NCBI RefSeq assembly: GCF_022397955.1
Contig: NZ_JAKEUQ010000010.1
Coordinates: 855-64,854, forward strand
Length of the DNA stretch: 64,000 nucleotides
Direction: 5' to 3'
DNA from: Vibrio sp. Isolate32
Lineage (GTDB): Bacteria > Pseudomonadota > Gammaproteobacteria > Enterobacterales > Vibrionaceae
The translations under genes were made by a program, and so were the position numbers. Positions within the stretch are counted from its first letter, which is position 1. Each line of letters opens with the position of its first letter. This document shows positions 1 to 64,000 of this stretch, in pieces. The notes under the pieces are model-generated. The model made no database searches. It was not told the DNA's origin and saw nothing but the letters and a program-made list of their open reading frames with translations.

Positions 1-250
1 CTGGGCAGTCTACGTGTGCGTAGTGGCGTGATGGAGTGTCGTACTCAACGTGAGAAGTAGCGATTGTGATACCGCGCTCACGCTCTTCTGGAGCGTTATC
101 GATAGATGCGAAATCTTTAGCAACACCACCGTACACTTTTGCAAGTGTAGTACAGATAGCAGCAGTTAGAGTTGTTTTACCGTGGTCAACGTGGCCGATA
201 GTACCAACGTTTACGTGCGGTTTCGTACGTTCAAATTTTTCTTTAGACAC
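1..250 (-). CDS. tuf: Elongation factor Tu, N-terminal part (cut by window start)
   Basis: EF-Tu carries aminoacyl-tRNA to the ribosome as a GTP complex. Only about the first 83 codons lie in the window; the rest runs off the left edge. The translation begins [20 protein letters not shown] and contains the P-loop GHVDHGKTT, the switch I region with ERERGITIA and the start of the DCPG motif. The start codon is GTG at 250: a strong Shine-Dalgarno run (complement of 257-265) lies 6 nt upstream, and the protein starts exactly where EF-Tu should. It follows fusA by about 150 bp and is the last gene of the str operon (rpsL-rpsG-fusA-tuf). Identity is certain; whether this is tufA or tufB of a duplicated pair follows only from the operon context, which suggests tufA. 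Confidence 0.97.
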
Positions 251-397
251 AATCGTGTTCCTTCCTAGTTATGATTCGCCACGTTCATTATTGAGCGAGA
301 CGCGCCAGAAATTGCTATTTTATGCGCCAACTCCCGTTAGCGCAATATTTGGACGCATTAGATCTTTCAAAAAATGAAAAAAATGCCTTCCTTTTGT

Positions 398-2494
398 TTA
401 ACCACGCTCTGCAATGATTGCTTTTGCAACATTGTTAGGCACTTCAGCGTACTCACTAAACTCCATAGAGTAAGAAGCACGACCTTGTGTCGCAGAACGT
501 AAATCAGTTGAGTAACCGAACATGACAGACAACGGAACTTGTGCACGAATTATCTTCAGGCCAGCTGTCCCCTCGTCCATACCTTCGATGATGCCGCGAC
601 GACGGTTAATATCGCCAACAACGTCACCCATCCAGTCTTCTGGAGTAGTCACTTCAACTTTCATCATAGGCTCAAGCAGAACTGGTTGCGCTTCAAGTGC
701 ACCTGTTCTGAAAGCCATAGAGGCAGCGATTGTAAACGCCATCTCACTTGAATCTGTTTCATGGTAAGAACCATCATATAGTGTAGCTTTGATATCCAGA
801 ACTGGATAGCCAGCAAGCACACCATTGTTCATCTGCTCTTCAACGCCTTTAGCTACTGAAGCAATAAACTCTTTTGGTACTGTGCCATCGGCAATTTCAT
901 CCACGAAGACAAAGCCTTCACCAACTTCTGATGGCTCCAGTTTCAGCCATACATGACCGTACTGACCTTTACCACCGTGTTCACGGATAAATTTACCTTC
1001 CGCTTTCGCTGTACCACGAATTGTTTCACGGTAAGCCACTTGCGGGTTACCAACGTTGCAGTTCACGCTAAATTCGCGCTTCATACGGTCAACGATGATA
1101 TCTAAGTGTAATTCACCCATACCAGAAATCAGTGTCTGGCCTGTTTCGTCATCCATATCGACGCGGAACGATGGGTCTTCTGCTGCTAATTTACTTAGCG
1201 CGATAGTCATTTTATCTTGATCGGCTTGTGAGCTTGGCTCTACAACGATCTGAATAACTGGGTCTGGGAACTCCATGCGCTCTAGAACAATCTTATGGTT
1301 CTGGTCACACAAAGTTTCACCAGTGGTCACATCTTTTAGGCCGATAATAGCCGCGATGTCACCTGCTCGTACTTCTTTTACTTCTTCACGCTTATTTGAG
1401 TGCATTTGTACAATGCGACCTAAACGTTCACGTTGTTTCTTCACAGAGTTGTAAGCTGTTTTACCGCTTTCAATAACACCAGAGTAAACACGGATGAAAG
1501 TTAGAGTACCAACGAATGGGTCTGTTGCGATCTTGAATGCTAGCGCTGAGAACGGTTCTTTGTCGTCCGCGTGACGCTCTGCTTCATTCTCGTCTTCATC
1601 GATGCCCTTAATTGCAGGAACATCAACTGGAGAAGGAAGGAAATCAACCACTGCATCTAGAACAGCTTGTACACCTTTGTTTTTGAATGCACTACCACAA
1701 GTTGCTAGTACGATTTCATTGTTAAGGGTACGAGTACGAAGACCTTGTTTGATTTCAGCTTCTGTCAGTTCACCTTCTTCAAGGTACTTATCCATTAGCT
1801 CTTCAGAAGCTTCTGCCGCTGCTTCAACAAGTTCTGTACGATATTCTTCAGCCATTTCTTGCATGTCTGCTGGAATGTCTTCGTACGTAAAAGTCATGCC
1901 CTGGTCAGCTTCGTTCCAGTTGATTGCCTTCATCTTGATTAGATCGACAACACCTTGGAAGTTTTCTTCAGCACCAATGTTCAGTTGAATCGGAACAGGA
2001 GTCGCGCCTAGGCGGTCCTTGATCTGCTCGATAACGCGCAAGAAGTCTGCGCCAGTACGGTCCATTTTGTTAACGAAAACCATACGAGGAACTTGGTACT
2101 TATCAGCTTGACGCCAAACTGTCTCTGATTGAGGCTCAACACCAGATGAACCACAGAACACAACAACGGCACCATCAAGTACACGTAGAGAACGTTCTAC
2201 TTCGATAGTGAAGTCAACGTGTCCAGGAGTGTCGATGATGTTGATACGGTGATCTGGGAATTGCGCTTCCATACCACGCCAAAACGTAGTGGTTGCTGCT
2301 GAAGTGATCGTAATACCGCGCTCTTGCTCTTGCTCCATCCAGTCCATGGTTGCTGCACCATCGTGAACTTCGCCGATTTTGTGAGAAAGACCGGTATAGA
2401 ACAGAATACGTTCACTTGTGGTTGTTTTACCTGCATCTACGTGAGCAACGATACCAATGTTACGGTACTGCTCAATAGGAGTTTTACGAGCCAC
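398..2494 (-). CDS. fusA: Elongation factor G
   Basis: Translocation GTPase that moves tRNA-mRNA on the ribosome and, with RRF, recycles it. The 698 residues match the usual bacterial length. Domain I shows the P-loop AHVDAGKTT (about residues 17-25), the ERGIT switch I motif (58-62), DTPGH (88-92) and NKMD near 140. Domains II-V follow, with the domain IV stretch [13 protein letters not shown] that reaches into the decoding centre. It is the third gene of the str operon, 143 bp after rpsG; that gap holds strong hairpins listed separately. Vibrios often carry a second EF-G-like gene, but the str-operon position marks this as the primary fusA. Confidence 0.98.
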
Positions 2495-2637
2495 GGTTGA
2501 ATCCTCTTATTAGAGACTTAGGGACTATTGCTATACCTAGGATTAAAAATTGCCAGCCCTAGAAATAGCAATAGTTCCTAGCATAAGCATAGGAACTAAA
2601 GAAGTGCTGCAAGGAACCTTGCAGCACTAAAAAGGTA
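2495..2637 (-). other. Structured rpsG-fusA intercistronic region
   Basis: This 143-bp gap inside the str operon is full of inverted repeats. Just after the rpsG stop lies a perfect 12-bp-arm hairpin with a 2-nt loop (2603-2628, arm AGTGCTGCAAGG). A second small one (TTCCTA/TAGGAA) lies at about 2574-2595. A third, long and imperfect, pairs GGGACTATTGCTAT near 2521 with its near-complement ending near 2580. No strong U-tract follows the 12-bp stem on the minus strand, so full termination is unlikely. Attenuation, RNA processing or mRNA protection that sets ribosomal protein versus EF-G/EF-Tu output is my inference. Confidence 0.6.
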
Positions 2638-3108
2638 TTACCAACGGTAATGTGCGAACGCTTTGTTTGCGTCAGCCATGCGGTGAACGTCTTCACGTTT
2701 CTTAACCGCAGTACCTTTGTTCTCAGACGCGTCTAGCATTTCAGCAGCTAGGCGTTGAGCCATAGATTTTTCACCACGCTTACGCGCAGCTTCAACTACC
2801 CAACGCATAGCAAGAGCGTTACGGCGAACCGGACGAACTTCTACAGGTACTTGGTAAGTTGAACCACCTACACGGCGAGATTTAACTTCTACCGCTGGGC
2901 GAACATTTTCAAGAGCTTCTTCAAATACAGCTAAGTGGTCTTTACCAGACTTCTCAGCCATTGCATCTAGTGCAGTGTAAACAATTTTCTCTGCAGTAGA
3001 TTTCTTTCCGTCAACCATTAGGATGTTAACGAATTTTGCCAGCAGTTCAGATTTGAACTTTGGATCTGGAAGGATCTTACGCTGACCTATTACGCGACGA
3101 CGTGGCAT
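2638..3108 (-). CDS. rpsG: 30S ribosomal protein S7
   Basis: S7 nucleates assembly of the 30S head by binding the 3' domain of 16S rRNA and contacts E-site tRNA. The protein has 156 residues, typical of the family, starting [18 protein letters not shown]. It shows the conserved [16 protein letters not shown] helix region and the [14 protein letters not shown] beta-hairpin. It lies between rpsL (107-bp gap) and fusA (143-bp gap). In E. coli, S7 represses its own operon by binding the rpsL-rpsG intercistronic RNA; the 107-bp gap here (3109-3215) is the corresponding candidate site, but I could not derive a convincing 16S-mimic fold by eye. Confidence 0.98.
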
Positions 3109-3215
3109 GGATATTCTCCGTTGTCTTCTTCAGGTTTTTTCCAAAACTTTTCAGAATAATAAATAAAATAGTGTTTGGCCTTACTTAACGATTTCTTTTT
3201 AAAAAAGAGAATCAA

Positions 3216-3593
<378 letters not shown>

Positions 3594-3671
3594 CTAGCTC
3601 CTGAAATTTACTTGAAAGTAAGCTTTGTGAAAAATCTATCCCTAACTACATGTCGCAATTAGGGACGCAAA

Positions 3672-3700
3672 ATTCTATTCAGCAGTGGGATGTGTGTCAA
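3672..3700 (-). promoter_or_regulatory. Sigma70 promoter of the str operon
   Basis: On the minus strand, TTGACA (complement of 3695-3700) and TAGAAT (complement of 3672-3677) are separated by exactly 17 bp. This is a near-consensus sigma70 promoter about 82 bp upstream of the rpsL start. It sits between the tusB stop (3773) and rpsL, so the ribosomal protein genes can be strongly transcribed independently of the yheO-tus genes upstream. Confidence 0.85.
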
Positions 3701-3772
3701 GAAATATACAGATCTTTTTTAGCCGTCTGGAGCTCAGGATGGTCTAGTTTTGACCAAACCGATAGAGCATAG

Positions 3773-4048
3773 CTACCAAGTGACTGATTTGTCGTTTAAA
3801 ACTGTCAATTCAACAAAGCCATCAAAGCCTACTTGTGTGATGACTTCAGAGGCCAGTTTTTGTAGGCCGCGACTCTTTAGATCGGGTTTTAATACTGACA
3901 CATACTCAACTGCACTGATTTGAGTGAATAACTCATGATTTGGAAGGCAAACATACACTGCATCTTCAACTAACAAGAACTGATCTTGTGGTTGAGAGTA
4001 GATAAGTGCAAGCTTGAGTTTATCCGCTGTTTTAACAATATGAAGCAT
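3773..4048 (-). CDS. tusB: Sulfurtransferase complex subunit TusB
   Basis: Subunit of the TusBCD heterohexamer, which relays persulfide sulfur from TusA to TusE for 2-thiolation of U34 in Lys, Glu and Gln tRNAs. I start it at the internal ATG giving MLHIVKTADKLKLAL (91 residues), because TusB proteins begin with this MLHI(V/I) stretch and the 11 extra upstream codons overlap tusC. It ends in the typical short C-terminus with a terminal Trp. It follows tusC after 8 bp in the order yheO-tusD-tusC-tusB and precedes the str operon promoter. Confidence 0.9.
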   Translation of the reverse strand: MLHIVKTADKLKLALIYSQPQDQFLLVEDAVYVCLPNHELFTQISAVEYVSVLKPDLKSRGLQKLASEVITQVGFDGFVELTVLNDKSVTW

Positions 4049-4056
4049 AGCGATTC

Positions 4057-4413
4057 CTAGAAAGTCAGTATCTGTTGGCACTGAGCTAACGTCTGCGCTA
4101 ACTCATCGACTTCAGCGACGGTAACATCAATCAACAAGTCATCAGCTGAAAGGCCAAACTGATTCAGGCTTCGCTGACATACGTAAACCTGTTCGATGTC
4201 GTACAAATCCATCAGCTTAAACGCCGAAATGTAGTCACGTGAAAGTGTCTGTTCAGGCTGTTGTGCTTTAAGAAGCTGAGTCACACCATCGCCGACAAAA
4301 AATACCACGATGTCTTCACTATAAGCCGACGCAGCTAATAATGCGTCTAACCCTTCCCTACCCGCAGCGGTAGTATGCGGAAAGCTATTAAATACAAAAG
4401 CTAATTTTCTCAA
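4057..4413 (-). CDS. tusC: Sulfurtransferase complex subunit TusC
   Basis: DsrF-like subunit of the TusBCD sulfur relay for tRNA 2-thiouridine formation. It has 118 residues, matching the family, starting [29 protein letters not shown], the characteristic TusC N-terminus. Its start overlaps the tusD stop by 4 bp (ATGA type), indicating translational coupling, and tusB follows after 8 bp. Confidence 0.93.
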
Positions 4414-4799
4414 AACTGTACCACTCTGTCTTGCGTGAGTAGCGCTTCGGATAGGCTACCTAAACCAGCCTGTGTGAATCCAGAAGCTAAGTTAGAGCCA
4501 CTAAGCTGATGCTGCTCTGCTTCTTCAGAGCTGATTATGCCACGTCTTAGTGCCGCCGCAACACAGGTCTCAAGACTCACATTATGTTCATTTGCCAATT
4601 CCTGCCAAGCAGCAGCCAAATCAAACTCATCATTAGCAGGCACAGTAAGGTCAGAACCGTTACTTACGCCGTCTTGATAAAAGAATACACTGTGGAGTTT
4701 GTGGCCCTGTTGAAGCAGAGCCACGGCAAACTGGTAAGCACTTCTTGCTGACTGTGAACCATAGAGAGGCTCATTAACTAGGAGTGTATAGCTTAACAA
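4410..4799 (-). CDS. tusD: Sulfurtransferase complex subunit TusD
   Basis: DsrE-like, catalytic subunit of TusBCD. The sulfur-carrying cysteine is visible in the [12 protein letters not shown] motif (Cys79, corresponding to Cys78 in E. coli). It has 129 residues, starting [22 protein letters not shown]. It overlaps the 3' end of the yheO-like gene by 7 bp and the tusC start by 4 bp, so the yheO-tusDCB genes are very probably co-transcribed. Confidence 0.93.
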
Positions 4800-5518
4800 C
4801 CCTCTTCATCCTCTGTTTTACGCTGACGGATATATAGGTACACGGTGTGCTTAGAAATATTCAATCGCTCAGCAACACGGTTAATCGCATCTTTGATATC
4901 GAAAATACCTTTGTCGTACAACTCCATCACGATTTGACGGTTCTTGGTATTGTTCGATACTGACTTATCTGCATTGATCTCTTCAATGGTGCGCTCAACT
5001 GTTTGGTCAACAAGCTCTTCAACGTCACTGGCGAAGTTAACCGATGATGCAGCTTCGTCTGCATCTTGTGTCGGCATGAAAGATTGCAGCACTTGTGAGA
5101 AAGGCGCATCCAGGTTCACGTTAATACACAGCAGACCTATCACTCGGTCTTCACCGTTGCGGATAGCAACAGTAATCGACTTCATCAATACTCCGCCTTT
5201 AGCGCGAGTGAAGTATGAACGTGAGAAGTTGCGCTTAGAACCTTCAATATCTTTTAGCATCTTCAATGCAAGATCGGTGATCGGCGAACCAACCTGACGA
5301 CCTGTATTTTCTCCGTTGGCAATTTTAATCGCAGAAGTATTGAGGTCTTCTAAAGAGTGCAAAACGATTTCACAAAACGGGCCAATAAGGCTCGCGATGC
5401 CATCAACAACGGCCTCATAAGATCTTAGAATGATTTTATCGTGTTCACTGAATGGCATAACGTGGACTGATTCCATTTCAAGTAACACATCTGCATTGAC
5501 TGTTTCTGTAGTAGTCAC
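4793..5518 (-). CDS. YheO-family helix-turn-helix regulator
   Basis: Putative transcriptional regulator of 241 residues. The N-terminal half (about 25-145) is a YheO/PAS-like sensor region ([25 protein letters not shown]). The C-terminus (about 195-235) is a DNA-binding helix-turn-helix ([35 protein letters not shown]). Its ligand and targets are not known to me. It overlaps tusD, as in enterobacteria where yheO precedes tusDCB, hinting at a link to sulfur relay or tRNA modification that is only contextual. A terminator for fkpA lies just upstream of it (5653-5682). Confidence 0.85.
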
Positions 5519-5652
5519 TTATTCCTTACCTTCGTGTGAAAAATCAACAAATTTATGTAAGTTTATCAGAAAATTTTAATTGCACACCTAGCTAACATTG
5601 CAACTAGTGATTTAGAACAAGTTTAAAAATCAAATACTCACCTTCAAATCAT

Positions 5653-5682
5653 AAAAAAAGCCTAACTTAAAGTTAGGCTTTT
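5653..5682 (-). terminator. Rho-independent terminator of fkpA
   Basis: An 11-bp stem (arm AAAAGCCTAAC, loop of 5) at 5656-5682 is followed on the minus strand by a run of T. It lies 41 bp after the fkpA stop and upstream of the yheO-like gene. Confidence 0.85.
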
Positions 5683-5723
5683 CATTCAATCAACGTATTT
5701 TAGTACGAGGCTTTTAACCGATA

Positions 5724-6500
5724 TTACTGTGCAGGTGCAGCTTCAGCGTTATCGATGTTTAGTAGTTCTACTTCGAATACTAGCGTTGAGTTAGCTGGAA
5801 TAGTCGGTGTGTCTTGCTCACCGTATGCTAGCTCTGGCGGGATAACGAACTTGTACTTAGAACCAACTTGCATCAGTTGTACGCCTTCAGTCCAGCCTGG
5901 GATTACGCGGTTTAGTGGGAATGTTGCTGGTTCGCCACGATCGTAAGAGCTATCGAACTGAGTGCCGTCTGTTAGCGTGCCTTTGTAGTGTACTTGAACG
6001 GTATCAGTGTCTTTTGGAGACGCGCCTTCACCAGCTGTCATTACTTGGTAAAGTAGACCAGATTCAGTCTGTTTTACGCCTTCAGTTTTAGCGAACTCAG
6101 CGCGGAAGTCATCACCCGCTTTTTTCACTGCTGCTGATTTTTCAGCCGCTTGTGCTTGCATCGTTTCTGCAACACGCTTATCTAGAGCTTCAAGAGCTGC
6201 GCGAGTTTCTTCTTCGTTCAGTGCAGTTTTCTCTGCGAATACATCTTCAATACCTTGAAGAACCATATCTTTGTCTAGGTTAATACCTAGCTCGCTTGGC
6301 TTATCAATGCTTGTGCTTAGGTAGTTAGCGAAAGATACACCGATTGCGTATGCCGCTTTGTCATCTTCTGTTTTAAAGTTTACTGCTTCAACTTTAACTT
6401 CTTCTACCTGTGGAGCTTCTGCCTTTGGTTCTTCTTTCTGACAACCAACTGCTAGCATAACCGTTGCGGCAAGCAGTGATACTTTTAAAACTGATTTCAT
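5724..6500 (-). CDS. fkpA: FKBP-type peptidyl-prolyl cis-trans isomerase FkpA
   Basis: Periplasmic folding factor combining an N-terminal dimerisation/chaperone domain (about 45-135, starting [19 protein letters not shown]) and a C-terminal FKBP domain (about 150-245; [19 protein letters not shown], then [17 protein letters not shown]). I start it at 6500 ([12 protein letters not shown], 258 residues) because GGAGA lies 6 nt upstream, whereas the upstream ATG overlaps that Shine-Dalgarno site. The leader ends LAVGC at Cys20, followed by Gln, which looks like a lipoprotein signal. E. coli FkpA is a soluble periplasmic protein, so this version may be anchored to the outer membrane. It is divergent from the WD40 lipoprotein gene. 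Confidence 0.93.
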
Positions 6501-6631
6501 TGAATTCTCCAATTAATGGCCAAGCCATTGGTTATTGTGCACAAATCTAATGATTAGATTGGTGTGAATACGTTAGTTATAACAATATACTAGTCATATG
6601 TCTTTCGACACAAACCGGATTATTAGATGTG

Positions 6632-7609
6632 ATGCGAATATTTTTCCACTCATTGCTATGTACAATTGTCATCACCTTGTTAAATGGATGTTTTTTCTTC
6701 CAAGATGATGAGCAGCGTTGGGATATTGAGCCCAATGGTGCCACCAGCTTTGCCCTTAGCAGAGATGGACGCTTCGCCCTGCTCTACTCTCAGCAAAAAC
6801 ACCTACTACTTTGGGACCTTGCCGAAAACAAAGAGCTAGCTCAACTCGGCCCACAAGATCAATTAGAAAACCAAGTATCGCGTATCCGTATCTCGGACAA
6901 TGGCCGCTTTGCCATTACCGCAAGCCAGATGAACTTCGCCGTTTGGGACCTATCTTGGACACAAGCTGAAGGGCTATGGTCTATCTCCGATGGCTTAATT
7001 CGCGATGTCGATATATCTAGCAATGGTGAAAAAGTATTGCTTGGCCTTTCTAATGGTAAAGCCATCTATGTGGACTTAGTCACCGGACGCCGTCTGGAGT
7101 TCCTCGCTCACCGAGAAAAAGTTAATTCCGTGTCCCTTTCTTCCAATGGTCACTACGCATTATCAGGTGGCAACGACTATAAAGCCTACCTGTGGGATAC
7201 CGAGTCGGGCTTGGTGCTGCGCACTTTTGAGCATGAACAAAGAGTAGTACGAGTAGCGCTACAACGTGATGGTGAACTGGCTTTTACCTCTGATGGCGGC
7301 AATCAAGCGATGATCTGGGACCTTGAAACAGGTGAGCCTCAGGCACAACTACAAAGCTGGTCTCGACAATTGATTTTCTCGAGTGCTCGTTTTTCTGATG
7401 ACGGCAGTATGTTGGTGACGGGCACGCCATCCAGCCAAGTGAGTGTGTGGAATACTCAAGATGGCAAACGAATTTCTCGCCACGATGCTGAGCCACTAAA
7501 AGATGCTCGCCCTCCTCGCGCGGTAGTGTATGATGCAGCCTTTGATGATAAGAGCCGTGTGATATCGGGCACCTCTGCGGGCATAGCCCAAGCTTGGAAT
7601 GTGGATTAA
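6632..7609 (+). CDS. WD40-repeat lipoprotein of unknown function
   Basis: A 325-residue protein with a lipoprotein leader (MRIFFHSLLCTIVITLLNGC, lipobox LNGC at Cys20) followed by a chain of WD40-type repeats. Blades recur about every 40 residues with endings LLLWDL, FAVWDL, YVDLV, AYLWDT, AMIWDL, VSVWNT and AQAWNV, so roughly seven blades filling the whole protein, consistent with one beta-propeller. It is expected to be membrane-anchored and periplasm-facing, perhaps an interaction scaffold; I know no assigned function. A GTG lies directly before the chosen ATG. slyX follows after 5 bp and fkpA is divergent upstream. Confidence 0.85.
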   Translation: MRIFFHSLLCTIVITLLNGCFFFQDDEQRWDIEPNGATSFALSRDGRFALLYSQQKHLLLWDLAENKELAQLGPQDQLENQVSRIRISDNGRFAITASQMNFAVWDLSWTQAEGLWSISDGLIRDVDISSNGEKVLLGLSNGKAIYVDLVTGRRLEFLAHREKVNSVSLSSNGHYALSGGNDYKAYLWDTESGLVLRTFEHEQRVVRVALQRDGELAFTSDGGNQAMIWDLETGEPQAQLQSWSRQLIFSSARFSDDGSMLVTGTPSSQVSVWNTQDGKRISRHDAEPLKDARPPRAVVYDAAFDDKSRVISGTSAGIAQAWNVD

Positions 7610-7614
7610 GAACG

Positions 7615-7842
7615 ATGACAGAAAAGCGAGTTGAACAACTAGAAAGCCGCGTGAATGACTTAGAATGTCAGCTAGCTTTCCAAGAGCAAACCATTGAAGA
7701 ACTCAATGAAGCGCTTAGCCAACAACAGATGTTGATCACTAAGATGCAAGACCAAATGAAATATGTAGTGGGTAAAGTGAAGAACATTGATGGTTCGAAC
7801 TTAGCTGACGCATCTGAAGAGACGCCACCACCACATTACTAA
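7615..7842 (+). CDS. slyX: SlyX family protein
   Basis: Small coiled-coil protein of 75 residues, starting MTEKRVEQLESRVNDLECQLAFQEQTIEELN. Heptad-patterned Leu/Ile/Val run through residues 5-55 and the tail ends ETPPPHY, typical of SlyX. The function is unknown; the name comes from proximity to slyD. I use the internal ATG at 7615 because it lies 5 bp after the WD40 gene stop and gives the family N-terminus. Confidence 0.9.
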   Translation: MTEKRVEQLESRVNDLECQLAFQEQTIEELNEALSQQQMLITKMQDQMKYVVGKVKNIDGSNLADASEETPPPHY

Positions 7843-7885
7843 TGTGCGTTGACAATGAGCTGCGGCTTGTTGGTCTGGTTGAAAA

Positions 7886-7920
7886 ACAAAAGGCGACAGA
7901 GAATATCTGTCGCCTTTTGT
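7886..7920. terminator. Bidirectional terminator between slyX and the isoaspartyl peptidase gene
   Basis: A perfect 15-bp stem (arm ACAAAAGGCGACAGA) with a 5-nt loop sits between two convergent genes. A-rich and T-rich flanks allow it to serve both strands. Confidence 0.85.
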
Positions 7921-7957
7921 GTATCTGATTGGGAATTTGAGTTAAACCGGAGCTTGG

Positions 7958-8899
7958 CTAGTCATCGGCATAGATCTTAACTTCCACTCGTCCTTCAGTA
8001 TCAACGCTAGCGCGGTACATGCCGGAACTGTTCATACCAAAATGAATATCACCTTGGCCATCAATCGCTATCAAACCACCTTCGCCGCCCATGGTTTTCA
8101 ATTCACCTTGGATGATATGTTCACATGCAGTATGAACGTCTTCTTTAAGATAACGCATGCGCGCAGCCACATCACTGGCAACCATTTTTCTTAAGAAGAA
8201 CTCACCCATGCCTGTGGTAGAAACCGCAACATTACCATTCTCAGCAATAGTGCCCGCACCAATGATTGGTGAATCACCGACTCGGCCATACTTCTTGTTT
8301 GTCACACCACCAGTACTGGTCGCTGCCGCCAAGTTGCCCGCTTGGTCTAATGCCACAGCGCCAACCGTGCCGTATTTTTTGTCATCATGGTATTTCGCTT
8401 CAGACAGAGCAAATATGCCTTTCTCTTTCATCGATTGAAGCTGGTCGTAACGGCGCTCAGTGAAGAAGTAGTCTTGCTCGGTAAAGGTATAGCCATGTTC
8501 AAAGGCAAACTTCTCGGCCCCTTCTCCAATCAACAATACATGATCGCTCTTCAGCATCACATCGCGAGCTAATTCGATCGGGTTTTTAATGTGGCGAACA
8601 CCAGCAATGGCACCCGCATCCATTTCACGACCGTGCATCACAGACGCATCCATCTCAACAAACTCATCATGCGTAAGAACGGAGCCCTTACCCGCATTGA
8701 AGTGCGGGCTGTCTTCCATCACTTTAACCGATGTCACCACCGCATCCAAAGCATCGCCACCCGACTGCAATACTTGATAGCCAGCCAAAACCGACTTTTC
8801 CAAAGCCTCGGTAATGCCCGCTTTTAGCTCATCACTCATTTGCTCTCGCAAGATGGTGCCAGCACCACCATGAATAGCAATTGAAAAAGGTTGCGACAT
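7958..8899 (-). CDS. iaaA: Isoaspartyl peptidase / L-asparaginase (Ntn hydrolase)
   Basis: Plant-type asparaginase family (asparaginase 2) enzyme that hydrolyses isoaspartyl dipeptides and asparagine. It matures by self-cleavage before a Thr nucleophile, visible in KKYGTVGAVALDQAGNLAAATSTGG, with the glycine-rich substrate loop after it. The N-terminus starts MSQPFSIAIHGGAGTI; I use the ATG at 8899 (313 residues) because 40 extra upstream codons have no family similarity. Conserved NAGKGSVLTHDEFVEMDASVM is present. It is a single gene between slyX (convergent) and slyD (same strand, behind a terminator). The assignment to IaaA rather than another asparaginase-2 member is by family. Confidence 0.88.
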   Translation of the reverse strand: MSQPFSIAIHGGAGTILREQMSDELKAGITEALEKSVLAGYQVLQSGGDALDAVVTSVKVMEDSPHFNAGKGSVLTHDEFVEMDASVMHGREMDAGAIAGVRHIKNPIELARDVMLKSDHVLLIGEGAEKFAFEHGYTFTEQDYFFTERRYDQLQSMKEKGIFALSEAKYHDDKKYGTVGAVALDQAGNLAAATSTGGVTNKKYGRVGDSPIIGAGTIAENGNVAVSTTGMGEFFLRKMVASDVAARMRYLKEDVHTACEHIIQGELKTMGGEGGLIAIDGQGDIHFGMNSSGMYRASVDTEGRVEVKIYADD

Positions 8900-9043
8900 G
8901 TAAACTCTCCACTGACGTCTTCTATAATGCTGTGCTATCAATACCACATCCATGATTCGATGTCTGATAACGAAAACCAAACTTTTTGCGAATACATATA
9001 GCCGTAAACGAAAAGCCAAATCAAAAGGCTTGGTGCCAATACG

Positions 9044-9069
9044 AAAAAAGCCTCCATTATGGAGGCTTT
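9044..9069 (-). terminator. Terminator of slyD
   Basis: A 10-bp stem (AAAGCCTCCA) with a 3-nt loop is followed on the minus strand by six T residues, about 33 bp after the slyD stop. Confidence 0.85.
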
Positions 9070-9101
9070 CAAGATTCTTAATCTAAACCGTTAATTCGGA
9101 A

Positions 9102-9692
9102 TTAGTGAGAACCACAGCTACCGCCGCCGCAGCAGCCGTCTTTTTTCTCTTCACCGTGGTCATGGCCTTCGCCACCGCAGCAACCGCCTTCGTGATCATG
9201 GTCGTGACCGTGACCGCCGCAGCCGCCTTCTTGATGTACATGACCGTGTTGAACTTCTTCTTCAGTCGCTTCACGAACTGCTACAACTTCAACATCAAAC
9301 GTTAGCGTTTGACCAGCTAGCATGTGATTGCCGTCTACCACAACTTCGTCGCCATCGACTTCAGTTACTTCTACAGGAATTGGACCTTGGTCAGTGTCCG
9401 CTAGGAAGCGCATGCCAACTTCGATTTGCTCAACACCTTGGAATACGTCTGCAGGAACACGTTGCACTAATGCGTCATTGTGCTCACCGTAAGCGTCTTC
9501 TGGAGTAACCGTTGCAGAGAACTTGTCGCCAGCTACTTTGCCTTCAAGCTCTTTTTCAAGACCTGTAATTAGGTTGTTGTGACCGTGAAGGTAATCTAGT
9601 GGAGCTTCTGCAGTTGATTGGTCAACTACTACGCCATCTTCAAGTTTCACTTGATATGCAACACTAACCACTACGTTCTTTTCAATTTTCAT
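9102..9692 (-). CDS. slyD: FKBP-type prolyl isomerase SlyD with metal-binding tail
   Basis: Cytoplasmic prolyl isomerase, chaperone and nickel metallochaperone of 196 residues. The FKBP fold surrounds an inserted-flap chaperone domain (residues 1-145; VSVAYQVKLEDGVVVDQS, LDYLHGHNNLITGLE). The last ~48 residues are a His/Cys/Gly-rich metal tail with blocks such as HGHDHDH, GGCCGG and CCGGGSCGSH. In E. coli this tail binds Ni(II) and other metals and helps hydrogenase maturation; what the metal is used for here cannot be said. It follows the small yheV-like gene and has its own terminator. Confidence 0.95.
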   Translation of the reverse strand: MKIEKNVVVSVAYQVKLEDGVVVDQSTAEAPLDYLHGHNNLITGLEKELEGKVAGDKFSATVTPEDAYGEHNDALVQRVPADVFQGVEQIEVGMRFLADTDQGPIPVEVTEVDGDEVVVDGNHMLAGQTLTFDVEVVAVREATEEEVQHGHVHQEGGCGGHGHDHDHEGGCCGGEGHDHGEEKKDGCCGGGSCGSH

Positions 9693-9786
9693 GAGAGCTC
9701 CAAGGAGGTTTGGACTAAGCTCGAACAGTTGAGCTTAGGAAAAATTCTGTACCTGGATATTATGGGGATCAATTAACGAAACTCAA

Positions 9787-9987
9787 TCATTCTGGCTTAA
9801 AAATACCGATCATTTCTTGATTCGCGTGTTCAGATTTCTCTACAGTTTTCGGTTTACGCTGTTCTGTGAAGTCACAATCGACACATTCCACCAGCTCGAT
9901 ATTATTTTCAATCCACCAACGGAGTGTGTCTTGAGTGTTGCAACTTGGGCAGCTTGCCCCTGCGATAAAGCGTTTTTTCTGTTTCAC
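9787..9987 (-). CDS. YheV family putative zinc ribbon protein
   Basis: Small 66-residue protein with two CXXC pairs (ASCPSC near residues 11-14 and VECVDCDF near 35-38), consistent with one zinc ribbon. It begins MKQKKRFIAGASCPSC and ends in a polar tail. Function unknown. It lies between kefB (157 bp upstream) and slyD (94 bp downstream), the same neighbourhood as E. coli yheV. Confidence 0.87.
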   Translation of the reverse strand: MKQKKRFIAGASCPSCNTQDTLRWWIENNIELVECVDCDFTEQRKPKTVEKSEHANQEMIGIFKPE

Positions 9988-10144
9988 GTTTCATATCCTT
10001 TACTACTCTGGATTCGCAGTTCTTCCACTCTAAATCTATTTAAGAAGAAGCAAAGACCACGTTTATTATTAGATTGGTTCTCTAGACTGTTATTTCTTAG
10101 CTCAAGCTATATCTCTAAACTCAAGCATGAGTTATCACTTCAGG

Positions 10145-11941
10145 CTACTGCCAATAGTTTCGAGACTGGTGATCGTTTTCCATCTCGTGTCCAAAAATCT
10201 CTTCAAGCTCTTTACGAGCCTCTTTCGCTCTTTGGGCCAACTCGGCATCTTCGTTATGCTGAGGTAGTAACTCTTTGAGCATACCATTATCCAACTTTCT
10301 AAAGTGTGCTTCTGCTCGCTTCGCTTTATACGGATGCATACCAAGTTCAATCAATGTTTGACTACCTAAATCCAGTGCACCAAGGAAGGTTTCACGAGAG
10401 TAGTTACTCACACCGTGGTTAAGTAATTGATACGCTTCAACACGGCTTCGAGCACGCGCTAAAATCTTTAAGCGCGGGAAGTGTTGCTTACATAAATCGA
10501 CGGTTTTCATGATTTCATCAGGGGAGTCAGTACACAGCACAATCGCCTCTGCTTTATCAGCACCGGCTGCGCGTAACAGCTCTAGGTGAGTCGAGTCTCC
10601 GTAAAATACTTTGTAGCCAAACTTTCTTAGGATGTGGATTTGGCTAGCGTCACTTTCCAAAATTGTAATACGGATCTTATTAGCATACATCAGACGCCCA
10701 ATGATCTGACCAAAACGACCAAAACCAGCAATGATCACTCGAGGGCTACGATCAACCACATCCGAAGACATCGCATTCTCACTGATTTGATTCAATTGGC
10801 GAGCAAAGAACTTGTCTTGCAGCTTAAGCATTAATGGTGTGGTCACCATTGATAAACTCACAACTACTAGCAGAAGCGATACTTGCTCACCACTCAAGAT
10901 GCCTTGTGCACTTGCCGCCGTGAAGATAACGAAAGCGAATTCACCGCCTTGGCTAAGAATCATCGCCATGCGGCTACGTGCTTTGGCTTGAGTACCAAAC
11001 ATTCGAGCAAGAGCGTACAAAACCAAACCCTTTAGTACGACTAACGCTAGAACAGCGATCAATATTGCAAAAGGGCTTTCGGCCAATAACCCCAAGTTAA
11101 CGGCCATACCGACTGAGATGAAGAACAGGCCAAGTAACAGTCCTTTGAATGGATCAATCGCGATTTCCAACTCATGTCGGTATTCACTTTCCGCTAGAAG
11201 TACGCCAGCTAGGAAAGTACCCAATGCCATCGACAAGCCGATCTGCTGCATGATAACGGCAATGCCAACCACCAGCAGTAAAGCAGCAACGGTGAACAAC
11301 TCACGCACACCACTCATTACCACATAGCGAAAAAGAGGCCTCAACAAGAAGTGACCGCCCACCAGTAAACCAATCACGCCACCTAGCATCCACAACATGT
11401 CTGCCCAGCTGCCGCCTGTGTTACCTGCAAGCAGTGGCAACATCGCCAACATAGGGATCACGGCAATATCTTGGAAAAGTAGTACTGCAAAACCTGACTG
11501 GCCTGCTTCCTTACCACCAAGCTCTCGCTCTTCAATAACCCTTAAAGCGATCGCGGTCGAAGATAGGGCTAAACCCATCCCTATTACTAGGCTCGTTTGC
11601 CACGTTAATCCAAACATACAGGCGATAGCGGTGATCATCAGAGTGGTTATCAATACTTGTGCGCCACCTAGCCCAAGAATGGGCGCTCGCATCTGCCACA
11701 GTTTTTTAGGGTTAAGCTCTAAACCAATCAGGAAGAGCAGCAGCACCACCCCGAATTCGGCAAAGTGCAAAATCGCTTCTACATCGCTGATTAAACCGAG
11801 CCCCCATGGGCCAATTGCCACACCAGCTAATAGATAGCCCAATACCGAGCCTAAACCGGCGCGCTGTGCGATAGGCACTGCAACCACTGCTGCAGCTAAG
11901 AATATAACGCTACTTTGCAAAAAATCATTAGTCAGAGCCAT
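10145..11941 (-). CDS. kefB: Glutathione-regulated K+/H+ antiporter KefB
   Basis: Potassium efflux antiporter of 598 residues that protects against electrophiles. Residues 1-380 form a CPA2-type Na+/H+ exchanger domain with about 12-13 membrane segments (AAAVVAVPIAQRAGLG; FGVVLLLFLIGLELNPKKLW). Residues about 400-520 are an RCK/TrkA-N domain (RVIIAGFGRFGQIIGRLMY, GxGxxG nucleotide site) gated by glutathione and its adducts. The C-terminal tail is charged. Its start overlaps the kefG stop by 14 bp, the standard arrangement in which the ancillary protein precedes the antiporter. KefB versus KefC is decided by the partner and by location near slyD. Confidence 0.92.
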   Translation of the reverse strand: MALTNDFLQSSVIFLAAAVVAVPIAQRAGLGSVLGYLLAGVAIGPWGLGLISDVEAILHFAEFGVVLLLFLIGLELNPKKLWQMRAPILGLGGAQVLITTLMITAIACMFGLTWQTSLVIGMGLALSSTAIALRVIEERELGGKEAGQSGFAVLLFQDIAVIPMLAMLPLLAGNTGGSWADMLWMLGGVIGLLVGGHFLLRPLFRYVVMSGVRELFTVAALLLVVGIAVIMQQIGLSMALGTFLAGVLLAESEYRHELEIAIDPFKGLLLGLFFISVGMAVNLGLLAESPFAILIAVLALVVLKGLVLYALARMFGTQAKARSRMAMILSQGGEFAFVIFTAASAQGILSGEQVSLLLVVVSLSMVTTPLMLKLQDKFFARQLNQISENAMSSDVVDRSPRVIIAGFGRFGQIIGRLMYANKIRITILESDASQIHILRKFGYKVFYGDSTHLELLRAAGADKAEAIVLCTDSPDEIMKTVDLCKQHFPRLKILARARSRVEAYQLLNHGVSNYSRETFLGALDLGSQTLIELGMHPYKAKRAEAHFRKLDNGMLKELLPQHNEDAELAQRAKEARKELEEIFGHEMENDHQSRNYWQ

Positions 11942-12512
11942 CGTTCGCTCCTATATCTAGTAGCGGGTCTCGCAACCAGTTTCGATAAGCCTCTGCGTGT
12001 TGATAACGAGTCATGTCTGAGACATTTCGTGCCCAGTGTAAAACCAAAGGTGGTATCCAATTCATCTGACACAAAGCGGCTGTAAGTTCGAAAGGTTGTA
12101 AAATCTCTTGTAATGGATATTTATTATAGCCTGCTGCTCCAAACGCCTCTTCTTTACCACCCGTAGTGATAACACTGCGCCAGTGTTTACCTTTCAGTGC
12201 ACTTTGCTCACCAAACGCAAAACCTTTACCTAAGACTCGGTCAAACCACTCTTTTAGCAATGAAGGACAGGAATACATAAACAGAGGGTGTTGGAACACA
12301 ATCACATCATATTCAAGGAGCAGAGAGTGCTCATACGGCACATCGATAAAGAAGTCAGGATAGATGGCATAGAGATCATGAATTTTGACATGCCCGAGCG
12401 ACTCTATTTTCTTAACCATCATCTGATTGGCAATAGAGGTTTCTGGCTCTGGGTGCGCGTAGATAACCAATACTTTGGGCACTACTTTGTCTGTCGAGGG
12501 AGTATTACTCAT
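11928..12512 (-). CDS. kefG: KefG ancillary flavoprotein
   Basis: NAD(P)H-quinone-reductase-like flavodoxin-fold protein needed for full KefB activity. It has 194 residues; the N-terminal VLVIYAHPEPETSIANQMM is the FMN-binding flavodoxin-2 signature, followed by VIVFQHPLFMYSCPSLLKEWFDRV and an active-site loop near SVITTGGKEEAFGAAGYNKY. It is translationally coupled to kefB (14-bp overlap). Confidence 0.92.
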   Translation of the reverse strand: MSNTPSTDKVVPKVLVIYAHPEPETSIANQMMVKKIESLGHVKIHDLYAIYPDFFIDVPYEHSLLLEYDVIVFQHPLFMYSCPSLLKEWFDRVLGKGFAFGEQSALKGKHWRSVITTGGKEEAFGAAGYNKYPLQEILQPFELTAALCQMNWIPPLVLHWARNVSDMTRYQHAEAYRNWLRDPLLDIGANDGSD

Positions 12513-12683
12513 TCCTTTGAAGCATTCCTTTTAAGGCTAAACGGTGGCAAGGCCACAAGAATTTAAGCAAAAGTTATTAATATGTTATTGGCATCATAAC
12601 GCAAATTGCATTGTGATCGACTTTTATCTGGTTTCAGCCTACTATGCAGGCGTCTGTTCACCTCTAATTTCTATGCTATTTCT

Positions 12684-14606
12684 ATGATTACTTTCTCTGA
12701 TATTCAATTGCTACGCGGCGGTAAGCCCCTCCTCGACCAAGCATCTGCGACTCTTCACCCTGGCGACAAGATTGGCTTGGTAGGTAAAAACGGCTGTGGT
12801 AAATCGACGCTGTTCGCTTTAATTAAAGACGAACTATCGATTGATGCAGGTTCATTCAGCAAACCTGCTCATTGGGAAATGGCGTGGGTTGCTCAAGAAA
12901 CCCCAGCCTTAGAAAGAACAGCGATTGAATATGTGATTGATGGTGACCGTGAATATCGTGGCCTTGAAGATCAGCTGCAAAAAGCTGAGTTAGCCGACAA
13001 CGGCACACTAGTCGCAGAGATTCACGGCAAGATAGAAACCATTGGTGGTTACAGCATTAAGGCTCGCGCTGCCGAACTGCTAGACGGCCTAGGATTTAGC
13101 CAAGAACAAATGACGTGGAACCTGACCCAATTCTCAGGTGGTTGGCGTATGCGTCTGAACCTAGCGCAAGCCCTACTGTGCCGCAGTGACTTACTGCTGC
13201 TCGATGAGCCAACCAACCACTTGGACTTAGATGCGGTAATGTGGCTAGAGCGCTGGCTACAAAGCTACCCTGGTACACTGATTCTTATCTCGCACGATAG
13301 AGACTTCTTAGACCCTATCGTCAACCGCATCGTGCACTTAGAAAACCAAAAGTTAAATGAGTACACAGGTAACTACTCATCGTTTGAGAATCAACGAGCG
13401 CAAAAGCTGATTCTGCAACAGGCGATGTATCAGAAGCAGCAAAAACAGATGGCTCACATGCAGAGCTACATCGACCGTTTTCGTTATAAAGCTTCAAAGG
13501 CTCGCCAAGCGCAAAGCCGTATTAAAGCGCTAGAGAAAATGGAACAAGTACTGCCTGCTCAGTTTGATAACCCATTCAGCTTTGAGTTCAGAGAGCCAGA
13601 CGCGCTACCAAACCCTATCATGATGATGGACGAGGTCTCTGCTGGCTACGATGACAAATTAATCCTAGAGAAGATTCGCCTTAACCTTGTACCGGGCAGC
13701 CGTATCGGTCTGCTGGGTCGAAATGGCGCAGGTAAATCGACCCTTATCAAGCTGCTTTCTGGCGAACTGAAACAGCAAGGTGGCGAGCTGAGCTACTCAC
13801 AAGGCGTCAAGATTGGTTATTTCGCACAGCATCAACTAGAAACGCTGCACCCAGAAGAGACACCACTGCAACACATGATGCAGATTGCGCCTAAGCACAC
13901 CGAACAACAGCTGCGTGATTATCTAGGTAGCTTTGGCTTCCAAGGCGAGAAGGCACTGGATAAAGTCGCTCCTTTCTCCGGAGGAGAGAAAGCTCGTTTA
14001 GTATTGGCACTGCTGGTATGGCAAAAACCGAACCTGTTGCTACTCGATGAACCAACCAACCACTTGGATCTCGACATGCGTCAGGCGCTGACATTTGCTC
14101 TACAAACATTTGAAGGCGCGATGGTTATTGTATCGCACGACCGTTACCTACTTCGTGCAACCACTGATGACCTGTACCTTGTACACGACCGCCAAGTTGC
14201 ACCGTTTGACGGTGACCTGAACGATTACTACAAGTGGCTCACCGAACAGCAAAAAGTAGAACGCAAAGAAGCACAAGCGCAGGCTCCAGCGAAAGATGGC
14301 GCCAACAGTGCAGCTGCGAAAAAAGAGCAAAAGCGTAAAGAAGCGGAGTTCCGTAAGTTAACCGCACCAATCCGTAAAAAGCTGACTCAATTTGAAAAGC
14401 AGATGGATAAACTGACGCTTGCTCTTGAAGAAGCCGAGCAACAATTATCCGACACTTCACTGTATGAAGCTGAAAATAAGGCTAAACTGAATGAAGTACT
14501 CGCCCTACAAGCGAGCAGCAAGTCACAACTTGAAGAAGTTGAAATGGATTGGATGTCCACTCAAGAAGAGCTTGAGCAGATGGAACAGGATATGGATAGC
14601 TTATGA
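12684..14606 (+). CDS. yheS: ABC-F family ATPase (YheS type)
   Basis: Soluble tandem-ATPase of the ABC-F family, which acts on ribosomes rather than in transport. I start at MITFSDIQLLRGGKPLL (640 residues). Domain 1: Walker A GLVGKNGCGKST, signature FSGGWRMRL, Walker B LLLLDEPTNHLD. A charged linker with KQQKQMAHMQSYIDRFRYKASKARQAQSR follows. Domain 2: Walker A GLLGRNGAGKST, signature FSGGEKARL, Walker B LLLLDEPTNHLD. The last ~80 residues are a charged coiled coil. It overlaps the next gene by 4 bp. YheS has been linked to relief of nascent-chain stalling in E. coli; that role is by family. Confidence 0.92.
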   Translation: MITFSDIQLLRGGKPLLDQASATLHPGDKIGLVGKNGCGKSTLFALIKDELSIDAGSFSKPAHWEMAWVAQETPALERTAIEYVIDGDREYRGLEDQLQKAELADNGTLVAEIHGKIETIGGYSIKARAAELLDGLGFSQEQMTWNLTQFSGGWRMRLNLAQALLCRSDLLLLDEPTNHLDLDAVMWLERWLQSYPGTLILISHDRDFLDPIVNRIVHLENQKLNEYTGNYSSFENQRAQKLILQQAMYQKQQKQMAHMQSYIDRFRYKASKARQAQSRIKALEKMEQVLPAQFDNPFSFEFREPDALPNPIMMMDEVSAGYDDKLILEKIRLNLVPGSRIGLLGRNGAGKSTLIKLLSGELKQQGGELSYSQGVKIGYFAQHQLETLHPEETPLQHMMQIAPKHTEQQLRDYLGSFGFQGEKALDKVAPFSGGEKARLVLALLVWQKPNLLLLDEPTNHLDLDMRQALTFALQTFEGAMVIVSHDRYLLRATTDDLYLVHDRQVAPFDGDLNDYYKWLTEQQKVERKEAQAQAPAKDGANSAAAKKEQKRKEAEFRKLTAPIRKKLTQFEKQMDKLTLALEEAEQQLSDTSLYEAENKAKLNEVLALQASSKSQLEEVEMDWMSTQEELEQMEQDMDSL

Positions 14607-15073
14607 GCCCAAAGCACGCCCCAATATCACTAACACTGGAACGACTATGGCAGTTTAGCCTTCAGTATTACAGTGTGCGCGGTGTTAAAGATGCGTGCTT
14701 AGCTTTGCAAAACCAGTTCCACGGCAACGTCAATCTACTGCTGCTCCTCAAATGGCTTGACGAGCAGCAAGTGTCTTTTGCAGAAGAAGAGTGGCACAAA
14801 GTACAGCAGTGCTTAAGCCGCTCTGAAACCCTACTTCATAGTTATCGAGAGTTACGCAAGCACCTTAAAGAGCATGTTGTCGACTCTCTCTACCGTGAAG
14901 CCTTACAGTTTGAACTGCAACTTGAGAAGCAACAGCAATCCGACCTTGTCGACTGTATTAACTCGCTGCAACTGTTCACTAATCAACAAGCGCCACTGGC
15001 CCTGCAATATTGTCGTCTACTCGGGGGAGAAAACCTCTATAACGCATTTTCTGAACCCGCCCCTCAGCCTTAA
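14603..15073 (+). CDS. TIGR02444 / DUF2390 family protein
   Basis: Uncharacterised 156-residue protein, rich in Leu and Gln, predicted mostly alpha-helical, with no signal peptide. The segment LWQFSLQYYSVRGVKDACLALQNQFHGNVNLLLLLKWL is the family hallmark. The start ATG overlaps the yheS stop (ATGA), so the two are translationally coupled, which points to a shared context but not to a function. Confidence 0.82.
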   Translation: MSPKHAPISLTLERLWQFSLQYYSVRGVKDACLALQNQFHGNVNLLLLLKWLDEQQVSFAEEEWHKVQQCLSRSETLLHSYRELRKHLKEHVVDSLYREALQFELQLEKQQQSDLVDCINSLQLFTNQQAPLALQYCRLLGGENLYNAFSEPAPQP

Positions 15074-15344
15074 CTTGTTTTCTTTCTCTTTTGAGTTATT
15101 CCGGTACAAGCTTACTCTCGTATTGATATTTCGGTGCACCCTAGCAAAACGAGTGCTCATAGCAAGCAGAGGCTAGCTCGTACAAGTTTGATAATATTCA
15201 ATCAGTTACTCACAACATGTTTTTACATTGAGTCTCAGTGAAAGGCTTGCGCTTGCACCGAGAATCAACCAAGCTCAAATAAAAACGTGGGCGCATCGCA
15301 ATACTTAATACTTTTCAAAGCCCATAAAAAGCACGGACTGTTTT

Positions 15345-16325
15345 ATGACCATATTTACCGCAGCAGCTGGTTTATCTAACCCACACTTACAAACTTTAGT
15401 GCCAAGGTTTATCAGAAAGCAGGCGCTGTTCCATCCTACATGGCAAACCATAGAAACGCCTGATGATGATTTCCTAGACCTTGCTTGGAGTGAATCACCA
15501 GATAGCGATGAACTAACAAGCAACAAACCTATCTTCATCCTATTCCACGGATTAGAAGGCAGTTTTGAGAGCCCTTATGCCAACGGACTGATGAATGCAT
15601 TTGCGAAGGATGGTTGGTTATCCGTGATGATGCACTTTAGAGGCTGTAGCGGTAAACCGAACCGTTTGGCTCGTGCTTACCATTCTGGCGAAGTCGAAGA
15701 TGCTCGCTTTTTCCTAAGACATCTACACGCAAAATTTCCTAATAACCCCAAGGTAGCGGTCGGCATCTCTTTAGGCGGAAACATGCTAGCAAATTATCTG
15801 GCTGAGTATTCAGACGATCCTCTGCTATCAGCAGCAACCATAGTGTCAGCTCCGTTTGATCTGGCTTGTTGCGCAAGTCGCATTGAGAAAGGCTTTTCTA
15901 AGCTCTACAAGAAGTACCTGCTCAGCTCTCTCAAATCAAACGCCCTAAAAAAGATTAACCTGCTGCAAGAGAAGCTCGACATCACCGCTGAGACGATTAA
16001 GAAGATTGATAAGTTGTATGAGTTTGATGAACGAATCACCGCACCTCTGCACGGATTCAAGAGCGCTCAAGACTATTACGCACAGTGCTCTGCCCTTCCT
16101 AAGCTAAATAAGATAAAGCTACCGACTCAGATCATCCATGCTAAAGACGATCCTTTCATGACTGATGATGTGATTCCTAAATTCGTTCTGCCGGATAACA
16201 TCGATTATCGATTGTTCCAGAAAGGGGGTCATGTTGGGTTCATTACTGGTAGTACACTAAAACCAAGATTTTGGTTAGAAGAAGCGCTGCCTGCCTACTA
16301 TGAAAGCATTCAAGATTCGGTATAA
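15345..16325 (+). CDS. yheT: YheT-type alpha/beta hydrolase
   Basis: Predicted serine hydrolase of the YheT/EMB8 family, 326 residues. The oxyanion region FHGLEGSFESPYANGL, nucleophile elbow GISLGGN (Ser about 143) and the C-terminal GGHVGF histidine are visible, with the acidic residue likely in HAKDDPFM. Substrate unknown; esterase or lipase-like activity is by family. It is preceded by a 271-bp gap in which I see no gene, and followed by yheU and prkB, the same string as in E. coli. Confidence 0.9.
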   Translation: MTIFTAAAGLSNPHLQTLVPRFIRKQALFHPTWQTIETPDDDFLDLAWSESPDSDELTSNKPIFILFHGLEGSFESPYANGLMNAFAKDGWLSVMMHFRGCSGKPNRLARAYHSGEVEDARFFLRHLHAKFPNNPKVAVGISLGGNMLANYLAEYSDDPLLSAATIVSAPFDLACCASRIEKGFSKLYKKYLLSSLKSNALKKINLLQEKLDITAETIKKIDKLYEFDERITAPLHGFKSAQDYYAQCSALPKLNKIKLPTQIIHAKDDPFMTDDVIPKFVLPDNIDYRLFQKGGHVGFITGSTLKPRFWLEEALPAYYESIQDSV

Positions 16326-16454
16326 CGCTAAGCCTGCTAAATATAAACGCGAAACCTTGCTAAGATAGCGTATCGACTTTTAGGGAATTGTGTTCAAAAA
16401 GTCACTGAACACACATCAACAACTTATTAATGAACATAAAAGAGAGAAGTATTT

Positions 16455-16667
16455 ATGATCATCTCATGGAAAGACATTGAGCCTGACACGCTGGAAAACC
16501 TCATCAAAGAATTCGTACTGCGTGAAGGTACAGACTACGGCGACGTGGAGATCTCTCTACAAAACAAGATTGACCAAGTGAAACATCAATTAGCTTCTGG
16601 TGAGGCTAACATCGTGTTTTCTGAACTGCACGAAACCGTTGATATCCAACTCACAAAACGCTTCTAA
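16455..16667 (+). CDS. yheU: YheU family protein (UPF0270)
   Basis: Conserved 70-residue protein starting [29 protein letters not shown], which is diagnostic of the family. An AGAGAGAAG Shine-Dalgarno-like stretch lies just upstream. Function unknown. It lies between yheT and prkB. Confidence 0.92.
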
Positions 16668-16744
16668 GCTGCGCTTAACACAGAGCCGTGTTATAGTGGA
16701 AAACGATTGCTAACAAGTAAGTTACTCATAAGACAAGGGTTGTC

Positions 16745-17614
16745 ATGTCCGCTAAACATCCAATTATTGCGGTAACTGGTTCTTCAGGAGCCGGCACCAC
16801 CACTACCTCAGAAGCCTTCCGAAAAATGTTTAACATGATGGAGGTGAAGGCCGCTTGGGTTGAAGGGGATAGTTTTCACCGCTTCACTCGACCAGAAATG
16901 GACGTCGAGATCCGCAAGGCACGTGAGCAAGGTAAGCACATCAGCTACTTTGGCCCACAAGCCAACGACTTCGCAGCATTAGAAGAGTTTTTCCGTAAAT
17001 ACGGTAATGAAGGCACTGGTAAAGTTCGTAGTTACCTACATACGTTCGATGAGGCTGTACCTTATAACCAGATGCCGGGCACCTTCACGCCATGGCAAGA
17101 TATCCCTGAAAATTCAGATGTGATGTTTTACGAAGGCCTGCACGGTGGTGTGGTTGATGGCGACATCAATGTCTCTCAACACGTCGATCTTCTGATTGGC
17201 ATGGTCCCTATCGTAAACCTAGAGTGGATTCAAAAGTTCGTTCGTGACACTCGCGATCGTGGCCACTCACGCGAAGCAGTAATGGACTCCATTGTTCGTT
17301 CAATGGATGATTACCTCAACTATATTACCCCGCAATTTTCGCGTACTCATATCAACTTTCAGCGTGTTCCAACCGTAGATACATCAAATCCACTCAACGC
17401 CAAAGGGATTCCAAGTTTAGATGAAAGCTTCGTTGTTATACGTTTGCGCGGCATCAAAAACGTCGACTTCCCGTATCTTTTGGCCATGATTGATGGCTCA
17501 TTCATGTCTCGTCATAACACACTAGTGGTGCCAGGTGGCAAGATGAGTTTTGCTATGGAGCTCATTGTGAGGCCAATCCTACAACAACTCATCGAAACCG
17601 GGAAAATAGGTTAA
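16745..17614 (+). CDS. prkB: Phosphoribulokinase-like kinase PrkB
   Basis: P-loop kinase of the phosphoribulokinase/uridine kinase fold, 289 residues. It has Walker A TGSSGAGTTTT (residues 11-21, with Thr replacing the usual Lys-Ser as in class I PRKs), SFHRFTRPEMD, and FYEGLHGGVVDGD. No RuBisCO is visible and vibrios are not autotrophs, so the physiological substrate is uncertain although the family name implies ribulose-5-phosphate. It lies 240 bp upstream of crp, as in other gamma-proteobacteria. Confidence 0.88.
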   Translation: MSAKHPIIAVTGSSGAGTTTTSEAFRKMFNMMEVKAAWVEGDSFHRFTRPEMDVEIRKAREQGKHISYFGPQANDFAALEEFFRKYGNEGTGKVRSYLHTFDEAVPYNQMPGTFTPWQDIPENSDVMFYEGLHGGVVDGDINVSQHVDLLIGMVPIVNLEWIQKFVRDTRDRGHSREAVMDSIVRSMDDYLNYITPQFSRTHINFQRVPTVDTSNPLNAKGIPSLDESFVVIRLRGIKNVDFPYLLAMIDGSFMSRHNTLVVPGGKMSFAMELIVRPILQQLIETGKIG

Positions 17615-17647
17615 CAAAACAACATTCTGGCTGATTACTTTTCATAC

Positions 17648-17663
17648 CGTGATCATGTGCACA
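17648..17663 (+). promoter_or_regulatory. Candidate CRP site upstream of crp
   Basis: CGTGA-N6-GCACA matches the TGTGA-N6-TCACA consensus at 8 of 10 fixed positions. It lies about 190 bp before the crp start, within the 240-bp prkB-crp gap, consistent with autoregulation known for E. coli crp. A second half-site-like GGTCACG lies 30 bp downstream. Confidence 0.45.
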
Positions 17664-17854
17664 ATTTTGCGTAAAAAATCGTAGCTTGGTCACGATTAAA
17701 ATCAAGAAATAGTACCTGAAAAAGGATACTATTCTTAAACGAAACACAAGATAGCTTGCAGCGCTCACCGAGTGCTCTTATCCTAAGAAGTCAATTCAGG
17801 CTTAGCTAAAATACGGAAAGCGGCAAGCATACCCTGCAGAGGAAGTGAGATATT

Positions 17855-18487
17855 ATGGTTCTAGGTAAACCTCAAACCGATCCAACATTAGAGTGGTTCC
17901 TTTCACACTGTCATATTCATAAGTACCCTTCAAAAAGTACTTTGATCCATGCTGGTGAAAAGGCAGAGACCTTGTACTACATCGTTAAAGGTTCTGTGGC
18001 AGTTCTTATTAAAGACGAAGAAGGTAAGGAAATGATTCTTTCTTACCTAAACCAAGGCGACTTCATCGGTGAGCTAGGCTTGTTCGAAGAAGACCAAGAG
18101 CGTACAGCTTGGGTTCGTGCTAAATCTCCTTGTGAAGTAGCTGAAATTTCTTTCAAGAAGTTCCGTCAACTTATCCAAGTGAATCCAGACATCCTAATGC
18201 GTCTTTCAGCGCAAATGGCAAGCCGCCTACAAGTAACTAGCCAAAAGGTTGGTGACTTAGCGTTCCTTGACGTAACTGGTCGTATCGCTCAAACGCTACT
18301 AAACCTGGCGAAACAGCCAGATGCAATGACTCACCCTGACGGCATGCAAATCAAGATCACTCGTCAAGAGATTGGCCAAATCGTTGGTTGTTCTCGTGAG
18401 ACAGTAGGTCGTATCTTGAAGATGCTAGAAGAGCAGAACCTAATTTCTGCACACGGTAAGACTATTGTGGTGTACGGCACTCGTTAA
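17855..18487 (+). CDS. crp: cAMP receptor protein (catabolite activator)
   Basis: Global transcription factor, 210 residues. The cyclic-nucleotide domain (about 1-135) includes [32 protein letters not shown], holding the cAMP-contacting Glu, Arg and Ser residues. The C-terminal winged helix contains the recognition segment [22 protein letters not shown]. Near-identical to E. coli CRP over the readable parts. A candidate CRP site upstream suggests autoregulation, and a perfect terminator follows. Confidence 0.97.
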
Positions 18488-18508
18488 TCTCGATTAACTA
18501 GGTCAAAA

Positions 18509-18548
18509 ATATGAAAGCCACCAAATGCAAATTTGGTGGCTTTCATAT
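18509..18548 (+). terminator. Terminator of crp
   Basis: A perfect 18-bp stem (arm ATATGAAAGCCACCAAAT) with a 4-nt loop lies 22 bp after the crp stop. There is no long U-tract, but stem strength and position support termination. Confidence 0.75.
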
Positions 18549-18550
18549 TA

Positions 18551-18662
18551 TCTAAAGATCGGATTCGAGATGCGAATGGAGCACATGACGCCCTCGCCTG
18601 TAAACATTCTCGAAGCGAAGCGCCTCACATCTCTAGGGGGAAACCCGTACTCGTATCTTTCT
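18551..18662. repeat. Possible dispersed-repeat remnant between crp and the DUF1338 gene
   Basis: A 112-bp gene-free stretch rich in short inverted words (GATTCGAGATGCGAATGGA, TCTCGAAGCGAAGCGC). It resembles the small palindromic repeats scattered in Vibrio intergenic regions, but I cannot confirm copies elsewhere. Confidence 0.25.
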
Positions 18663-19454
18663 TTAACCGTTGGTACTTTCGAAGATTTTGTCCGCCGATG
18701 CAGCAACAAAACCGGTATAAAGCTCACCATTGGCCATCGCATAGCGCTTAGCGAACTCATAGAAGCCACCAGGAATCATCTCATTGCCTTCAACAAATGC
18801 CACTGGGACTTTGTCCGCCATGGTTGATGATTGCTCTAATAACACCTCTGGAGAGCCTTTCACCTCACCACCAGATGCGTTAATCGTAAAGCCAGCATCA
18901 CTCAGGTAGTCATTCACTGCTTGTACTTCATCGAACTTGTTCAGTTGATTGACACTGACCGTGAAGTGGTTGGCACCGTAACCGTGAGCTGCTAACCAAG
19001 AGGCGTATTCACTCTTCTTCGCTAGCAGTTGAAAATCAGCGAAGCTCAAATCCCAGAGGCGGCCACCAAATAGGAATTCATGACCTTGCAGTTTACTAGC
19101 ATCGACTTGCTCAACCAATTTGGCGACGATTTGTTGTAATTCACTAGAGCACTCTTCTACCTTCAACTCACTAATGAACACTTTCGGTTGTTTTGGATCT
19201 GGGTGTTCGTAGTGTTTAGCCACTAGCTTCTTGCTTTCAAACAAGTAATCGCCACATGCTTTATAACCCAGCTCAAGGAAAGGTTTGGCTAATGTTTCGA
19301 TACCTAGAGGAGCAACATTAAAAGTACGCAATGCAATGTGATCGTTGATCAGCGCTTCATCTTCTTTTAACAAATGATGTACTTTCTCTGCCGATGGGCA
19401 AAGCCTGTGAATGTAATCGTCCCATAGGGATTTAAAGAGTAGATCGGGCGTCAT
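18663..19454 (-). CDS. DUF1338 family putative 2-oxoadipate dioxygenase-like enzyme
   Basis: A 263-residue member of the DUF1338 family, related to the 2-oxoadipate dioxygenase/decarboxylase (HglS, hydroxyglutarate synthase) of lysine catabolism and the plant FLO7 protein. Likely metal ligands are His in NDHIALRTF (about residue 40), His in GANHFTVSVNQ and Glu in GGFYEFAKRY. It is shorter than the ~460-residue Pseudomonas HglS, so substrate and reaction may differ. It stands alone, downstream of the ast genes on the same strand after a hairpin. Confidence 0.75.
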   Translation of the reverse strand: MTPDLLFKSLWDDYIHRLCPSAEKVHHLLKEDEALINDHIALRTFNVAPLGIETLAKPFLELGYKACGDYLFESKKLVAKHYEHPDPKQPKVFISELKVEECSSELQQIVAKLVEQVDASKLQGHEFLFGGRLWDLSFADFQLLAKKSEYASWLAAHGYGANHFTVSVNQLNKFDEVQAVNDYLSDAGFTINASGGEVKGSPEVLLEQSSTMADKVPVAFVEGNEMIPGGFYEFAKRYAMANGELYTGFVAASADKIFESTNG

Positions 19455-19592
19455 GGTGACTCCTTGTCAGAGGTTCTAGCAAGCTAGTAATTTGGATTAG
19501 AAAGGGAGAGACTGAGACACAAAGTCAGCAGCCTGTGACATACTTGTTCTATTATTATCTACCGCCCAATCTTGATGCTGAGCGTGGTTAGA

Positions 19593-19620
19593 ATAAGGAA
19601 GCAACAGTTCGCTTCCTTAT
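19593..19620 (-). terminator. Hairpin after astD
   Basis: A 10-bp stem (ATAAGGAAGC) with an 8-nt loop lies 43 bp after the astD stop. The U-tract is poor, so it may be a weak terminator. Confidence 0.5.
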
Positions 19621-19662
19621 CTCATAACTATCGAATAAGCCTTAGCTTAATATCAATCTAAA

Positions 19663-21120
19663 CTACAGCTCGATACCTGGGCTAAATATTGCTGGCAGTT
19701 GAGTTTCGCCACCTTCCATTGAAGCCATTGGGTAAGCACAGTAATCCGCCGCATAGTAAGCACTTGGACGTAGGTTACCTGACGCACCCGGGCCACCGAA
19801 TGGTGCATCACCACTTGCACCTGTTAGCTGGCGGTTACGGTTAACAATACCCGCGCGGATATGGTCAACGAAGTACTCCCACTCAGAATCGTCTGTCGAT
19901 ACTAAACCTGCTGACAAACCAAAGCGAGTGTCGTTAGCTAACTCAACCGCTTGCTCTAGCGATTGGTAACGAACCACTTGTAGCAATGGACCAAAGTACT
20001 CTTCATCTGGCAACTCAGCAATGTTGGTTGCATCGATAATGCCTGGAGAAACAAACGCCGCTTCGCCCGCTGTTGCTTCGACTAGACTTACACCGCCTAA
20101 CGATTGCAGATTCGCTTGCGCGTCCAGAATGAACTTAGCCGCAGCTTCAGAGATCTGTGGCCCCATGAAGGGTGCTGGCTCAGCGAATGGCTGATCGACA
20201 CGAATCTTCACGGTCGCAGCAACGAGCTTATCCAGTAGTTGATCGCCCTTCTCTCCAACAGGAACATACAAGCGACGTGCACATGTACAACGTTGACCCG
20301 CACTGATGAAAGCCGATTGGATGATAGTGTATACCGTTGCGTCTGCATCACCGTATTGGTCGCTGATCACCATAGGGTTGTTGCCGCCCATTTCTAGTGC
20401 CAGCATCTTGCCCGGTTGGCCCGCGAATTGACGGTGAAGGATGTGACCCGTATTGGCACTGCCTGTGAACAGCACACCATCAAGACCTTTCGCATCCGCT
20501 AATGCTATACCGGTCTCTTTAGCACCCTGCACTAGGTTGATTACGCCAGCAGGAAGACCGGCTTCTTGCCATAGCTTCATCGCAAATTCACCTGTCCAAG
20601 GCGTCTGCTCTGACGGTTTAAATACCACAGTATTTCCCGATAGTAGTGCGGGAACAATATGACCGTTCGGTAGGTGACCTGGGAAGTTGTAAGGGCCAAA
20701 TACCGCCATTACGCCCAACGGACGGTGACGAAGTACAATTTGGTTACCCGCCGCTTCACGTGATGCTTCACCTGTACGCTCGTGGTAAGCACGAATAGAG
20801 ATAGCGATCTTGCCCGCCATTGCGCCCGCTTCAGTTCGAGTTTCCCAAATAGGTTTGCCCGTCTCTTTTGCGATAATTTGCGCGATCTCTTCGCTGTGCT
20901 CTTTTACTTTTTCCGCGAACTTCAACACGATCGCTTCACGCTCAGCAAAGCTCAGTTTCTTCCAAACTAGAAACGCTTCGCGAGCCGCTGTCACTGCAGA
21001 TTCAACCTGTGCCGGTGTTGCGCTATCACCTTGCCACACTACTTCGTTGTTATATGGGCTTACTGATGTCATGGCGTCACCTTGACCTGCCACCCATTGT
21101 CCTGCTATCCACTGAGTCAT
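19663..21120 (-). CDS. astD: Succinylglutamate-semialdehyde dehydrogenase
   Basis: Fourth enzyme of the arginine succinyltransferase pathway, oxidising N-succinylglutamate semialdehyde to N-succinylglutamate with NAD. The 485-residue ALDH shows [15 protein letters not shown], the catalytic Glu motif [10 protein letters not shown] and the nucleophile Cys in [11 protein letters not shown]. It follows astA by 39 bp in the minus-strand order astC-astA-astD. astB and astE are not in the window. Confidence 0.95.
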
Positions 21121-21159
21121 ACTTCTATCCTTAAAATCTTCGACAGATAATCGCTGCTC

Positions 21160-22179
21160 TTATTGAGCCAGCATGCGAACGAAATCGCCTTCTTTTACTT
21201 CAAGAGCGCTTGCTACTTCAGATGATAAAATCACTGTGTTGCTTGCTTGGTCATACGCACCTTTCGCAGCTACTGCGCGGAAGTTCTCAAACGAGGTATT
21301 ACCAATTAGGAAGTCTTTAGAGCTAGAGTGCTCTGCAATTTGAACCTGTGCTCGAACGGAGTGACGTACAGATTCGATGTTTCTTAAATCACACTCAACC
21401 GTTGGTCCCGCATCAAAGATGTCGACGTAACCACGATTAGTGAAACCTTCACGTTCTAGCAGTTTCAATGCTGGAAGGGTGTTGTCGTGCACTTGACCAA
21501 TCACCGCCTGAGCTTCTTCACTCAATAGGTTTACATAGATTGGTAGCTTCGGCATTAGGTCCGCGATGAAGCCTTTCTTACCAATACCCGTTAGGTAATC
21601 GGCGAGTGTGAAATCAATCGAGAAGAAGTGCTCTTGCAACCATTTCCAGAATGGCGAGTTGCCTTCTGCATCTGATACACCACGCATCTCAGCAAAGATC
21701 GTTTTAGAGAAACGCTCTGGGTGCTCAGCCATCAGTAGGAAACGACACTTAGACATGAGTCTACCGTTTAAGCCTTTTCGGTAATCAGGACGTAAGAACA
21801 GCGTACAAATTTCGCTGCAACCTGTATAGTTATTACCAAACGTCAGCAGCTTAACCACGTTATTCACTTTAAGGCGCTGTGAAGAGTGAACCACTTTACT
21901 GATGTGGTACGAGTAAAAAGGCACATCCCAGCCAATCGAAGCTTCGATACCTGTTGTACCAGCGACTTCGCCAGTTTCAGCGTCAAAGCCCACCATTAGG
22001 TAGCCTTCATCACCAGGTTCAGTCACGTCTGCTTTCGCAAAGCTGTATTCAGAGTGGGTAATTCGGTTAGTTAACAATTCTTCGTTAACCGGAAGAGATG
22101 TGAATCCATGACCTGATTCAACTGCACAGGTGTGCAGCGCATCGTAATCAGACAGTTTTATTGGGCGAACAACTAGCAT
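21160..22179 (-). CDS. astA: Arginine N-succinyltransferase
   Basis: First step of the AST arginine-degradation pathway (arginine + succinyl-CoA). I start at MLVVRPIKLSDYDALHTCA (339 residues), where a GGAGGGA Shine-Dalgarno lies 7-8 nt upstream, rather than the in-frame ATG seven codons earlier. Family features include RPDYRKGLNGRLMSKCRFL (acyl-CoA site) and FAEMRGVSDAEGNSPFW. It lies between astC (107-bp structured gap) and astD. Confidence 0.94.
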   Translation of the reverse strand: MLVVRPIKLSDYDALHTCAVESGHGFTSLPVNEELLTNRITHSEYSFAKADVTEPGDEGYLMVGFDAETGEVAGTTGIEASIGWDVPFYSYHISKVVHSSQRLKVNNVVKLLTFGNNYTGCSEICTLFLRPDYRKGLNGRLMSKCRFLLMAEHPERFSKTIFAEMRGVSDAEGNSPFWKWLQEHFFSIDFTLADYLTGIGKKGFIADLMPKLPIYVNLLSEEAQAVIGQVHDNTLPALKLLEREGFTNRGYVDIFDAGPTVECDLRNIESVRHSVRAQVQIAEHSSSKDFLIGNTSFENFRAVAAKGAYDQASNTVILSSEVASALEVKEGDFVRMLAQ

Positions 22180-22203
22180 CAATATTCCCTCCAGATGCAA
22201 AAT

Positions 22204-22279
22204 AGGCCCAAAACCAGAAGCTTGGGCCTTTAGCAGTACGTCATGGGATCGCTCTAATGGCGATCATTCCTATGACGCC
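22204..22279 (-). other. Paired hairpins between astC and astA
   Basis: Two inverted repeats fill the 107-bp gap: AGGCCCAA/TTGGGCCT (22204-22229) and a longer imperfect one starting CGTCAT (about 22239-22279, four-base internal bulge). They could attenuate or process the ast transcript; that role is inferred. Confidence 0.5.
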
Positions 22280-22286
22280 GCTCAGG

Positions 22287-23498
22287 CTAAACTAGCGTAG
22301 CGATTGCTTTGTCTAGTTTTGATAAGCCTTCTTCAATTTCTTGTTTAGTGATAACCAGTGATGGAGTAAAACGAACCACGTTTGCACCCGCAACCAGTAC
22401 CATTAGGCCTTGCTCGCCTGCTGCTACTAATACGTCGCGCGCACGTCCTTGCCATTCGTCATTCAGTGCAGCACCTAACAATAGGCCTTTACCACGGATC
22501 TCACTGAAAATTTGGTATTTGTCGTTAATCATAGTTAGACCATCACGGAATAGCGCTTCACGCTCTTTCACGCCAGCCAGAGTTTCAGGTTGGCTAACCA
22601 CGTCAACCACAGCTTCAGCTACCGCACACGCCAGTGGGTTACCACCGTAAGTAGAACCATGCGTACCAACCTTGAGGTGAGTCGCAAGTTCAGATGTCGT
22701 AAGCATTGCGCCGATAGGGAAACCGCCACCTAGTGACTTCGCCGTGCTTAAGATATCTGGTGTTACACCTAGACCTTGGTAAGCATAGAAATCACCAGTA
22801 CGGCCATTACCTGTTTGTACTTCATCAAAAATCAGCAGTGCATTGTGTTTGTCACACAGTTCACGAACCGTATTAACGAATTCAGCCGTTGGAGAAATGA
22901 TACCGCCCTCACCTTGCAGAGGTTCCATCATGATTGCACAAGTGCGATCAGAGATGTGTGCTTCTAACGCTGCAATATCATTGTAAGGCAGGTGAGTAAC
23001 ATCGCCAGGTTTTGGACCGAAGCCATCAGAGTAAGCTTCTTGACCACCAACCGTTACGGTAAAGAAAGTACGGCCGTGGAAACCTTGTTTGAATGCAATG
23101 ATTTCAGATTTCTCAGGACCGTGAACATCCGCCGCCCAACGACGAGCTAGCTTAAGTGCTGCTTCATTCGCTTCTGCGCCAGAGTTCGCAAAGAATGCTT
23201 TTTCTGCAAAACATACGTCAGTTAGCTTCTTCGCTAGACGCAGTGCAGGTTCGTTAGTCATTACATTACTTAGATGCCAAATTTTGTTTGCTTGCTCAGT
23301 AACGGCATTCACCATTGCTGGGTGACAGTGACCCAAACAGCTCACGGCAATACCACCAGCAAAGTCGATATACTCTCGGCCTTGTTGGTCCCATACGCGT
23401 GCGCCTTCCCCTTTTACTGGGATCATTTCCATTGGGTTATAACAAGGCACCATCACCTCATTAAACAGACTACGTTCTACATTATTTTCCACTGTCAT
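22287..23498 (-). CDS. astC: Acetylornithine / succinylornithine aminotransferase
   Basis: PLP-dependent class III aminotransferase of 403 residues. The PLP lysine is in [33 protein letters not shown] binds the cofactor phosphate and [15 protein letters not shown] supplies the Asp. Such enzymes act both as ArgD (N-acetylornithine) in biosynthesis and AstC (succinylornithine) in degradation. Being first in astC-astA-astD, with no other argD in the window, it may serve both pathways. Confidence 0.92.
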
Positions 23499-23962
23499 CG
23501 TACATTCCTTTTCGATACCGCAAGCTTCGCAAATAAGCGTAATGATTCATAAGTGAGACGATAAAATTTTGTCTCGCCACAATCCCGCTGCAGCATTATA
23601 TTTACATTTAATTAACGTTTTCAATAGTGGATTATTCTTTAGCCATCCCTCACAACCAGCTAAACCTCACTATCTATGACTATTTATGCATCAATCAACC
23701 TGTTTTATGAAGCTTTTTTTACGTAAACGCCTATCCAGCAACGGCAAAGCCTTACTGGCACAGCGGTAAATTGGGTTCGAGAGGAAATACGGCGAATAAC
23801 TTTGCATAGGTTAAAAAGTTAGCCTAACGAGGAAGAAATGTTATAAAAAGTGATCGGCGTCAGAAGGATCGAGCCCAGTAAAACTCGAATTAAAACGCGT
23901 AACGAAGGAGTTGGCAGGTTAAGCTCACCTATTTAGGAGAATAAAACGCCTGCTTTAAACAT
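23499..23962. other. Non-coding region upstream of astC and downstream of pabA
   Basis: 464 bp with no convincing gene. It must contain the astC promoter. AT-rich words near 23610-23650 and a short hairpin (GAGAC ... GTCTC, about 23552-23575) are visible. I looked for a sigma54 -24/-12 element, which drives the E. coli ast operon, and did not find one. Confidence 0.6.
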
Positions 23963-24541
23963 TTAACGTGCTAAAAAGTTAGCGAGAAGTTGGTGCCCTT
24001 GCTCTGTTTTAATCGACTCAGGGTGAAACTGAACCGCATCAATTGGCAAGGTTTTGTGTTGATAGCCCATGATCTCATCCATACTGCCATCTTCAAGTTC
24101 CGTCCAAGACGTCAATTCAAAGCAATCTGGTAGTGTGCCGTTTTTTACCACAAGGGAGTGGTAACGCGTGACGGTTAGTGGGTTATTCAGCCCTTGGAAA
24201 ACACTCTTACCATTGTGGCGTATCGGTGAGGTTTTACCGTGCATCACTTGTCTTGCTCTCACCACTTCACCGCCAAACACTTGAGCAATAGCTTGATGGC
24301 CAAGACACACACCTAAGATAGGTAGTTTACCAACGAAGTGTTCTATGACTTGTAGAGAGATACCCGCATCATCCGGCGTACAAGGACCCGGGGAGATCAC
24401 AAGGTGACTAGGATTCAGCGCTTCAATACCCGCAATATCAATTTCATCGTTGCGTACAACCTTTACAGTTACCCCTAACTCACAGAAATACTGATATAAG
24501 TTATAGGTAAAAGAGTCATAGTTATCGATGATAAGTAACAT
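23963..24541 (-). CDS. pabA: Aminodeoxychorismate synthase / anthranilate synthase glutamine amidotransferase
   Basis: Class I glutamine amidotransferase subunit of 192 residues. It feeds ammonia to PabB (folate) and possibly TrpE-like partners. The N-terminus [19 protein letters not shown], nucleophile motif [12 protein letters not shown] (Cys about 79) and AVQFHPESI with the catalytic His-Glu are intact. It sits upstream of the ast genes on the same strand but 464 bp away. PabA rather than TrpG is chosen because no trp biosynthetic genes adjoin it. Confidence 0.9.
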
Positions 24542-24641
24542 GGGTGAAATCGTTTGCTAAATACTAAATGATTGGGGGATATAGGGGCGGTATTGTGCAA
24601 TACCCATAGCGAAAGGCAAGTGGAAACTGCATTTGACCAAT

Positions 24642-24725
24642 AATTAAGGCCAACCTAAGTTGACCTTAATTGTTTACAGATAGCCTTAATTTATCTGAAT
24701 TGGCTTTCTTGTATGGCAAGCCAAT
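24642..24725 (-). terminator. Two hairpins downstream of the exonuclease gene
   Basis: AATTAAGG.CAAC pairs with GTTG..CCTTAATT at 24642-24671, and TTGGCTT/AAGCCAA flanks a loop at about 24700-24724. Both lie between the nuclease stop (24741) and pabA start. T-tracts are modest. Confidence 0.5.
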
Positions 24726-24740
24726 CTATTTGTGATTGAC

Positions 24741-27677
24741 CTACTTACGACGACGCCACATTGCTAAGCCAAACGTTGAAATCAGTGCACCAAAACCAAA
24801 CGAACCACCGTTATTTTTAGGAGCTGTCACAGTCACTTCACGCTCGGAGCTAAACTTAACTGTTTCACCAGTAGGGTCCATTAATTTTTCCGTTAGTAAG
24901 TACTGACCTTGTGCTATTTTTTCGTCAAATTCAATATTAACACTTCGAGCATCAATATCGGCTTGCACCAAAGTCGCACTTGCAGCATAACCTTGAGGTT
25001 CTGAGTTGGATGATGTTGCTTGAATAGCGCCTGCTGGTGTTAAGCTAACCGTCAGTACATCATTAACAGCTGCATTTGGTGGCAGACGAACTTCCACTAC
25101 TAGGTTTTCACCTGAGCTTGGTAGAGCGATATCTGTATCTGGGAAATCAATCGCGATGATCACAGGATCGTGGTCAGACGCAGAGAACGCATCTTTATAC
25201 TTTGGCATATCACCGGTGTACTTGCTGCTGTATTCGAACAAGTTACTTTCTAGTGAGTTGATGTGCCAATCTTCAATCGCCACCACTTTTTGTGCCAAGC
25301 TGTTGCTCGCCAACGCGTGGTCTAGGTTACCTAGCTCACCAGAGTAGGTGTATGAGAAGGTGTCTGCGCCGTGAAGTACTGTGTTCAGGTTATGGTAACC
25401 GTAGCCTTTTTCAATTTTGGTCTTCTCCACTTGAAGCTCACCACTACCAATGGTTGTGTAAGCAGCTGTGTAGATGTCACGGCCGTATTTCTCTTTCGAG
25501 TAATCAGTCAGTGTAAGCAGAGGGTCTTCCATGCCATACGCGTTTAGGTCACCCATTACTAGCACATCACCTTCAATGCCTTTTAGAGCGTCACCCACAA
25601 CGTTGGCTGCAGAAACACGGAAGTTGTTACAGTTGCCTTGCAGATCCGCCGGCTCAGAGTCTTCTACGCCAGCGATCCATTCTTCAATACATTCAGAACC
25701 TTTCGATTTGAAGTGGTTAACAACAACAGATAGATCTTTACCTGTCTCTTTCACCGTAAAGGTCTGTAGCAAGCTATGACGCTGGTATTTGTCGTAAGCT
25801 GGGTTGCCTTCTGCATCGTCACCACGTGTAATGGTGTTTTCTTCGATGTGCTGCTCTGGCGTCACAATCACTTTCGCTGCTTCTTTTGGCGTCACTTCGT
25901 TTGCACGGTATAGGATCGCCACCATGATCGCATCGCTACCAAAGTACTCATCTTGGTATTTGTCTTGCTCCGCGATTTCAACGTAAGTGTAATGATCTTC
26001 TGTGTCTTCGATTTCAGCGTTCAATGCATCCACCAAGTTCTTCACAGCACTGCTGTCACCAAAACCGTTGTTCTCGACTTCCATCAAACCAATGATGTCA
26101 GCGTCCATCTTGTTCATCGCCGCAACGATTTTCGCTTGCTGGATCAGAAACTCATCTAGGTTAGTCGCCCCACGGTTTTGTCCAGTTGGGTTTTCATGGC
26201 CACTGTCAGCCACAGAGTTGAAATAGTTCAGTACGTTGAAGCTGGCGATACGCAAATCTGAACCCGCAATCGCTGGAGCATCTTTACGAGCCACGTCGAA
26301 GCCTTCACCTGAAGTGACGAAGTTGGTGTTATCGACTTCATTGGTCGCAATCAGGCGGTACTCGTTATAGCTGTATACCACCGCGCCTTGTAGACCTTCT
26401 ACTCGCGAACCAAGGCGAATGTGCTGCTCAGAAGAGCCATCTTGGTCTGCATCTTTTGCAAAGTCAGGGTAGTAAGGAATTTGGCCGTTTGGTGCTTTAC
26501 CATCTGACTCTAGGTATACGCGATTTGCTGCGTTGTCTTTTGCTAGCTCAACGGCTGCATCGCTCTCTGCTGCGTGTAATTGAGTCGGCTTAAACAATGG
26601 CGCTTCATGAGACAGCATCATGTTGTTACGACGAGAGTCGTAGTCGTAAGAGAAGTTGCGAGTTACCAACAAGTCACTTGACGAGGTTAGTTCAACTTGC
26701 ATGCCTTCATGACGCTCAAGCGCATCACGCAGCGTCTCACCTTCTTTGATAACAAGATCGGTAACTCGAGGGATATCCGATGTGCCTGTTTTCACATAGC
26801 TGTTAGCATCAGAAGCTAGCTGAGTATTGCTGTAGTACTCTTGAACTTTACCTTTAACACAAACAACGTCACCAGCTTTTAGTTCCGTGTCTGCTGCGTC
26901 AGTATGAATGAACAAGCCTTCTGAGGTCTTATCGTTGTTATCACTTTCTAGTGCTTGTAGGTAGAAACCTTTGGTTAGGCCAGTGGTAACAGCAGTAACG
27001 ACACCAGTTACGAAATGATCTTCGTCGGTAATGTATGGGTAACCATCAATCAATGGAGATGTATCGCCTTCACCTTGAATCTCTTGAATGGTAGTGAAGT
27101 TAGGTTGCTGACCGTCTACTTCACAAGCGAATGGTGCTGGTGGCTCAGTCGCATTTAGCTCACCAAGACCGTCAATGTTGTCTTTCTCAAATGCTGTCCA
27201 CCGAGATGCATCATAGGTAGCAGAAGGGGTGAGTGCATCACTGTTACGAACCAATGTGGAGTCTTTACCAAAATCTACGTCACCCATCACACCGATGATG
27301 TCGTGCACTTCACCATCTTTAAGCAACGCGATCGGATCGTCACCGTTAAAGTTCGCAACGCTTTTATCTGTGATATCCGCGATAGCTTTGATGGCATCGC
27401 TCGCATCACCATGTGCCAGTACATACACTTGATTCGCTTGTAGCGTCACTTGGCTAAGGTCGATTGTGCTGCCCCAAGTACCGCCACCATTTGATGATTT
27501 AGCTAGCTCGTAGCCGGATAGCGTTACCGCTGCATCACCTGTATTCGCGATTTCAACCGCTTTGTTGTAGGAGCCGCCTTCAACATACTGGGAGAGAATA
27601 ATTTCTGCGTTAGCGTTGGCACTAAGCGCGCTGGCAATAGTCAGTGCAAGTAAAGAGGGTTTGATTAACGTATCCAT
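24741..27677 (-). CDS. Large secreted ExeM/NucH-type nuclease with GlyGly-CTERM anchor (Xds-like)
   Basis: An extracellular DNase related to V. cholerae Xds and Shewanella ExeM, about 978 residues. A signal peptide (MDTLIKPSLLALTIASALSANANA) precedes a lamin-tail-like domain (IILSQYVEGGSYNKAVEIANTGDAAVTLSGYEL). Then comes an OB-like stretch (VTGVVTAVTTGLTKGFYLQALES ... GDVVCVKGKV) and an exonuclease-endonuclease-phosphatase domain (about 480-870; LRIASFNVLNYFN, MEVENNGFGD, VNHFKSKGS, GDLNAYGMEDP, SDHDPV). The C-terminus GGSFGFGALISTFGLAMWRRRK is a GlyGly-CTERM signal processed by rhombosortase in type II secretion. I prefer the ATG at 27677 because AGG is too close to the upstream ATG (27683). 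It probably degrades extracellular DNA for nutrient use or biofilm remodelling. Confidence 0.88.
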   Translation of the reverse strand: MDTLIKPSLLALTIASALSANANAEIILSQYVEGGSYNKAVEIANTGDAAVTLSGYELAKSSNGGGTWGSTIDLSQVTLQANQVYVLAHGDASDAIKAIADITDKSVANFNGDDPIALLKDGEVHDIIGVMGDVDFGKDSTLVRNSDALTPSATYDASRWTAFEKDNIDGLGELNATEPPAPFACEVDGQQPNFTTIQEIQGEGDTSPLIDGYPYITDEDHFVTGVVTAVTTGLTKGFYLQALESDNNDKTSEGLFIHTDAADTELKAGDVVCVKGKVQEYYSNTQLASDANSYVKTGTSDIPRVTDLVIKEGETLRDALERHEGMQVELTSSSDLLVTRNFSYDYDSRRNNMMLSHEAPLFKPTQLHAAESDAAVELAKDNAANRVYLESDGKAPNGQIPYYPDFAKDADQDGSSEQHIRLGSRVEGLQGAVVYSYNEYRLIATNEVDNTNFVTSGEGFDVARKDAPAIAGSDLRIASFNVLNYFNSVADSGHENPTGQNRGATNLDEFLIQQAKIVAAMNKMDADIIGLMEVENNGFGDSSAVKNLVDALNAEIEDTEDHYTYVEIAEQDKYQDEYFGSDAIMVAILYRANEVTPKEAAKVIVTPEQHIEENTITRGDDAEGNPAYDKYQRHSLLQTFTVKETGKDLSVVVNHFKSKGSECIEEWIAGVEDSEPADLQGNCNNFRVSAANVVGDALKGIEGDVLVMGDLNAYGMEDPLLTLTDYSKEKYGRDIYTAAYTTIGSGELQVEKTKIEKGYGYHNLNTVLHGADTFSYTYSGELGNLDHALASNSLAQKVVAIEDWHINSLESNLFEYSSKYTGDMPKYKDAFSASDHDPVIIAIDFPDTDIALPSSGENLVVEVRLPPNAAVNDVLTVSLTPAGAIQATSSNSEPQGYAASATLVQADIDARSVNIEFDEKIAQGQYLLTEKLMDPTGETVKFSSEREVTVTAPKNNGGSFGFGALISTFGLAMWRRRK

Positions 27678-28058
27678 TGTCATACCTGATATTTATTTGA
27701 ATGCAAGCTAAGCCCTGAGCAGAGCCTGCTATTTGTGTCTAATATCAGGTTTATTTATGAAAGAAATAAGTCAGTTAGCAAGAAAATGAGGAACTTATCA
27801 CTTTGGAATCATCAATTGTTTGGCGCGGCATGCATTTCCAACATAAATAGAAATAAGCGCACATTTATAAAGCCTAAACTTACTTAATAAGACACTCTGC
27901 ACAACATTGACATTACAAATATGTTAGCCGCCACATATATAAACTATAAATTAAAATAGCATGATTATTGGGAAGCCTTAATTGGCAGACACTAAAAAGC
28001 CCAAAGTAAACGCAGTTACTTTGGGCTTAGATTTTATCGCGGAAGGTTTTGGTTCACC
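27678..28058. other. Intergenic region: exonuclease promoter and trpS terminator
   Basis: About 380 bp without a supported gene. It is AT-rich, holds the upstream region of the nuclease gene, and contains the trpS terminator at 27994-28028. I recognise no specific operator. Confidence 0.6.
27994..28028 (-). terminator. Terminator of trpS
   Basis: A perfect 13-bp stem (AAGCCCAAAGTAA, 6-nt loop) is followed on the minus strand by five T, 31 bp after the trpS stop. Confidence 0.88.
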
Positions 28059-29075
28059 CTATGGGCGAGTTACAAAACCTACTGCTTCGTATGCTTTCTT
28101 CAGCGTTACGGCTGCGCGCTCAGAGGCTTTTTCTGCGCCCGCTTTCATTACTGCGTCCATGTAGGCACGGTCAGCACGGATGCGGTGGTATTCCGCTTGA
28201 ATCGGCTCAAGCATCTCAACAATCGCAGCACCCACATCTTTCTTGAATGGGCCGTACATTTCAACACCTTGGTACTGCGCTTCAATCTCTTCGAATGTTT
28301 TACCTGTTGCTGCCGAGTAAAGGCCCATCAGGTTAGAGATACCCGCTTTGCTTTCCCAATCATGAGCAATACGTGGTGGTGTTTCTGCATCCGTTTGCGC
28401 TTTGTTGATCTTCTTGATGATCGACTTAGGCTCTTCTAGCAGAGTAATCACGTTCTTACGGTTGTCGTCCGACTTAGACATCTTCTTGGTCGCATCTTGT
28501 AGGCTCATTACACGTGCATTCACTGTTGGGATGTACGGTTCTGGCACTTCGAAGATTGGCTGTTCTGGCGAGTAGATGTTGTTGAAGCGAGTTGCGATAT
28601 CACGCGCTAACTCTAGGTGTTGTTTCTGGTCGCTACCTACTGGCACTTGGTGAGCACCGTAAAGCAAGATGTCTGCAGCCATCAACACTGGGTAATCAAA
28701 CAAACCTACGTTTACGTCGTTTGAGTGACGTGCAGATTTGTCTTTAAACTGAGTCATTCGGCTCAGTTCACCCATTTGTGTGTAACAGTTAAGAAGCCAA
28801 CCAAGTTGAGCATGCTCTGGTACGTGAGACTGAACAAATAGCGTGCTCTTCTTTGGATCAACACCGACAGCAAGACAAATAGCTAGTGCGTCTAGAGTCG
28901 CTTCATGCAGTGCTTTCGGATCTTGGCGAACCGTAATTGCGTGAAGGTCTACAACACAGTATTGGCAATCGTAATCATCTTGCATCTGTTGCCATTGACG
29001 TAGAGCACCCAAGTAGTTACCGATACTTAGTTCACCAGATGGTTGAACACCACTCAATACGATGGGCTTGCTCAT
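28059..29075 (-). CDS. trpS: Tryptophanyl-tRNA synthetase
   Basis: Class I aminoacyl-tRNA synthetase charging tRNA-Trp, 338 residues. The HIGH-type motif appears as [18 protein letters not shown] and the KMSKS motif as KKMSKSDDN. It is the distal gene of the dam-rpe-gph-trpS string, but a terminator at 29140-29170 separates it from gph, so it likely has its own promoter in the 150-bp gap. Confidence 0.97.
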
Positions 29076-29137
29076 GGTTTTAATTCCTTTGCTTATTCGC
29101 TAAGTTTATTGAACGCTTAGCTTCTTAACTTAAATAT

Positions 29138-29168
29138 AGAAAAGCCGCACAGCTCTTTCTGCGCGGCT
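29138..29168 (-). terminator. Terminator between gph and trpS
   Basis: A 10-bp stem (AGCCGCaCAG with CTGCGCGGCT, one mismatch; loop 6) is followed on the minus strand by TTTTC. It lies 59 bp after the gph stop. Confidence 0.75.
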
Positions 29169-29226
29169 CATCCAGTGTACTCATTGATAAGTATTTTGCT
29201 AGTGGGTTAGCTAACTTTTGTACGCT

Positions 29227-29913
29227 TTATGCTGAAACTAGAACGACATCGAGCAATTGCGCAACGTTATCCGCCACATAGTCAGGGTTTGATGCTGAAA
29301 TCGGCTCGCCGTGGTTATAACCGTAAGTCAGACCAAACGAGTGACAGCCTGCATTCTTAGCCGCTTTGATGTCGTTGCTTGAATCACCAACCATTAGCAT
29401 CTCTTCTGCTTTAACGTTGTGCTTTTCTAGCAACCAGTTCAGCGCTACTGGGTTCGGTTTTTTCTCTGGGAAAGAATCACCGCCCAACACATCAACAAAG
29501 TACTTATCAATACCGTGTTGCGCCAGAACGTCGGGTACAAACTTCGATGGCTTATTGGTTACCAATGCCATAGTAAAGCCCGCTTTGTTCAGGTCTGCCA
29601 GCGTTTCTTTTACTGATGGGTAAAGGTGGCTTAGCTTATGACCGCCCTGCTCGTAGAAATCATCAAACAAAATACGCGCTTTTTTCAGCAGCTCTGGCTC
29701 TAAACTTGGGTCCACAGTTAGGTCGCGGCTTAATGAACGACCGATAAGCACGTCAGCACCATTACCTACATAGTCACGAACTTGCTCTTCACTCACTGAA
29801 GGGAAACCTAGCTCCTGACAAGCTTGGTCAGCAGCTACTGCCAAATCAGGCACGCTGTCTAACAAGGTTCCATCCAAATCAAAGGCAATCAGTTTTATTG
29901 AGCTTAATGACAT
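29227..29913 (-). CDS. gph: Phosphoglycolate phosphatase
   Basis: HAD-family phosphatase of 228 residues that removes 2-phosphoglycolate formed during repair of oxidised DNA ends. Motif I is FDLDGTLLDSVPD (nucleophile Asp and general acid Asp); motif II VTNKPSKF; motif III and IV KKPNP ... MVGDSSNDIKAAKNAG. It follows rpe by about 100 bp, with a terminator between them. Confidence 0.94.
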   Translation of the reverse strand: MSLSSIKLIAFDLDGTLLDSVPDLAVAADQACQELGFPSVSEEQVRDYVGNGADVLIGRSLSRDLTVDPSLEPELLKKARILFDDFYEQGGHKLSHLYPSVKETLADLNKAGFTMALVTNKPSKFVPDVLAQHGIDKYFVDVLGGDSFPEKKPNPVALNWLLEKHNVKAEEMLMVGDSSNDIKAAKNAGCHSFGLTYGYNHGEPISASNPDYVADNVAQLLDVVLVSA

Positions 29914-29963
29914 CTTACTTTCCTATTAATTGTTTTCGTCTCATTTGTTGAGCAATAAGACGT

Positions 29964-29987
29964 AAAAAAGGGGCAAATTAGCCCCTT
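29964..29987 (-). terminator. Terminator between rpe and gph
   Basis: A 7-bp GC-rich stem (AAGGGGC/GCCCCTT, 6-nt loop) is followed on the minus strand by six T. Its position inside a classic operon implies only partial read-through to gph. Confidence 0.78.
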
Positions 29988-30015
29988 AATATTCAATCTA
30001 TCTGTAGTTTTACGA

Positions 30016-30690
30016 TTATGCGTTTACTTTTGCAAGCTCTGCACGCATCTCATCAATCACTTCTTTGTAATCCGGTTGATTGAAGATAGCAGAACCCGCA
30101 ACGAACATATCTGCACCCGCTTCTGCGATTTCACGGATGTTATCCACCTTCACGCCGCCATCAATCTCAAGGCGAATGTCACGGCCTGACTCATCAATCA
30201 GCTTACGAACAGCACGCAGCTTATCTAGCGTGTGAGGAATGAATGATTGACCGCCGAAGCCAGGGTTCACAGACATCAGTAGAATCATGTCTACTTTATC
30301 CATGATGTAATCTAGGCAAGACAGAGGCGTTGCTGGGTTAAGAACTACACCTGCTTTACAGCCGTGTTCTTTGATTAGCTGTAGAGTGCGATCGATGTGC
30401 TCTGATGCTTCAACATGGAAGGTAATCATTGAGGCGCCAGCTTTTGCAAACTCAGGCACAATGCTGTCAACTGGCTTAACCATTAGGTGAACATCGATAG
30501 GAGCAGTAATACCGTAGTCGCGCAGCGCTTTACAGATAGGCGCGCCAAAAGTCAGGTTAGGTACGTAGTGGTTGTCCATCACATCAAAGTGCACAACATC
30601 AGCACCGGCTGCGAGTACTTTTTCTACGTCTTCACCAAGACGAGCAAAATCTGCAGACAAAATCGATGGAGCGATTAGAAAATCTTTCAT
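30016..30690 (-). CDS. rpe: Ribulose-phosphate 3-epimerase
   Basis: Pentose-phosphate pathway epimerase (ribulose-5-P to xylulose-5-P), a TIM barrel of 224 residues. I start at the ATG at 30690 ([21 protein letters not shown]) since the longer frame adds 23 unrelated residues. Metal and catalytic motifs: [41 protein letters not shown]. Downstream of dam by about 200 bp. Confidence 0.96.
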
Positions 30691-30894
30691 ACCAAGCCTC
30701 TTAAGAGTAAGTAAATTGCGAATGTCACCGCCTTGGTGATATCTCATACGCAAATACAAGACTCAAGCCCAAGACTATTTGGTGTGCAATTCTACCTAAG
30801 CACCTAAGCAGATCCTAGCAGTTCGAAAGATTAGTTTAAGAAAGTATCCGTTGGTCACTCAATTTAATGAGTTTGGCGGCTGTTCTGACCAGAA

Positions 30895-31740
30895 CTATTC
30901 CGCTGATATTTGTTGCTGGTTTTTCTCTTTATGGAAAAGCGCCAGTAACTCATCAACTTTATTACGCCCAGCGCCGTTACGGCTGATGGTGCGCTTCACC
31001 TTCACCACGTTCAGTTCCGCACCATGATATAAGCGACGAGTTAATGTCGTATCGTGGTTTGAAATCAACACAGGGATACCGCGTTCCATTGCTGCTTTTT
31101 CAGCAACATCAGCCAGTGCTGCTTGATCATCTAAGCTGAAGCCATTACCTGCGTAAGAGGTAAAGTTAGCCGTGTTCGACAACGGTGCGTATGGAGGGTC
31201 ACAGTAAACCACGCAACCTTTACGGGCACGACTAAAGGTCTCATGGTATCCCTCACAAACAAAGGTGGCCTTTTTCGCTTTTTCAGCAAAAAATTCCAGC
31301 TCGGCTTCTGGGAAGTAAGGCTTTTTGTAAGAACCAAACGGAACGTTAAAACCGCCTTTCTTGTTGTAGCGACACAGGCCATTGAAGCCAAATCGGTTCA
31401 TGTACAAGAAAGCAAGTGAGCGATACATAACATTGTCAGTATCGTTGAACTGAGCTCGGATATCTAAGAAGGCATCTTTGCGGTTGTTCTCAGGGCAGAA
31501 CCAGCGCTTTGCTTCCGCAATATAGGTCTCAGGATCAGTTTTGAGTAGATTGTACAGGTTGATAAGATCGGGATTGATGTCAGCTAGCAAGTACTGTTCG
31601 TAGTCCGTGTTCAAAAACACAGAACCAGCACCAACAAATGGTTCTACCAATTTACGAGCAGGTGGCAGGTGACGTTGGATGTCTTCAACTAGGCCATACT
31701 TACCACCAGCCCATTTTAGAAAGGCACGCTGCTTTTTCAT
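30895..31740 (-). CDS. dam: DNA adenine methylase Dam
   Basis: Methylates N6 of adenine in GATC for mismatch-repair strand choice, replication timing and gene control; essential in V. cholerae. It has 281 residues. The AdoMet motif is FLKWAGGKYGLVEDI (residues 7-21), the catalytic motif is DPPYAPL, and target-recognition residues are in FGFNGLCRYNKKGGFNVPFG. It follows damX by 69 bp and precedes rpe, as in E. coli. Confidence 0.97.
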   Translation of the reverse strand: MKKQRAFLKWAGGKYGLVEDIQRHLPPARKLVEPFVGAGSVFLNTDYEQYLLADINPDLINLYNLLKTDPETYIAEAKRWFCPENNRKDAFLDIRAQFNDTDNVMYRSLAFLYMNRFGFNGLCRYNKKGGFNVPFGSYKKPYFPEAELEFFAEKAKKATFVCEGYHETFSRARKGCVVYCDPPYAPLSNTANFTSYAGNGFSLDDQAALADVAEKAAMERGIPVLISNHDTTLTRRLYHGAELNVVKVKRTISRNGAGRNKVDELLALFHKEKNQQQISAE

Positions 31741-31809
31741 TTACTGCTCTATCTATCAACACAAAAATAAGGCTGCGGAATGTAACATATTTTGAGGCTA
31801 AGCTCAGGG

Positions 31810-33327
31810 TTATTTCGCACGTTCTATCTCTCGATGCACTTGATTCATCGATTTTGCCCAAGGTTCTAACTGTTGAAGTGGTTTTGATAACGCACTTACC
31901 GCGTCTCGCGCCACTTGAATCGTTGGGTAATCTTGATAAGTGATAATAAACCACTTGGTGTCGTTGCGAAGCGTTGGGTAAATACGAACCTTGTTCTCAA
32001 GGTCATACTCTTCAATGAAAGATTGTACGTCTTCCAATGAGGTCATCGCACTCAACTGCAGGGTATAAGCTCGCGGCGAGATCGCTTGCAACTCTTCGCG
32101 AGAAAATGAGAATGTAATTTTTTTAGTTGGTGGTGTGGACTGTGTCAGGTCTGCTGCTTCATCGGTTGAATGCTGTGACTCCACTTTTTCCGCATCTGAC
32201 TGCGAACCAACCTCGACACCTGTATTTTCTTCAACAGCAGCATCAATCGCACTGGTATCGGCACTTTCGGGTTTATCATCAAGCAAGGCATCAACCACAT
32301 CAGAGGTGATAACGACACGCTGCTTATCTTGTGCTACCTCACCAACACTAGCTGTCTCTTCAACCACAACCGGTGGCAAAGATGAACTGTCATCATCGGC
32401 ACCTTGATAACTGATGTCAGTTGACGCTTCAGAGTCTACGACTTCCTCAACACCAGTTTGCTCAGAGCCACTGTCCACCTCAAACGTTGGGATAGCAGTC
32501 TGCTCGATAGGTGCGATCAGAGATTGCGCTTTGTCATCTGGCGTCGGCTGGCTGAACATCCACCAATAACCAACACCAATTAACAACAGCAACAGGGCTA
32601 CCACAATCGCGATATTGATTGGTGAGCCAATGATTGAGCGAATAATAATCCTTTTTTCCACTTTCAATTCTCCTAAAGCCATTAAATCACCGGGCAGAGG
32701 TTGCGCTTTATTAAACGCACGTCGCACACGAGTTTCAGACTCATCATCCACATATCGAATCACCAGTGATTCAAAGAAATACTCAGCTTCTGATTGCGAA
32801 AGGTTATCGATATCAAGATCGATAGGCTTGTGCTGTTGGCCGTAACTTAGACGTGTGAGTAAGGTGTCTAGGTGACCAATTTCTGAGAAAAGAACGACAT
32901 TAATCGTCCATTGGGGATTAGCTTGAGCTTCCAGTACCAGCATCCATAGTTCGGATACCAATAGCTCAGAAAGTCGGTGGGCATCATCGACAACGATAAC
33001 CACGCTACACGGCTCACCACCCAGCAACCTTGCTAGGCTATCAGATAAGGAGTCATGTTGATTAAATAGCGGATCAGAAACAATTTGGCTAAGAATAAGC
33101 GCGCGGCGTTGTTGGTCGTCTTGGCTTGGATGACAAAGCAGTAAACACTGATTTTTTTCTGTCGCCCACGCTTCGAGATAACGCTGTGCTAACCAAGAAC
33201 GGCCAGAGCCAGGTTTACCAGCCACCGTTACTAGATTTGAACCAAAGTTAGTCAAAAGCTGTAAGCGCTCTAGCAGCCCAACTTGAGACTCTAACTCTAA
33301 TACTCTTAATTCATGAGCCAAACTCAT
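31810..33327 (-). CDS. damX: DamX-like SPOR-domain cell division protein
   Basis: Inner-membrane protein of the septal ring, 505 residues. The N-terminal ~220 residues form an AAA-type ATPase-like region with Walker A VTVAGKPGSGRSWLAQ and a Walker-B-like VVIVVDDAHRL. A single membrane segment (INIAIVVALLLLLIGVGYWW, about 235-256) follows. Next is a low-complexity acidic periplasmic linker rich in Glu/Ser/Thr/Val, and a C-terminal SPOR domain (AYTLQLSAMTSLEDVQSFI ... WFIITYQDYPTIQVARDAV) that binds denuded peptidoglycan at the septum. It lies between aroB and dam. The visible P-loop suggests ATP binding, which has not been checked. Confidence 0.9.
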   Translation of the reverse strand: MSLAHELRVLELESQVGLLERLQLLTNFGSNLVTVAGKPGSGRSWLAQRYLEAWATEKNQCLLLCHPSQDDQQRRALILSQIVSDPLFNQHDSLSDSLARLLGGEPCSVVIVVDDAHRLSELLVSELWMLVLEAQANPQWTINVVLFSEIGHLDTLLTRLSYGQQHKPIDLDIDNLSQSEAEYFFESLVIRYVDDESETRVRRAFNKAQPLPGDLMALGELKVEKRIIIRSIIGSPINIAIVVALLLLLIGVGYWWMFSQPTPDDKAQSLIAPIEQTAIPTFEVDSGSEQTGVEEVVDSEASTDISYQGADDDSSSLPPVVVEETASVGEVAQDKQRVVITSDVVDALLDDKPESADTSAIDAAVEENTGVEVGSQSDAEKVESQHSTDEAADLTQSTPPTKKITFSFSREELQAISPRAYTLQLSAMTSLEDVQSFIEEYDLENKVRIYPTLRNDTKWFIITYQDYPTIQVARDAVSALSKPLQQLEPWAKSMNQVHREIERAK

Positions 33328-33368
33328 TGCGTATCCCTACTGATAAGATCGTTCAGTAAAACGCTTCA

Positions 33369-33393
33369 GTTGCCTAGAGTTTAACTAGGCAAC
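33369..33393 (-). other. Hairpin between aroB and damX
   Basis: A 9-bp stem GTTGCCTAG/CTAGGCAAC with a 7-nt loop lies in the 79-bp gap. No T-tract is present, so RNA processing or pausing is more likely than termination. Confidence 0.45.
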
Positions 33394-33406
33394 CTCACAA
33401 CCAAAT

Positions 33407-34495
33407 TTAAAGAGTACGGCAGAAATCAATCGCTTGTTTAATGATGTCCTGAGGCACATCAGCAACCACTTCAGCAGTACCAATACTTGTTGGCAATACC
33501 AGACGTAATTGACCAGACAGCACTTTCTTATCACGCATCATGTGCGTCATAAAGTCTTCAAAAGACATGCTTTCTGGCGTATGAATTGGCAGTTTCGCAT
33601 TCTTGAGTATAGAAATAATTCGCTCAAGCTGCTGCTGAGTGATCAGTCCCTGTAACTGAGCAGTTTTCGCTGCCATTACGGTGCCTGAAGACACAGCCTC
33701 ACCATGTAGCCAATTACCATAGCCTAGTTCTGCTTCGATCGCATGACCAAATGTATGACCTAGGTTCAATAACGCTCTGATTCCTGACTCTTTTTCATCT
33801 AGAGCAACCACTTCAGCCTTAATTGCACAACAACGAGCAATTGCAGTAATCAGTGCTGATTCATCAAGTTGATAAAGTTTCTCTAGATTCTGCTCCAACC
33901 AATCAAAGAAGGCTTCATCGTAAATGATGCCGTATTTGATGACTTCAGCAATGCCCGCTCCAAACTCTCGCTCAGGAAGTGTTGATAAACAGTTGGTATC
34001 GATGATCACAGATTTTGGTTGGTAGAATGCACCGATCATATTCTTACCAAGAGGATGGTTTACTGCGGTTTTACCACCAACAGAAGAGTCCACTTGAGAA
34101 AGAAGCGTTGTCGGGATTTGAATGAAATCAATACCACGCTGGTAACAAGATGCAGCAAAGCCGACCAAATCACCGATAACACCACCACCTAAAGCAATCA
34201 CCACCACATCGCGGCTGTAATTTCCTTCAAGCATGTAGCTCATCACTGAATTGAACGTTTCAAGCGTTTTGTATTGCTCACCATCAGGTAACTCTAGAAG
34301 AGATGTCTGACAGCCAACTTGATCCAGTAAAGATAGAATTTTATCAGCGTAAAGAGGCGCTACTGTCACATTACTGATAACAACGACTTTCTGCTTGCCT
34401 GATAAAAAAGAAAGGTACGCCGGGTCGTCAAATAACCCGGCGCCAATAGAGATAGGGTAGCTACGCTCAGCTAGATTGACCGTAATCCGTTCCAT
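33407..34495 (-). CDS. aroB: 3-dehydroquinate synthase
   Basis: Second step of the shikimate pathway (DAHP to 3-dehydroquinate), NAD- and Zn-dependent. It has 362 residues. Features: [13 protein letters not shown], the NAD site [16 protein letters not shown], the metal ligands in [11 protein letters not shown] and LHGEAV. It follows aroK by 25 bp, forming the aroKB unit upstream of damX-dam. Confidence 0.97.
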
Positions 34496-34520
34496 GGGTT
34501 TGCTCTCCGAAAAAATGAAC

Positions 34521-35039
34521 TTAACGTTCTTCTAGCATTTTTACGATCTGGTTGGCTACCACTTTTGCACTTTGGTCGTCAGTACGAACTGTATAGTCCG
34601 CCACTTCTTCATAGAGTGCGTTGCGAGATACCGCTAGATCTTCTAGCACATCACGCGGGTTGTCTGTTTGAAGTAGAGGGCGTTTCTTGTCGCGGTTTGT
34701 GCGAGCAAGTTGCTTTTCAATTGTTGTCTCTAGGTATACAACAATGCCTCGTGCAGATAGACGGTTACGGTTTTCTTTGCTCATCACTGAACCACCGCCT
34801 GTCGCTAGAACAATACCTTGCTCTTCAGTCAGATCGTTGATTACAGATTCTTCGCGCTTACGGAAACCTTCTTCGCCCTCAACATCAAAAACCCATGCGA
34901 TGTCTGCGCCAGTGCGCTCTTCAATCACAGTGTCAGAGTCTAGAAACTCCATATGAAGTTGGGAAGCTAGGTGTCTACCAATTGTACTTTTGCCGGCGCC
35001 CATTGGGCCAACAAGAAAAATATTGCGTTTCTCAGCCAT
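34521..35039 (-). CDS. aroK: Shikimate kinase I
   Basis: Phosphorylates shikimate at the 3-OH. It has 172 residues. Walker A is [18 protein letters not shown] (residues 9-26); shikimate-binding [14 protein letters not shown] and GGGSV; LID region RPLL. It is separated from pilQ by a 176-bp gap with conserved-looking RNA structure and is followed closely by aroB. Confidence 0.97.
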
Positions 35040-35120
35040 GTTTTTAGCAGTAATTTACAACGTTAATTCAATGACATCGCCACAAGGTAGGTCAGTACAA
35101 GTACTGAAATTAAAAGGCCC

Positions 35121-35183
35121 GTGGCACCGATTCCTCACAGATAATTCGTGATAAGACCCGAAATTATCAAGGTTAGGTGCCAC
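35121..35183 (-). other. Nested inverted repeats between pilQ and aroK
   Basis: Perfect 8-bp arms GTGGCACC (35121-35128) and GGTGCCAC (35176-35183) enclose a second pair GATAATT (35140-35146) and AATTATC (35162-35168). On the minus strand the outer stem is followed by CGGGCCTTTTAATTTC, which could make it a terminator for the pil operon or a leader structure for aroK. Confidence 0.5.
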
Positions 35184-35215
35184 TAATGCAACTTTATTTT
35201 TAATCTAATTGTACG

Positions 35216-36934
35216 TTACTGAATCACAACTTTAGGTGTAACAAAGATAAGCAGTTCACTTTTACCCACATTTTCGTAGCTGCGACGGAACAATGCACCC
35301 AATAAAGGAAGGTCTCCCAACAGAGGAACTTTATCGACTGTACTACTGACACTGTGTTGAAATATCCCACCAAGAACGACTGTTTCACCATTATTAACAA
35401 TCACTTGCGTACCTATCCTTTGGGTATCTATCGCGACCGCCTCTCCCGTTCCAGTTTTCACCACTTGCCCAGGCCTATCTTGAGTCACACTCAAATCCAG
35501 AACCAAGCGATTGTCTGGTGTGATTTGAGGGGTAACTTTCAAACTCAACACAGCTTTCTTAAATGCGACGGACGTTGCACCACTCGAAGAGGACTCTAAG
35601 TAAGGAATTTCAGTACCTTGCTCAATGTAAGCCGGCTTTTTATTGGTGGTGATTAAGCGTGGGCTAGAGATGATCTCCGCCTTAGACTCTTGTTGCAGTG
35701 CTGATAACTCAAGATCAAGTAGCGTATCTGAACCAAGCTTGGCCACCTGAAACGCAATACTCGAGGCATTTGGCGATGTAGCCGCCAAATTCACGTTGAG
35801 GTAGTCATCTATCACGCTGCTGCCACTATCGTCGCCATAAGGTGTAATGGCTGATGGGTAGTTCCCCTCGATTGAACCGCCAACGGTGAAGCTTCCGTTG
35901 GTGGAAGAAACGCCCCAGCGCACGCCTAGCTCATCAAGGTTACCTTCGGTGACAGTAACAATGCGCGCCTCTATCTGCACTTGCTTCACGGGAATATCTA
36001 ACGACTCAATAATACCGCGTATCACCGCAATGTTCTCTTCCAACTCACGAATCAGCAGAGAGTTCGTACGTTCATCGATGGTAATCGAGCCGCGATCAGA
36101 CAACATGCTCACCGCCCCTTCACCGCCAATCATGTCAGCAATATCGGTGGCTTTGGCAAAGTTAATCTTGATGATTTCTGATTTAAGCTCTCCAAGCTCT
36201 TCTTCTAAGCGAGATTTTTCGAGCGCTTGCTGCTCTCTAAGATCCAGTTCTGCTTTGGGAGCAACTAAGATAACGTTGCCGTCGACGCGTTTATCTAAGC
36301 CCTTAACTTGCAAGATAATGTCGAGAACTTGCTGCCAAGGAACCCCATCCAAGCGCAACGTCAGGTTACCGGCAACCGAATCGGATACTACCAAGTTGAA
36401 CTCATTGTAGTCAGCTATCAACTGAAGGACATTTCGTACCGGGATATCTTGGAAGTTAATCGATATCAGCTTACCCTCTTTCTCAAGTACGCTTTTCTCC
36501 GTCGCAACTTCTTCAATTTTAGGCTTACTGATCACCACCTCGATGAAGCGCCCCTTGAGGTCATATTCGTATTGGTAGTCATTGCTGATGGTCGCCAGTA
36601 ACCGAGTGCTTGGCGTCTCTTTGTATACTTCAATACCCTCAACCAGAGTCGCGAAATCTTTGACGTCCAAAAGGTAGAGCTTGTCATCATTCACTTCTGT
36701 ATTGATAAGTTCGATGCTCAAGCCTTCTTGTGCTCGCTGAACATCGACTACCGCGCTACTGGTTGCTAGCTCAATGATAATGACAGCGTCTTTGTCATTG
36801 TTAACTCGAAAATCAATTTTCTCTAATTTATTAGACGAGCTCTCTGCGTAACCGAAGACGCTAAAAACCAACATCACAGACACAGCAAAACCTTGTAGAG
36901 CTTTGCTCACTAATCCACTTATTCCTTTATTCAT
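35216..36934 (-). CDS. pilQ: Type IV pilus secretin PilQ
   Basis: Outer-membrane secretin through which the type IVa pilus is extruded and DNA enters during transformation. It has 572 residues. A signal peptide (to about residue 30, ending FGYA) is followed by an AMIN-type domain (about 40-135), an STN/N-domain (ISINFQDIPVRNVLQLIADYNEFNLVVS, about 158-225) and the secretin barrel (about 300-572) with RLITTNKKPAYIEQGTEIPYLE, VVLGGIFQ and the final VPLLGDLPLLGALFRRSY. It is shorter than Neisseria PilQ because only one AMIN domain is apparent. It closes the pilMNOPQ operon, 35 bp after pilP. Confidence 0.95.
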   Translation of the reverse strand: MNKGISGLVSKALQGFAVSVMLVFSVFGYAESSSNKLEKIDFRVNNDKDAVIIIELATSSAVVDVQRAQEGLSIELINTEVNDDKLYLLDVKDFATLVEGIEVYKETPSTRLLATISNDYQYEYDLKGRFIEVVISKPKIEEVATEKSVLEKEGKLISINFQDIPVRNVLQLIADYNEFNLVVSDSVAGNLTLRLDGVPWQQVLDIILQVKGLDKRVDGNVILVAPKAELDLREQQALEKSRLEEELGELKSEIIKINFAKATDIADMIGGEGAVSMLSDRGSITIDERTNSLLIRELEENIAVIRGIIESLDIPVKQVQIEARIVTVTEGNLDELGVRWGVSSTNGSFTVGGSIEGNYPSAITPYGDDSGSSVIDDYLNVNLAATSPNASSIAFQVAKLGSDTLLDLELSALQQESKAEIISSPRLITTNKKPAYIEQGTEIPYLESSSSGATSVAFKKAVLSLKVTPQITPDNRLVLDLSVTQDRPGQVVKTGTGEAVAIDTQRIGTQVIVNNGETVVLGGIFQHSVSSTVDKVPLLGDLPLLGALFRRSYENVGKSELLIFVTPKVVIQ

Positions 36935-36969
36935 ATTTACATCTCATATCCACATCATGTGACATTGGT

Positions 36970-37488
36970 TTATTTCAGAGCCAGCCTAACGTTGCGCTTA
37001 TGCCAACAACCTAAGCCATCTGGAAGAGTTTCATCAATCAGAACGTATTGGCTCGTCACCTTAGTAACTCGGCCGTTGTTTAAGCCGATAAACTGGCCTT
37101 TTTTCACATTGACGACATTTCCCTTGGGGGTTTGTACAAGCCCAAACACACTCGTTCCACTGCCCATCACACCTTTCAAGCGCAATTTACTCAGTGGGTA
37201 TTTCTCCAACTTGCCACTGCGAGCACGAGCGCTGGGTTGCCAGCAATCTTTCTTCACCAAGGGCTGGTTTTGAACGATCGCTTCTTTGGGTAGTTCAAAT
37301 GGAGGACGAAAAGCTCGTCGTTGATAGGCAGCCGCAGAGAACTCGGTCGCAGGAACAAGCTGTTCAACCTCTTTTCTCGCCTTAAGCTCAACCTGCACCA
37401 CAAAGTCTTCTAGTGAGTCCTGGTTAGCTTTGCAGCCTGACAACATCAGCAGTAACAGAATTGAATAGAGCGTGCTATTGAGCCCCAT
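36970..37488 (-). CDS. pilP: Type IV pilus lipoprotein PilP
   Basis: Inner-membrane lipoprotein that connects the PilNO complex to the PilQ secretin. It has 172 residues. The leader MGLNSTLYSILLLLMLSGC has a lipobox LSGC at Cys19. The globular beta-domain (about 95-170) contains GSGTSVFGLVQTPKGNVVNVKKGQFIGLNNGRVTKV. Its start overlaps the pilO end by 14 bp. Confidence 0.93.
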   Translation of the reverse strand: MGLNSTLYSILLLLMLSGCKANQDSLEDFVVQVELKARKEVEQLVPATEFSAAAYQRRAFRPPFELPKEAIVQNQPLVKKDCWQPSARARSGKLEKYPLSKLRLKGVMGSGTSVFGLVQTPKGNVVNVKKGQFIGLNNGRVTKVTSQYVLIDETLPDGLGCWHKRNVRLALK

Positions 37489-38086
37489 CGTTAACCTCCG
37501 ATTTAAACTGGTAGGTATAAGCTCGAACCCTAAAATGAAGTGTGCTGCTTTCTTGGCTGACTCTCTGCCAACTCACATCATCAAAGCTGATGATTCGCGG
37601 TAGCTTAGCGATAGCTGCGGAGAAGTCGCCTATCTCGTGGTAGTCACCTGTCAGTTCGATGTTAAGAGGTAAGCGATACAAGAAGGCTTTGTTCTGTTTT
37701 TCGCCCCAGTCGATTCGGGTAAAAGTTAGTGAGTTATCTAAACCGAGCTCATTGACTGATGCCAACATACTCGCCAACTCCTTTTGCACGGGCAGCTGTT
37801 CTAACAAATAATCGTAGCGACTGGTCAGTTCATCCAGTTGGCCCTGGAGCTTAGGTAAAGCAGCAACCTTATTGGCTTTGATGCGCAGTGTTGCTTTCAA
37901 GGTCAGCTCTTGCTGCTTCATCTGTTGTAGCTCATCATCCAAGGGCAGAATATAGAACCAAGTTCCCAGCCCTTGAATGAGCGCCACCAGCAATAGAATC
38001 ACCAATAACTGAGGCAACAGTGGCCACTCGGTGATCTCATCGATATCAAGCTCTTGCAGGCTCATCATGCTTTGAAAGCTAGCCAT
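37475..38086 (-). CDS. pilO: Type IV pilus assembly protein PilO
   Basis: Bitopic inner-membrane protein of 203 residues that dimerises with PilN. A membrane segment lies at LLPQLLVILLLVALIQGLGTWFYIL (about 23-47), followed by a coiled coil (about 50-95) and a ferredoxin-like periplasmic domain. It overlaps pilN by 8 bp and pilP by 14 bp. Confidence 0.92.
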   Translation of the reverse strand: MASFQSMMSLQELDIDEITEWPLLPQLLVILLLVALIQGLGTWFYILPLDDELQQMKQQELTLKATLRIKANKVAALPKLQGQLDELTSRYDYLLEQLPVQKELASMLASVNELGLDNSLTFTRIDWGEKQNKAFLYRLPLNIELTGDYHEIGDFSAAIAKLPRIISFDDVSWQRVSQESSTLHFRVRAYTYQFKSEVNDGAQ

Positions 38087-38678
38087 GGTTAGCCCCCTTA
38101 CCCTTTCGATGTGCAGTTGTACTTTCTAACGACACAGGGCTGAACACGAAAGACACCTTGAAGGTCTGAAACTCTTTATTGAAGCGCTTACGGTTGTGGA
38201 CAATAGAGTGCATCTCGACCCCTTTCAGAGATTCAGATCGTTCTAAATTATCCAGCATGGTTGCGAGACGAGCGGTACTGTCACTGATACCCGCCATCTC
38301 AATCTCTTGACCATTCATCTTTATCTTGTCGACATACACACCCTCAGGAATCAGCTCCGGCATCAAGTTCATAAAGTCGGTGGTTTTATTACGGCCGAGC
38401 TGCAAAGACTCCACTACATCAAGCCGAGTTAAAATGGCTTTGTGCTCTTGCTCCGCGACTTTTAGTGACTGAATCTGTCGGTCGAGACCTGCAATGTATT
38501 GGTTAAGATAATTAAGGCGAGCTTGCTGTTTGGCTTGTTGATCATGGAAGTAGTTTCCGACTGCCCACTGCCCTGCCCCAGCCACAATCACGCCAAGGAT
38601 AACTAAATGAATAAAACGCTTTCGATGTTGAGCACGCATCTCATCTCGCCAAGGTAGCAGGTTAATTTGATGCAACAT
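38079..38678 (-). CDS. pilN: Type IV pilus assembly protein PilN
   Basis: Bitopic protein of 199 residues. The cytoplasmic N-terminus INLLPWRDEMR is the conserved PilM-binding motif. The membrane segment (FIHLVILGVIVAGAGQWAVGNYF, about 22-44) precedes a coiled coil and a periplasmic domain that pairs with PilO. It overlaps pilM by 17 bp and pilO by 8 bp, indicating tight co-translation. Confidence 0.93.
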   Translation of the reverse strand: MLHQINLLPWRDEMRAQHRKRFIHLVILGVIVAGAGQWAVGNYFHDQQAKQQARLNYLNQYIAGLDRQIQSLKVAEQEHKAILTRLDVVESLQLGRNKTTDFMNLMPELIPEGVYVDKIKMNGQEIEMAGISDSTARLATMLDNLERSESLKGVEMHSIVHNRKRFNKEFQTFKVSFVFSPVSLESTTAHRKGKGANHG

Positions 38679-39687
38679 GCTTCTCTCCCTGCCATTTGAG
38701 TCCGCTCATCGCCATACCCGCAGCAATTCCAAAATGTTGCCAATCCATTTGCAGGCGGCGCTTCCTCGCAACCTTATTCTCAAAGAGAGATAAAGGATTC
38801 AATGATTCACAGCTCAGCTGAAAATGGCGTTCGAGCTCTTCGGTCACCATTGGCGTACTGGCGCCCTCTCCCATTAACCAAATACCTGAGATAGGTTGGT
38901 GAGCATTCACCGAGGAATAGAGCTGCAACTGGCGTTTGAGCTTTTCAATCAAGTTAACGATAAATTGATGAGCATCCTGAGCACTGCCAAACGCAGCCTC
39001 GATATCATTGGGATTCTCGATACTGCAAAGGTCTTGCGTACCAAAGGCGATGTCTTTATAGAAAGGAGCAGCCCCCTGAGGAATGATGCCCAGCGAGGTT
39101 TGATCAACGCTAATGTCCACCAACAGCCAATTACTTTTTTCCGGGTACAAGCGTGAGGCAAGCTGCCAAACATGAAGCAAACCATGCGCCTGCGTATCAA
39201 CGACAACCGGTTTAAAGCCAGCCTTGGTTAATGCCTCTGCTCGGCTATCGACCACTTCTTTACGAGTAGCATAAACCTGATAACTGCTCGTCGCACCTTT
39301 ACCAAATCGTTTGTCTTCCAGCTTCACAAAATCTAAACTCAGCTCCTCGACGGGAAAAGGAGATTGATGGGCGAAGGTTTGATAAATCGAAAACTCTTTC
39401 TCTCTGTCTTCGAGTTCACTCTCAATTTGCAGTACCTTGCTGATCACCGTGTTATCAGGTACCGAAATGGCGACATTACGACAGCCGAAAGGCAGCCCTT
39501 TCCTAAGTTCTTTGAGTTTCTTAACAGTTTTCTGATACTCCAAAGTATGGTTAGCTGTAAAAATGTCGTCCGAAATCGGCAGCTCTTTGTATCCCACTAG
39601 GGCATACAATTCCCCCATGGGTTTTAGCACCACAGCTTTAATACTGTGGTGATTTATATCTATACCTGTAATTAATGATGAACCCAT
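38662..39687 (-). CDS. pilM: Type IV pilus assembly protein PilM
   Basis: Actin/FtsA-like cytoplasmic ATP-binding protein that docks on the PilN tail. I start at MGSSLITGIDINHHSIKAVVL (341 residues); an AGGAG Shine-Dalgarno lies 9 nt upstream and the eight extra upstream residues are not family-like. Signatures are the phosphate-1 loop TGIDINHHSIKAV, the phosphate-2 loop LLVDISVDQTSLGII and GIWLMGEGAS. First gene of pilMNOPQ and divergent from mrcA, the usual gamma-proteobacterial arrangement. Confidence 0.94.
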   Translation of the reverse strand: MGSSLITGIDINHHSIKAVVLKPMGELYALVGYKELPISDDIFTANHTLEYQKTVKKLKELRKGLPFGCRNVAISVPDNTVISKVLQIESELEDREKEFSIYQTFAHQSPFPVEELSLDFVKLEDKRFGKGATSSYQVYATRKEVVDSRAEALTKAGFKPVVVDTQAHGLLHVWQLASRLYPEKSNWLLVDISVDQTSLGIIPQGAAPFYKDIAFGTQDLCSIENPNDIEAAFGSAQDAHQFIVNLIEKLKRQLQLYSSVNAHQPISGIWLMGEGASTPMVTEELERHFQLSCESLNPLSLFENKVARKRRLQMDWQHFGIAAGMAMSGLKWQGEKHVASN

Positions 39688-39838
39688 GTGACCTAGCTCC
39701 TGAAGTGCCAAGCATTTCGTTGATTATCTAGGGGTTGTGATTATTAGTTAAATAAGCGTTAATAAACGAAAGCTAATTTTTTAGCCTAGAGTACAAGGGT
39801 TTGCTGCTTATCAGCCTTAACTAATCAGGGATTATCCG

Positions 39839-42400
39839 GTGAAGTTCATAAAGCGATTATTCATATTTACATTGATTTGCATGATTCTTGGAGTCAGTAC
39901 AATTTTTGGGTTTTATTACTACGTAAAACCAGAGTTGCCTGATGTTGCCACTTTGCGCAACGTAGAACTCCAAACTCCAATGCAGGTCTTCAGCCAAGAC
40001 GGTAAGTTGATCTCCCAATTTGGTGAAAAACGTCGTATTCCAGTGACTTATGATGAGATCCCTCGCCACTTAGTTGAGGCTTTGATTGCTACCGAGGATA
40101 GCCGTTTCTACGAACACCCTGGTATTGACCCAATCGGCATTACTCGTGCAGCTATCGTAGTAGCAATGTCAGGTTCGGCAAAACAAGGGGCGAGTACCAT
40201 TACTCAGCAGCTTGCGCGTAACTTCTTCTTATCTAATGAGAAAAAGATCATGCGTAAGATTAAAGAGATCTTCATTGCGATCCATATTGAGCAACTGCTT
40301 AGCAAAGAAGAGATCATGGAGCTTTACGTTAACAAGATCTTCCTTGGTCATCGTTCGTATGGTTTTGGCGCAGCAGCACGCGTTTACTTTGGCAAAGATC
40401 TTCCGGATCTTACATTGAGTGAAATCGCGACTCTGGCTGGTATGCCGAAAGCACCATCAACCATGAACCCTATCTACTCTATTGAACGTGCGACTAACCG
40501 TCGTAACGTTGTATTGCGTCGTATGCTCGACGAGAAATACATCACTCAAGCCGAGTTTGATGAAGCAAGCAATGAACAGCTTGTATCAAAGTACCACGGT
40601 GCAGAGATCGAACTGAGCGCACCATACGTGGCAGAAGTAGCACGTGCTTGGATGGTTGAACGCTACGGTGAAGACGCATACACCTCTGGTATGAAGGTCT
40701 ACACAACCGTTGATTCGAAGCTGCAAAAAGCGGCAAACCAAGCTGCGATTAAGAACCTACTTAGCTACGATGAGCGTCACGGCTACCGTGGCGCAGAAAA
40801 AGTACTTTGGCAAACCGCTCAAGCGGCTTGGGACCACGACAAGATCGTGAAACACCTTAAATCTCAACCAACCTACGGTGACCTAGTTCCTGCAGTAGTG
40901 ACTGCTGTTGATCCGAAAAGCGCTAAAGTATGGGTAAAGAATCAAGGCGAAGGCACGATCGAATGGCAAGGTATGAATTGGGCGCGTAAGTTCCTAACAG
41001 ACGATCGCCAAGGTCCAGCACCTTCTCAAGCCAAAGAGATTCTTGCAGTTGGTGAACAAGTTTGGGTACGTCATGACGCCATCACAGGAGACGAAGTATC
41101 TGAAGAAGCAACAGAAGAGTCAGTAACAGCAGAATCTGACACTCCAGTAGTTTGGCGCCTAAGCCAAGTGCCGAATGCCAACACTGCGTTTGTGGCTATG
41201 AATCCAAACAACGGCGCTGTATTGTCGATGGTTGGTGGCTTTAACTTCGTACACAACAAATTCAACCGTGCGACGCAATCTATTCGTCAAGTGGGTTCTG
41301 GTATCAAGCCTTTCATTTACTCAGCAGCAATCGAGAAAGGTTTAACGCTAGCTTCTCTTATCAACGATGCGCCAATCAACCAATGGGATAAGAGCCAAGG
41401 TACGGCATGGCGACCAAAGAACTCGCCACCAACTTACGTCGGCCCTACTCGTTTACGTATTGGCTTAGCTCAATCGAAAAACGTAATGGCGGTACGTGTA
41501 CTGCGTGAAGTTGGCTTAGATGACACTCGTAACTACCTAACTCGCTTTGGTTTTGATATCGATGAGGTGCCTCGTTCTGAAACTATTGCACTAGGTGCTG
41601 GTAGCTTAACGCCAATGAAAGTAGCGCAAGGTTACTCAGTATTCGCTAACGGTGGTTACTACGTTGAACCTTTCTACATCAGCCGCGTTGAGACTCCATT
41701 TGGCGAGACTGAGTTTGAAGCAACACCAAAAGTTGTCTGTAAAGAAGATTGCAAACAAACCATCACGCCCGATCCAATGGCGGATGAGTTTGCCGAGCAA
41801 GATGTGGATGCGAAAGTTCAATACGCTCCTCAAGTTATCTCTGAGCAGAACGCATTCCTAGTTCGTGAAATGATGTACAGCAACATCTGGGGCGGCGGTG
41901 ATTGGAGTGCTGGTACAGGTTGGAACGGTACAGGTTGGCGTGCTCAACCACTGAAACGTCGTGATATTGGCGGCAAAACAGGTACGACTAACGACTCGAA
42001 AGATACTTGGTACAGTGGCTACGGCCCAGGCATGGTTGCAACGGTATGGGTTGGTTTTGATAACCACAACCGTAATCTAGGTCGTACTAAAGCGAACTCT
42101 AACCTTGGTAAGAACCAGATTACTGGTGCGGAAGCCGGTGCTAAGACTGCAGAACCTGCATGGGTAGACTTTATGGGTACTGCATTGGCAGGTGTTCCAG
42201 CGCAACGTAAAGAGATTCCAGAAAACATCGTTCGCGTTCGTATTGACCGTGATACTGGCTTACTGACCAACAAATACGATAGCTCATCAATGTTTGAGTA
42301 CTTCGAAAAAGGCACTGAGCCAAGTGAGTACATCACTGAACGTTTCAATGAAGACATCTACTCCACGTCTTCAGGTGAAACGGTAGAAGAGCTGTTCTAG
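39839..42400 (+). CDS. mrcA: Penicillin-binding protein 1A
   Basis: Bifunctional peptidoglycan glycosyltransferase/transpeptidase of 853 residues. A membrane anchor (about 5-28) precedes the GT51 domain with the catalytic Glu in ATEDSRFYEHPGID and the GASTITQQLARNFFLS motif. A PBP1A-type OB insert follows. The transpeptidase domain has the SXXK serine in GSGIKPFIY, SKN, and KTGT in GGKTGTTNDSKDTWYSGY. A GGGDWSAGTGWNGTGWR repeat-like loop sits just before KTGT. It is divergent from pilM and ends at a perfect palindromic terminator. Confidence 0.96.
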   Translation: MKFIKRLFIFTLICMILGVSTIFGFYYYVKPELPDVATLRNVELQTPMQVFSQDGKLISQFGEKRRIPVTYDEIPRHLVEALIATEDSRFYEHPGIDPIGITRAAIVVAMSGSAKQGASTITQQLARNFFLSNEKKIMRKIKEIFIAIHIEQLLSKEEIMELYVNKIFLGHRSYGFGAAARVYFGKDLPDLTLSEIATLAGMPKAPSTMNPIYSIERATNRRNVVLRRMLDEKYITQAEFDEASNEQLVSKYHGAEIELSAPYVAEVARAWMVERYGEDAYTSGMKVYTTVDSKLQKAANQAAIKNLLSYDERHGYRGAEKVLWQTAQAAWDHDKIVKHLKSQPTYGDLVPAVVTAVDPKSAKVWVKNQGEGTIEWQGMNWARKFLTDDRQGPAPSQAKEILAVGEQVWVRHDAITGDEVSEEATEESVTAESDTPVVWRLSQVPNANTAFVAMNPNNGAVLSMVGGFNFVHNKFNRATQSIRQVGSGIKPFIYSAAIEKGLTLASLINDAPINQWDKSQGTAWRPKNSPPTYVGPTRLRIGLAQSKNVMAVRVLREVGLDDTRNYLTRFGFDIDEVPRSETIALGAGSLTPMKVAQGYSVFANGGYYVEPFYISRVETPFGETEFEATPKVVCKEDCKQTITPDPMADEFAEQDVDAKVQYAPQVISEQNAFLVREMMYSNIWGGGDWSAGTGWNGTGWRAQPLKRRDIGGKTGTTNDSKDTWYSGYGPGMVATVWVGFDNHNRNLGRTKANSNLGKNQITGAEAGAKTAEPAWVDFMGTALAGVPAQRKEIPENIVRVRIDRDTGLLTNKYDSSSMFEYFEKGTEPSEYITERFNEDIYSTSSGETVEELF

Positions 42401-42434
42401 ATAGGGTTTGTTGAACCTAGCAACATGAACAAAT

Positions 42435-42470
42435 AAAAAGGGTTGATATGAATTCATATCAACCCTTTTT
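42435..42470. terminator. Bidirectional terminator between mrcA and oxyR
   Basis: A perfect 18+18-bp palindrome with no spacer (arm AAAAAGGGTTGATATGAA) gives a hairpin with A-rich and T-rich feet, between two convergent genes. Confidence 0.9.
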
Positions 42471-42494
42471 TATATCTGCTATGCGGAGAGCAAG

Positions 42495-43388
42495 CTAAAC
42501 GACCTTTTCCAACTGAGTGCGAATCGTCTCCGCCAGTTGCTCAAAGCGCCCTTTCAATGGAGAGCCCGGACGGTACGCAACCACAATACGACGTGAAGGC
42601 GTTGGGTTTACCGCAGGCACGTAGCACACACCATCTTTCTGCTTTTCCTTTGGTACCGATAATTGTGGTAGCAAGGTAATCCCCGCGCCTGCCGCCACCA
42701 TGTTACGCAGCGTCTCTAAGCTGGTCGCTTTAAAGCGCTCATCATCTTTTGCACCAGCAGCAAAACAGAACCCTAAAGCTTGGTCCCTTAAACAGTGACC
42801 GTCACCAAGTGCTAAGACTGTCTGTCCATTGAGTTGAAGCATATCTACCGTATCCTGCTGAGCCCACTCATGGTCACATGGAACCGCAACACTTAATGGC
42901 TCGTCATACACATCAATTTCTTTGAACACTGCAGTTTCATCAACCGCAGCCAGCACCAAGCAGTCAAGCTTGCCATCTTCCAATTGACTCACTAATTGGT
43001 GAGTTTGCGCCTCATGCAGGTACAGCTCTAACTCGGGAAAGCTCTCTTTCAGGTGAGGGACAATCTTAGGCAGAATGTAAGGACCCACGGTTGGAATGAA
43101 ACCAATGTGCATTGGTCCGGTCATCGCTTCACCGTGGCCACTCGCCATATCCTTAAAAGTCTTCACTTCGTTGAGAATACGCTTGGCTTGTTCAACAAGT
43201 TGTAACCCTGATTCTGTAAATATGACCTTCCTTGGACTACGCTCGGTTAACTGAAGTCCGATTTCATCTTCTAGTTTGCGTATTTGACCGCTTAGTGTTG
43301 GCTGACTGACAAAGCACGCTTCTGCCGCTTTTCGGAAGTGTTTGTGCTCTGCGAGCGCCACCAAGTATTCAAAGTCACGAATGTTCAT
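42495..43388 (-). CDS. oxyR: Hydrogen peroxide-inducible regulator OxyR
   Basis: LysR-type redox sensor, 297 residues. The winged helix (1-60; FRKAAEACFVSQPTLSGQIRKLE) is followed by the sensor domain. The redox pair is Cys199 and Cys208 in GDGHCLRDQALGFC, at exactly the E. coli positions. Gene is divergent from the Prx-Grx fusion, with a full OxyR operator in the 219-bp gap, so it is likely autorepressed while activating its neighbour. Confidence 0.97.
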   Translation of the reverse strand: MNIRDFEYLVALAEHKHFRKAAEACFVSQPTLSGQIRKLEDEIGLQLTERSPRKVIFTESGLQLVEQAKRILNEVKTFKDMASGHGEAMTGPMHIGFIPTVGPYILPKIVPHLKESFPELELYLHEAQTHQLVSQLEDGKLDCLVLAAVDETAVFKEIDVYDEPLSVAVPCDHEWAQQDTVDMLQLNGQTVLALGDGHCLRDQALGFCFAAGAKDDERFKATSLETLRNMVAAGAGITLLPQLSVPKEKQKDGVCYVPAVNPTPSRRIVVAYRPGSPLKGRFEQLAETIRTQLEKVV

Positions 43389-43459
43389 GATCAGTCTCTT
43401 ACCTCAAGTTTAATAAGAACAAGGGTTTTCATAGCAACATTTTAAAAAAAATTCTCTTG

Positions 43460-43496
43460 ATAGAATTTACCTATCAAAACCATAACATCAAACGAT
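43460..43496. promoter_or_regulatory. Predicted OxyR tetramer operator
   Basis: Four quarter-sites spaced exactly as the E. coli OxyR consensus: ATAG (43460) N7 CTAT (43471) N7 ATAA (43482) N7 CGAT (43493). The first pair is perfect; the second has one mismatch in each element. It lies 71 bp from the oxyR start and 111 bp from the prx start, between divergent genes. Confidence 0.75.
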
Positions 43497-43607
43497 TAGA
43501 TCTATCAAAAAATTTATCTAATAATGGGCTCAACAAAACGAAACAGAGCAGCGAAAAGCGTTAAGCTCTCCTAGAACAAAATTAAAATATCATTTAAGGA
43601 AATCAAT

Positions 43608-44336
43608 ATGTTTGCATCTAAAGAAGGTCAATCAATCCCTCAAGTCACATTCCCAACTCGCCAAGGTGATGCATGGGTTAACGTAACGACTGAAGAGCTA
43701 TTCAAAGACAAAACAGTTATCGTATTCAGCCTACCAGGCGCGTTTACACCAACTTGTTCGTCAAGCCACCTTCCTCGTTACAACGAACTACATTCAGTGT
43801 TCAAAGAGAACGGTGTTGATGACATCCTTTGTGTTTCTGTAAACGATACGTTCGTAATGAACGCATGGAAAGCAGACCAAGAAGCAGAAAACATCACATT
43901 CATCCCAGATGGTAATGGTGATTTCACAGATGGCATGGGTATGTTAGTTGAGAAAAACGACATCGGCTTCGGCAAACGTTCATGGCGCTACAGCATGCTA
44001 GTTAAGAACGGCGTGGTAGAGAAAATGTTCATCGAAGAAGACGTACCAGGCGACCCGTTCAAGGTTTCTGATGCAGATACTATGCTGAACTACATTGCTC
44101 CAGAGCACAAAGAGCAAGAGTCAATTACAGTATTCACTAAGCCAGGCTGTCCTTTCTGTATGAAAGCGAAACAGAACCTAATCGACAAAGGTCTAAACTA
44201 CGAAGAAGTAGTACTAGGTAAAGACGCTACTACTGTAAGCCTACGTGCAATCTCTGGTCGCACAACGGTTCCTCAAGTATTCATCGGTGGTAAGCACATC
44301 GGTGGTAGCGAAGAACTAGAAGCTTTCCTAGGCTAA
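43608..44336 (+). CDS. Peroxiredoxin-glutaredoxin hybrid (Prx5/Grx fusion)
   Basis: Peroxidase of 242 residues that joins an AhpE/Prx5-type peroxiredoxin (1-160; peroxidatic Cys50 in PGAFTPTC) to a C-terminal glutaredoxin (170-242; Cys181-Pro-Phe-Cys184, then [18 protein letters not shown]). The attached Grx lets the enzyme be reduced by glutathione, as described for the Haemophilus hybrid Prx5. It faces oxyR across a predicted OxyR operator, so peroxide induction is expected. Confidence 0.94.
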
Positions 44337-44542
44337 TCACTGCCAAAAGGCTAATCCACTCACTTGTGGGTTGGCTAACCCTATCGGGTTGAATCAAGCT
44401 TGTGGCTCGCATTAACCACAGTCACAAGCTAAACCTAATAAAACAGAACCACAAAACTGACCCGCTATCCTGACTCACTAAAAACATCACATGAGTTGGA
44501 GGGTTCGTTCACACTAAATTTAGCCATTGTGAGAAAATTATT
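44337..44542 (+). other. Prx-Grx to flavoprotein intergenic region
   Basis: 206 bp with an inverted repeat AGCTTGTG (44397-44404)/CACAAGCT (44423-44430) and a GGGTT-AACCC-GGGTT run (44368-44390) that could form two alternative small hairpins. No U-tract follows, so read-through to the flavoprotein gene is possible. Own promoter uncertain. Confidence 0.4.
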
Positions 44543-46009
44543 ATGAAACAAGTCAATGTAGATGTAGCAGTTATCGGGGGCGGTACGGCAGGTCTAGGAT
44601 CTTACCGCGCTGCAAAAGCACACACTGACAGTGTCGTGATGATTGAAGGCGGCCCTTACGGTACAACCTGTGCTCGTGTTGGTTGTATGCCATCTAAACT
44701 GCTTATTGCAGCTGCAGAAAGCGTACACCAAATCGAGAAAGCTCCGGCTTTTGGCGTTCACCCACAAGGTGATATCGTAATTAACGGTCGTGAAGTAATG
44801 GACCGAGTGAAGTTTGAGCGTGACCGTTTTGTTGGTTTTGTTTTAGAGGGCGTAGATGAAATCCCAGAGCAAGATAAGATCTCTGGCTACGCAAAATTCT
44901 TAGACGACAACACACTTCAAGTTGATGACCACACAGTGATCACGGCAAAGCGTATTGTTATCGCAACCGGCTCTCGCCCTGCATACCCAGCGGTGTGGAA
45001 TGAACTTGGCGACCGCCTAATTATTAACGACGACTTATTCAGCTGGGATGATTTACCAGAATCAGTTGCCGTATTTGGACCAGGTGTAATTGGTCTAGAG
45101 CTTGGTCAGTCGCTACATCGCTTAGGTGTTAAGACCAAACTGTTCGGCTTGGGTGGTCAAGTTGGTCCAGTAACTGACCCAGAGATCATGGCTTACGCAG
45201 ATAAAACCTTCAATGAAGAGTTCTACCTAGATGCCGACGTGAAAATCGAAAGCATGAAGCGTATTACCACTGAAGCGGGTGAGCCACGTGTCGAAATCCA
45301 GTTCATCAATAAACAAGGTCAGCTAGAAGCCAATATCGTTGAGTATGTGCTGGCAGCAACAGGTCGTCGCCCTAACACTGACAAACTTGGTCTAGAAAAT
45401 ACCTCTCTTGAGCTTGATGAGCGTGGTGTGCCAGTTGCAGACCACTACACACTGCAAACATCGTTACCATCAATCTTTATTGCGGGCGATGCCAGCAACC
45501 AACTGCCCCTGCTACATGAAGCAGCAGACCAAGCTCGCATTGCCGGCGACAATGCAGGTCGCTTCCCTGAGATTCGTGCAGGCCTACGCCGCTCTAAAAT
45601 CTCAGCGGTTTTCTCTGACCCGCAAATCGCGATGATTGGTGAAACTTACAAAGAGATCACTACTCGCTTAGGCACATGTGGTTGTTTCGCAACGGGTGAA
45701 GTATCTTTCGAGAACCAAGGCCGCTCACGAGTGATGCTACGTAACAAAGGTATTCTGCACGTTTACGGCGAGCAAGGTACAGGTCGCTTCCTTGGTGCTG
45801 AAATGATGGGACCAAATGCAGAACACTTAGCGCACTTGTTAGCATGGGCACACCAAAACAAGATGACGGTTTCTGAAATGCTAGATATGCCGTTCTATCA
45901 CCCAGTAATCGAAGAAGGTGTACGAACTGCACTGCGTGACCTCAACGCGAAACTGCACTTAGGTCCAGAGATGGTGAAACACTGCCTAGACTGTGGTCCA
46001 GGTTGTTAA
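44543..46009 (+). CDS. Dihydrolipoyl-dehydrogenase-like flavoprotein disulfide reductase with C-terminal Cys tail
   Basis: Class I pyridine nucleotide-disulfide oxidoreductase of 488 residues. FAD site VAVIGGGTAGLGSYRAA (8-24), redox-active pair Cys43/Cys48 in GTTCARVGCMPSKLL, NAD(P) domain FGPGVIGLELGQSL, second FAD motif IFIAGDAS, and the His-Glu dyad around FYHPVIEEG (His453). It is annotated in relatives as dihydrolipoyl dehydrogenase, but no E1 or E2 gene is near. Two extra features stand out: a CGC at 379-381 and a C-terminal tail HCLDCGPGC with Cys481, Cys484 and Cys488. A Cys tail recalls mercuric reductase and high-Mr thioredoxin reductase, which pass electrons to an external acceptor. 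Position after the OxyR-linked peroxidase suggests a redox-defence role, but that is inference. Confidence 0.85.
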   Translation: MKQVNVDVAVIGGGTAGLGSYRAAKAHTDSVVMIEGGPYGTTCARVGCMPSKLLIAAAESVHQIEKAPAFGVHPQGDIVINGREVMDRVKFERDRFVGFVLEGVDEIPEQDKISGYAKFLDDNTLQVDDHTVITAKRIVIATGSRPAYPAVWNELGDRLIINDDLFSWDDLPESVAVFGPGVIGLELGQSLHRLGVKTKLFGLGGQVGPVTDPEIMAYADKTFNEEFYLDADVKIESMKRITTEAGEPRVEIQFINKQGQLEANIVEYVLAATGRRPNTDKLGLENTSLELDERGVPVADHYTLQTSLPSIFIAGDASNQLPLLHEAADQARIAGDNAGRFPEIRAGLRRSKISAVFSDPQIAMIGETYKEITTRLGTCGCFATGEVSFENQGRSRVMLRNKGILHVYGEQGTGRFLGAEMMGPNAEHLAHLLAWAHQNKMTVSEMLDMPFYHPVIEEGVRTALRDLNAKLHLGPEMVKHCLDCGPGC

Positions 46010-46064
46010 TCTCGGTGGATTGAGACAGGTAACCATTTGCTCTATTAACATAGATTAGATACTA

Positions 46065-46091
46065 AAAAGGAAAGCCATTGGCTTTCCTTTT
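46065..46091 (+). terminator. Terminator after the flavoprotein gene
   Basis: A 12-bp stem (AAAAGGAAAGCC) with a 3-nt loop is followed by TTGG and then TTTTTT, 56 bp after the stop. Confidence 0.88.
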
Positions 46092-46119
46092 GGTTTTTTG
46101 GCAACGAGCAAATAACAGG

Positions 46120-46226
46120 TTCCCGATGATGCTCCTTCATCGCTTTCGGGAATGACGTTGATTTATTTAAGCAACTAAACCAAAACTTAACCCGTCAATC
46201 CAGAACCGAGGGACGAAGTATCTGGA
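46120..46226. repeat. Possible dispersed palindromic repeat
   Basis: Two stem-loops in a gene-free strip: TTCCCG (46120-46125) with CGGGAA (46147-46152), and TCCAGA (46199-46204) with TCTGGA (46221-46226). The CGGGAATGACG and TCCAGAACCGAGGGACGAAG words recall small palindromic repeats common between Vibrio genes. Copy number cannot be checked here. Confidence 0.35.
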
Positions 46227-46264
46227 ATCTCTTAAACCGTTACTTATCGCTAAATGCGAGAGAA

Positions 46265-46612
46265 TTACTTCTCAGCTGCAATCACAGAGATCTCAACCAG
46301 TAGTGCTTCACGAGCCATGTCGCCAGTCACACATGCGCGAGCTGGAGCGTGACCTTCTGGAACCCATGCATCCCATACCGCGTTCATTTCTTGGAAGTCT
46401 TTCATGTCTTTCAAGTAAATCGTTGCTGACAGCATGTGCTCTTTGTCGCTGCCGCCTTGCTCAAGTAACGTTTCTACTTTATCTAGCATCGTCTGTGTTT
46501 GCTCTGTAATGCCTTTTGTTGCATCAGCACAAACTTGGCCACATAGGTAGATAGTACCGTTGTGTTTAACAATACGGCTCATGCGTTGCTTGGTTTCTTG
46601 GCGCTCAATCAT
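46265..46612 (-). CDS. RidA family protein
   Basis: RidA/YjgF-family protein of 115 residues. RidA members deaminate reactive enamine/imine intermediates released by PLP enzymes. The family C-terminus is visible ([27 protein letters not shown]) with the conserved Arg of the active site in PARACV, and [12 protein letters not shown] near the N-terminus. It is shorter and more divergent than canonical RidA (about 128 residues), so it probably belongs to an Rid1-7 side group. It is divergent from the DUF3624 gene. Confidence 0.88.
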
Positions 46613-46698
46613 CGATCTTCTCTCTCTATGTCACCGTGATCCAATATCTTGTGACTGTTATTATCAGGTCAACAAGCATAACGCGAATCAAGCCCAAG

Positions 46699-46947
46699 AT
46701 GACATGTCTTCATTGCAATAAAAATGAAAAAATCTTCAACAAACTCGGTCGTTGCCAACATTGTATGAATCAACTCACGGTATTGTCGATATTGAGTTGG
46801 GGAGTATGGTGGCTGTTTTTCAAGGAAGACCCAAAAACCATCAACGCCATCGCTTTGATGATGGCAGCTTTCGCATTCAGTGGCTTATTGTCGCTGCATT
46901 GGATAATGAAATTTGTGGTGCTGCCTTTGAGAAGCAAAAAGCGTTAG
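46699..46947 (+). CDS. DUF3624 small membrane protein
   Basis: An 82-residue protein starting MTCLHCNKNEKIFNKLGRCQHCMNQL, with two CXXC pairs (a likely zinc knuckle). Two membrane segments follow (VLSILSWGVWWLFF and IALMMAAFAFSGLLSLHWIMKFVVL) and a basic tail. I use the internal ATG at 46699 because the DUF3624 family starts with MTCLHC; the 21 extra codons are unlike it. Function unknown. Confidence 0.78.
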   Translation: MTCLHCNKNEKIFNKLGRCQHCMNQLTVLSILSWGVWWLFFKEDPKTINAIALMMAAFAFSGLLSLHWIMKFVVLPLRSKKR

Positions 46948-47019
46948 CTGAGGTATTTGTAGGACAGGCGATCATCTCAATTATCGAGTTATCATCTTTT
47001 GCCAAATAGCAGATAGAAA

Positions 47020-47070
47020 AAAGCCCCAAAACCAATCGGTTTTGGGGCTTTCTTAGAAAATTCTAAGAAA
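47020..47070 (+). terminator. Terminator pair after the DUF3624 gene
   Basis: A perfect 14-bp stem (AAAGCCCCAAAACC, loop 4; 47020-47051) is immediately followed by a second 10-bp stem TTTCTTAGAA/TTCTAAGAAA (47049-47070). The first is a strong terminator 72 bp past the stop. Confidence 0.8.
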
Positions 47071-47115
47071 AAGCAGTGGTACTTTAATAGACCGGGCTTT
47101 TCTTAGTTTGTTCCC

Positions 47116-47145
47116 AAAAAAGATCAGATTTTTGATCTTTTTTTT
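47116..47145 (-). terminator. Terminator of argH
   Basis: AAAAAAGATCA pairs with TGATCTTTTTT around a short loop, 22 bp after the argH stop on the minus strand, with T-rich continuation. It faces the DUF3624 terminator across 45 bp. Confidence 0.8.
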
Positions 47146-47166
47146 AGGAGCTATAAAATCAACACC

Positions 47167-49388
<2,222 letters not shown>

Positions 49389-50600
49389 TTACTTTTGGCT
49401 ATTTAGAGCACGGATACGGCTTGATAGCGAGTAAAGACGGATGAAGCCTTCAGCATGGCTTTGGTCGTAAACTTCATCTTCACCAAAGGTTGCAAACTCT
49501 TCTGAGTATAGGCTGTTGTCAGAACGCTTCTGAGTTACCGTTGCGTGGCCTTTGTAAAGCTTAACAACTACCTCACCATTCACGTCTTGCGCTAGCTCTC
49601 CTGTCGCAGCAAGAATTGACTTACATAGTGGAGTGAACCAACGACCATCGTATACAAGGTGAGAAGCTTTAACGCCTAGTTCTTCACGGAATTCAAATGC
49701 TGCTTTATCAAGAACCAGTTGCTCTACTGCACGCAGTGCTTCCATCATAATAGTACCACCCGGAGTTTCGTAACAACCACGCGACTTCATACCAACAAGA
49801 CGGTTCTCTACGATATCGATACGACCAACACCGTGCTTAGCACCCTTCTCGTTCAGGTAAACCAGTGCGTTGTATGGCGTCATTGTTTCACCGTCAACGG
49901 CAACCACTTCGCCCTTTTCTACTTTAAGCGTTACTGTTTCAGATTCGTTTGGCGCTTGCTCAGGGTCTACCGTCCAAGCCCAGCAATCTTCGTTTGGCGC
50001 GTTCCATGTATCTTCTAGTACGCCACCTTCTGTAGAGATGTGCCATGCGTTTGCATCACGCGAGTAGATCTTAGTCAGAGAAGCAGTACAAGGGATGTTA
50101 CGCTCAGCTAGGTAATCCAGACATTCTTCACGGCTTACTAGATCCCATTCACGCCATGGTGCGATTACGTGTAGATCTGGTGCTAGTGCAGCAAATGCAC
50201 CTTCAAAACGAACTTGGTCATTACCTTTACCCGTACAACCGTGACACAGTGCGTCTGCACCTACTTTACGTGCCACTTCAACCTGTGCCTTAGCAATGAT
50301 TGGACGAGCCATTGAAGTACCTAGTAGGTATTTGCCTTCGTAGTAAGCACCGGTTTTTAGCGTTGGGAAGATGTAATCAGCAACCATCTCTTCTTTAAGG
50401 TCAGCGATATAACACTCAGAAGCACCTGAAGCTTTTGCTTTCTCTTCAATACCTTCTAGCTCTTCAGCACCTTGGCCAACATCCGCGACAAACGCCACTA
50501 CTTCACAGTCATAGTTCTCTTTCAACCATGGAATGATTACTGATGTGTCTAGACCGCCAGAGTAGGCTACTACAACTTTCTTTACGTTAACTTTGCTCAT
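49389..50600 (-). CDS. argG: Argininosuccinate synthase
   Basis: ATP-dependent ligation of citrulline and aspartate. It has 403 residues from [22 protein letters not shown], where the SGGLDTS PP-loop sits near residues 14-20. The longer frame adds 19 residues before this without family similarity, and AGGAGAAAG lies just upstream of the chosen [16 protein letters not shown] and the ATP/citrulline-binding [14 protein letters not shown] are present. Third gene of argC-argB-argG. Confidence 0.97.
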
Positions 50601-50713
50601 TTTCTTTCTCCTAGTTTCCATACTGCACATGGCGGTCAGCGTTGGAAATGACTTCATAATTATATGTTTATTTAATTTGTCTAAATTCTTTAAGTAGTGA
50701 CTCGCAGTGAGGC

Positions 50714-51502
50714 CTACTGAGGTAAAAACTGTGTTCCTATGCTTTTACCTGAAAACAGTTGTGTTAGCTTTTCTGGGTATCGCCACGTCGCGACTTCGAT
50801 TGGTCGTCCAAGGTCGTTAGCAGCTTCTAGTGCGGCTTGAACCTTCACGATCATGCCATCAGTAATCACTTTACCTTCGATAAGGTCATCAGCTTGCTGC
50901 TGGTTAAGGCTTGGAATGAGGTGGCCTTTGCCATCTAGTACGCCACTGACATCAGAAAGAAGTACCAGCTCAGCATCAAGTGCACCAGCAACAGCAACCG
51001 CAGCTTGGTCAGCATTAACATTCATCAGCTGACCTTGTTCAGTCAGACCAATTGAACTAATGATTGGTAGTGCGCCCGCATTCAGAATGGCTTGTAGAAC
51101 GGTTGAATCACCTGGCTCAGCTTTGCCAACTGCGCCCAGTTCAGGGTTCAATTCGCTCACTTTGCATAAACCACCATCAGCTAGGCTCAAGCCAACAGCA
51201 TTAATACCGTCTTTAATCGCCTGACCTTGCAGTAATTTATTCGCCGTGCCCGCTAGCGCGCCAGCAATAACAGGGATCTGATCATAAGGAGTAACGCGCA
51301 GACCTTCTTTCTTAACGGTCTCAAGGTTCAACTTATTCATCAAATCATCAACAAGGTAACCACCGCCGTGAACAATCACGATAGGTCGTTGTGCTTGTTG
51401 TTGGTAAGCAGAGATAGCACCAAATAACTTGCTCAGTGTTTCACCACAAGATAGCGCAGCGCCACCTAACTTTATGATTAATGGTTGATTATTAAGGCTC
51501 AT
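50714..51502 (-). CDS. argB: Acetylglutamate kinase
   Basis: Phosphorylates N-acetylglutamate. It has 262 residues (short, enterobacterial-type, so not the arginine-inhibited long form). Features: [26 protein letters not shown], and the nucleotide-site [31 protein letters not shown]. It lies 12 bp after argC. Confidence 0.96.
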
Positions 51503-51514
51503 ATCTAGATTCCT

Positions 51515-52519
51515 TTACACTAACGCAGTTAATGGCGCAAAACCATAACGTAAATTTAAACACTGCATCGCTTGGCTAGATGCACCCTTCAATAAGTTAT
51601 CAATCGCTGAAACAACGATGATGTGTTGACCTTGTACCTTCCAACCTAAATCGCAGAAAGGTGTCTGTTCTACATCTTGGATTCTTGGCAATGTCTCTTC
51701 GAGCAACCTTACGGCTGGCTTGCCTTGGTAAGCTTGTTCAAAGGCATCTTGTACCTGTTGTTCTGTCACGCCCTGAGCCAGCTTCATAGTAATGGTCGCT
51801 AAAATGCCGCGCTTAAAGTTTCCTAGGTGCGGAGTAAAAATCACATCACATCCTAAATGTGCAGCCATTTCAGGTTGATGACGGTGGTTAAATACACCAT
51901 AAGCTTGCAAGCTCACTTCACAGAAGCTGTTGACCATAGTCGCCTTGCGCCCTGCTCCGCTGACGCCACTGGTCGCGTTAATCACTGGCCACTGGTTCTC
52001 GTCAAGTAACTTAGCTTCAACTAGAGGCTTAATCGCCAGTTGCGATGCCGTTGGGTAACAGCCTGCGACTGCAACAAGCTGAGCTTCTTTTATTTCTTGT
52101 TCGTTCCATTCAGCTAAGCCGTAAGCCGCTTTATCTAGCCACTGTTCGTGTTGGTGTTCAAAGCCGTAAAACTCTTGGTAGAAGTTTTCACCTTTAACTC
52201 TAAAAGCACCCGATAGATCGAATACTTGGCAATCATTCTCTAGAAAGATTGGAGCGAGGTCATGACTCACTTCATGTGCTGTCGCTAGGAAAATTACATC
52301 AGACTGTTTTGCCACTTCTTCTGGATTAGTCAGCGGCTGAACTGGCATATCAATCAAGCCCGCTAGCTTACCGTGTAGCGATGCAATAGGTTTACCTGCG
52401 TCTACACTATTGGCTGAGACATACAAACCTGATAGCGTGAGCTCAGGGTGTCTGTTTATCATTAGAGCCAGTTCTGCTCCTGTGTAGCCGCTTGCGCCAA
52501 TGACCGTGGTTTTCAACAT
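51515..52519 (-). CDS. argC: N-acetyl-gamma-glutamyl-phosphate reductase
   Basis: NADPH-dependent reduction of the acetylglutamyl phosphate. It has 334 residues. NADP site [22 protein letters not shown], nucleophile Cys in [18 protein letters not shown], and the His in the C-terminal domain HRHQPEM. First gene of argCBG, divergent from argE over a 154-bp gap. Confidence 0.97.
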
Positions 52520-52673
52520 CTCAACACATCCATTTCTGAGGTAAGTTACATTTCAAAATTTGACTATTCATACTTAATTTTTAGCTCTATCTGATTTCTT
52601 ATGCATTAAATATGATTTAATATGTGTTTTACCGACTTATGGTTTTCCTGTCAATAGTAGAAGTGAAGATATT
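52520..52673. promoter_or_regulatory. Divergent argC-argE control region, ArgR-like
   Basis: 154 bp, very AT-rich. Words such as CTATTCATAC (52565), TATGCATTAAATATG (52600) and TATGATTTAATATG (52612) resemble ArgR box halves (TNTGAAT and ATTCANA). I find half-sites but no clean full box. Confidence 0.4.
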
Positions 52674-53810
52674 ATGCAATTACCGAGTTTCCTTGAGGTC
52701 TATAAAGGCCTAATTTCCACCGACTCTATTAGTTCTACTGATCCAAGCTGGGATCATGGCAACGAGAAAGTGATCGAAAAAATGGCTCAATGGTTTAAAG
52801 ACCTGGGCTTTAGCGTAGAAGTCGTGGAAGTTGAGCCTGGCAAGCATAATATGATCGCTAAAAAGGGCTCAGGTGAAGGCGGCTTATTATTGGCTGGACA
52901 CAGCGATACCGTTCCATTTGATGAAGGGCGTTGGAATTTCGACCCTCACGCACTGACAGAACACAACAATCGCTTCTACGGATTGGGCACTGCCGATATG
53001 AAAGGCTTTTTTGCCTTTATCTATGAAGCTGTAAGAAAGATGGATTGGAGCAAACAGACCAAGCCACTTTATGTATTGGCAACCTGTGATGAAGAGACCA
53101 CCATGCTAGGTGCGCGTCACTTCACTGAAAATGCACCGTTTAAACCGGATTACTGCATCATTGGAGAGCCGACTAGCCTAGTGCCTATTCGTGGTCATAA
53201 AGGTCATGTCGCTAATGCAGTGCGGGTAACCGGTAAATCGGGCCACTCTTCAGACCCGGCATTAGGCGTCAACGCCATTGAAATCATGCATGAAGTGCTG
53301 TTTGCTTTAATGCAGCTGCGCGACAAGCTAGTCAAAGAGTACCATCACCCGGGTTTTGCGATTCCAAGCCCGACACTAAACCTAGGTCATATTCATGGTG
53401 GTGACAGCGCTAACCGTATCTGTGGCTGCTGTGAGCTGCACTACGACGTACGTCCTCTGCCTGGTATCAGCTTAGACGGTTTAAATAACATGCTGCGCAG
53501 CGCACTCAAAGAAGTGGAAGCAAAGTGGCCGGGCAGAATTGAAATTACACCACTGCATGAACCTATCCCGGGGTACGAGTGTCAGCACGACCATCCATTT
53601 ATCGGTGGCATGGAATCAGTGTGTGAGATTGAATCGCAAACCGTGAACTACTGTACTGAAGCGCCTTTCCTTCAAGAACTTTGCCCAACCTTAGTTCTGG
53701 GCCCAGGTTCGATTGACCAAGCCCACCAGCCGGATGAATTTTTAAGCTTTGATTTCATCGACCCAACGATTGATATTTTAGGTAAATCAATCCGTAAATA
53801 TTGTTTCTAG
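52674..53810 (+). CDS. argE: N-acetylornithine deacetylase
   Basis: M20-family zinc metallohydrolase releasing ornithine, 378 residues. Metal ligands: His in [15 protein letters not shown], Asp in [11 protein letters not shown], and the Glu pair in [13 protein letters not shown]. The dimerisation domain is about 180-295 ([26 protein letters not shown]). Using ArgE, the pathway is the linear rather than the cyclic one, consistent with a separate NAGS domain on ArgH. Confidence 0.96.
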
Positions 53811-53837
53811 CGATTACTTTTCTTCCAATATTTTCGT

Positions 53838-53867
53838 ATAAAAGCCACTCGAAAAAGTGGCTTTTAT
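53838..53867 (+). terminator. Terminator of argE
   Basis: A 12-bp stem ATAAAAGCCACT/AGTGGCTTTTAT with a 6-nt loop, 27 bp after the argE stop, ending in a T-rich foot. Confidence 0.85.
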
Positions 53868-54068
53868 TCTGTTATCCCTGACACAGCCTGATCTTGTAAT
53901 TAAATTTCACTTTGATTCCGAAGTGTTGGAAAATTTACTTCTCCCGCATTTCGAAAACTAATAATTGCAAACTTAGAATGCTTTATTTGACTAGATACAG
54001 CAGTTTTCGCTAGATTGTGTACTTAACAAGGAACAATGGATGTAATTTTTTTACGAGGCAGGATGACA

Positions 54069-56699
54069 ATGAACGAGAAATACGCCGCTCTCAAGAGTAA
54101 CGTAAGCATGCTGGGACGCTTGCTAGGTAACACAATCCAAGATGCACATGGTGACGTTATCTTAGAGAAAGTGGAAACTATCCGTAAACTTTCCAAATCC
54201 GCCCGCGCAGGCAACAAAGCTGACCGTGACAGCCTAGTTGAAGAAATCAAAAACCTGCCGAACGAACAACTGACCCCTGTTGCTCGTGCATTTAACCAAT
54301 TTCTCAACCTCACTAATATGGCAGAGCAGTACCACACCATTTCTCGCCACTGTGAGGAGCATGTTTGTGAACCAGACGTGCTGCAATCTCTATTTTCCAA
54401 ATTAAATCAGAATGACATCAGCAAGCTAGACGCGGCTCAAGCCGTCCGCGACCTGAACATTGAACTCGTTCTGACTGCACACCCAACAGAAATCACTCGC
54501 CGCACTATGATCAACAAGCTTGTTAAGATCAACGAGTGTCTGTCTAAATTAGAATTAAGCGACCTATCACACAAAGAGCGAGTGAAAACAGAACGTCGCC
54601 TAGAGCAACTTATCGCTCAAGGTTGGCACTCTGATGTGATTCGTCAGCAACGCCCAACGCCACTTGACGAAGCGAAATGGGGCTTTGCGGTTGTAGAAAA
54701 CTCGCTTTGGGAAGCCGTTCCTGACTTCCTACGCGACATGGATGGCCGACTAAAAGGCTACCTTGGTGAAGGCTTGCCTATTGATGCGCGCCCAGTACAT
54801 TTCTCATCTTGGATGGGTGGTGACCGCGATGGTAACCCATTCGTAACGCACACCATCACCAAAGAAGTCCTACGTCTATCTCGCTGGAAAGCCGCTGACC
54901 TTTATTTAGGTGACGTAAACGAACTGATTACCGAACTGTCGATGACTAAGTGTAATGATGCCGTTCGTGAATTGGCTGGTGACGAACACGAAGCTTACCG
55001 TGCAATCTTGAAGAGCCTACGCACTCTGCTAAACAACACGCTAGAAGTGCTAGATGCAAAGCTGCATGACACAGAAGTACCTAAGAAAGAAACACTACAG
55101 AACATCGACCAACTTTGGACGCCGCTGTACGCGTGTTACCAGTCGCTACACGAATGTGGCATGGGCGTAATCGCAGACGGTTCTCTACTTGATACTTTGC
55201 GCCGCCTAAAAGCGTTCGGTGTACATCTAGTTCGTCTCGATGTTCGTCAAGAAAGTACCCGTCACTCAGATGTACTGTCTGAACTGACTCGCTACCTAGG
55301 CATTGGCGATTACGACCAATGGAGCGAGCAAGACAAGATTGCTTTCTTAACCAATGAATTAAGCTCTAAGCGTCCGCTACTTCCTCGCGATTGGGAGCCA
55401 TCGGAACAGGTTAAAGAGGTTTTAGACACCTGTAAGGTCATTGCAGCTCAACCTCGTGAAGCCTTCGGTGCTTACGTAATTTCAATGGCTCGCACTGCAT
55501 CAGATGTACTGGCTGTTCACTTGCTACTGCAAGAATGTGGCTGCCCGTACCGCATGGACGTGTGTCCACTGTTCGAAACCCTGGACGACTTGAACAACTC
55601 AGAAGCGGTGATGAAGCAGCTAATGAGCATCGACCTATACCGTGGCTTCATACAAAACCACCAAATGGTAATGATCGGCTACTCAGACTCAGCGAAAGAT
55701 GCGGGCGTAATGTCTGCAGGTTGGGCGCAGTATGATGCGATGGACAAGCTGGTTAAGGTTTGTGAAGAAGAAGGCATTGAGCTGACACTATTCCACGGTC
55801 GTGGCGGTACGGTTGGTCGCGGTGGTGCGCCAGCACACGCTGCACTGCTTTCTCAGCCACCTAAGAGCTTGAAAGGCGGCCTGCGTGTAACTGAGCAAGG
55901 TGAAATGATCCGCTTTAAGCTTGGCTTGCCAGATGTTGCGGTAAACAGCTTCAACCTGTACGCAAGTGCGATTCTAGAAGCGAACCTTCTGCCGCCACCA
56001 GAGCCAAAACAAGAGTGGCGCGACTTAATGGAAGTGCTATCTCAAGTCTCTTGTGAAGCTTACCGCAACGTGGTTCGTGGTGAAGAGAAGTTTGTTCCTT
56101 ACTTCCGTCAAGCAACACCAGAGCTAGAGCTAGGTAAACTGCCTCTAGGTTCTCGCCCTGCTAAACGTAACCCGAACGGCGGCGTAGAAAGCCTACGTGC
56201 AATTCCATGGATCTTCTCTTGGAGCCAAAACCGCTTGGTACTTCCTGCATGGTTAGGCGCTGGTGAAGCGATCCAGTACTCAGTAGACCAAGGCCACCAA
56301 GCCCTACTGGAAGAAATGTGTCGCGAATGGCCATTCTTCTCTACTCGCTTAGGTATGTTGGAAATGGTGTACTCGAAGTGCAACATGGAGATCGCTAAGT
56401 ACTACGACCAACGTCTTGTTGACGAAGAGCTATTGCCTCTGGGTGAGTTACTGCGTGAACAGCTGCAAAAAGACATCAAAACCGTACTAAATGTAGAGAA
56501 CAACGAGAACCTGATGCAGAGCGACCCTTGGGGGCTTGAGTCAATTCGCCTTCGTAACATCTACGTAGAGCCATTGAACATGCTTCAAGCTGAGCTGCTG
56601 TACCGTACTCGTAAGTGCGAAACACCACCAGCAGAGTTAGAAGAAGCGCTAATGGTGACCATTGCAGGCATTGCTGCAGGCATGCGAAACACCGGTTAA
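54069..56699 (+). CDS. ppc: Phosphoenolpyruvate carboxylase
   Basis: Anaplerotic carboxylation of PEP to oxaloacetate, 876 residues from [20 protein letters not shown] lies 5 nt upstream of this ATG; two ATGs upstream in frame are less well placed. Active-site motifs [25 protein letters not shown] (glycine-rich loop) and the C-terminal [13 protein letters not shown] are all intact. Allosteric acetyl-CoA and aspartate control are expected by family. It precedes aphA, as in V. cholerae. Confidence 0.98.
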
Positions 56700-57048
56700 T
56701 TAGTGATTCACACTACAAACTAGACAAAAGGTCGCCATGTGCGACCTTTTTATTTCAAAAAAATAACCATAATGAGTTTTTTGTCAGTTTTTTGGGTTAT
56801 TTTACCCATGTATTCTACTTTATGCTTATTATTTAGATATAATACTGCTCCGCTGCGGAAACACTCAATAATCATAATCTGCAGTACTTTGACCAATAAA
56901 CTGGTCGACCTAGGTGATAAACGGCTTTGTAAGGTGACATAACCAACCCATGAGTTGGTACAACTTAAACATAACCAATATAACGTGCCACTAGAAGCAC
57001 ACTTGATGTTTAAGTATTTGTTTACTGTTTACCATTTGGATTTCAGAC
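56700..57048 (+). promoter_or_regulatory. ppc terminator and aphA upstream region
   Basis: 349 bp without a supported gene. It starts with the ppc terminator (56726-56750). A TATAAT at 56838-56843 is a candidate -10 (weak -35). TTATTGAGTG-type sequence on the minus strand at 56856-56868 resembles a LuxR/HapR half-site, the known repressor of aphA. The interval 56940-56964 holds a CCAAC/GTTGG hairpin whose AGTTGG core is complementary to the Qrr sRNA CCAACT core. Those readings are candidates only. Confidence 0.45.
56726..56750 (+). terminator. Terminator of ppc
   Basis: A perfect 10-bp stem AAAAGGTCGC/GCGACCTTTT with a 5-nt loop, ending in a T-rich foot, 26 bp after the ppc stop. Confidence 0.88.
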
Positions 57049-57588
57049 ATGTCATTACCACACGTAATTTTAACCGTTCTAAGTACACGCGACGCTACTG
57101 GTTACGATATCACAAAAGAATTCTCTGCAAGCATCGGTTACTTCTGGAAAGCTAGCCATCAACAAGTTTACCGCGAGCTAAATAAAATGGCTCAGAACGA
57201 ACAGGTAACTTGCGTGCTTGAACCTCAAGAAGGCAAACCTGATCGTAAAGTTTACTCTATCACCGATGCTGGCCGCAGTGCTCTAGGTGAATGGTTTGAA
57301 CAGCCGACTGCACACCCAACTGTTCGTGACGAGTTCTCAGCTAAGCTAATGGCTTGCGCTGTACAACCTTCTGACGCGTACCGTGTACAACTTTCTGAAC
57401 TTGTAGAAGAATCTCGCAAATTGGTTTCTCATTACCGTGAAATCGAAGCGGCTTACTACTTAACACCAGCAACGCTAGACAAGCAAGCTCGTCTTGAGCG
57501 TCTAACACTTCGTCGCAACCTACTTATCCGTGAAGCATGGATTGTATGGGCTGAAGAAGTACTGCTTGAACTTGGCGCTCTTGCTTAA
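57049..57588 (+). CDS. aphA: PadR-family quorum-sensing regulator AphA
   Basis: Master low-cell-density regulator in vibrios, 179 residues. The N-terminal winged helix of the PadR family (1-90; HVILTVLSTRDATGYDITKEFSASIGYFWKA) is followed by the C-terminal Vir_act dimerisation domain. The sequence is very close to what I remember of V. cholerae AphA, including HQQVYRELNKM and EPQEGKPDRKVYSIT. In V. cholerae it activates tcpPH with AphB and is repressed by HapR; tcp genes are not present here. It stands downstream of ppc. The stop codon lies in a perfect GCTTAA-G-TTAAGC palindrome and is followed 6 bp later by a heptamer tandem repeat. Confidence 0.96.
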   Translation: MSLPHVILTVLSTRDATGYDITKEFSASIGYFWKASHQQVYRELNKMAQNEQVTCVLEPQEGKPDRKVYSITDAGRSALGEWFEQPTAHPTVRDEFSAKLMACAVQPSDAYRVQLSELVEESRKLVSHYREIEAAYYLTPATLDKQARLERLTLRRNLLIREAWIVWAEEVLLELGALA

Positions 57589-57594
57589 GTTAAG

Positions 57595-57664
57595 CTAGAA
57601 ACTAGAAACTAGAAACTAGAAACTAGAAACTAGAAACTAGAAACTAGAAACTAGAAACTAGAAA
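57595..57664. repeat. Ten perfect tandem copies of the heptamer CTAGAAA
   Basis: 70 bp of exact CTAGAAA repeats, first copy at 57595 and last ending at 57664, between the aphA stop (57588) and its terminator. Because 7 is not a multiple of 3, all reading frames are soon closed by TAG; it is not part of a coding region. Such a perfect array is expected to change copy number by slippage. It may affect the aphA 3' UTR or simply be neutral. Confidence 0.95.
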
Positions 57665-57665
57665 A

Positions 57666-57702
57666 GTAAAAGGCTTGAACTCCAAGAGTCCAAGCCTTTT
57701 TT
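57666..57702. terminator. Terminator between aphA and metF
   Basis: A 15-bp stem with one mismatch (AAAAGGCTTG on one side, CCAAGCCTTTT on the other; loop 3) lies just after the heptamer array, with a T6 run on the plus strand and an A-rich foot on the other. It can serve both convergent genes. Confidence 0.82.
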
Positions 57703-57771
57703 GTATCTGTAGGATTTGAATTTTACAGCGATGTTTTTACAAGAGCTTAGGCTTTACTTCTTGGTTTTTAC

Positions 57772-58707
<936 letters not shown>

Positions 58708-58720
58708 TCAAACCCTCAAA

Positions 58721-58744
58721 CGACGTTTAGACGTCTATATGTCC
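58721..58744. promoter_or_regulatory. MetJ operator of metF (three met boxes)
   Basis: Three contiguous 8-bp met boxes: CGACGTTT, AGACGTCT (perfect consensus, 58729-58736), ATATGTCC. They lie 50-73 bp upstream of the metF start. MetJ dimers bind arrays of AGACGTCT-like boxes, repressing with S-adenosylmethionine. Confidence 0.85.
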
Positions 58745-58861
58745 ACAGAATGTATTGAATACGATTTAATGTCAACAGATCCATTATGAATTTTTCTCAA
58801 GTAGATCGTGAGCAAAACTCAAGTCGTTAGATTCGTCGCAAAGCAGAAATAAGGAAGAGAA

Positions 58862-58893
58862 AAGGCCGAGAAACACATCGTGCTTTCAGCCTT
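58862..58893 (-). terminator. Imperfect terminator of metL
   Basis: AAGGCCGAGAAA pairs imperfectly with TTTCAGCCTT. On the minus strand it is followed by TTTTCTCTTCC, about 55 bp after the metL stop. Confidence 0.55.
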
Positions 58894-58947
58894 ATTTATC
58901 TTAGTGAATAGTATGCTATTTACGTTTCATAGCAAATGATCTGAGTA

Positions 58948-61359
58948 TTAGAACAAGCTCGACATTCGGTTCAAATCAGACTGAATTGCGCCAGCCGTTA
59001 CTTCACGTCCAGCGCCTGGGCCACGAATAACCAATGGGTTATCTTTGTACCATTTGCTCTCAATCGCAAAGATGTTGTCGCAAGGCAGCAAGTTCGCCAG
59101 AGCGTGCTCTTTCGATAACGCTTCAACACCCACCGTTGCTTTGCCGTTCTTTTCTAAACGCGCGACGTAACGTAGTACCTTTTGCTGAGAATGCGCTTTC
59201 TCCAAACGCTCCGCCAACTCTTCACTCAGAACAGAGGCTTTATCAAAGAAGTCATCCACCGATAGGTCTTGCAGCTCTTCCGGGACCAGTGATTCCACTT
59301 TTACGTTTTCAGGTTCAATATCTAAACCCGACTCACGAGCCAGAATTACCAATTTACGCATCACATCGGAACCGTCGAGGTCAGCACGAGGGTCTGGTTC
59401 TGTAAGGCCTTGTTGCCATGCTAAATCCACCAGCTCGCTGAAAGGTACCGTGCCATCAAACTGTTGGAATAACCAAGACAACGTGCCAGAGAAGATACCC
59501 GACAACGCAATAATGTCATCGCCACTTTCACGCAGGTCACGTACCGTGTGGTTAATCGGTAAACCGGCACCAACAGTCGCGTTGTACAACCAATGACGAC
59601 TGATCTTAGCAAATGCATCTTGTACCTGATGGTAATACTCGCTTGATGCGGAACCTGCCACCTTGTTCGCCGAGATCAAGTGAATGCCTTGCTGAGCAAT
59701 CTGCAGATACTTTTCTGCAAGTGCTTGGCTCGCAGTCACATCGAGTACAACTGCTTCGTCGTATCCCTGAATAGATCCCAAACGCTCTAGCCAGTCGTTA
59801 CCATTGTTAGCAATGGCTTCGTCATCAAAGCGCTCACCGACAGAGGTTGTATCGATGCCTTGGTCGTCGAACCAATAGGTTTGGCTATCCACCACGGCAA
59901 CCAATTCAAAATTCATTCCGCGGCGCTTTTCAAGTTCAGCCTTTTGCTCTGCAAACAGACTCAGCCAGCTTGAACCAATGTTACCCTTGCCACACAAAGC
60001 AATCGCAACACGCTTCTGCGCTTGGAATAGTTGAGAGTGAATGCCCTTCACTAAGCTTGATGTTTCACTCTTACGGATCACCGCCACTAAGCTCAGGCCA
60101 GAGTTCGCTTCTGAGATGAACTCAACCGATGAACTCTTTAATTGCTGATAAAAACCGTAGCAGTGGTTCGGGTTCTTCGTCACACCCGCACCAACGGCAG
60201 CAATCAGAGAGAAGCCTTCTTTCAGCTTAATCTCAGCGTCAATTGCGTGATCTTGTAGATATTCCAGAGCACCACCCGCAATCTCTTCTGTGTAAGCAAG
60301 ACGCAAACAGTGTTGATCAGGTTCTAGCTCATAAGCCAGCGGCTCTAGTTGAGCACGCTTAAGCCCTTCAAGCACTTCACTTTCTATACGGTCGAAATCA
60401 TGTCCGTGGCCAAAGGTCAGTTGCACGATAAGCACTTCATCTAGAGAAGTAATGATTTTTGCACCGCGACCTGATGCCAGAACACGCTCAATCTGAGTTG
60501 AACCTGACTCTGGCTGGTAGCTGCAACGTAAGCTAAGGTCCATCGCACTTTGTGCGACAGGTTGTAACGTGCGGCTATGAAGCACAGGGGCGGCTAGACG
60601 AGCGAGTTCACTGGCTTCATCAAGGCGAAGCAGAGGCAATAGACACGCATCCGACACCAAACGTGGGTCAGCACTGTATACGCCAGCTACGTCACTCCAA
60701 ATGGTTACGCGATCCACTTCAGCTAAAGCGCCAATCACAGTTGCTGAATAGTCTGAACCGTTGCGACCAAGCAATACGGTTTCACCATCGCTGTTTTGTG
60801 CCATAAAGCCGGTAATCACCACACGACAATGGGCATGCTGCGCTAATGCCTCTTTAATCAGAGGGTAAGAACGTGCACGATCCACTTCTGGCTGAGCGCC
60901 CACCTCTGCACGTAAGTAAGCACGAGCATCTTGCGCGACGGCTCGTAAATCATGTTGGCACAACAAAGCAGCTAACAGACGTGAAGACCAAACCTCACCA
61001 TGTCCAAGCACTTTTGCTTTTTGAGATTCGCTTAAAGGAGCTGTTAGCTCACCCAAAGCGGTAAACTCTTGTTGAATGGTGTCCGTAAGTTGTGCAGCAG
61101 ATTCCCCCTCAAGCAGTGCTTCAATCAGTTCAAGCTGGAACTGACGAAGTGCTTGTAGGCATTCATGAGCAATACGACCATCTTTATCAAGCGCTTCTAC
61201 AAACTCAATCAAACGGTTAGTGGTTTTGCCTGCTGCCGACACAACCACTAAGTCTGTTGCTGATGAATACTCTCTAAGAATGTTCACCACACGCAGGTAA
61301 CACTCAGGGTCAGCTAAACTGCTACCACCAAATTTATGTAGCTGGCGAAAGGTTGCCAT
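58948..61359 (-). CDS. metL: Bifunctional aspartokinase II / homoserine dehydrogenase II
   Basis: Catalyses the first and third steps of the aspartate pathway toward methionine, 803 residues. Kinase domain (1-290; HKFGGSSLADPECY, GRNGSDYSATVIGAL), ACT-like region (about 300-455) and homoserine dehydrogenase (about 460-803; IALCGKGNIGSSWL NAD site, and ANKVAGS). The fused MetL-type form is distinct from ThrA in not being threonine-inhibited, by family. It follows metB with a 2-bp gap, so metB-metL form an operon. Confidence 0.95.
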   Translation of the reverse strand: MATFRQLHKFGGSSLADPECYLRVVNILREYSSATDLVVVSAAGKTTNRLIEFVEALDKDGRIAHECLQALRQFQLELIEALLEGESAAQLTDTIQQEFTALGELTAPLSESQKAKVLGHGEVWSSRLLAALLCQHDLRAVAQDARAYLRAEVGAQPEVDRARSYPLIKEALAQHAHCRVVITGFMAQNSDGETVLLGRNGSDYSATVIGALAEVDRVTIWSDVAGVYSADPRLVSDACLLPLLRLDEASELARLAAPVLHSRTLQPVAQSAMDLSLRCSYQPESGSTQIERVLASGRGAKIITSLDEVLIVQLTFGHGHDFDRIESEVLEGLKRAQLEPLAYELEPDQHCLRLAYTEEIAGGALEYLQDHAIDAEIKLKEGFSLIAAVGAGVTKNPNHCYGFYQQLKSSSVEFISEANSGLSLVAVIRKSETSSLVKGIHSQLFQAQKRVAIALCGKGNIGSSWLSLFAEQKAELEKRRGMNFELVAVVDSQTYWFDDQGIDTTSVGERFDDEAIANNGNDWLERLGSIQGYDEAVVLDVTASQALAEKYLQIAQQGIHLISANKVAGSASSEYYHQVQDAFAKISRHWLYNATVGAGLPINHTVRDLRESGDDIIALSGIFSGTLSWLFQQFDGTVPFSELVDLAWQQGLTEPDPRADLDGSDVMRKLVILARESGLDIEPENVKVESLVPEELQDLSVDDFFDKASVLSEELAERLEKAHSQQKVLRYVARLEKNGKATVGVEALSKEHALANLLPCDNIFAIESKWYKDNPLVIRGPGAGREVTAGAIQSDLNRMSSLF

Positions 61360-61361
61360 TA

Positions 61362-62543
61362 TTACCCCTCCCCTTCAGCGATAAAGCGTTGTGTCTTTTC
61401 AAACGCATGATTGAGGTCATCAATCAGGTCCTCTGCATCTTCAAGGCCAACAGAAAGACGCAGCAACTGTTGAGAAACGCCCGCTTCTGCCAGCGCTTCT
61501 TCACCCATCGCACGATGAGTCATCGACGCAGGGTGACAAATCAGGCTCTCTACACCGCCAAGTGATTCCGCTAAAGAGAACAGCTCTAACTCGCCAACAA
61601 AGTATTTGAGTGCCTCGAATGAAGCTGCAAACTCAAAGCTCAACATTGATCCAAAGCCTGACTGTTGCTTCTTCGCGATCTTGTGACCTGGATGTTCAGG
61701 AAGGCTTGGGTGATAAATCGCACCGACAAGATCTTGCTGTTGCAGCGCAGTCAAAATTTCACGCGAACTCTCTTCGTGAACGCGCATACGCGCACCTAGC
61801 GTGCGAATACCACGTAGCGTCATGTAACTATCAAATGGAGTACCGGTCGCACCAATACAGTTGCCCCACCATGCTAGCTCTTCAGCATGCTCTTCTGTTT
61901 TAGTGATCACCACACCACCAATAACATCCGAGTGGCCGTTGATGTATTTGGTCGTTGAGTGGATAACAAAGTCAGCCCCCAGCTCTAAAGGCTTTTGGAA
62001 CACAGGAGTCAAAAACGTGTTGTCGACAGCAACTAGCGCACCTACACCTTTCGCCTTGCGGCAGGTTTCTGCAATATCAACCACGCGAACCAACGGGTTT
62101 GATGGTGTCTCCAATAAGATCAACTTTGGCTTAAGTGCGATCGCCGCATCTAATGCCTTTTGATCCGATTGATCAACAAACAGAACTTTGAAGTCACCTT
62201 TAAGAGAGCGAGTGTTAAACAGACGGTAAGTACCACCGTAGCAGTCGTGTGGTGCAACGATCAGATCATCGCTACCTAAGAAAGCTGAAACCCATAAGTT
62301 CAGTGCAGAAGTACCACAGTTAGTGACTACCGCGCCTTTGCCCGATTCAAGCTCAAACAGTGCTGTTTCTAATAAACCACGGTTTGGGTTACCAGAACGG
62401 GTATAATCATACTTTGGCACTTCACCAAAAGCGGGAAACCCATAGTTAGTCGAAAGATAAATAGGTGGGACAACGGCATGGTGTTGTGTGTCTGACTCGA
62501 TACCAGTACGTACTGCGATTGTTGCTGGCTTCCGGCTGCTCAT
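61362..62543 (-). CDS. metB: Cystathionine gamma-synthase
   Basis: PLP enzyme joining O-succinylhomoserine and cysteine to cystathionine, 393 residues. I start at MSSRKPATIAVRTGIESD, since the 17 preceding residues are unlike the family. The PLP Lys lies in VIHSTTKYINGHSDVIGG; the cofactor-phosphate motif YDYTRSGNPNRGLLE is present. It precedes metL and shares its upstream region with divergent metJ. Confidence 0.95.
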   Translation of the reverse strand: MSSRKPATIAVRTGIESDTQHHAVVPPIYLSTNYGFPAFGEVPKYDYTRSGNPNRGLLETALFELESGKGAVVTNCGTSALNLWVSAFLGSDDLIVAPHDCYGGTYRLFNTRSLKGDFKVLFVDQSDQKALDAAIALKPKLILLETPSNPLVRVVDIAETCRKAKGVGALVAVDNTFLTPVFQKPLELGADFVIHSTTKYINGHSDVIGGVVITKTEEHAEELAWWGNCIGATGTPFDSYMTLRGIRTLGARMRVHEESSREILTALQQQDLVGAIYHPSLPEHPGHKIAKKQQSGFGSMLSFEFAASFEALKYFVGELELFSLAESLGGVESLICHPASMTHRAMGEEALAEAGVSQQLLRLSVGLEDAEDLIDDLNHAFEKTQRFIAEGEG

Positions 62544-62643
62544 AGGTGCTTCCTTACAAGTTTGCGTCTGAGAGTCACAGCTGCTTGTCGGCATTTTGCG
62601 GCTGTGTTAGATATATGTTATTCACTTTACTTTCATAAATGTG

Positions 62644-62675
62644 AGACGTCAACACTTCTAGACGTCTACATGTCT
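62644..62675. promoter_or_regulatory. MetJ operator between metB and metJ (four met boxes)
   Basis: Four contiguous 8-bp boxes: AGACGTCA, ACACTTCT, AGACGTCT (perfect), ACATGTCT. They occupy the gap between metB (start 62543) and metJ (start 62751), so both genes should be repressed by MetJ, giving autoregulation. Confidence 0.9.
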
Positions 62676-62750
62676 TTGCTTATGGCGGTAAATCCCGCTA
62701 AAATCACCACTATTAATTTAATATAACAACTAAAGTGATGAAGGTACGCA

Positions 62751-63071
62751 ATGGCCGACTGGAATGGTGAATACATAAGCCCATATGCTGAGCATGGAAA
62801 GAAAAGCGAACAAGTAAAGAAGATTACAGTTTCTATCCCTTTAAAAGTGCTAAAGGTGCTTACTGACGAGCGTACTCGCCGCCAGATCAACAACCTGCGC
62901 CACGCAACAAATAGTGAGCTACTGTGTGAAGCTTTTCTACATGCCTACACAGGCCAACCACTGCCAACGGATGAAGACCTTCGTAAAGACCGCCCAGATG
63001 ATATTCCTGCAGAAGTGAAAAAGCTGATGACAGAGATGGGTATCGAGTTCGAAGCGTTTGACGAAGAATAA
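62751..63071 (+). CDS. metJ: Methionine repressor MetJ
   Basis: Ribbon-helix-helix repressor with S-adenosylmethionine as co-repressor, 106 residues. The N-terminal beta-strand [50 protein letters not shown] is near-identical to E. coli MetJ. It starts [17 protein letters not shown] as expected. Divergent from metB across the met boxes and convergent with the malic enzyme gene. Confidence 0.97.
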
Positions 63072-63166
63072 CAATAACTCAGTCACTGCCTTCAATATTG
63101 ATTCGCTTTAGCTGAATGTTCACATTACTGATTCGTCTTTTTAGTGTTCTGTGAATAAAAGATATA

Positions 63167-63197
63167 AAAAAACCGACTCCTGATGAGTCGGTTTTTT
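63167..63197. terminator. Bidirectional terminator between metJ and the malic enzyme gene
   Basis: A perfect 13-bp stem AAAAAACCGACTC/GAGTCGGTTTTTT with a 5-nt loop, A- and T-rich feet on the two strands. Confidence 0.9.
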
Positions 63198-63214
63198 GTT
63201 ATTTTGTTTAGCTT

Positions 63215-64000
63215 CTATGCCATGTAGTTAGCAGGCATTTCGATACGTGCAACGCCAGATTCAACGGCCGCTTCTGCTACTGCTTTCGCTACGCGAGGAA
63301 GTAGACGTGGATCCATTGGCTTAGGAATGATGTAACCCTTACCGAACTCAAGTGACGTCTCACCCGCTGCTTTTAGTACTTCCACAGGTACTTCTTCTTT
63401 CGCTAGGTCACGAATCGCTTTTACTGCCGCTAGTTTCATCTCGTCATTGATTTCGCTTGCACGCACATCAAGTGCACCACGGAAAATGAATGGGAAACAA
63501 AGTACGTTGTTTACTTGGTTAGGGTAATCACTGCGTCCTGTACCCATAATAAGGTCAGAACGAACTTCGTGAGCAAGCTCTGGCTTGATCTCTGGATCTG
63601 GGTTTGAACATGCAAACACAACTGGCTTATCAGCCATCAGCGTTAGTGCTTCTGCTGGTAGCAGGTTAGGACCTGATACGCCCAAGAATAGGTCAGCACC
63701 TTCGATAACATCTTCAAGCGTACGCTTATCTGTGTTGTTTGCGAATAGCTCTTTGTATTCGTTCAGATCATCACGACGAGTGTGGATCACACCTTTACGG
63801 TCAAGCATGTAGATTTTCTCACGCTGAGCGCCACACTTAATAAGTAGTTCCATACAAGCAACCGCTGCGGCGCCAGCACCTAAACAAACGATCTTACATT
63901 CTTCTAGCTTCTTACCTTGAAGCTCAATCGCGTTCAGCATACCTGCTGCTGTTACGATCGCTGTACCATGTTGGTCATCGTGGAATACAGGCACATCACA
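63215..64000 (-). CDS. Malic enzyme, single-domain type, C-terminal part (cut by window end)
   Basis: Decarboxylating malate dehydrogenase producing pyruvate. Only the C-terminal ~262 residues are here; the gene continues past the right edge (the frame is open to base 64000). Visible: DVPVFHDDQHGTAIVTAAG (active-site region), the NAD(P) fold IVCLGAGAAAVACMELL, and VFACSNPDPEI. The short form (no PTA domain at the end, stop straight after VARIEMPANYMA) resembles NAD-type single-domain malic enzyme; cofactor preference cannot be fixed. Confidence 0.92.
   Translation of the reverse strand, partial: CDVPVFHDDQHGTAIVTAAGMLNAIELQGKKLEECKIVCLGAGAAAVACMELLIKCGAQREKIYMLDRKGVIHTRRDDLNEYKELFANNTDKRTLEDVIEGADLFLGVSGPNLLPAEALTLMADKPVVFACSNPDPEIKPELAHEVRSDLIMGTGRSDYPNQVNNVLCFPFIFRGALDVRASEINDEMKLAAVKAIRDLAKEEVPVEVLKAAGETSLEFGKGYIIPKPMDPRLLPRVAKAVAEAAVESGVARIEMPANYMA

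Follow-up and report, generated by a model that had tools for sequence, protein, structure and literature searches.

The reductase gene and its neighbourhood

In the window (the whole stretch of 64,000 nucleotides that was analysed), a divergent oxyR and a gene for a peroxiredoxin-glutaredoxin fusion (Prx-Grx) lie upstream of a flavoprotein gene whose product ends in a cysteine-containing tail. The features that enter the argument are:

42495-43388, minus strand: oxyR, divergent (NF008361, 540.9 bits)
43460-43474, unstranded: OxyR-like ATAG-N7-CTAT
43608-44336, plus strand: peroxiredoxin-glutaredoxin fusion, upstream of the reductase and its proposed partner (Pfam Redoxin and Glutaredoxin)
44543-46009, plus strand: class I flavin disulfide reductase of the GorB type (488 aa, ATG start; ORF translation, Pfam and NCBIfam)
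44669-44686, plus strand: active site CARVGC (Cys43, Cys48)
45677-45685, plus strand: interface-domain loop, Cys379-x-Cys381, found only within the tail-bearing clade
45899-45916, plus strand: acid-base motif HxxxxE (His453, Glu458)
45965-46006, plus strand: C-terminal tail, residues 475-488, with C-x-[DE]-C-G-P-G (Cys481, Cys484) and a Cys488 that is not general
46065-46091, plus strand: terminator-like hairpin 3' of the reductase

The initial annotation had described a full class I flavin disulfide reductase beside oxyR and a Prx-Grx fusion, with no 2-oxoacid dehydrogenase gene in the vicinity, and this description holds: every residue that it named is in place in the ORF translation, Pfam and NF008361 identify the two upstream genes, and no 2-oxoacid dehydrogenase was seen by eye among the ORF translations between 37.5 and 52.5 kb, five genes being scanned with profiles as well. 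Pfam recognizes Pyr_redox_2 and Pyr_redox_dim in the reductase, whose cysteines stand at positions 43, 48, 379, 381, 481, 484 and 488 and whose C-terminus reads KHCLDCGPGC. The active site is present in all 80 named relatives (i.e., the best 80 of 588 matches from genome contigs), as are His453 and Glu458, and this retention of the HxxxxE motif, a name used in the text of PMC10587081, fits what would be expected of a thiol-disulfide enzyme.

The only exact match to ATAG-N7-CTAT in the 64 kb, which we take to be an OxyR-type motif, sits between oxyR and prx-grx (mean of 0.59 matches in shuffled sequence). A scan of positions 43389-46264 returned a single terminator-like hairpin, a weak signal given the 2.8 expected in shuffles, and none between Prx-Grx and the reductase; since the lone hairpin follows the reductase, a common transcript of the two genes is plausible from the sequence.

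Family assignment and the GorB precedent

Against the NCBIfam equivalog model NF004939, which is named 'dihydrolipoyl dehydrogenase', the protein scores 762.3 bits, well above the cut-off of 435, and so belongs to that family. It does not reach the cut-offs of the models for lipoamide dehydrogenase itself (TIGR01350, 256.4 vs. 408.8 bits), MerA (TIGR02053, 267.5 vs. 454.45 bits), Gor (NF004776, 189.1 vs. 480 bits) or thioredoxin-glutathione reductase (TGR) and high-Mr thioredoxin reductase (TIGR01438, 97 vs. 475.85 bits). The host genome encodes three paralogues at 27-28% identity, namely Lpd, a canonical Gor and SthA, and the true Lpd, with 496.4 bits on TIGR01350, adjoins an E2 gene. Judged by the curated models, the predicted protein is not a lipoamide dehydrogenase, as the initial annotation had suspected. 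Above the cut-off, NF004939 matches were obtained at the level of the genus (60 of 99 genomes), family (76 of 101), order (62 of 295) and class (53 of 274), and in none of 14 control genomes.

One relative of this protein has been characterized biochemically. According to PMC7794356, bp1727-1729 of Bordetella pertussis constitute a copZ-prxgrx-gorB operon; purified GorB oxidises NADPH with GSSG (kcat/Km of 323,000 M-1 s-1), and addition of PrxGrx raises the coupled rate; the operon is under copper/CueR control, OxyR raises its last two genes, and the complete operon is confined to Bordetella and Achromobacter among 86 beta-proteobacterial genera. The same arrangement occurs in Achromobacter aloeverae (L243), where genes for CopZ, Prx-Grx and a member of NF004939 follow one another; this reductase scores 732.4 bits and is 58% identical to that of the window. 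A homologue is present in 55 of 81 genomes of the Achromobacter family, and a CxxC within the last 20 residues occurs in 0 of 30 loci from this family. The family of the window protein thus includes one assayed glutathione reductase, apparently tail-less to judge from the Achromobacter copies.

The parallels between the two systems are that the Achromobacter copy also belongs to NF004939 and is encoded directly downstream of Prx-Grx, and that OxyR, which acts on the Bordetella operon, is encoded by the divergent neighbour in the window. They differ in that the Achromobacter copy has neither the C-terminal CxxC nor the loop cysteines, and in that the Bordetella operon includes copZ and responds to copper. 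At six loci of the Achromobacter family (L262, L268-L272) a copZ-like match accompanies the gorB-like gene and the stretch covered contains no Prx-Grx, which suggests a separate copper link.

Linkage to Prx-Grx and the proposed function

A Prx-Grx-type glutaredoxin domain (TIGR02190 above cut-off) is encoded in all 62 genomes of the order that carry NF004939, as against 68 of the 233 that do not (Fisher p = 2e-27, a value that ignores kinship, the genomes not being phylogenetically independent). The NF004939 gene lies directly behind prx-grx in 51 of 63 cases in the order, with gaps of 63-394 bp, and the window gene is placed likewise. As a control, Gor was found in 62 of 62 carriers and 193 of the 233 others (from a list read by eye), so that a score of 62/62 is by itself not special; what distinguishes Prx-Grx is the contrast with 68/233 together with the adjacency. 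Three genomes of family f173 have 3.0-3.3 kb between the two genes, and in G372 a chemoreceptor gene and one further gene separate them.

Among the named loci (the best 80 of 588), Prx-Grx lies directly upstream in 39. In others the neighbour is of a related kind: a peroxiredoxin before and a lone glutaredoxin after the reductase gene (L166), a lone glutaredoxin upstream (L190, L205, L215), a glutathione S-transferase (GST) upstream (L198, L200, L213) or downstream (L233), or a peroxiredoxin downstream (L203); the assignment is by Pfam for three of these neighbours (the glutaredoxins at L166 and L205, the GST at L213) and by similarity for the others. No peroxiredoxin, glutaredoxin or GST directly adjoins the gene in 32 of these best 80, which include one with a GST-like match at the contig end (L178), two with a GST farther off (L165, L224) and 12 Marinobacter loci with a Dps-like ferritin downstream. 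Ten genes next to deeper members, or to ones without a Prx, proved unrelated or gave no identification.

Two observations on gene copies belong here. Genome G557 has a second copy (L136 and L247), 83% identical to that of the window and with a GST gene upstream, while its other copy lies behind Prx-Grx; the second copy may have been acquired horizontally. At L130 (positions 2506-4020, plus strand) the open frame of a relative behind Prx-Grx retains the loop CxC, whereas the two active-site cysteines and the tail motif are gone; it would represent a natural decayed or repurposed form.

Of 24 named NF004939 carriers, 7 are missing a Gor above the cut-off. These comprise tailed forms (two Neisseria, Roseateles, Lysobacter and Paucibacter) and tail-less ones (Chromobacterium, and Cupriavidus with a Gor match of 417 bits, under the cut-off), so an association of the tail with missing Gor is not seen. 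These absences are to be read with the possible incompleteness of the genomes in mind, the second Neisseria being a MAG; and only the cut-off was used, because at a loose E-value the Gor search matches 13 of the 14 control genomes, 3 of them above the cut-off. Where Gor is missing, the NF004939 enzyme may be the main glutathione reductase, and in the order, with Gor in 62 of 62 carriers, it may be redundant.

The reading that best accounts for these data is that the window encodes a GorB-type glutathione reductase for Prx-Grx, with the tail acting as a thiol relay, and we give this explanation as a whole a probability of roughly 65%. Prx-Grx would reduce peroxide with electrons that enter from GSH through its glutaredoxin domain, and the flavoprotein would turn the resulting GSSG back to GSH. 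Electrons would pass from NAD(P)H via FAD to Cys43/Cys48, with His453 and Glu458 as the acid-base catalyst; the tail, whose two thiols sit in a flexible segment at constant spacing from the catalytic His, would most likely receive them from Cys43/Cys48 of the partner subunit and hand them to a bulkier disulfide. The reductase is probably controlled by OxyR. What the analysis itself shows is the family membership, the linkage in the genome, and a tail that is conserved and evenly spaced. That the enzyme is a GorB-type glutathione reductase serving Prx-Grx is probable, and there is a similarly good chance that the tailed form has kept the GSSG reductase activity of GorB, by analogy with that relative. 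Against the explanation stand the source of this analogy, a homologue without an apparent tail, the 32 of the best 80 of 588 loci that lack an adjoining peroxiredoxin, glutaredoxin or GST, and the possible redundancy with Gor in the order. The initial annotation was on the right track in looking towards Prx-Grx, but named neither GorB as a GSSG reductase nor the glutathione route. Its suggested link to the peroxidase stands as far as gene order and co-occurrence are concerned; it does not extend to a need for the tail, since in Chromobacterium, Cupriavidus and Achromobacter (L223, L230, L243) tail-less forms also lie behind Prx-Grx and the tail is therefore not required for the pairing.

The C-terminal tail and its alternatives

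Among the best 80 of 588 relatives, 68 carry the CxxC tail and 73 have Cys484, five retain a single tail cysteine and seven have none; Cys488 is present in just 19. In the 81-row alignment that includes the window, counting rows with a residue at the position, Cys481 occurs in 69 of 75, Cys484 in 74 of 74, Pro486 in 71 of 74, Gly487 in 74 of 75 and Cys488 in 20 of 74, while at positions 476-480 the top residue reaches at most 36%. Cysteine makes up 0.96% of the first 440 residues of the same rows, and against this background the frequencies of Cys481 and Cys484, in a stretch that appears flexible, are beyond chance. An AlphaFold2 monomer has a mean pLDDT of 91.8 and a value of 46 over residues 481-488, so that the motif would be a conserved element in a flexible end of the protein. 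Cys481 follows His453 by 28 residues in all but one of the 69 CxxC rows, among which is that of the window. Within the family to which the window belongs, every one of the 69 distinct proteins taken from the best-scoring matches has the ending [LM]DCGPGC, down to 80% identity with the window protein; this family is taken to be Vibrionaceae from the 97% match in Vibrio fortis (L180). Conservation of the tail, which the initial annotation had proposed to check by alignment, is thus borne out for Cys481 and Cys484 and fails for Cys488, and the triple-cysteine motif that it described was too specific, the conserved unit being C-x-[DE]-C-G-P-G.

Two trees were built from 112 rows, which comprise the window together with the 80 named and 37 further chosen loci, minus six duplicates or near-duplicates (L016, L020, L197, L208, L222 and L241). 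In the first, calculated by a quick method with the tail and loop columns excluded, a clade of 96 rows contains every row with the tail motif and nine without it. The state of the tail changes six times in the first tree and seven times in the second, and the branches do not separate one loss from several. The loop cysteines change state three times, always inside the tail clade, and L130 is the sole row that has them without a tail. Tree tests of the tail against the loop, and against a Prx-Grx neighbour, had no power in this set.

In raw counts, Glu410 and Gly412 (positions 45770-45778) accompany the tail: Glu410 is found in 77 of 79 CxxC rows, whereas rows without the tail motif have Asp in 16 of 25 and Glu in 4 of 25, and a second count gives 86 of 89 tailed rows vs. 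0 of 7 tail-less named rows. Because just three pairs fall on starred branches (seven on all branches), the sign test for Glu410 cannot reach 0.05, and other columns of the alignment outscore it in the same test; the association is a lead only.

The relay step is proposed by analogy with high-Mr thioredoxin reductase, in which, as described in PMC6155587 and PMC8914392, electrons move from the N-terminal cysteines to a mobile centre at the C-terminus of the opposite subunit. Both high-Mr thioredoxin reductase and TGR are class I reductases with a flexible C-terminal thiol pair, as is the window protein, whose pair is conserved among its relatives; their tail is GCUG rather than CxxC-GPG, and the glutaredoxin of the window system is on another protein. 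In MerA, which has the class I fold in common with the window protein (Z of about 39, as for Lpd), the C-terminal cysteines deliver to the active site of the opposing monomer according to PMC10587081, although by its entry titles Tn501 MerA has adjacent cysteines (Cys558/559) in place of a CxxC. The structure 3ic9, a Colwellia 'dihydrolipoamide dehydrogenase' (602 bits, Z of 48.6), shows no CxxC in its aligned part, which stops 13 residues before the end. A glutathione amide reductase of Chromatium gracile is reportedly paired with a Prx/Grx protein, to go by a title; the glutathione amide reductase 2r9z scores just 117 bits against the window protein. No study of the tailed form was found among openly licensed papers. 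That the tail serves as a mobile redox centre, as it does in high-Mr thioredoxin reductase, is a tentative proposal, which may well prove wrong: the single-cysteine tails (5 of the best 80 of 588) argue against a dithiol relay, which would not tolerate them, and tail-less partners of Prx-Grx argue against a strict one. The conserved tail lets one test whether a C-terminal redox centre of the thioredoxin reductase kind evolved in bacteria on a glutathione reductase.

A different role for the thiol pair would be to reduce the glutaredoxin domain of the separate Prx-Grx (or a lone glutaredoxin or GST) directly, with no need of free GSH. The tail together with HxxxxE, as in high-Mr thioredoxin reductase (PMC6155587, PMC8914392), the glutaredoxin/GST N-terminal fold that the Prx-Grx, lone glutaredoxin, split Prx/Grx and GST neighbours have in common, and the constant spacing from His453 to Cys481 would all suit such a route. 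However, tail-less enzymes also partner Prx-Grx, single-cysteine tails exist, and Bordetella GorB acts via GSSG in the account of PMC7794356, and we regard it as unlikely. The same doubt applies to its broader wording, in which the enzyme would be a two-gene equivalent of thioredoxin-glutathione reductase that arose independently and is found across Proteobacteria under the dihydrolipoyl dehydrogenase label.

If the tail were instead a docking or regulatory element (a binding motif or a redox switch) and carried no electrons, one could understand why the G-P-G is conserved about as well as the cysteines, why single-cysteine forms occur, and why several deep NF004939 members without CxxC (L152, L153, L157 and similar ones) end in another short motif, approximately x-E-L-x-x-L-D. 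Yet the near-invariance of Cys484 and Cys481 exceeds what a docking peptide needs, and this possibility too seems to us a doubtful one.

That the tail and the loop cysteines bind metal, for example Cu(I), Zn or Hg(II), is improbable. Two cysteine pairs are available, gorB-like genes of the Achromobacter family lie near copZ, and copper controls the Bordetella operon (PMC7794356); but the copZ-linked copies are without the CxxC tail, the MerA model is missed, and all of the best 80 of 588 relatives retain HxxxxE, in whose place the mercuric reductase GbsMerA has Tyr-Ser (PMC10587081). A four-cysteine metal site as a general role was rejected because 14 of the 68 CxxC-tailed relatives (best 80 of 588) are without the loop cysteines and because the loop is nested within the tail clade.

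That the protein is, as its public label says, an ordinary E3 lipoamide dehydrogenase is very improbable: the name of NF004939, an Lpd-like fold and the redundancy allowed by the V. cholerae authors cited below would agree with it, but TIGR01350 is missed, the genome has its true Lpd next to an E2 gene, and the phenotype of the V. cholerae mutant differs from that of the glycine cleavage mutants.

NF004939, labelled dihydrolipoyl dehydrogenase, most likely represents a second kind of glutathione reductase, and the label places the family in glycolysis, the TCA cycle and glycine cleavage, as two papers on V. cholerae illustrate. A further study found prxA (VC2637) more than 10-fold up with H2O2, and VC2638 is not named in its main text (PMC5289545). 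In one of the two papers, VC2638 was deleted as the presumed lipoamide dehydrogenase component of glycine cleavage; the mutant was without the fly-virulence defect shown by gcvT, gcvP and gcvH mutants, and redundancy with the lipoamide dehydrogenase VC2412 was suggested as the reason (PMC5473594). We take VC2638 to be the orthologue because its locus number follows those of oxyR1 (VC2636) and prxA (VC2637), and not from an alignment.

Farther downstream in the window, positions 46636-46944 (plus strand) encode a 103-aa DUF3624 protein whose N-terminal half contains cysteine motifs. The 624-aa ORF at 47167-49041 (minus strand) looks by eye like an argininosuccinate lyase with an extra acetyltransferase-like part at the C-terminus, presumably as in Vibrio genomes.
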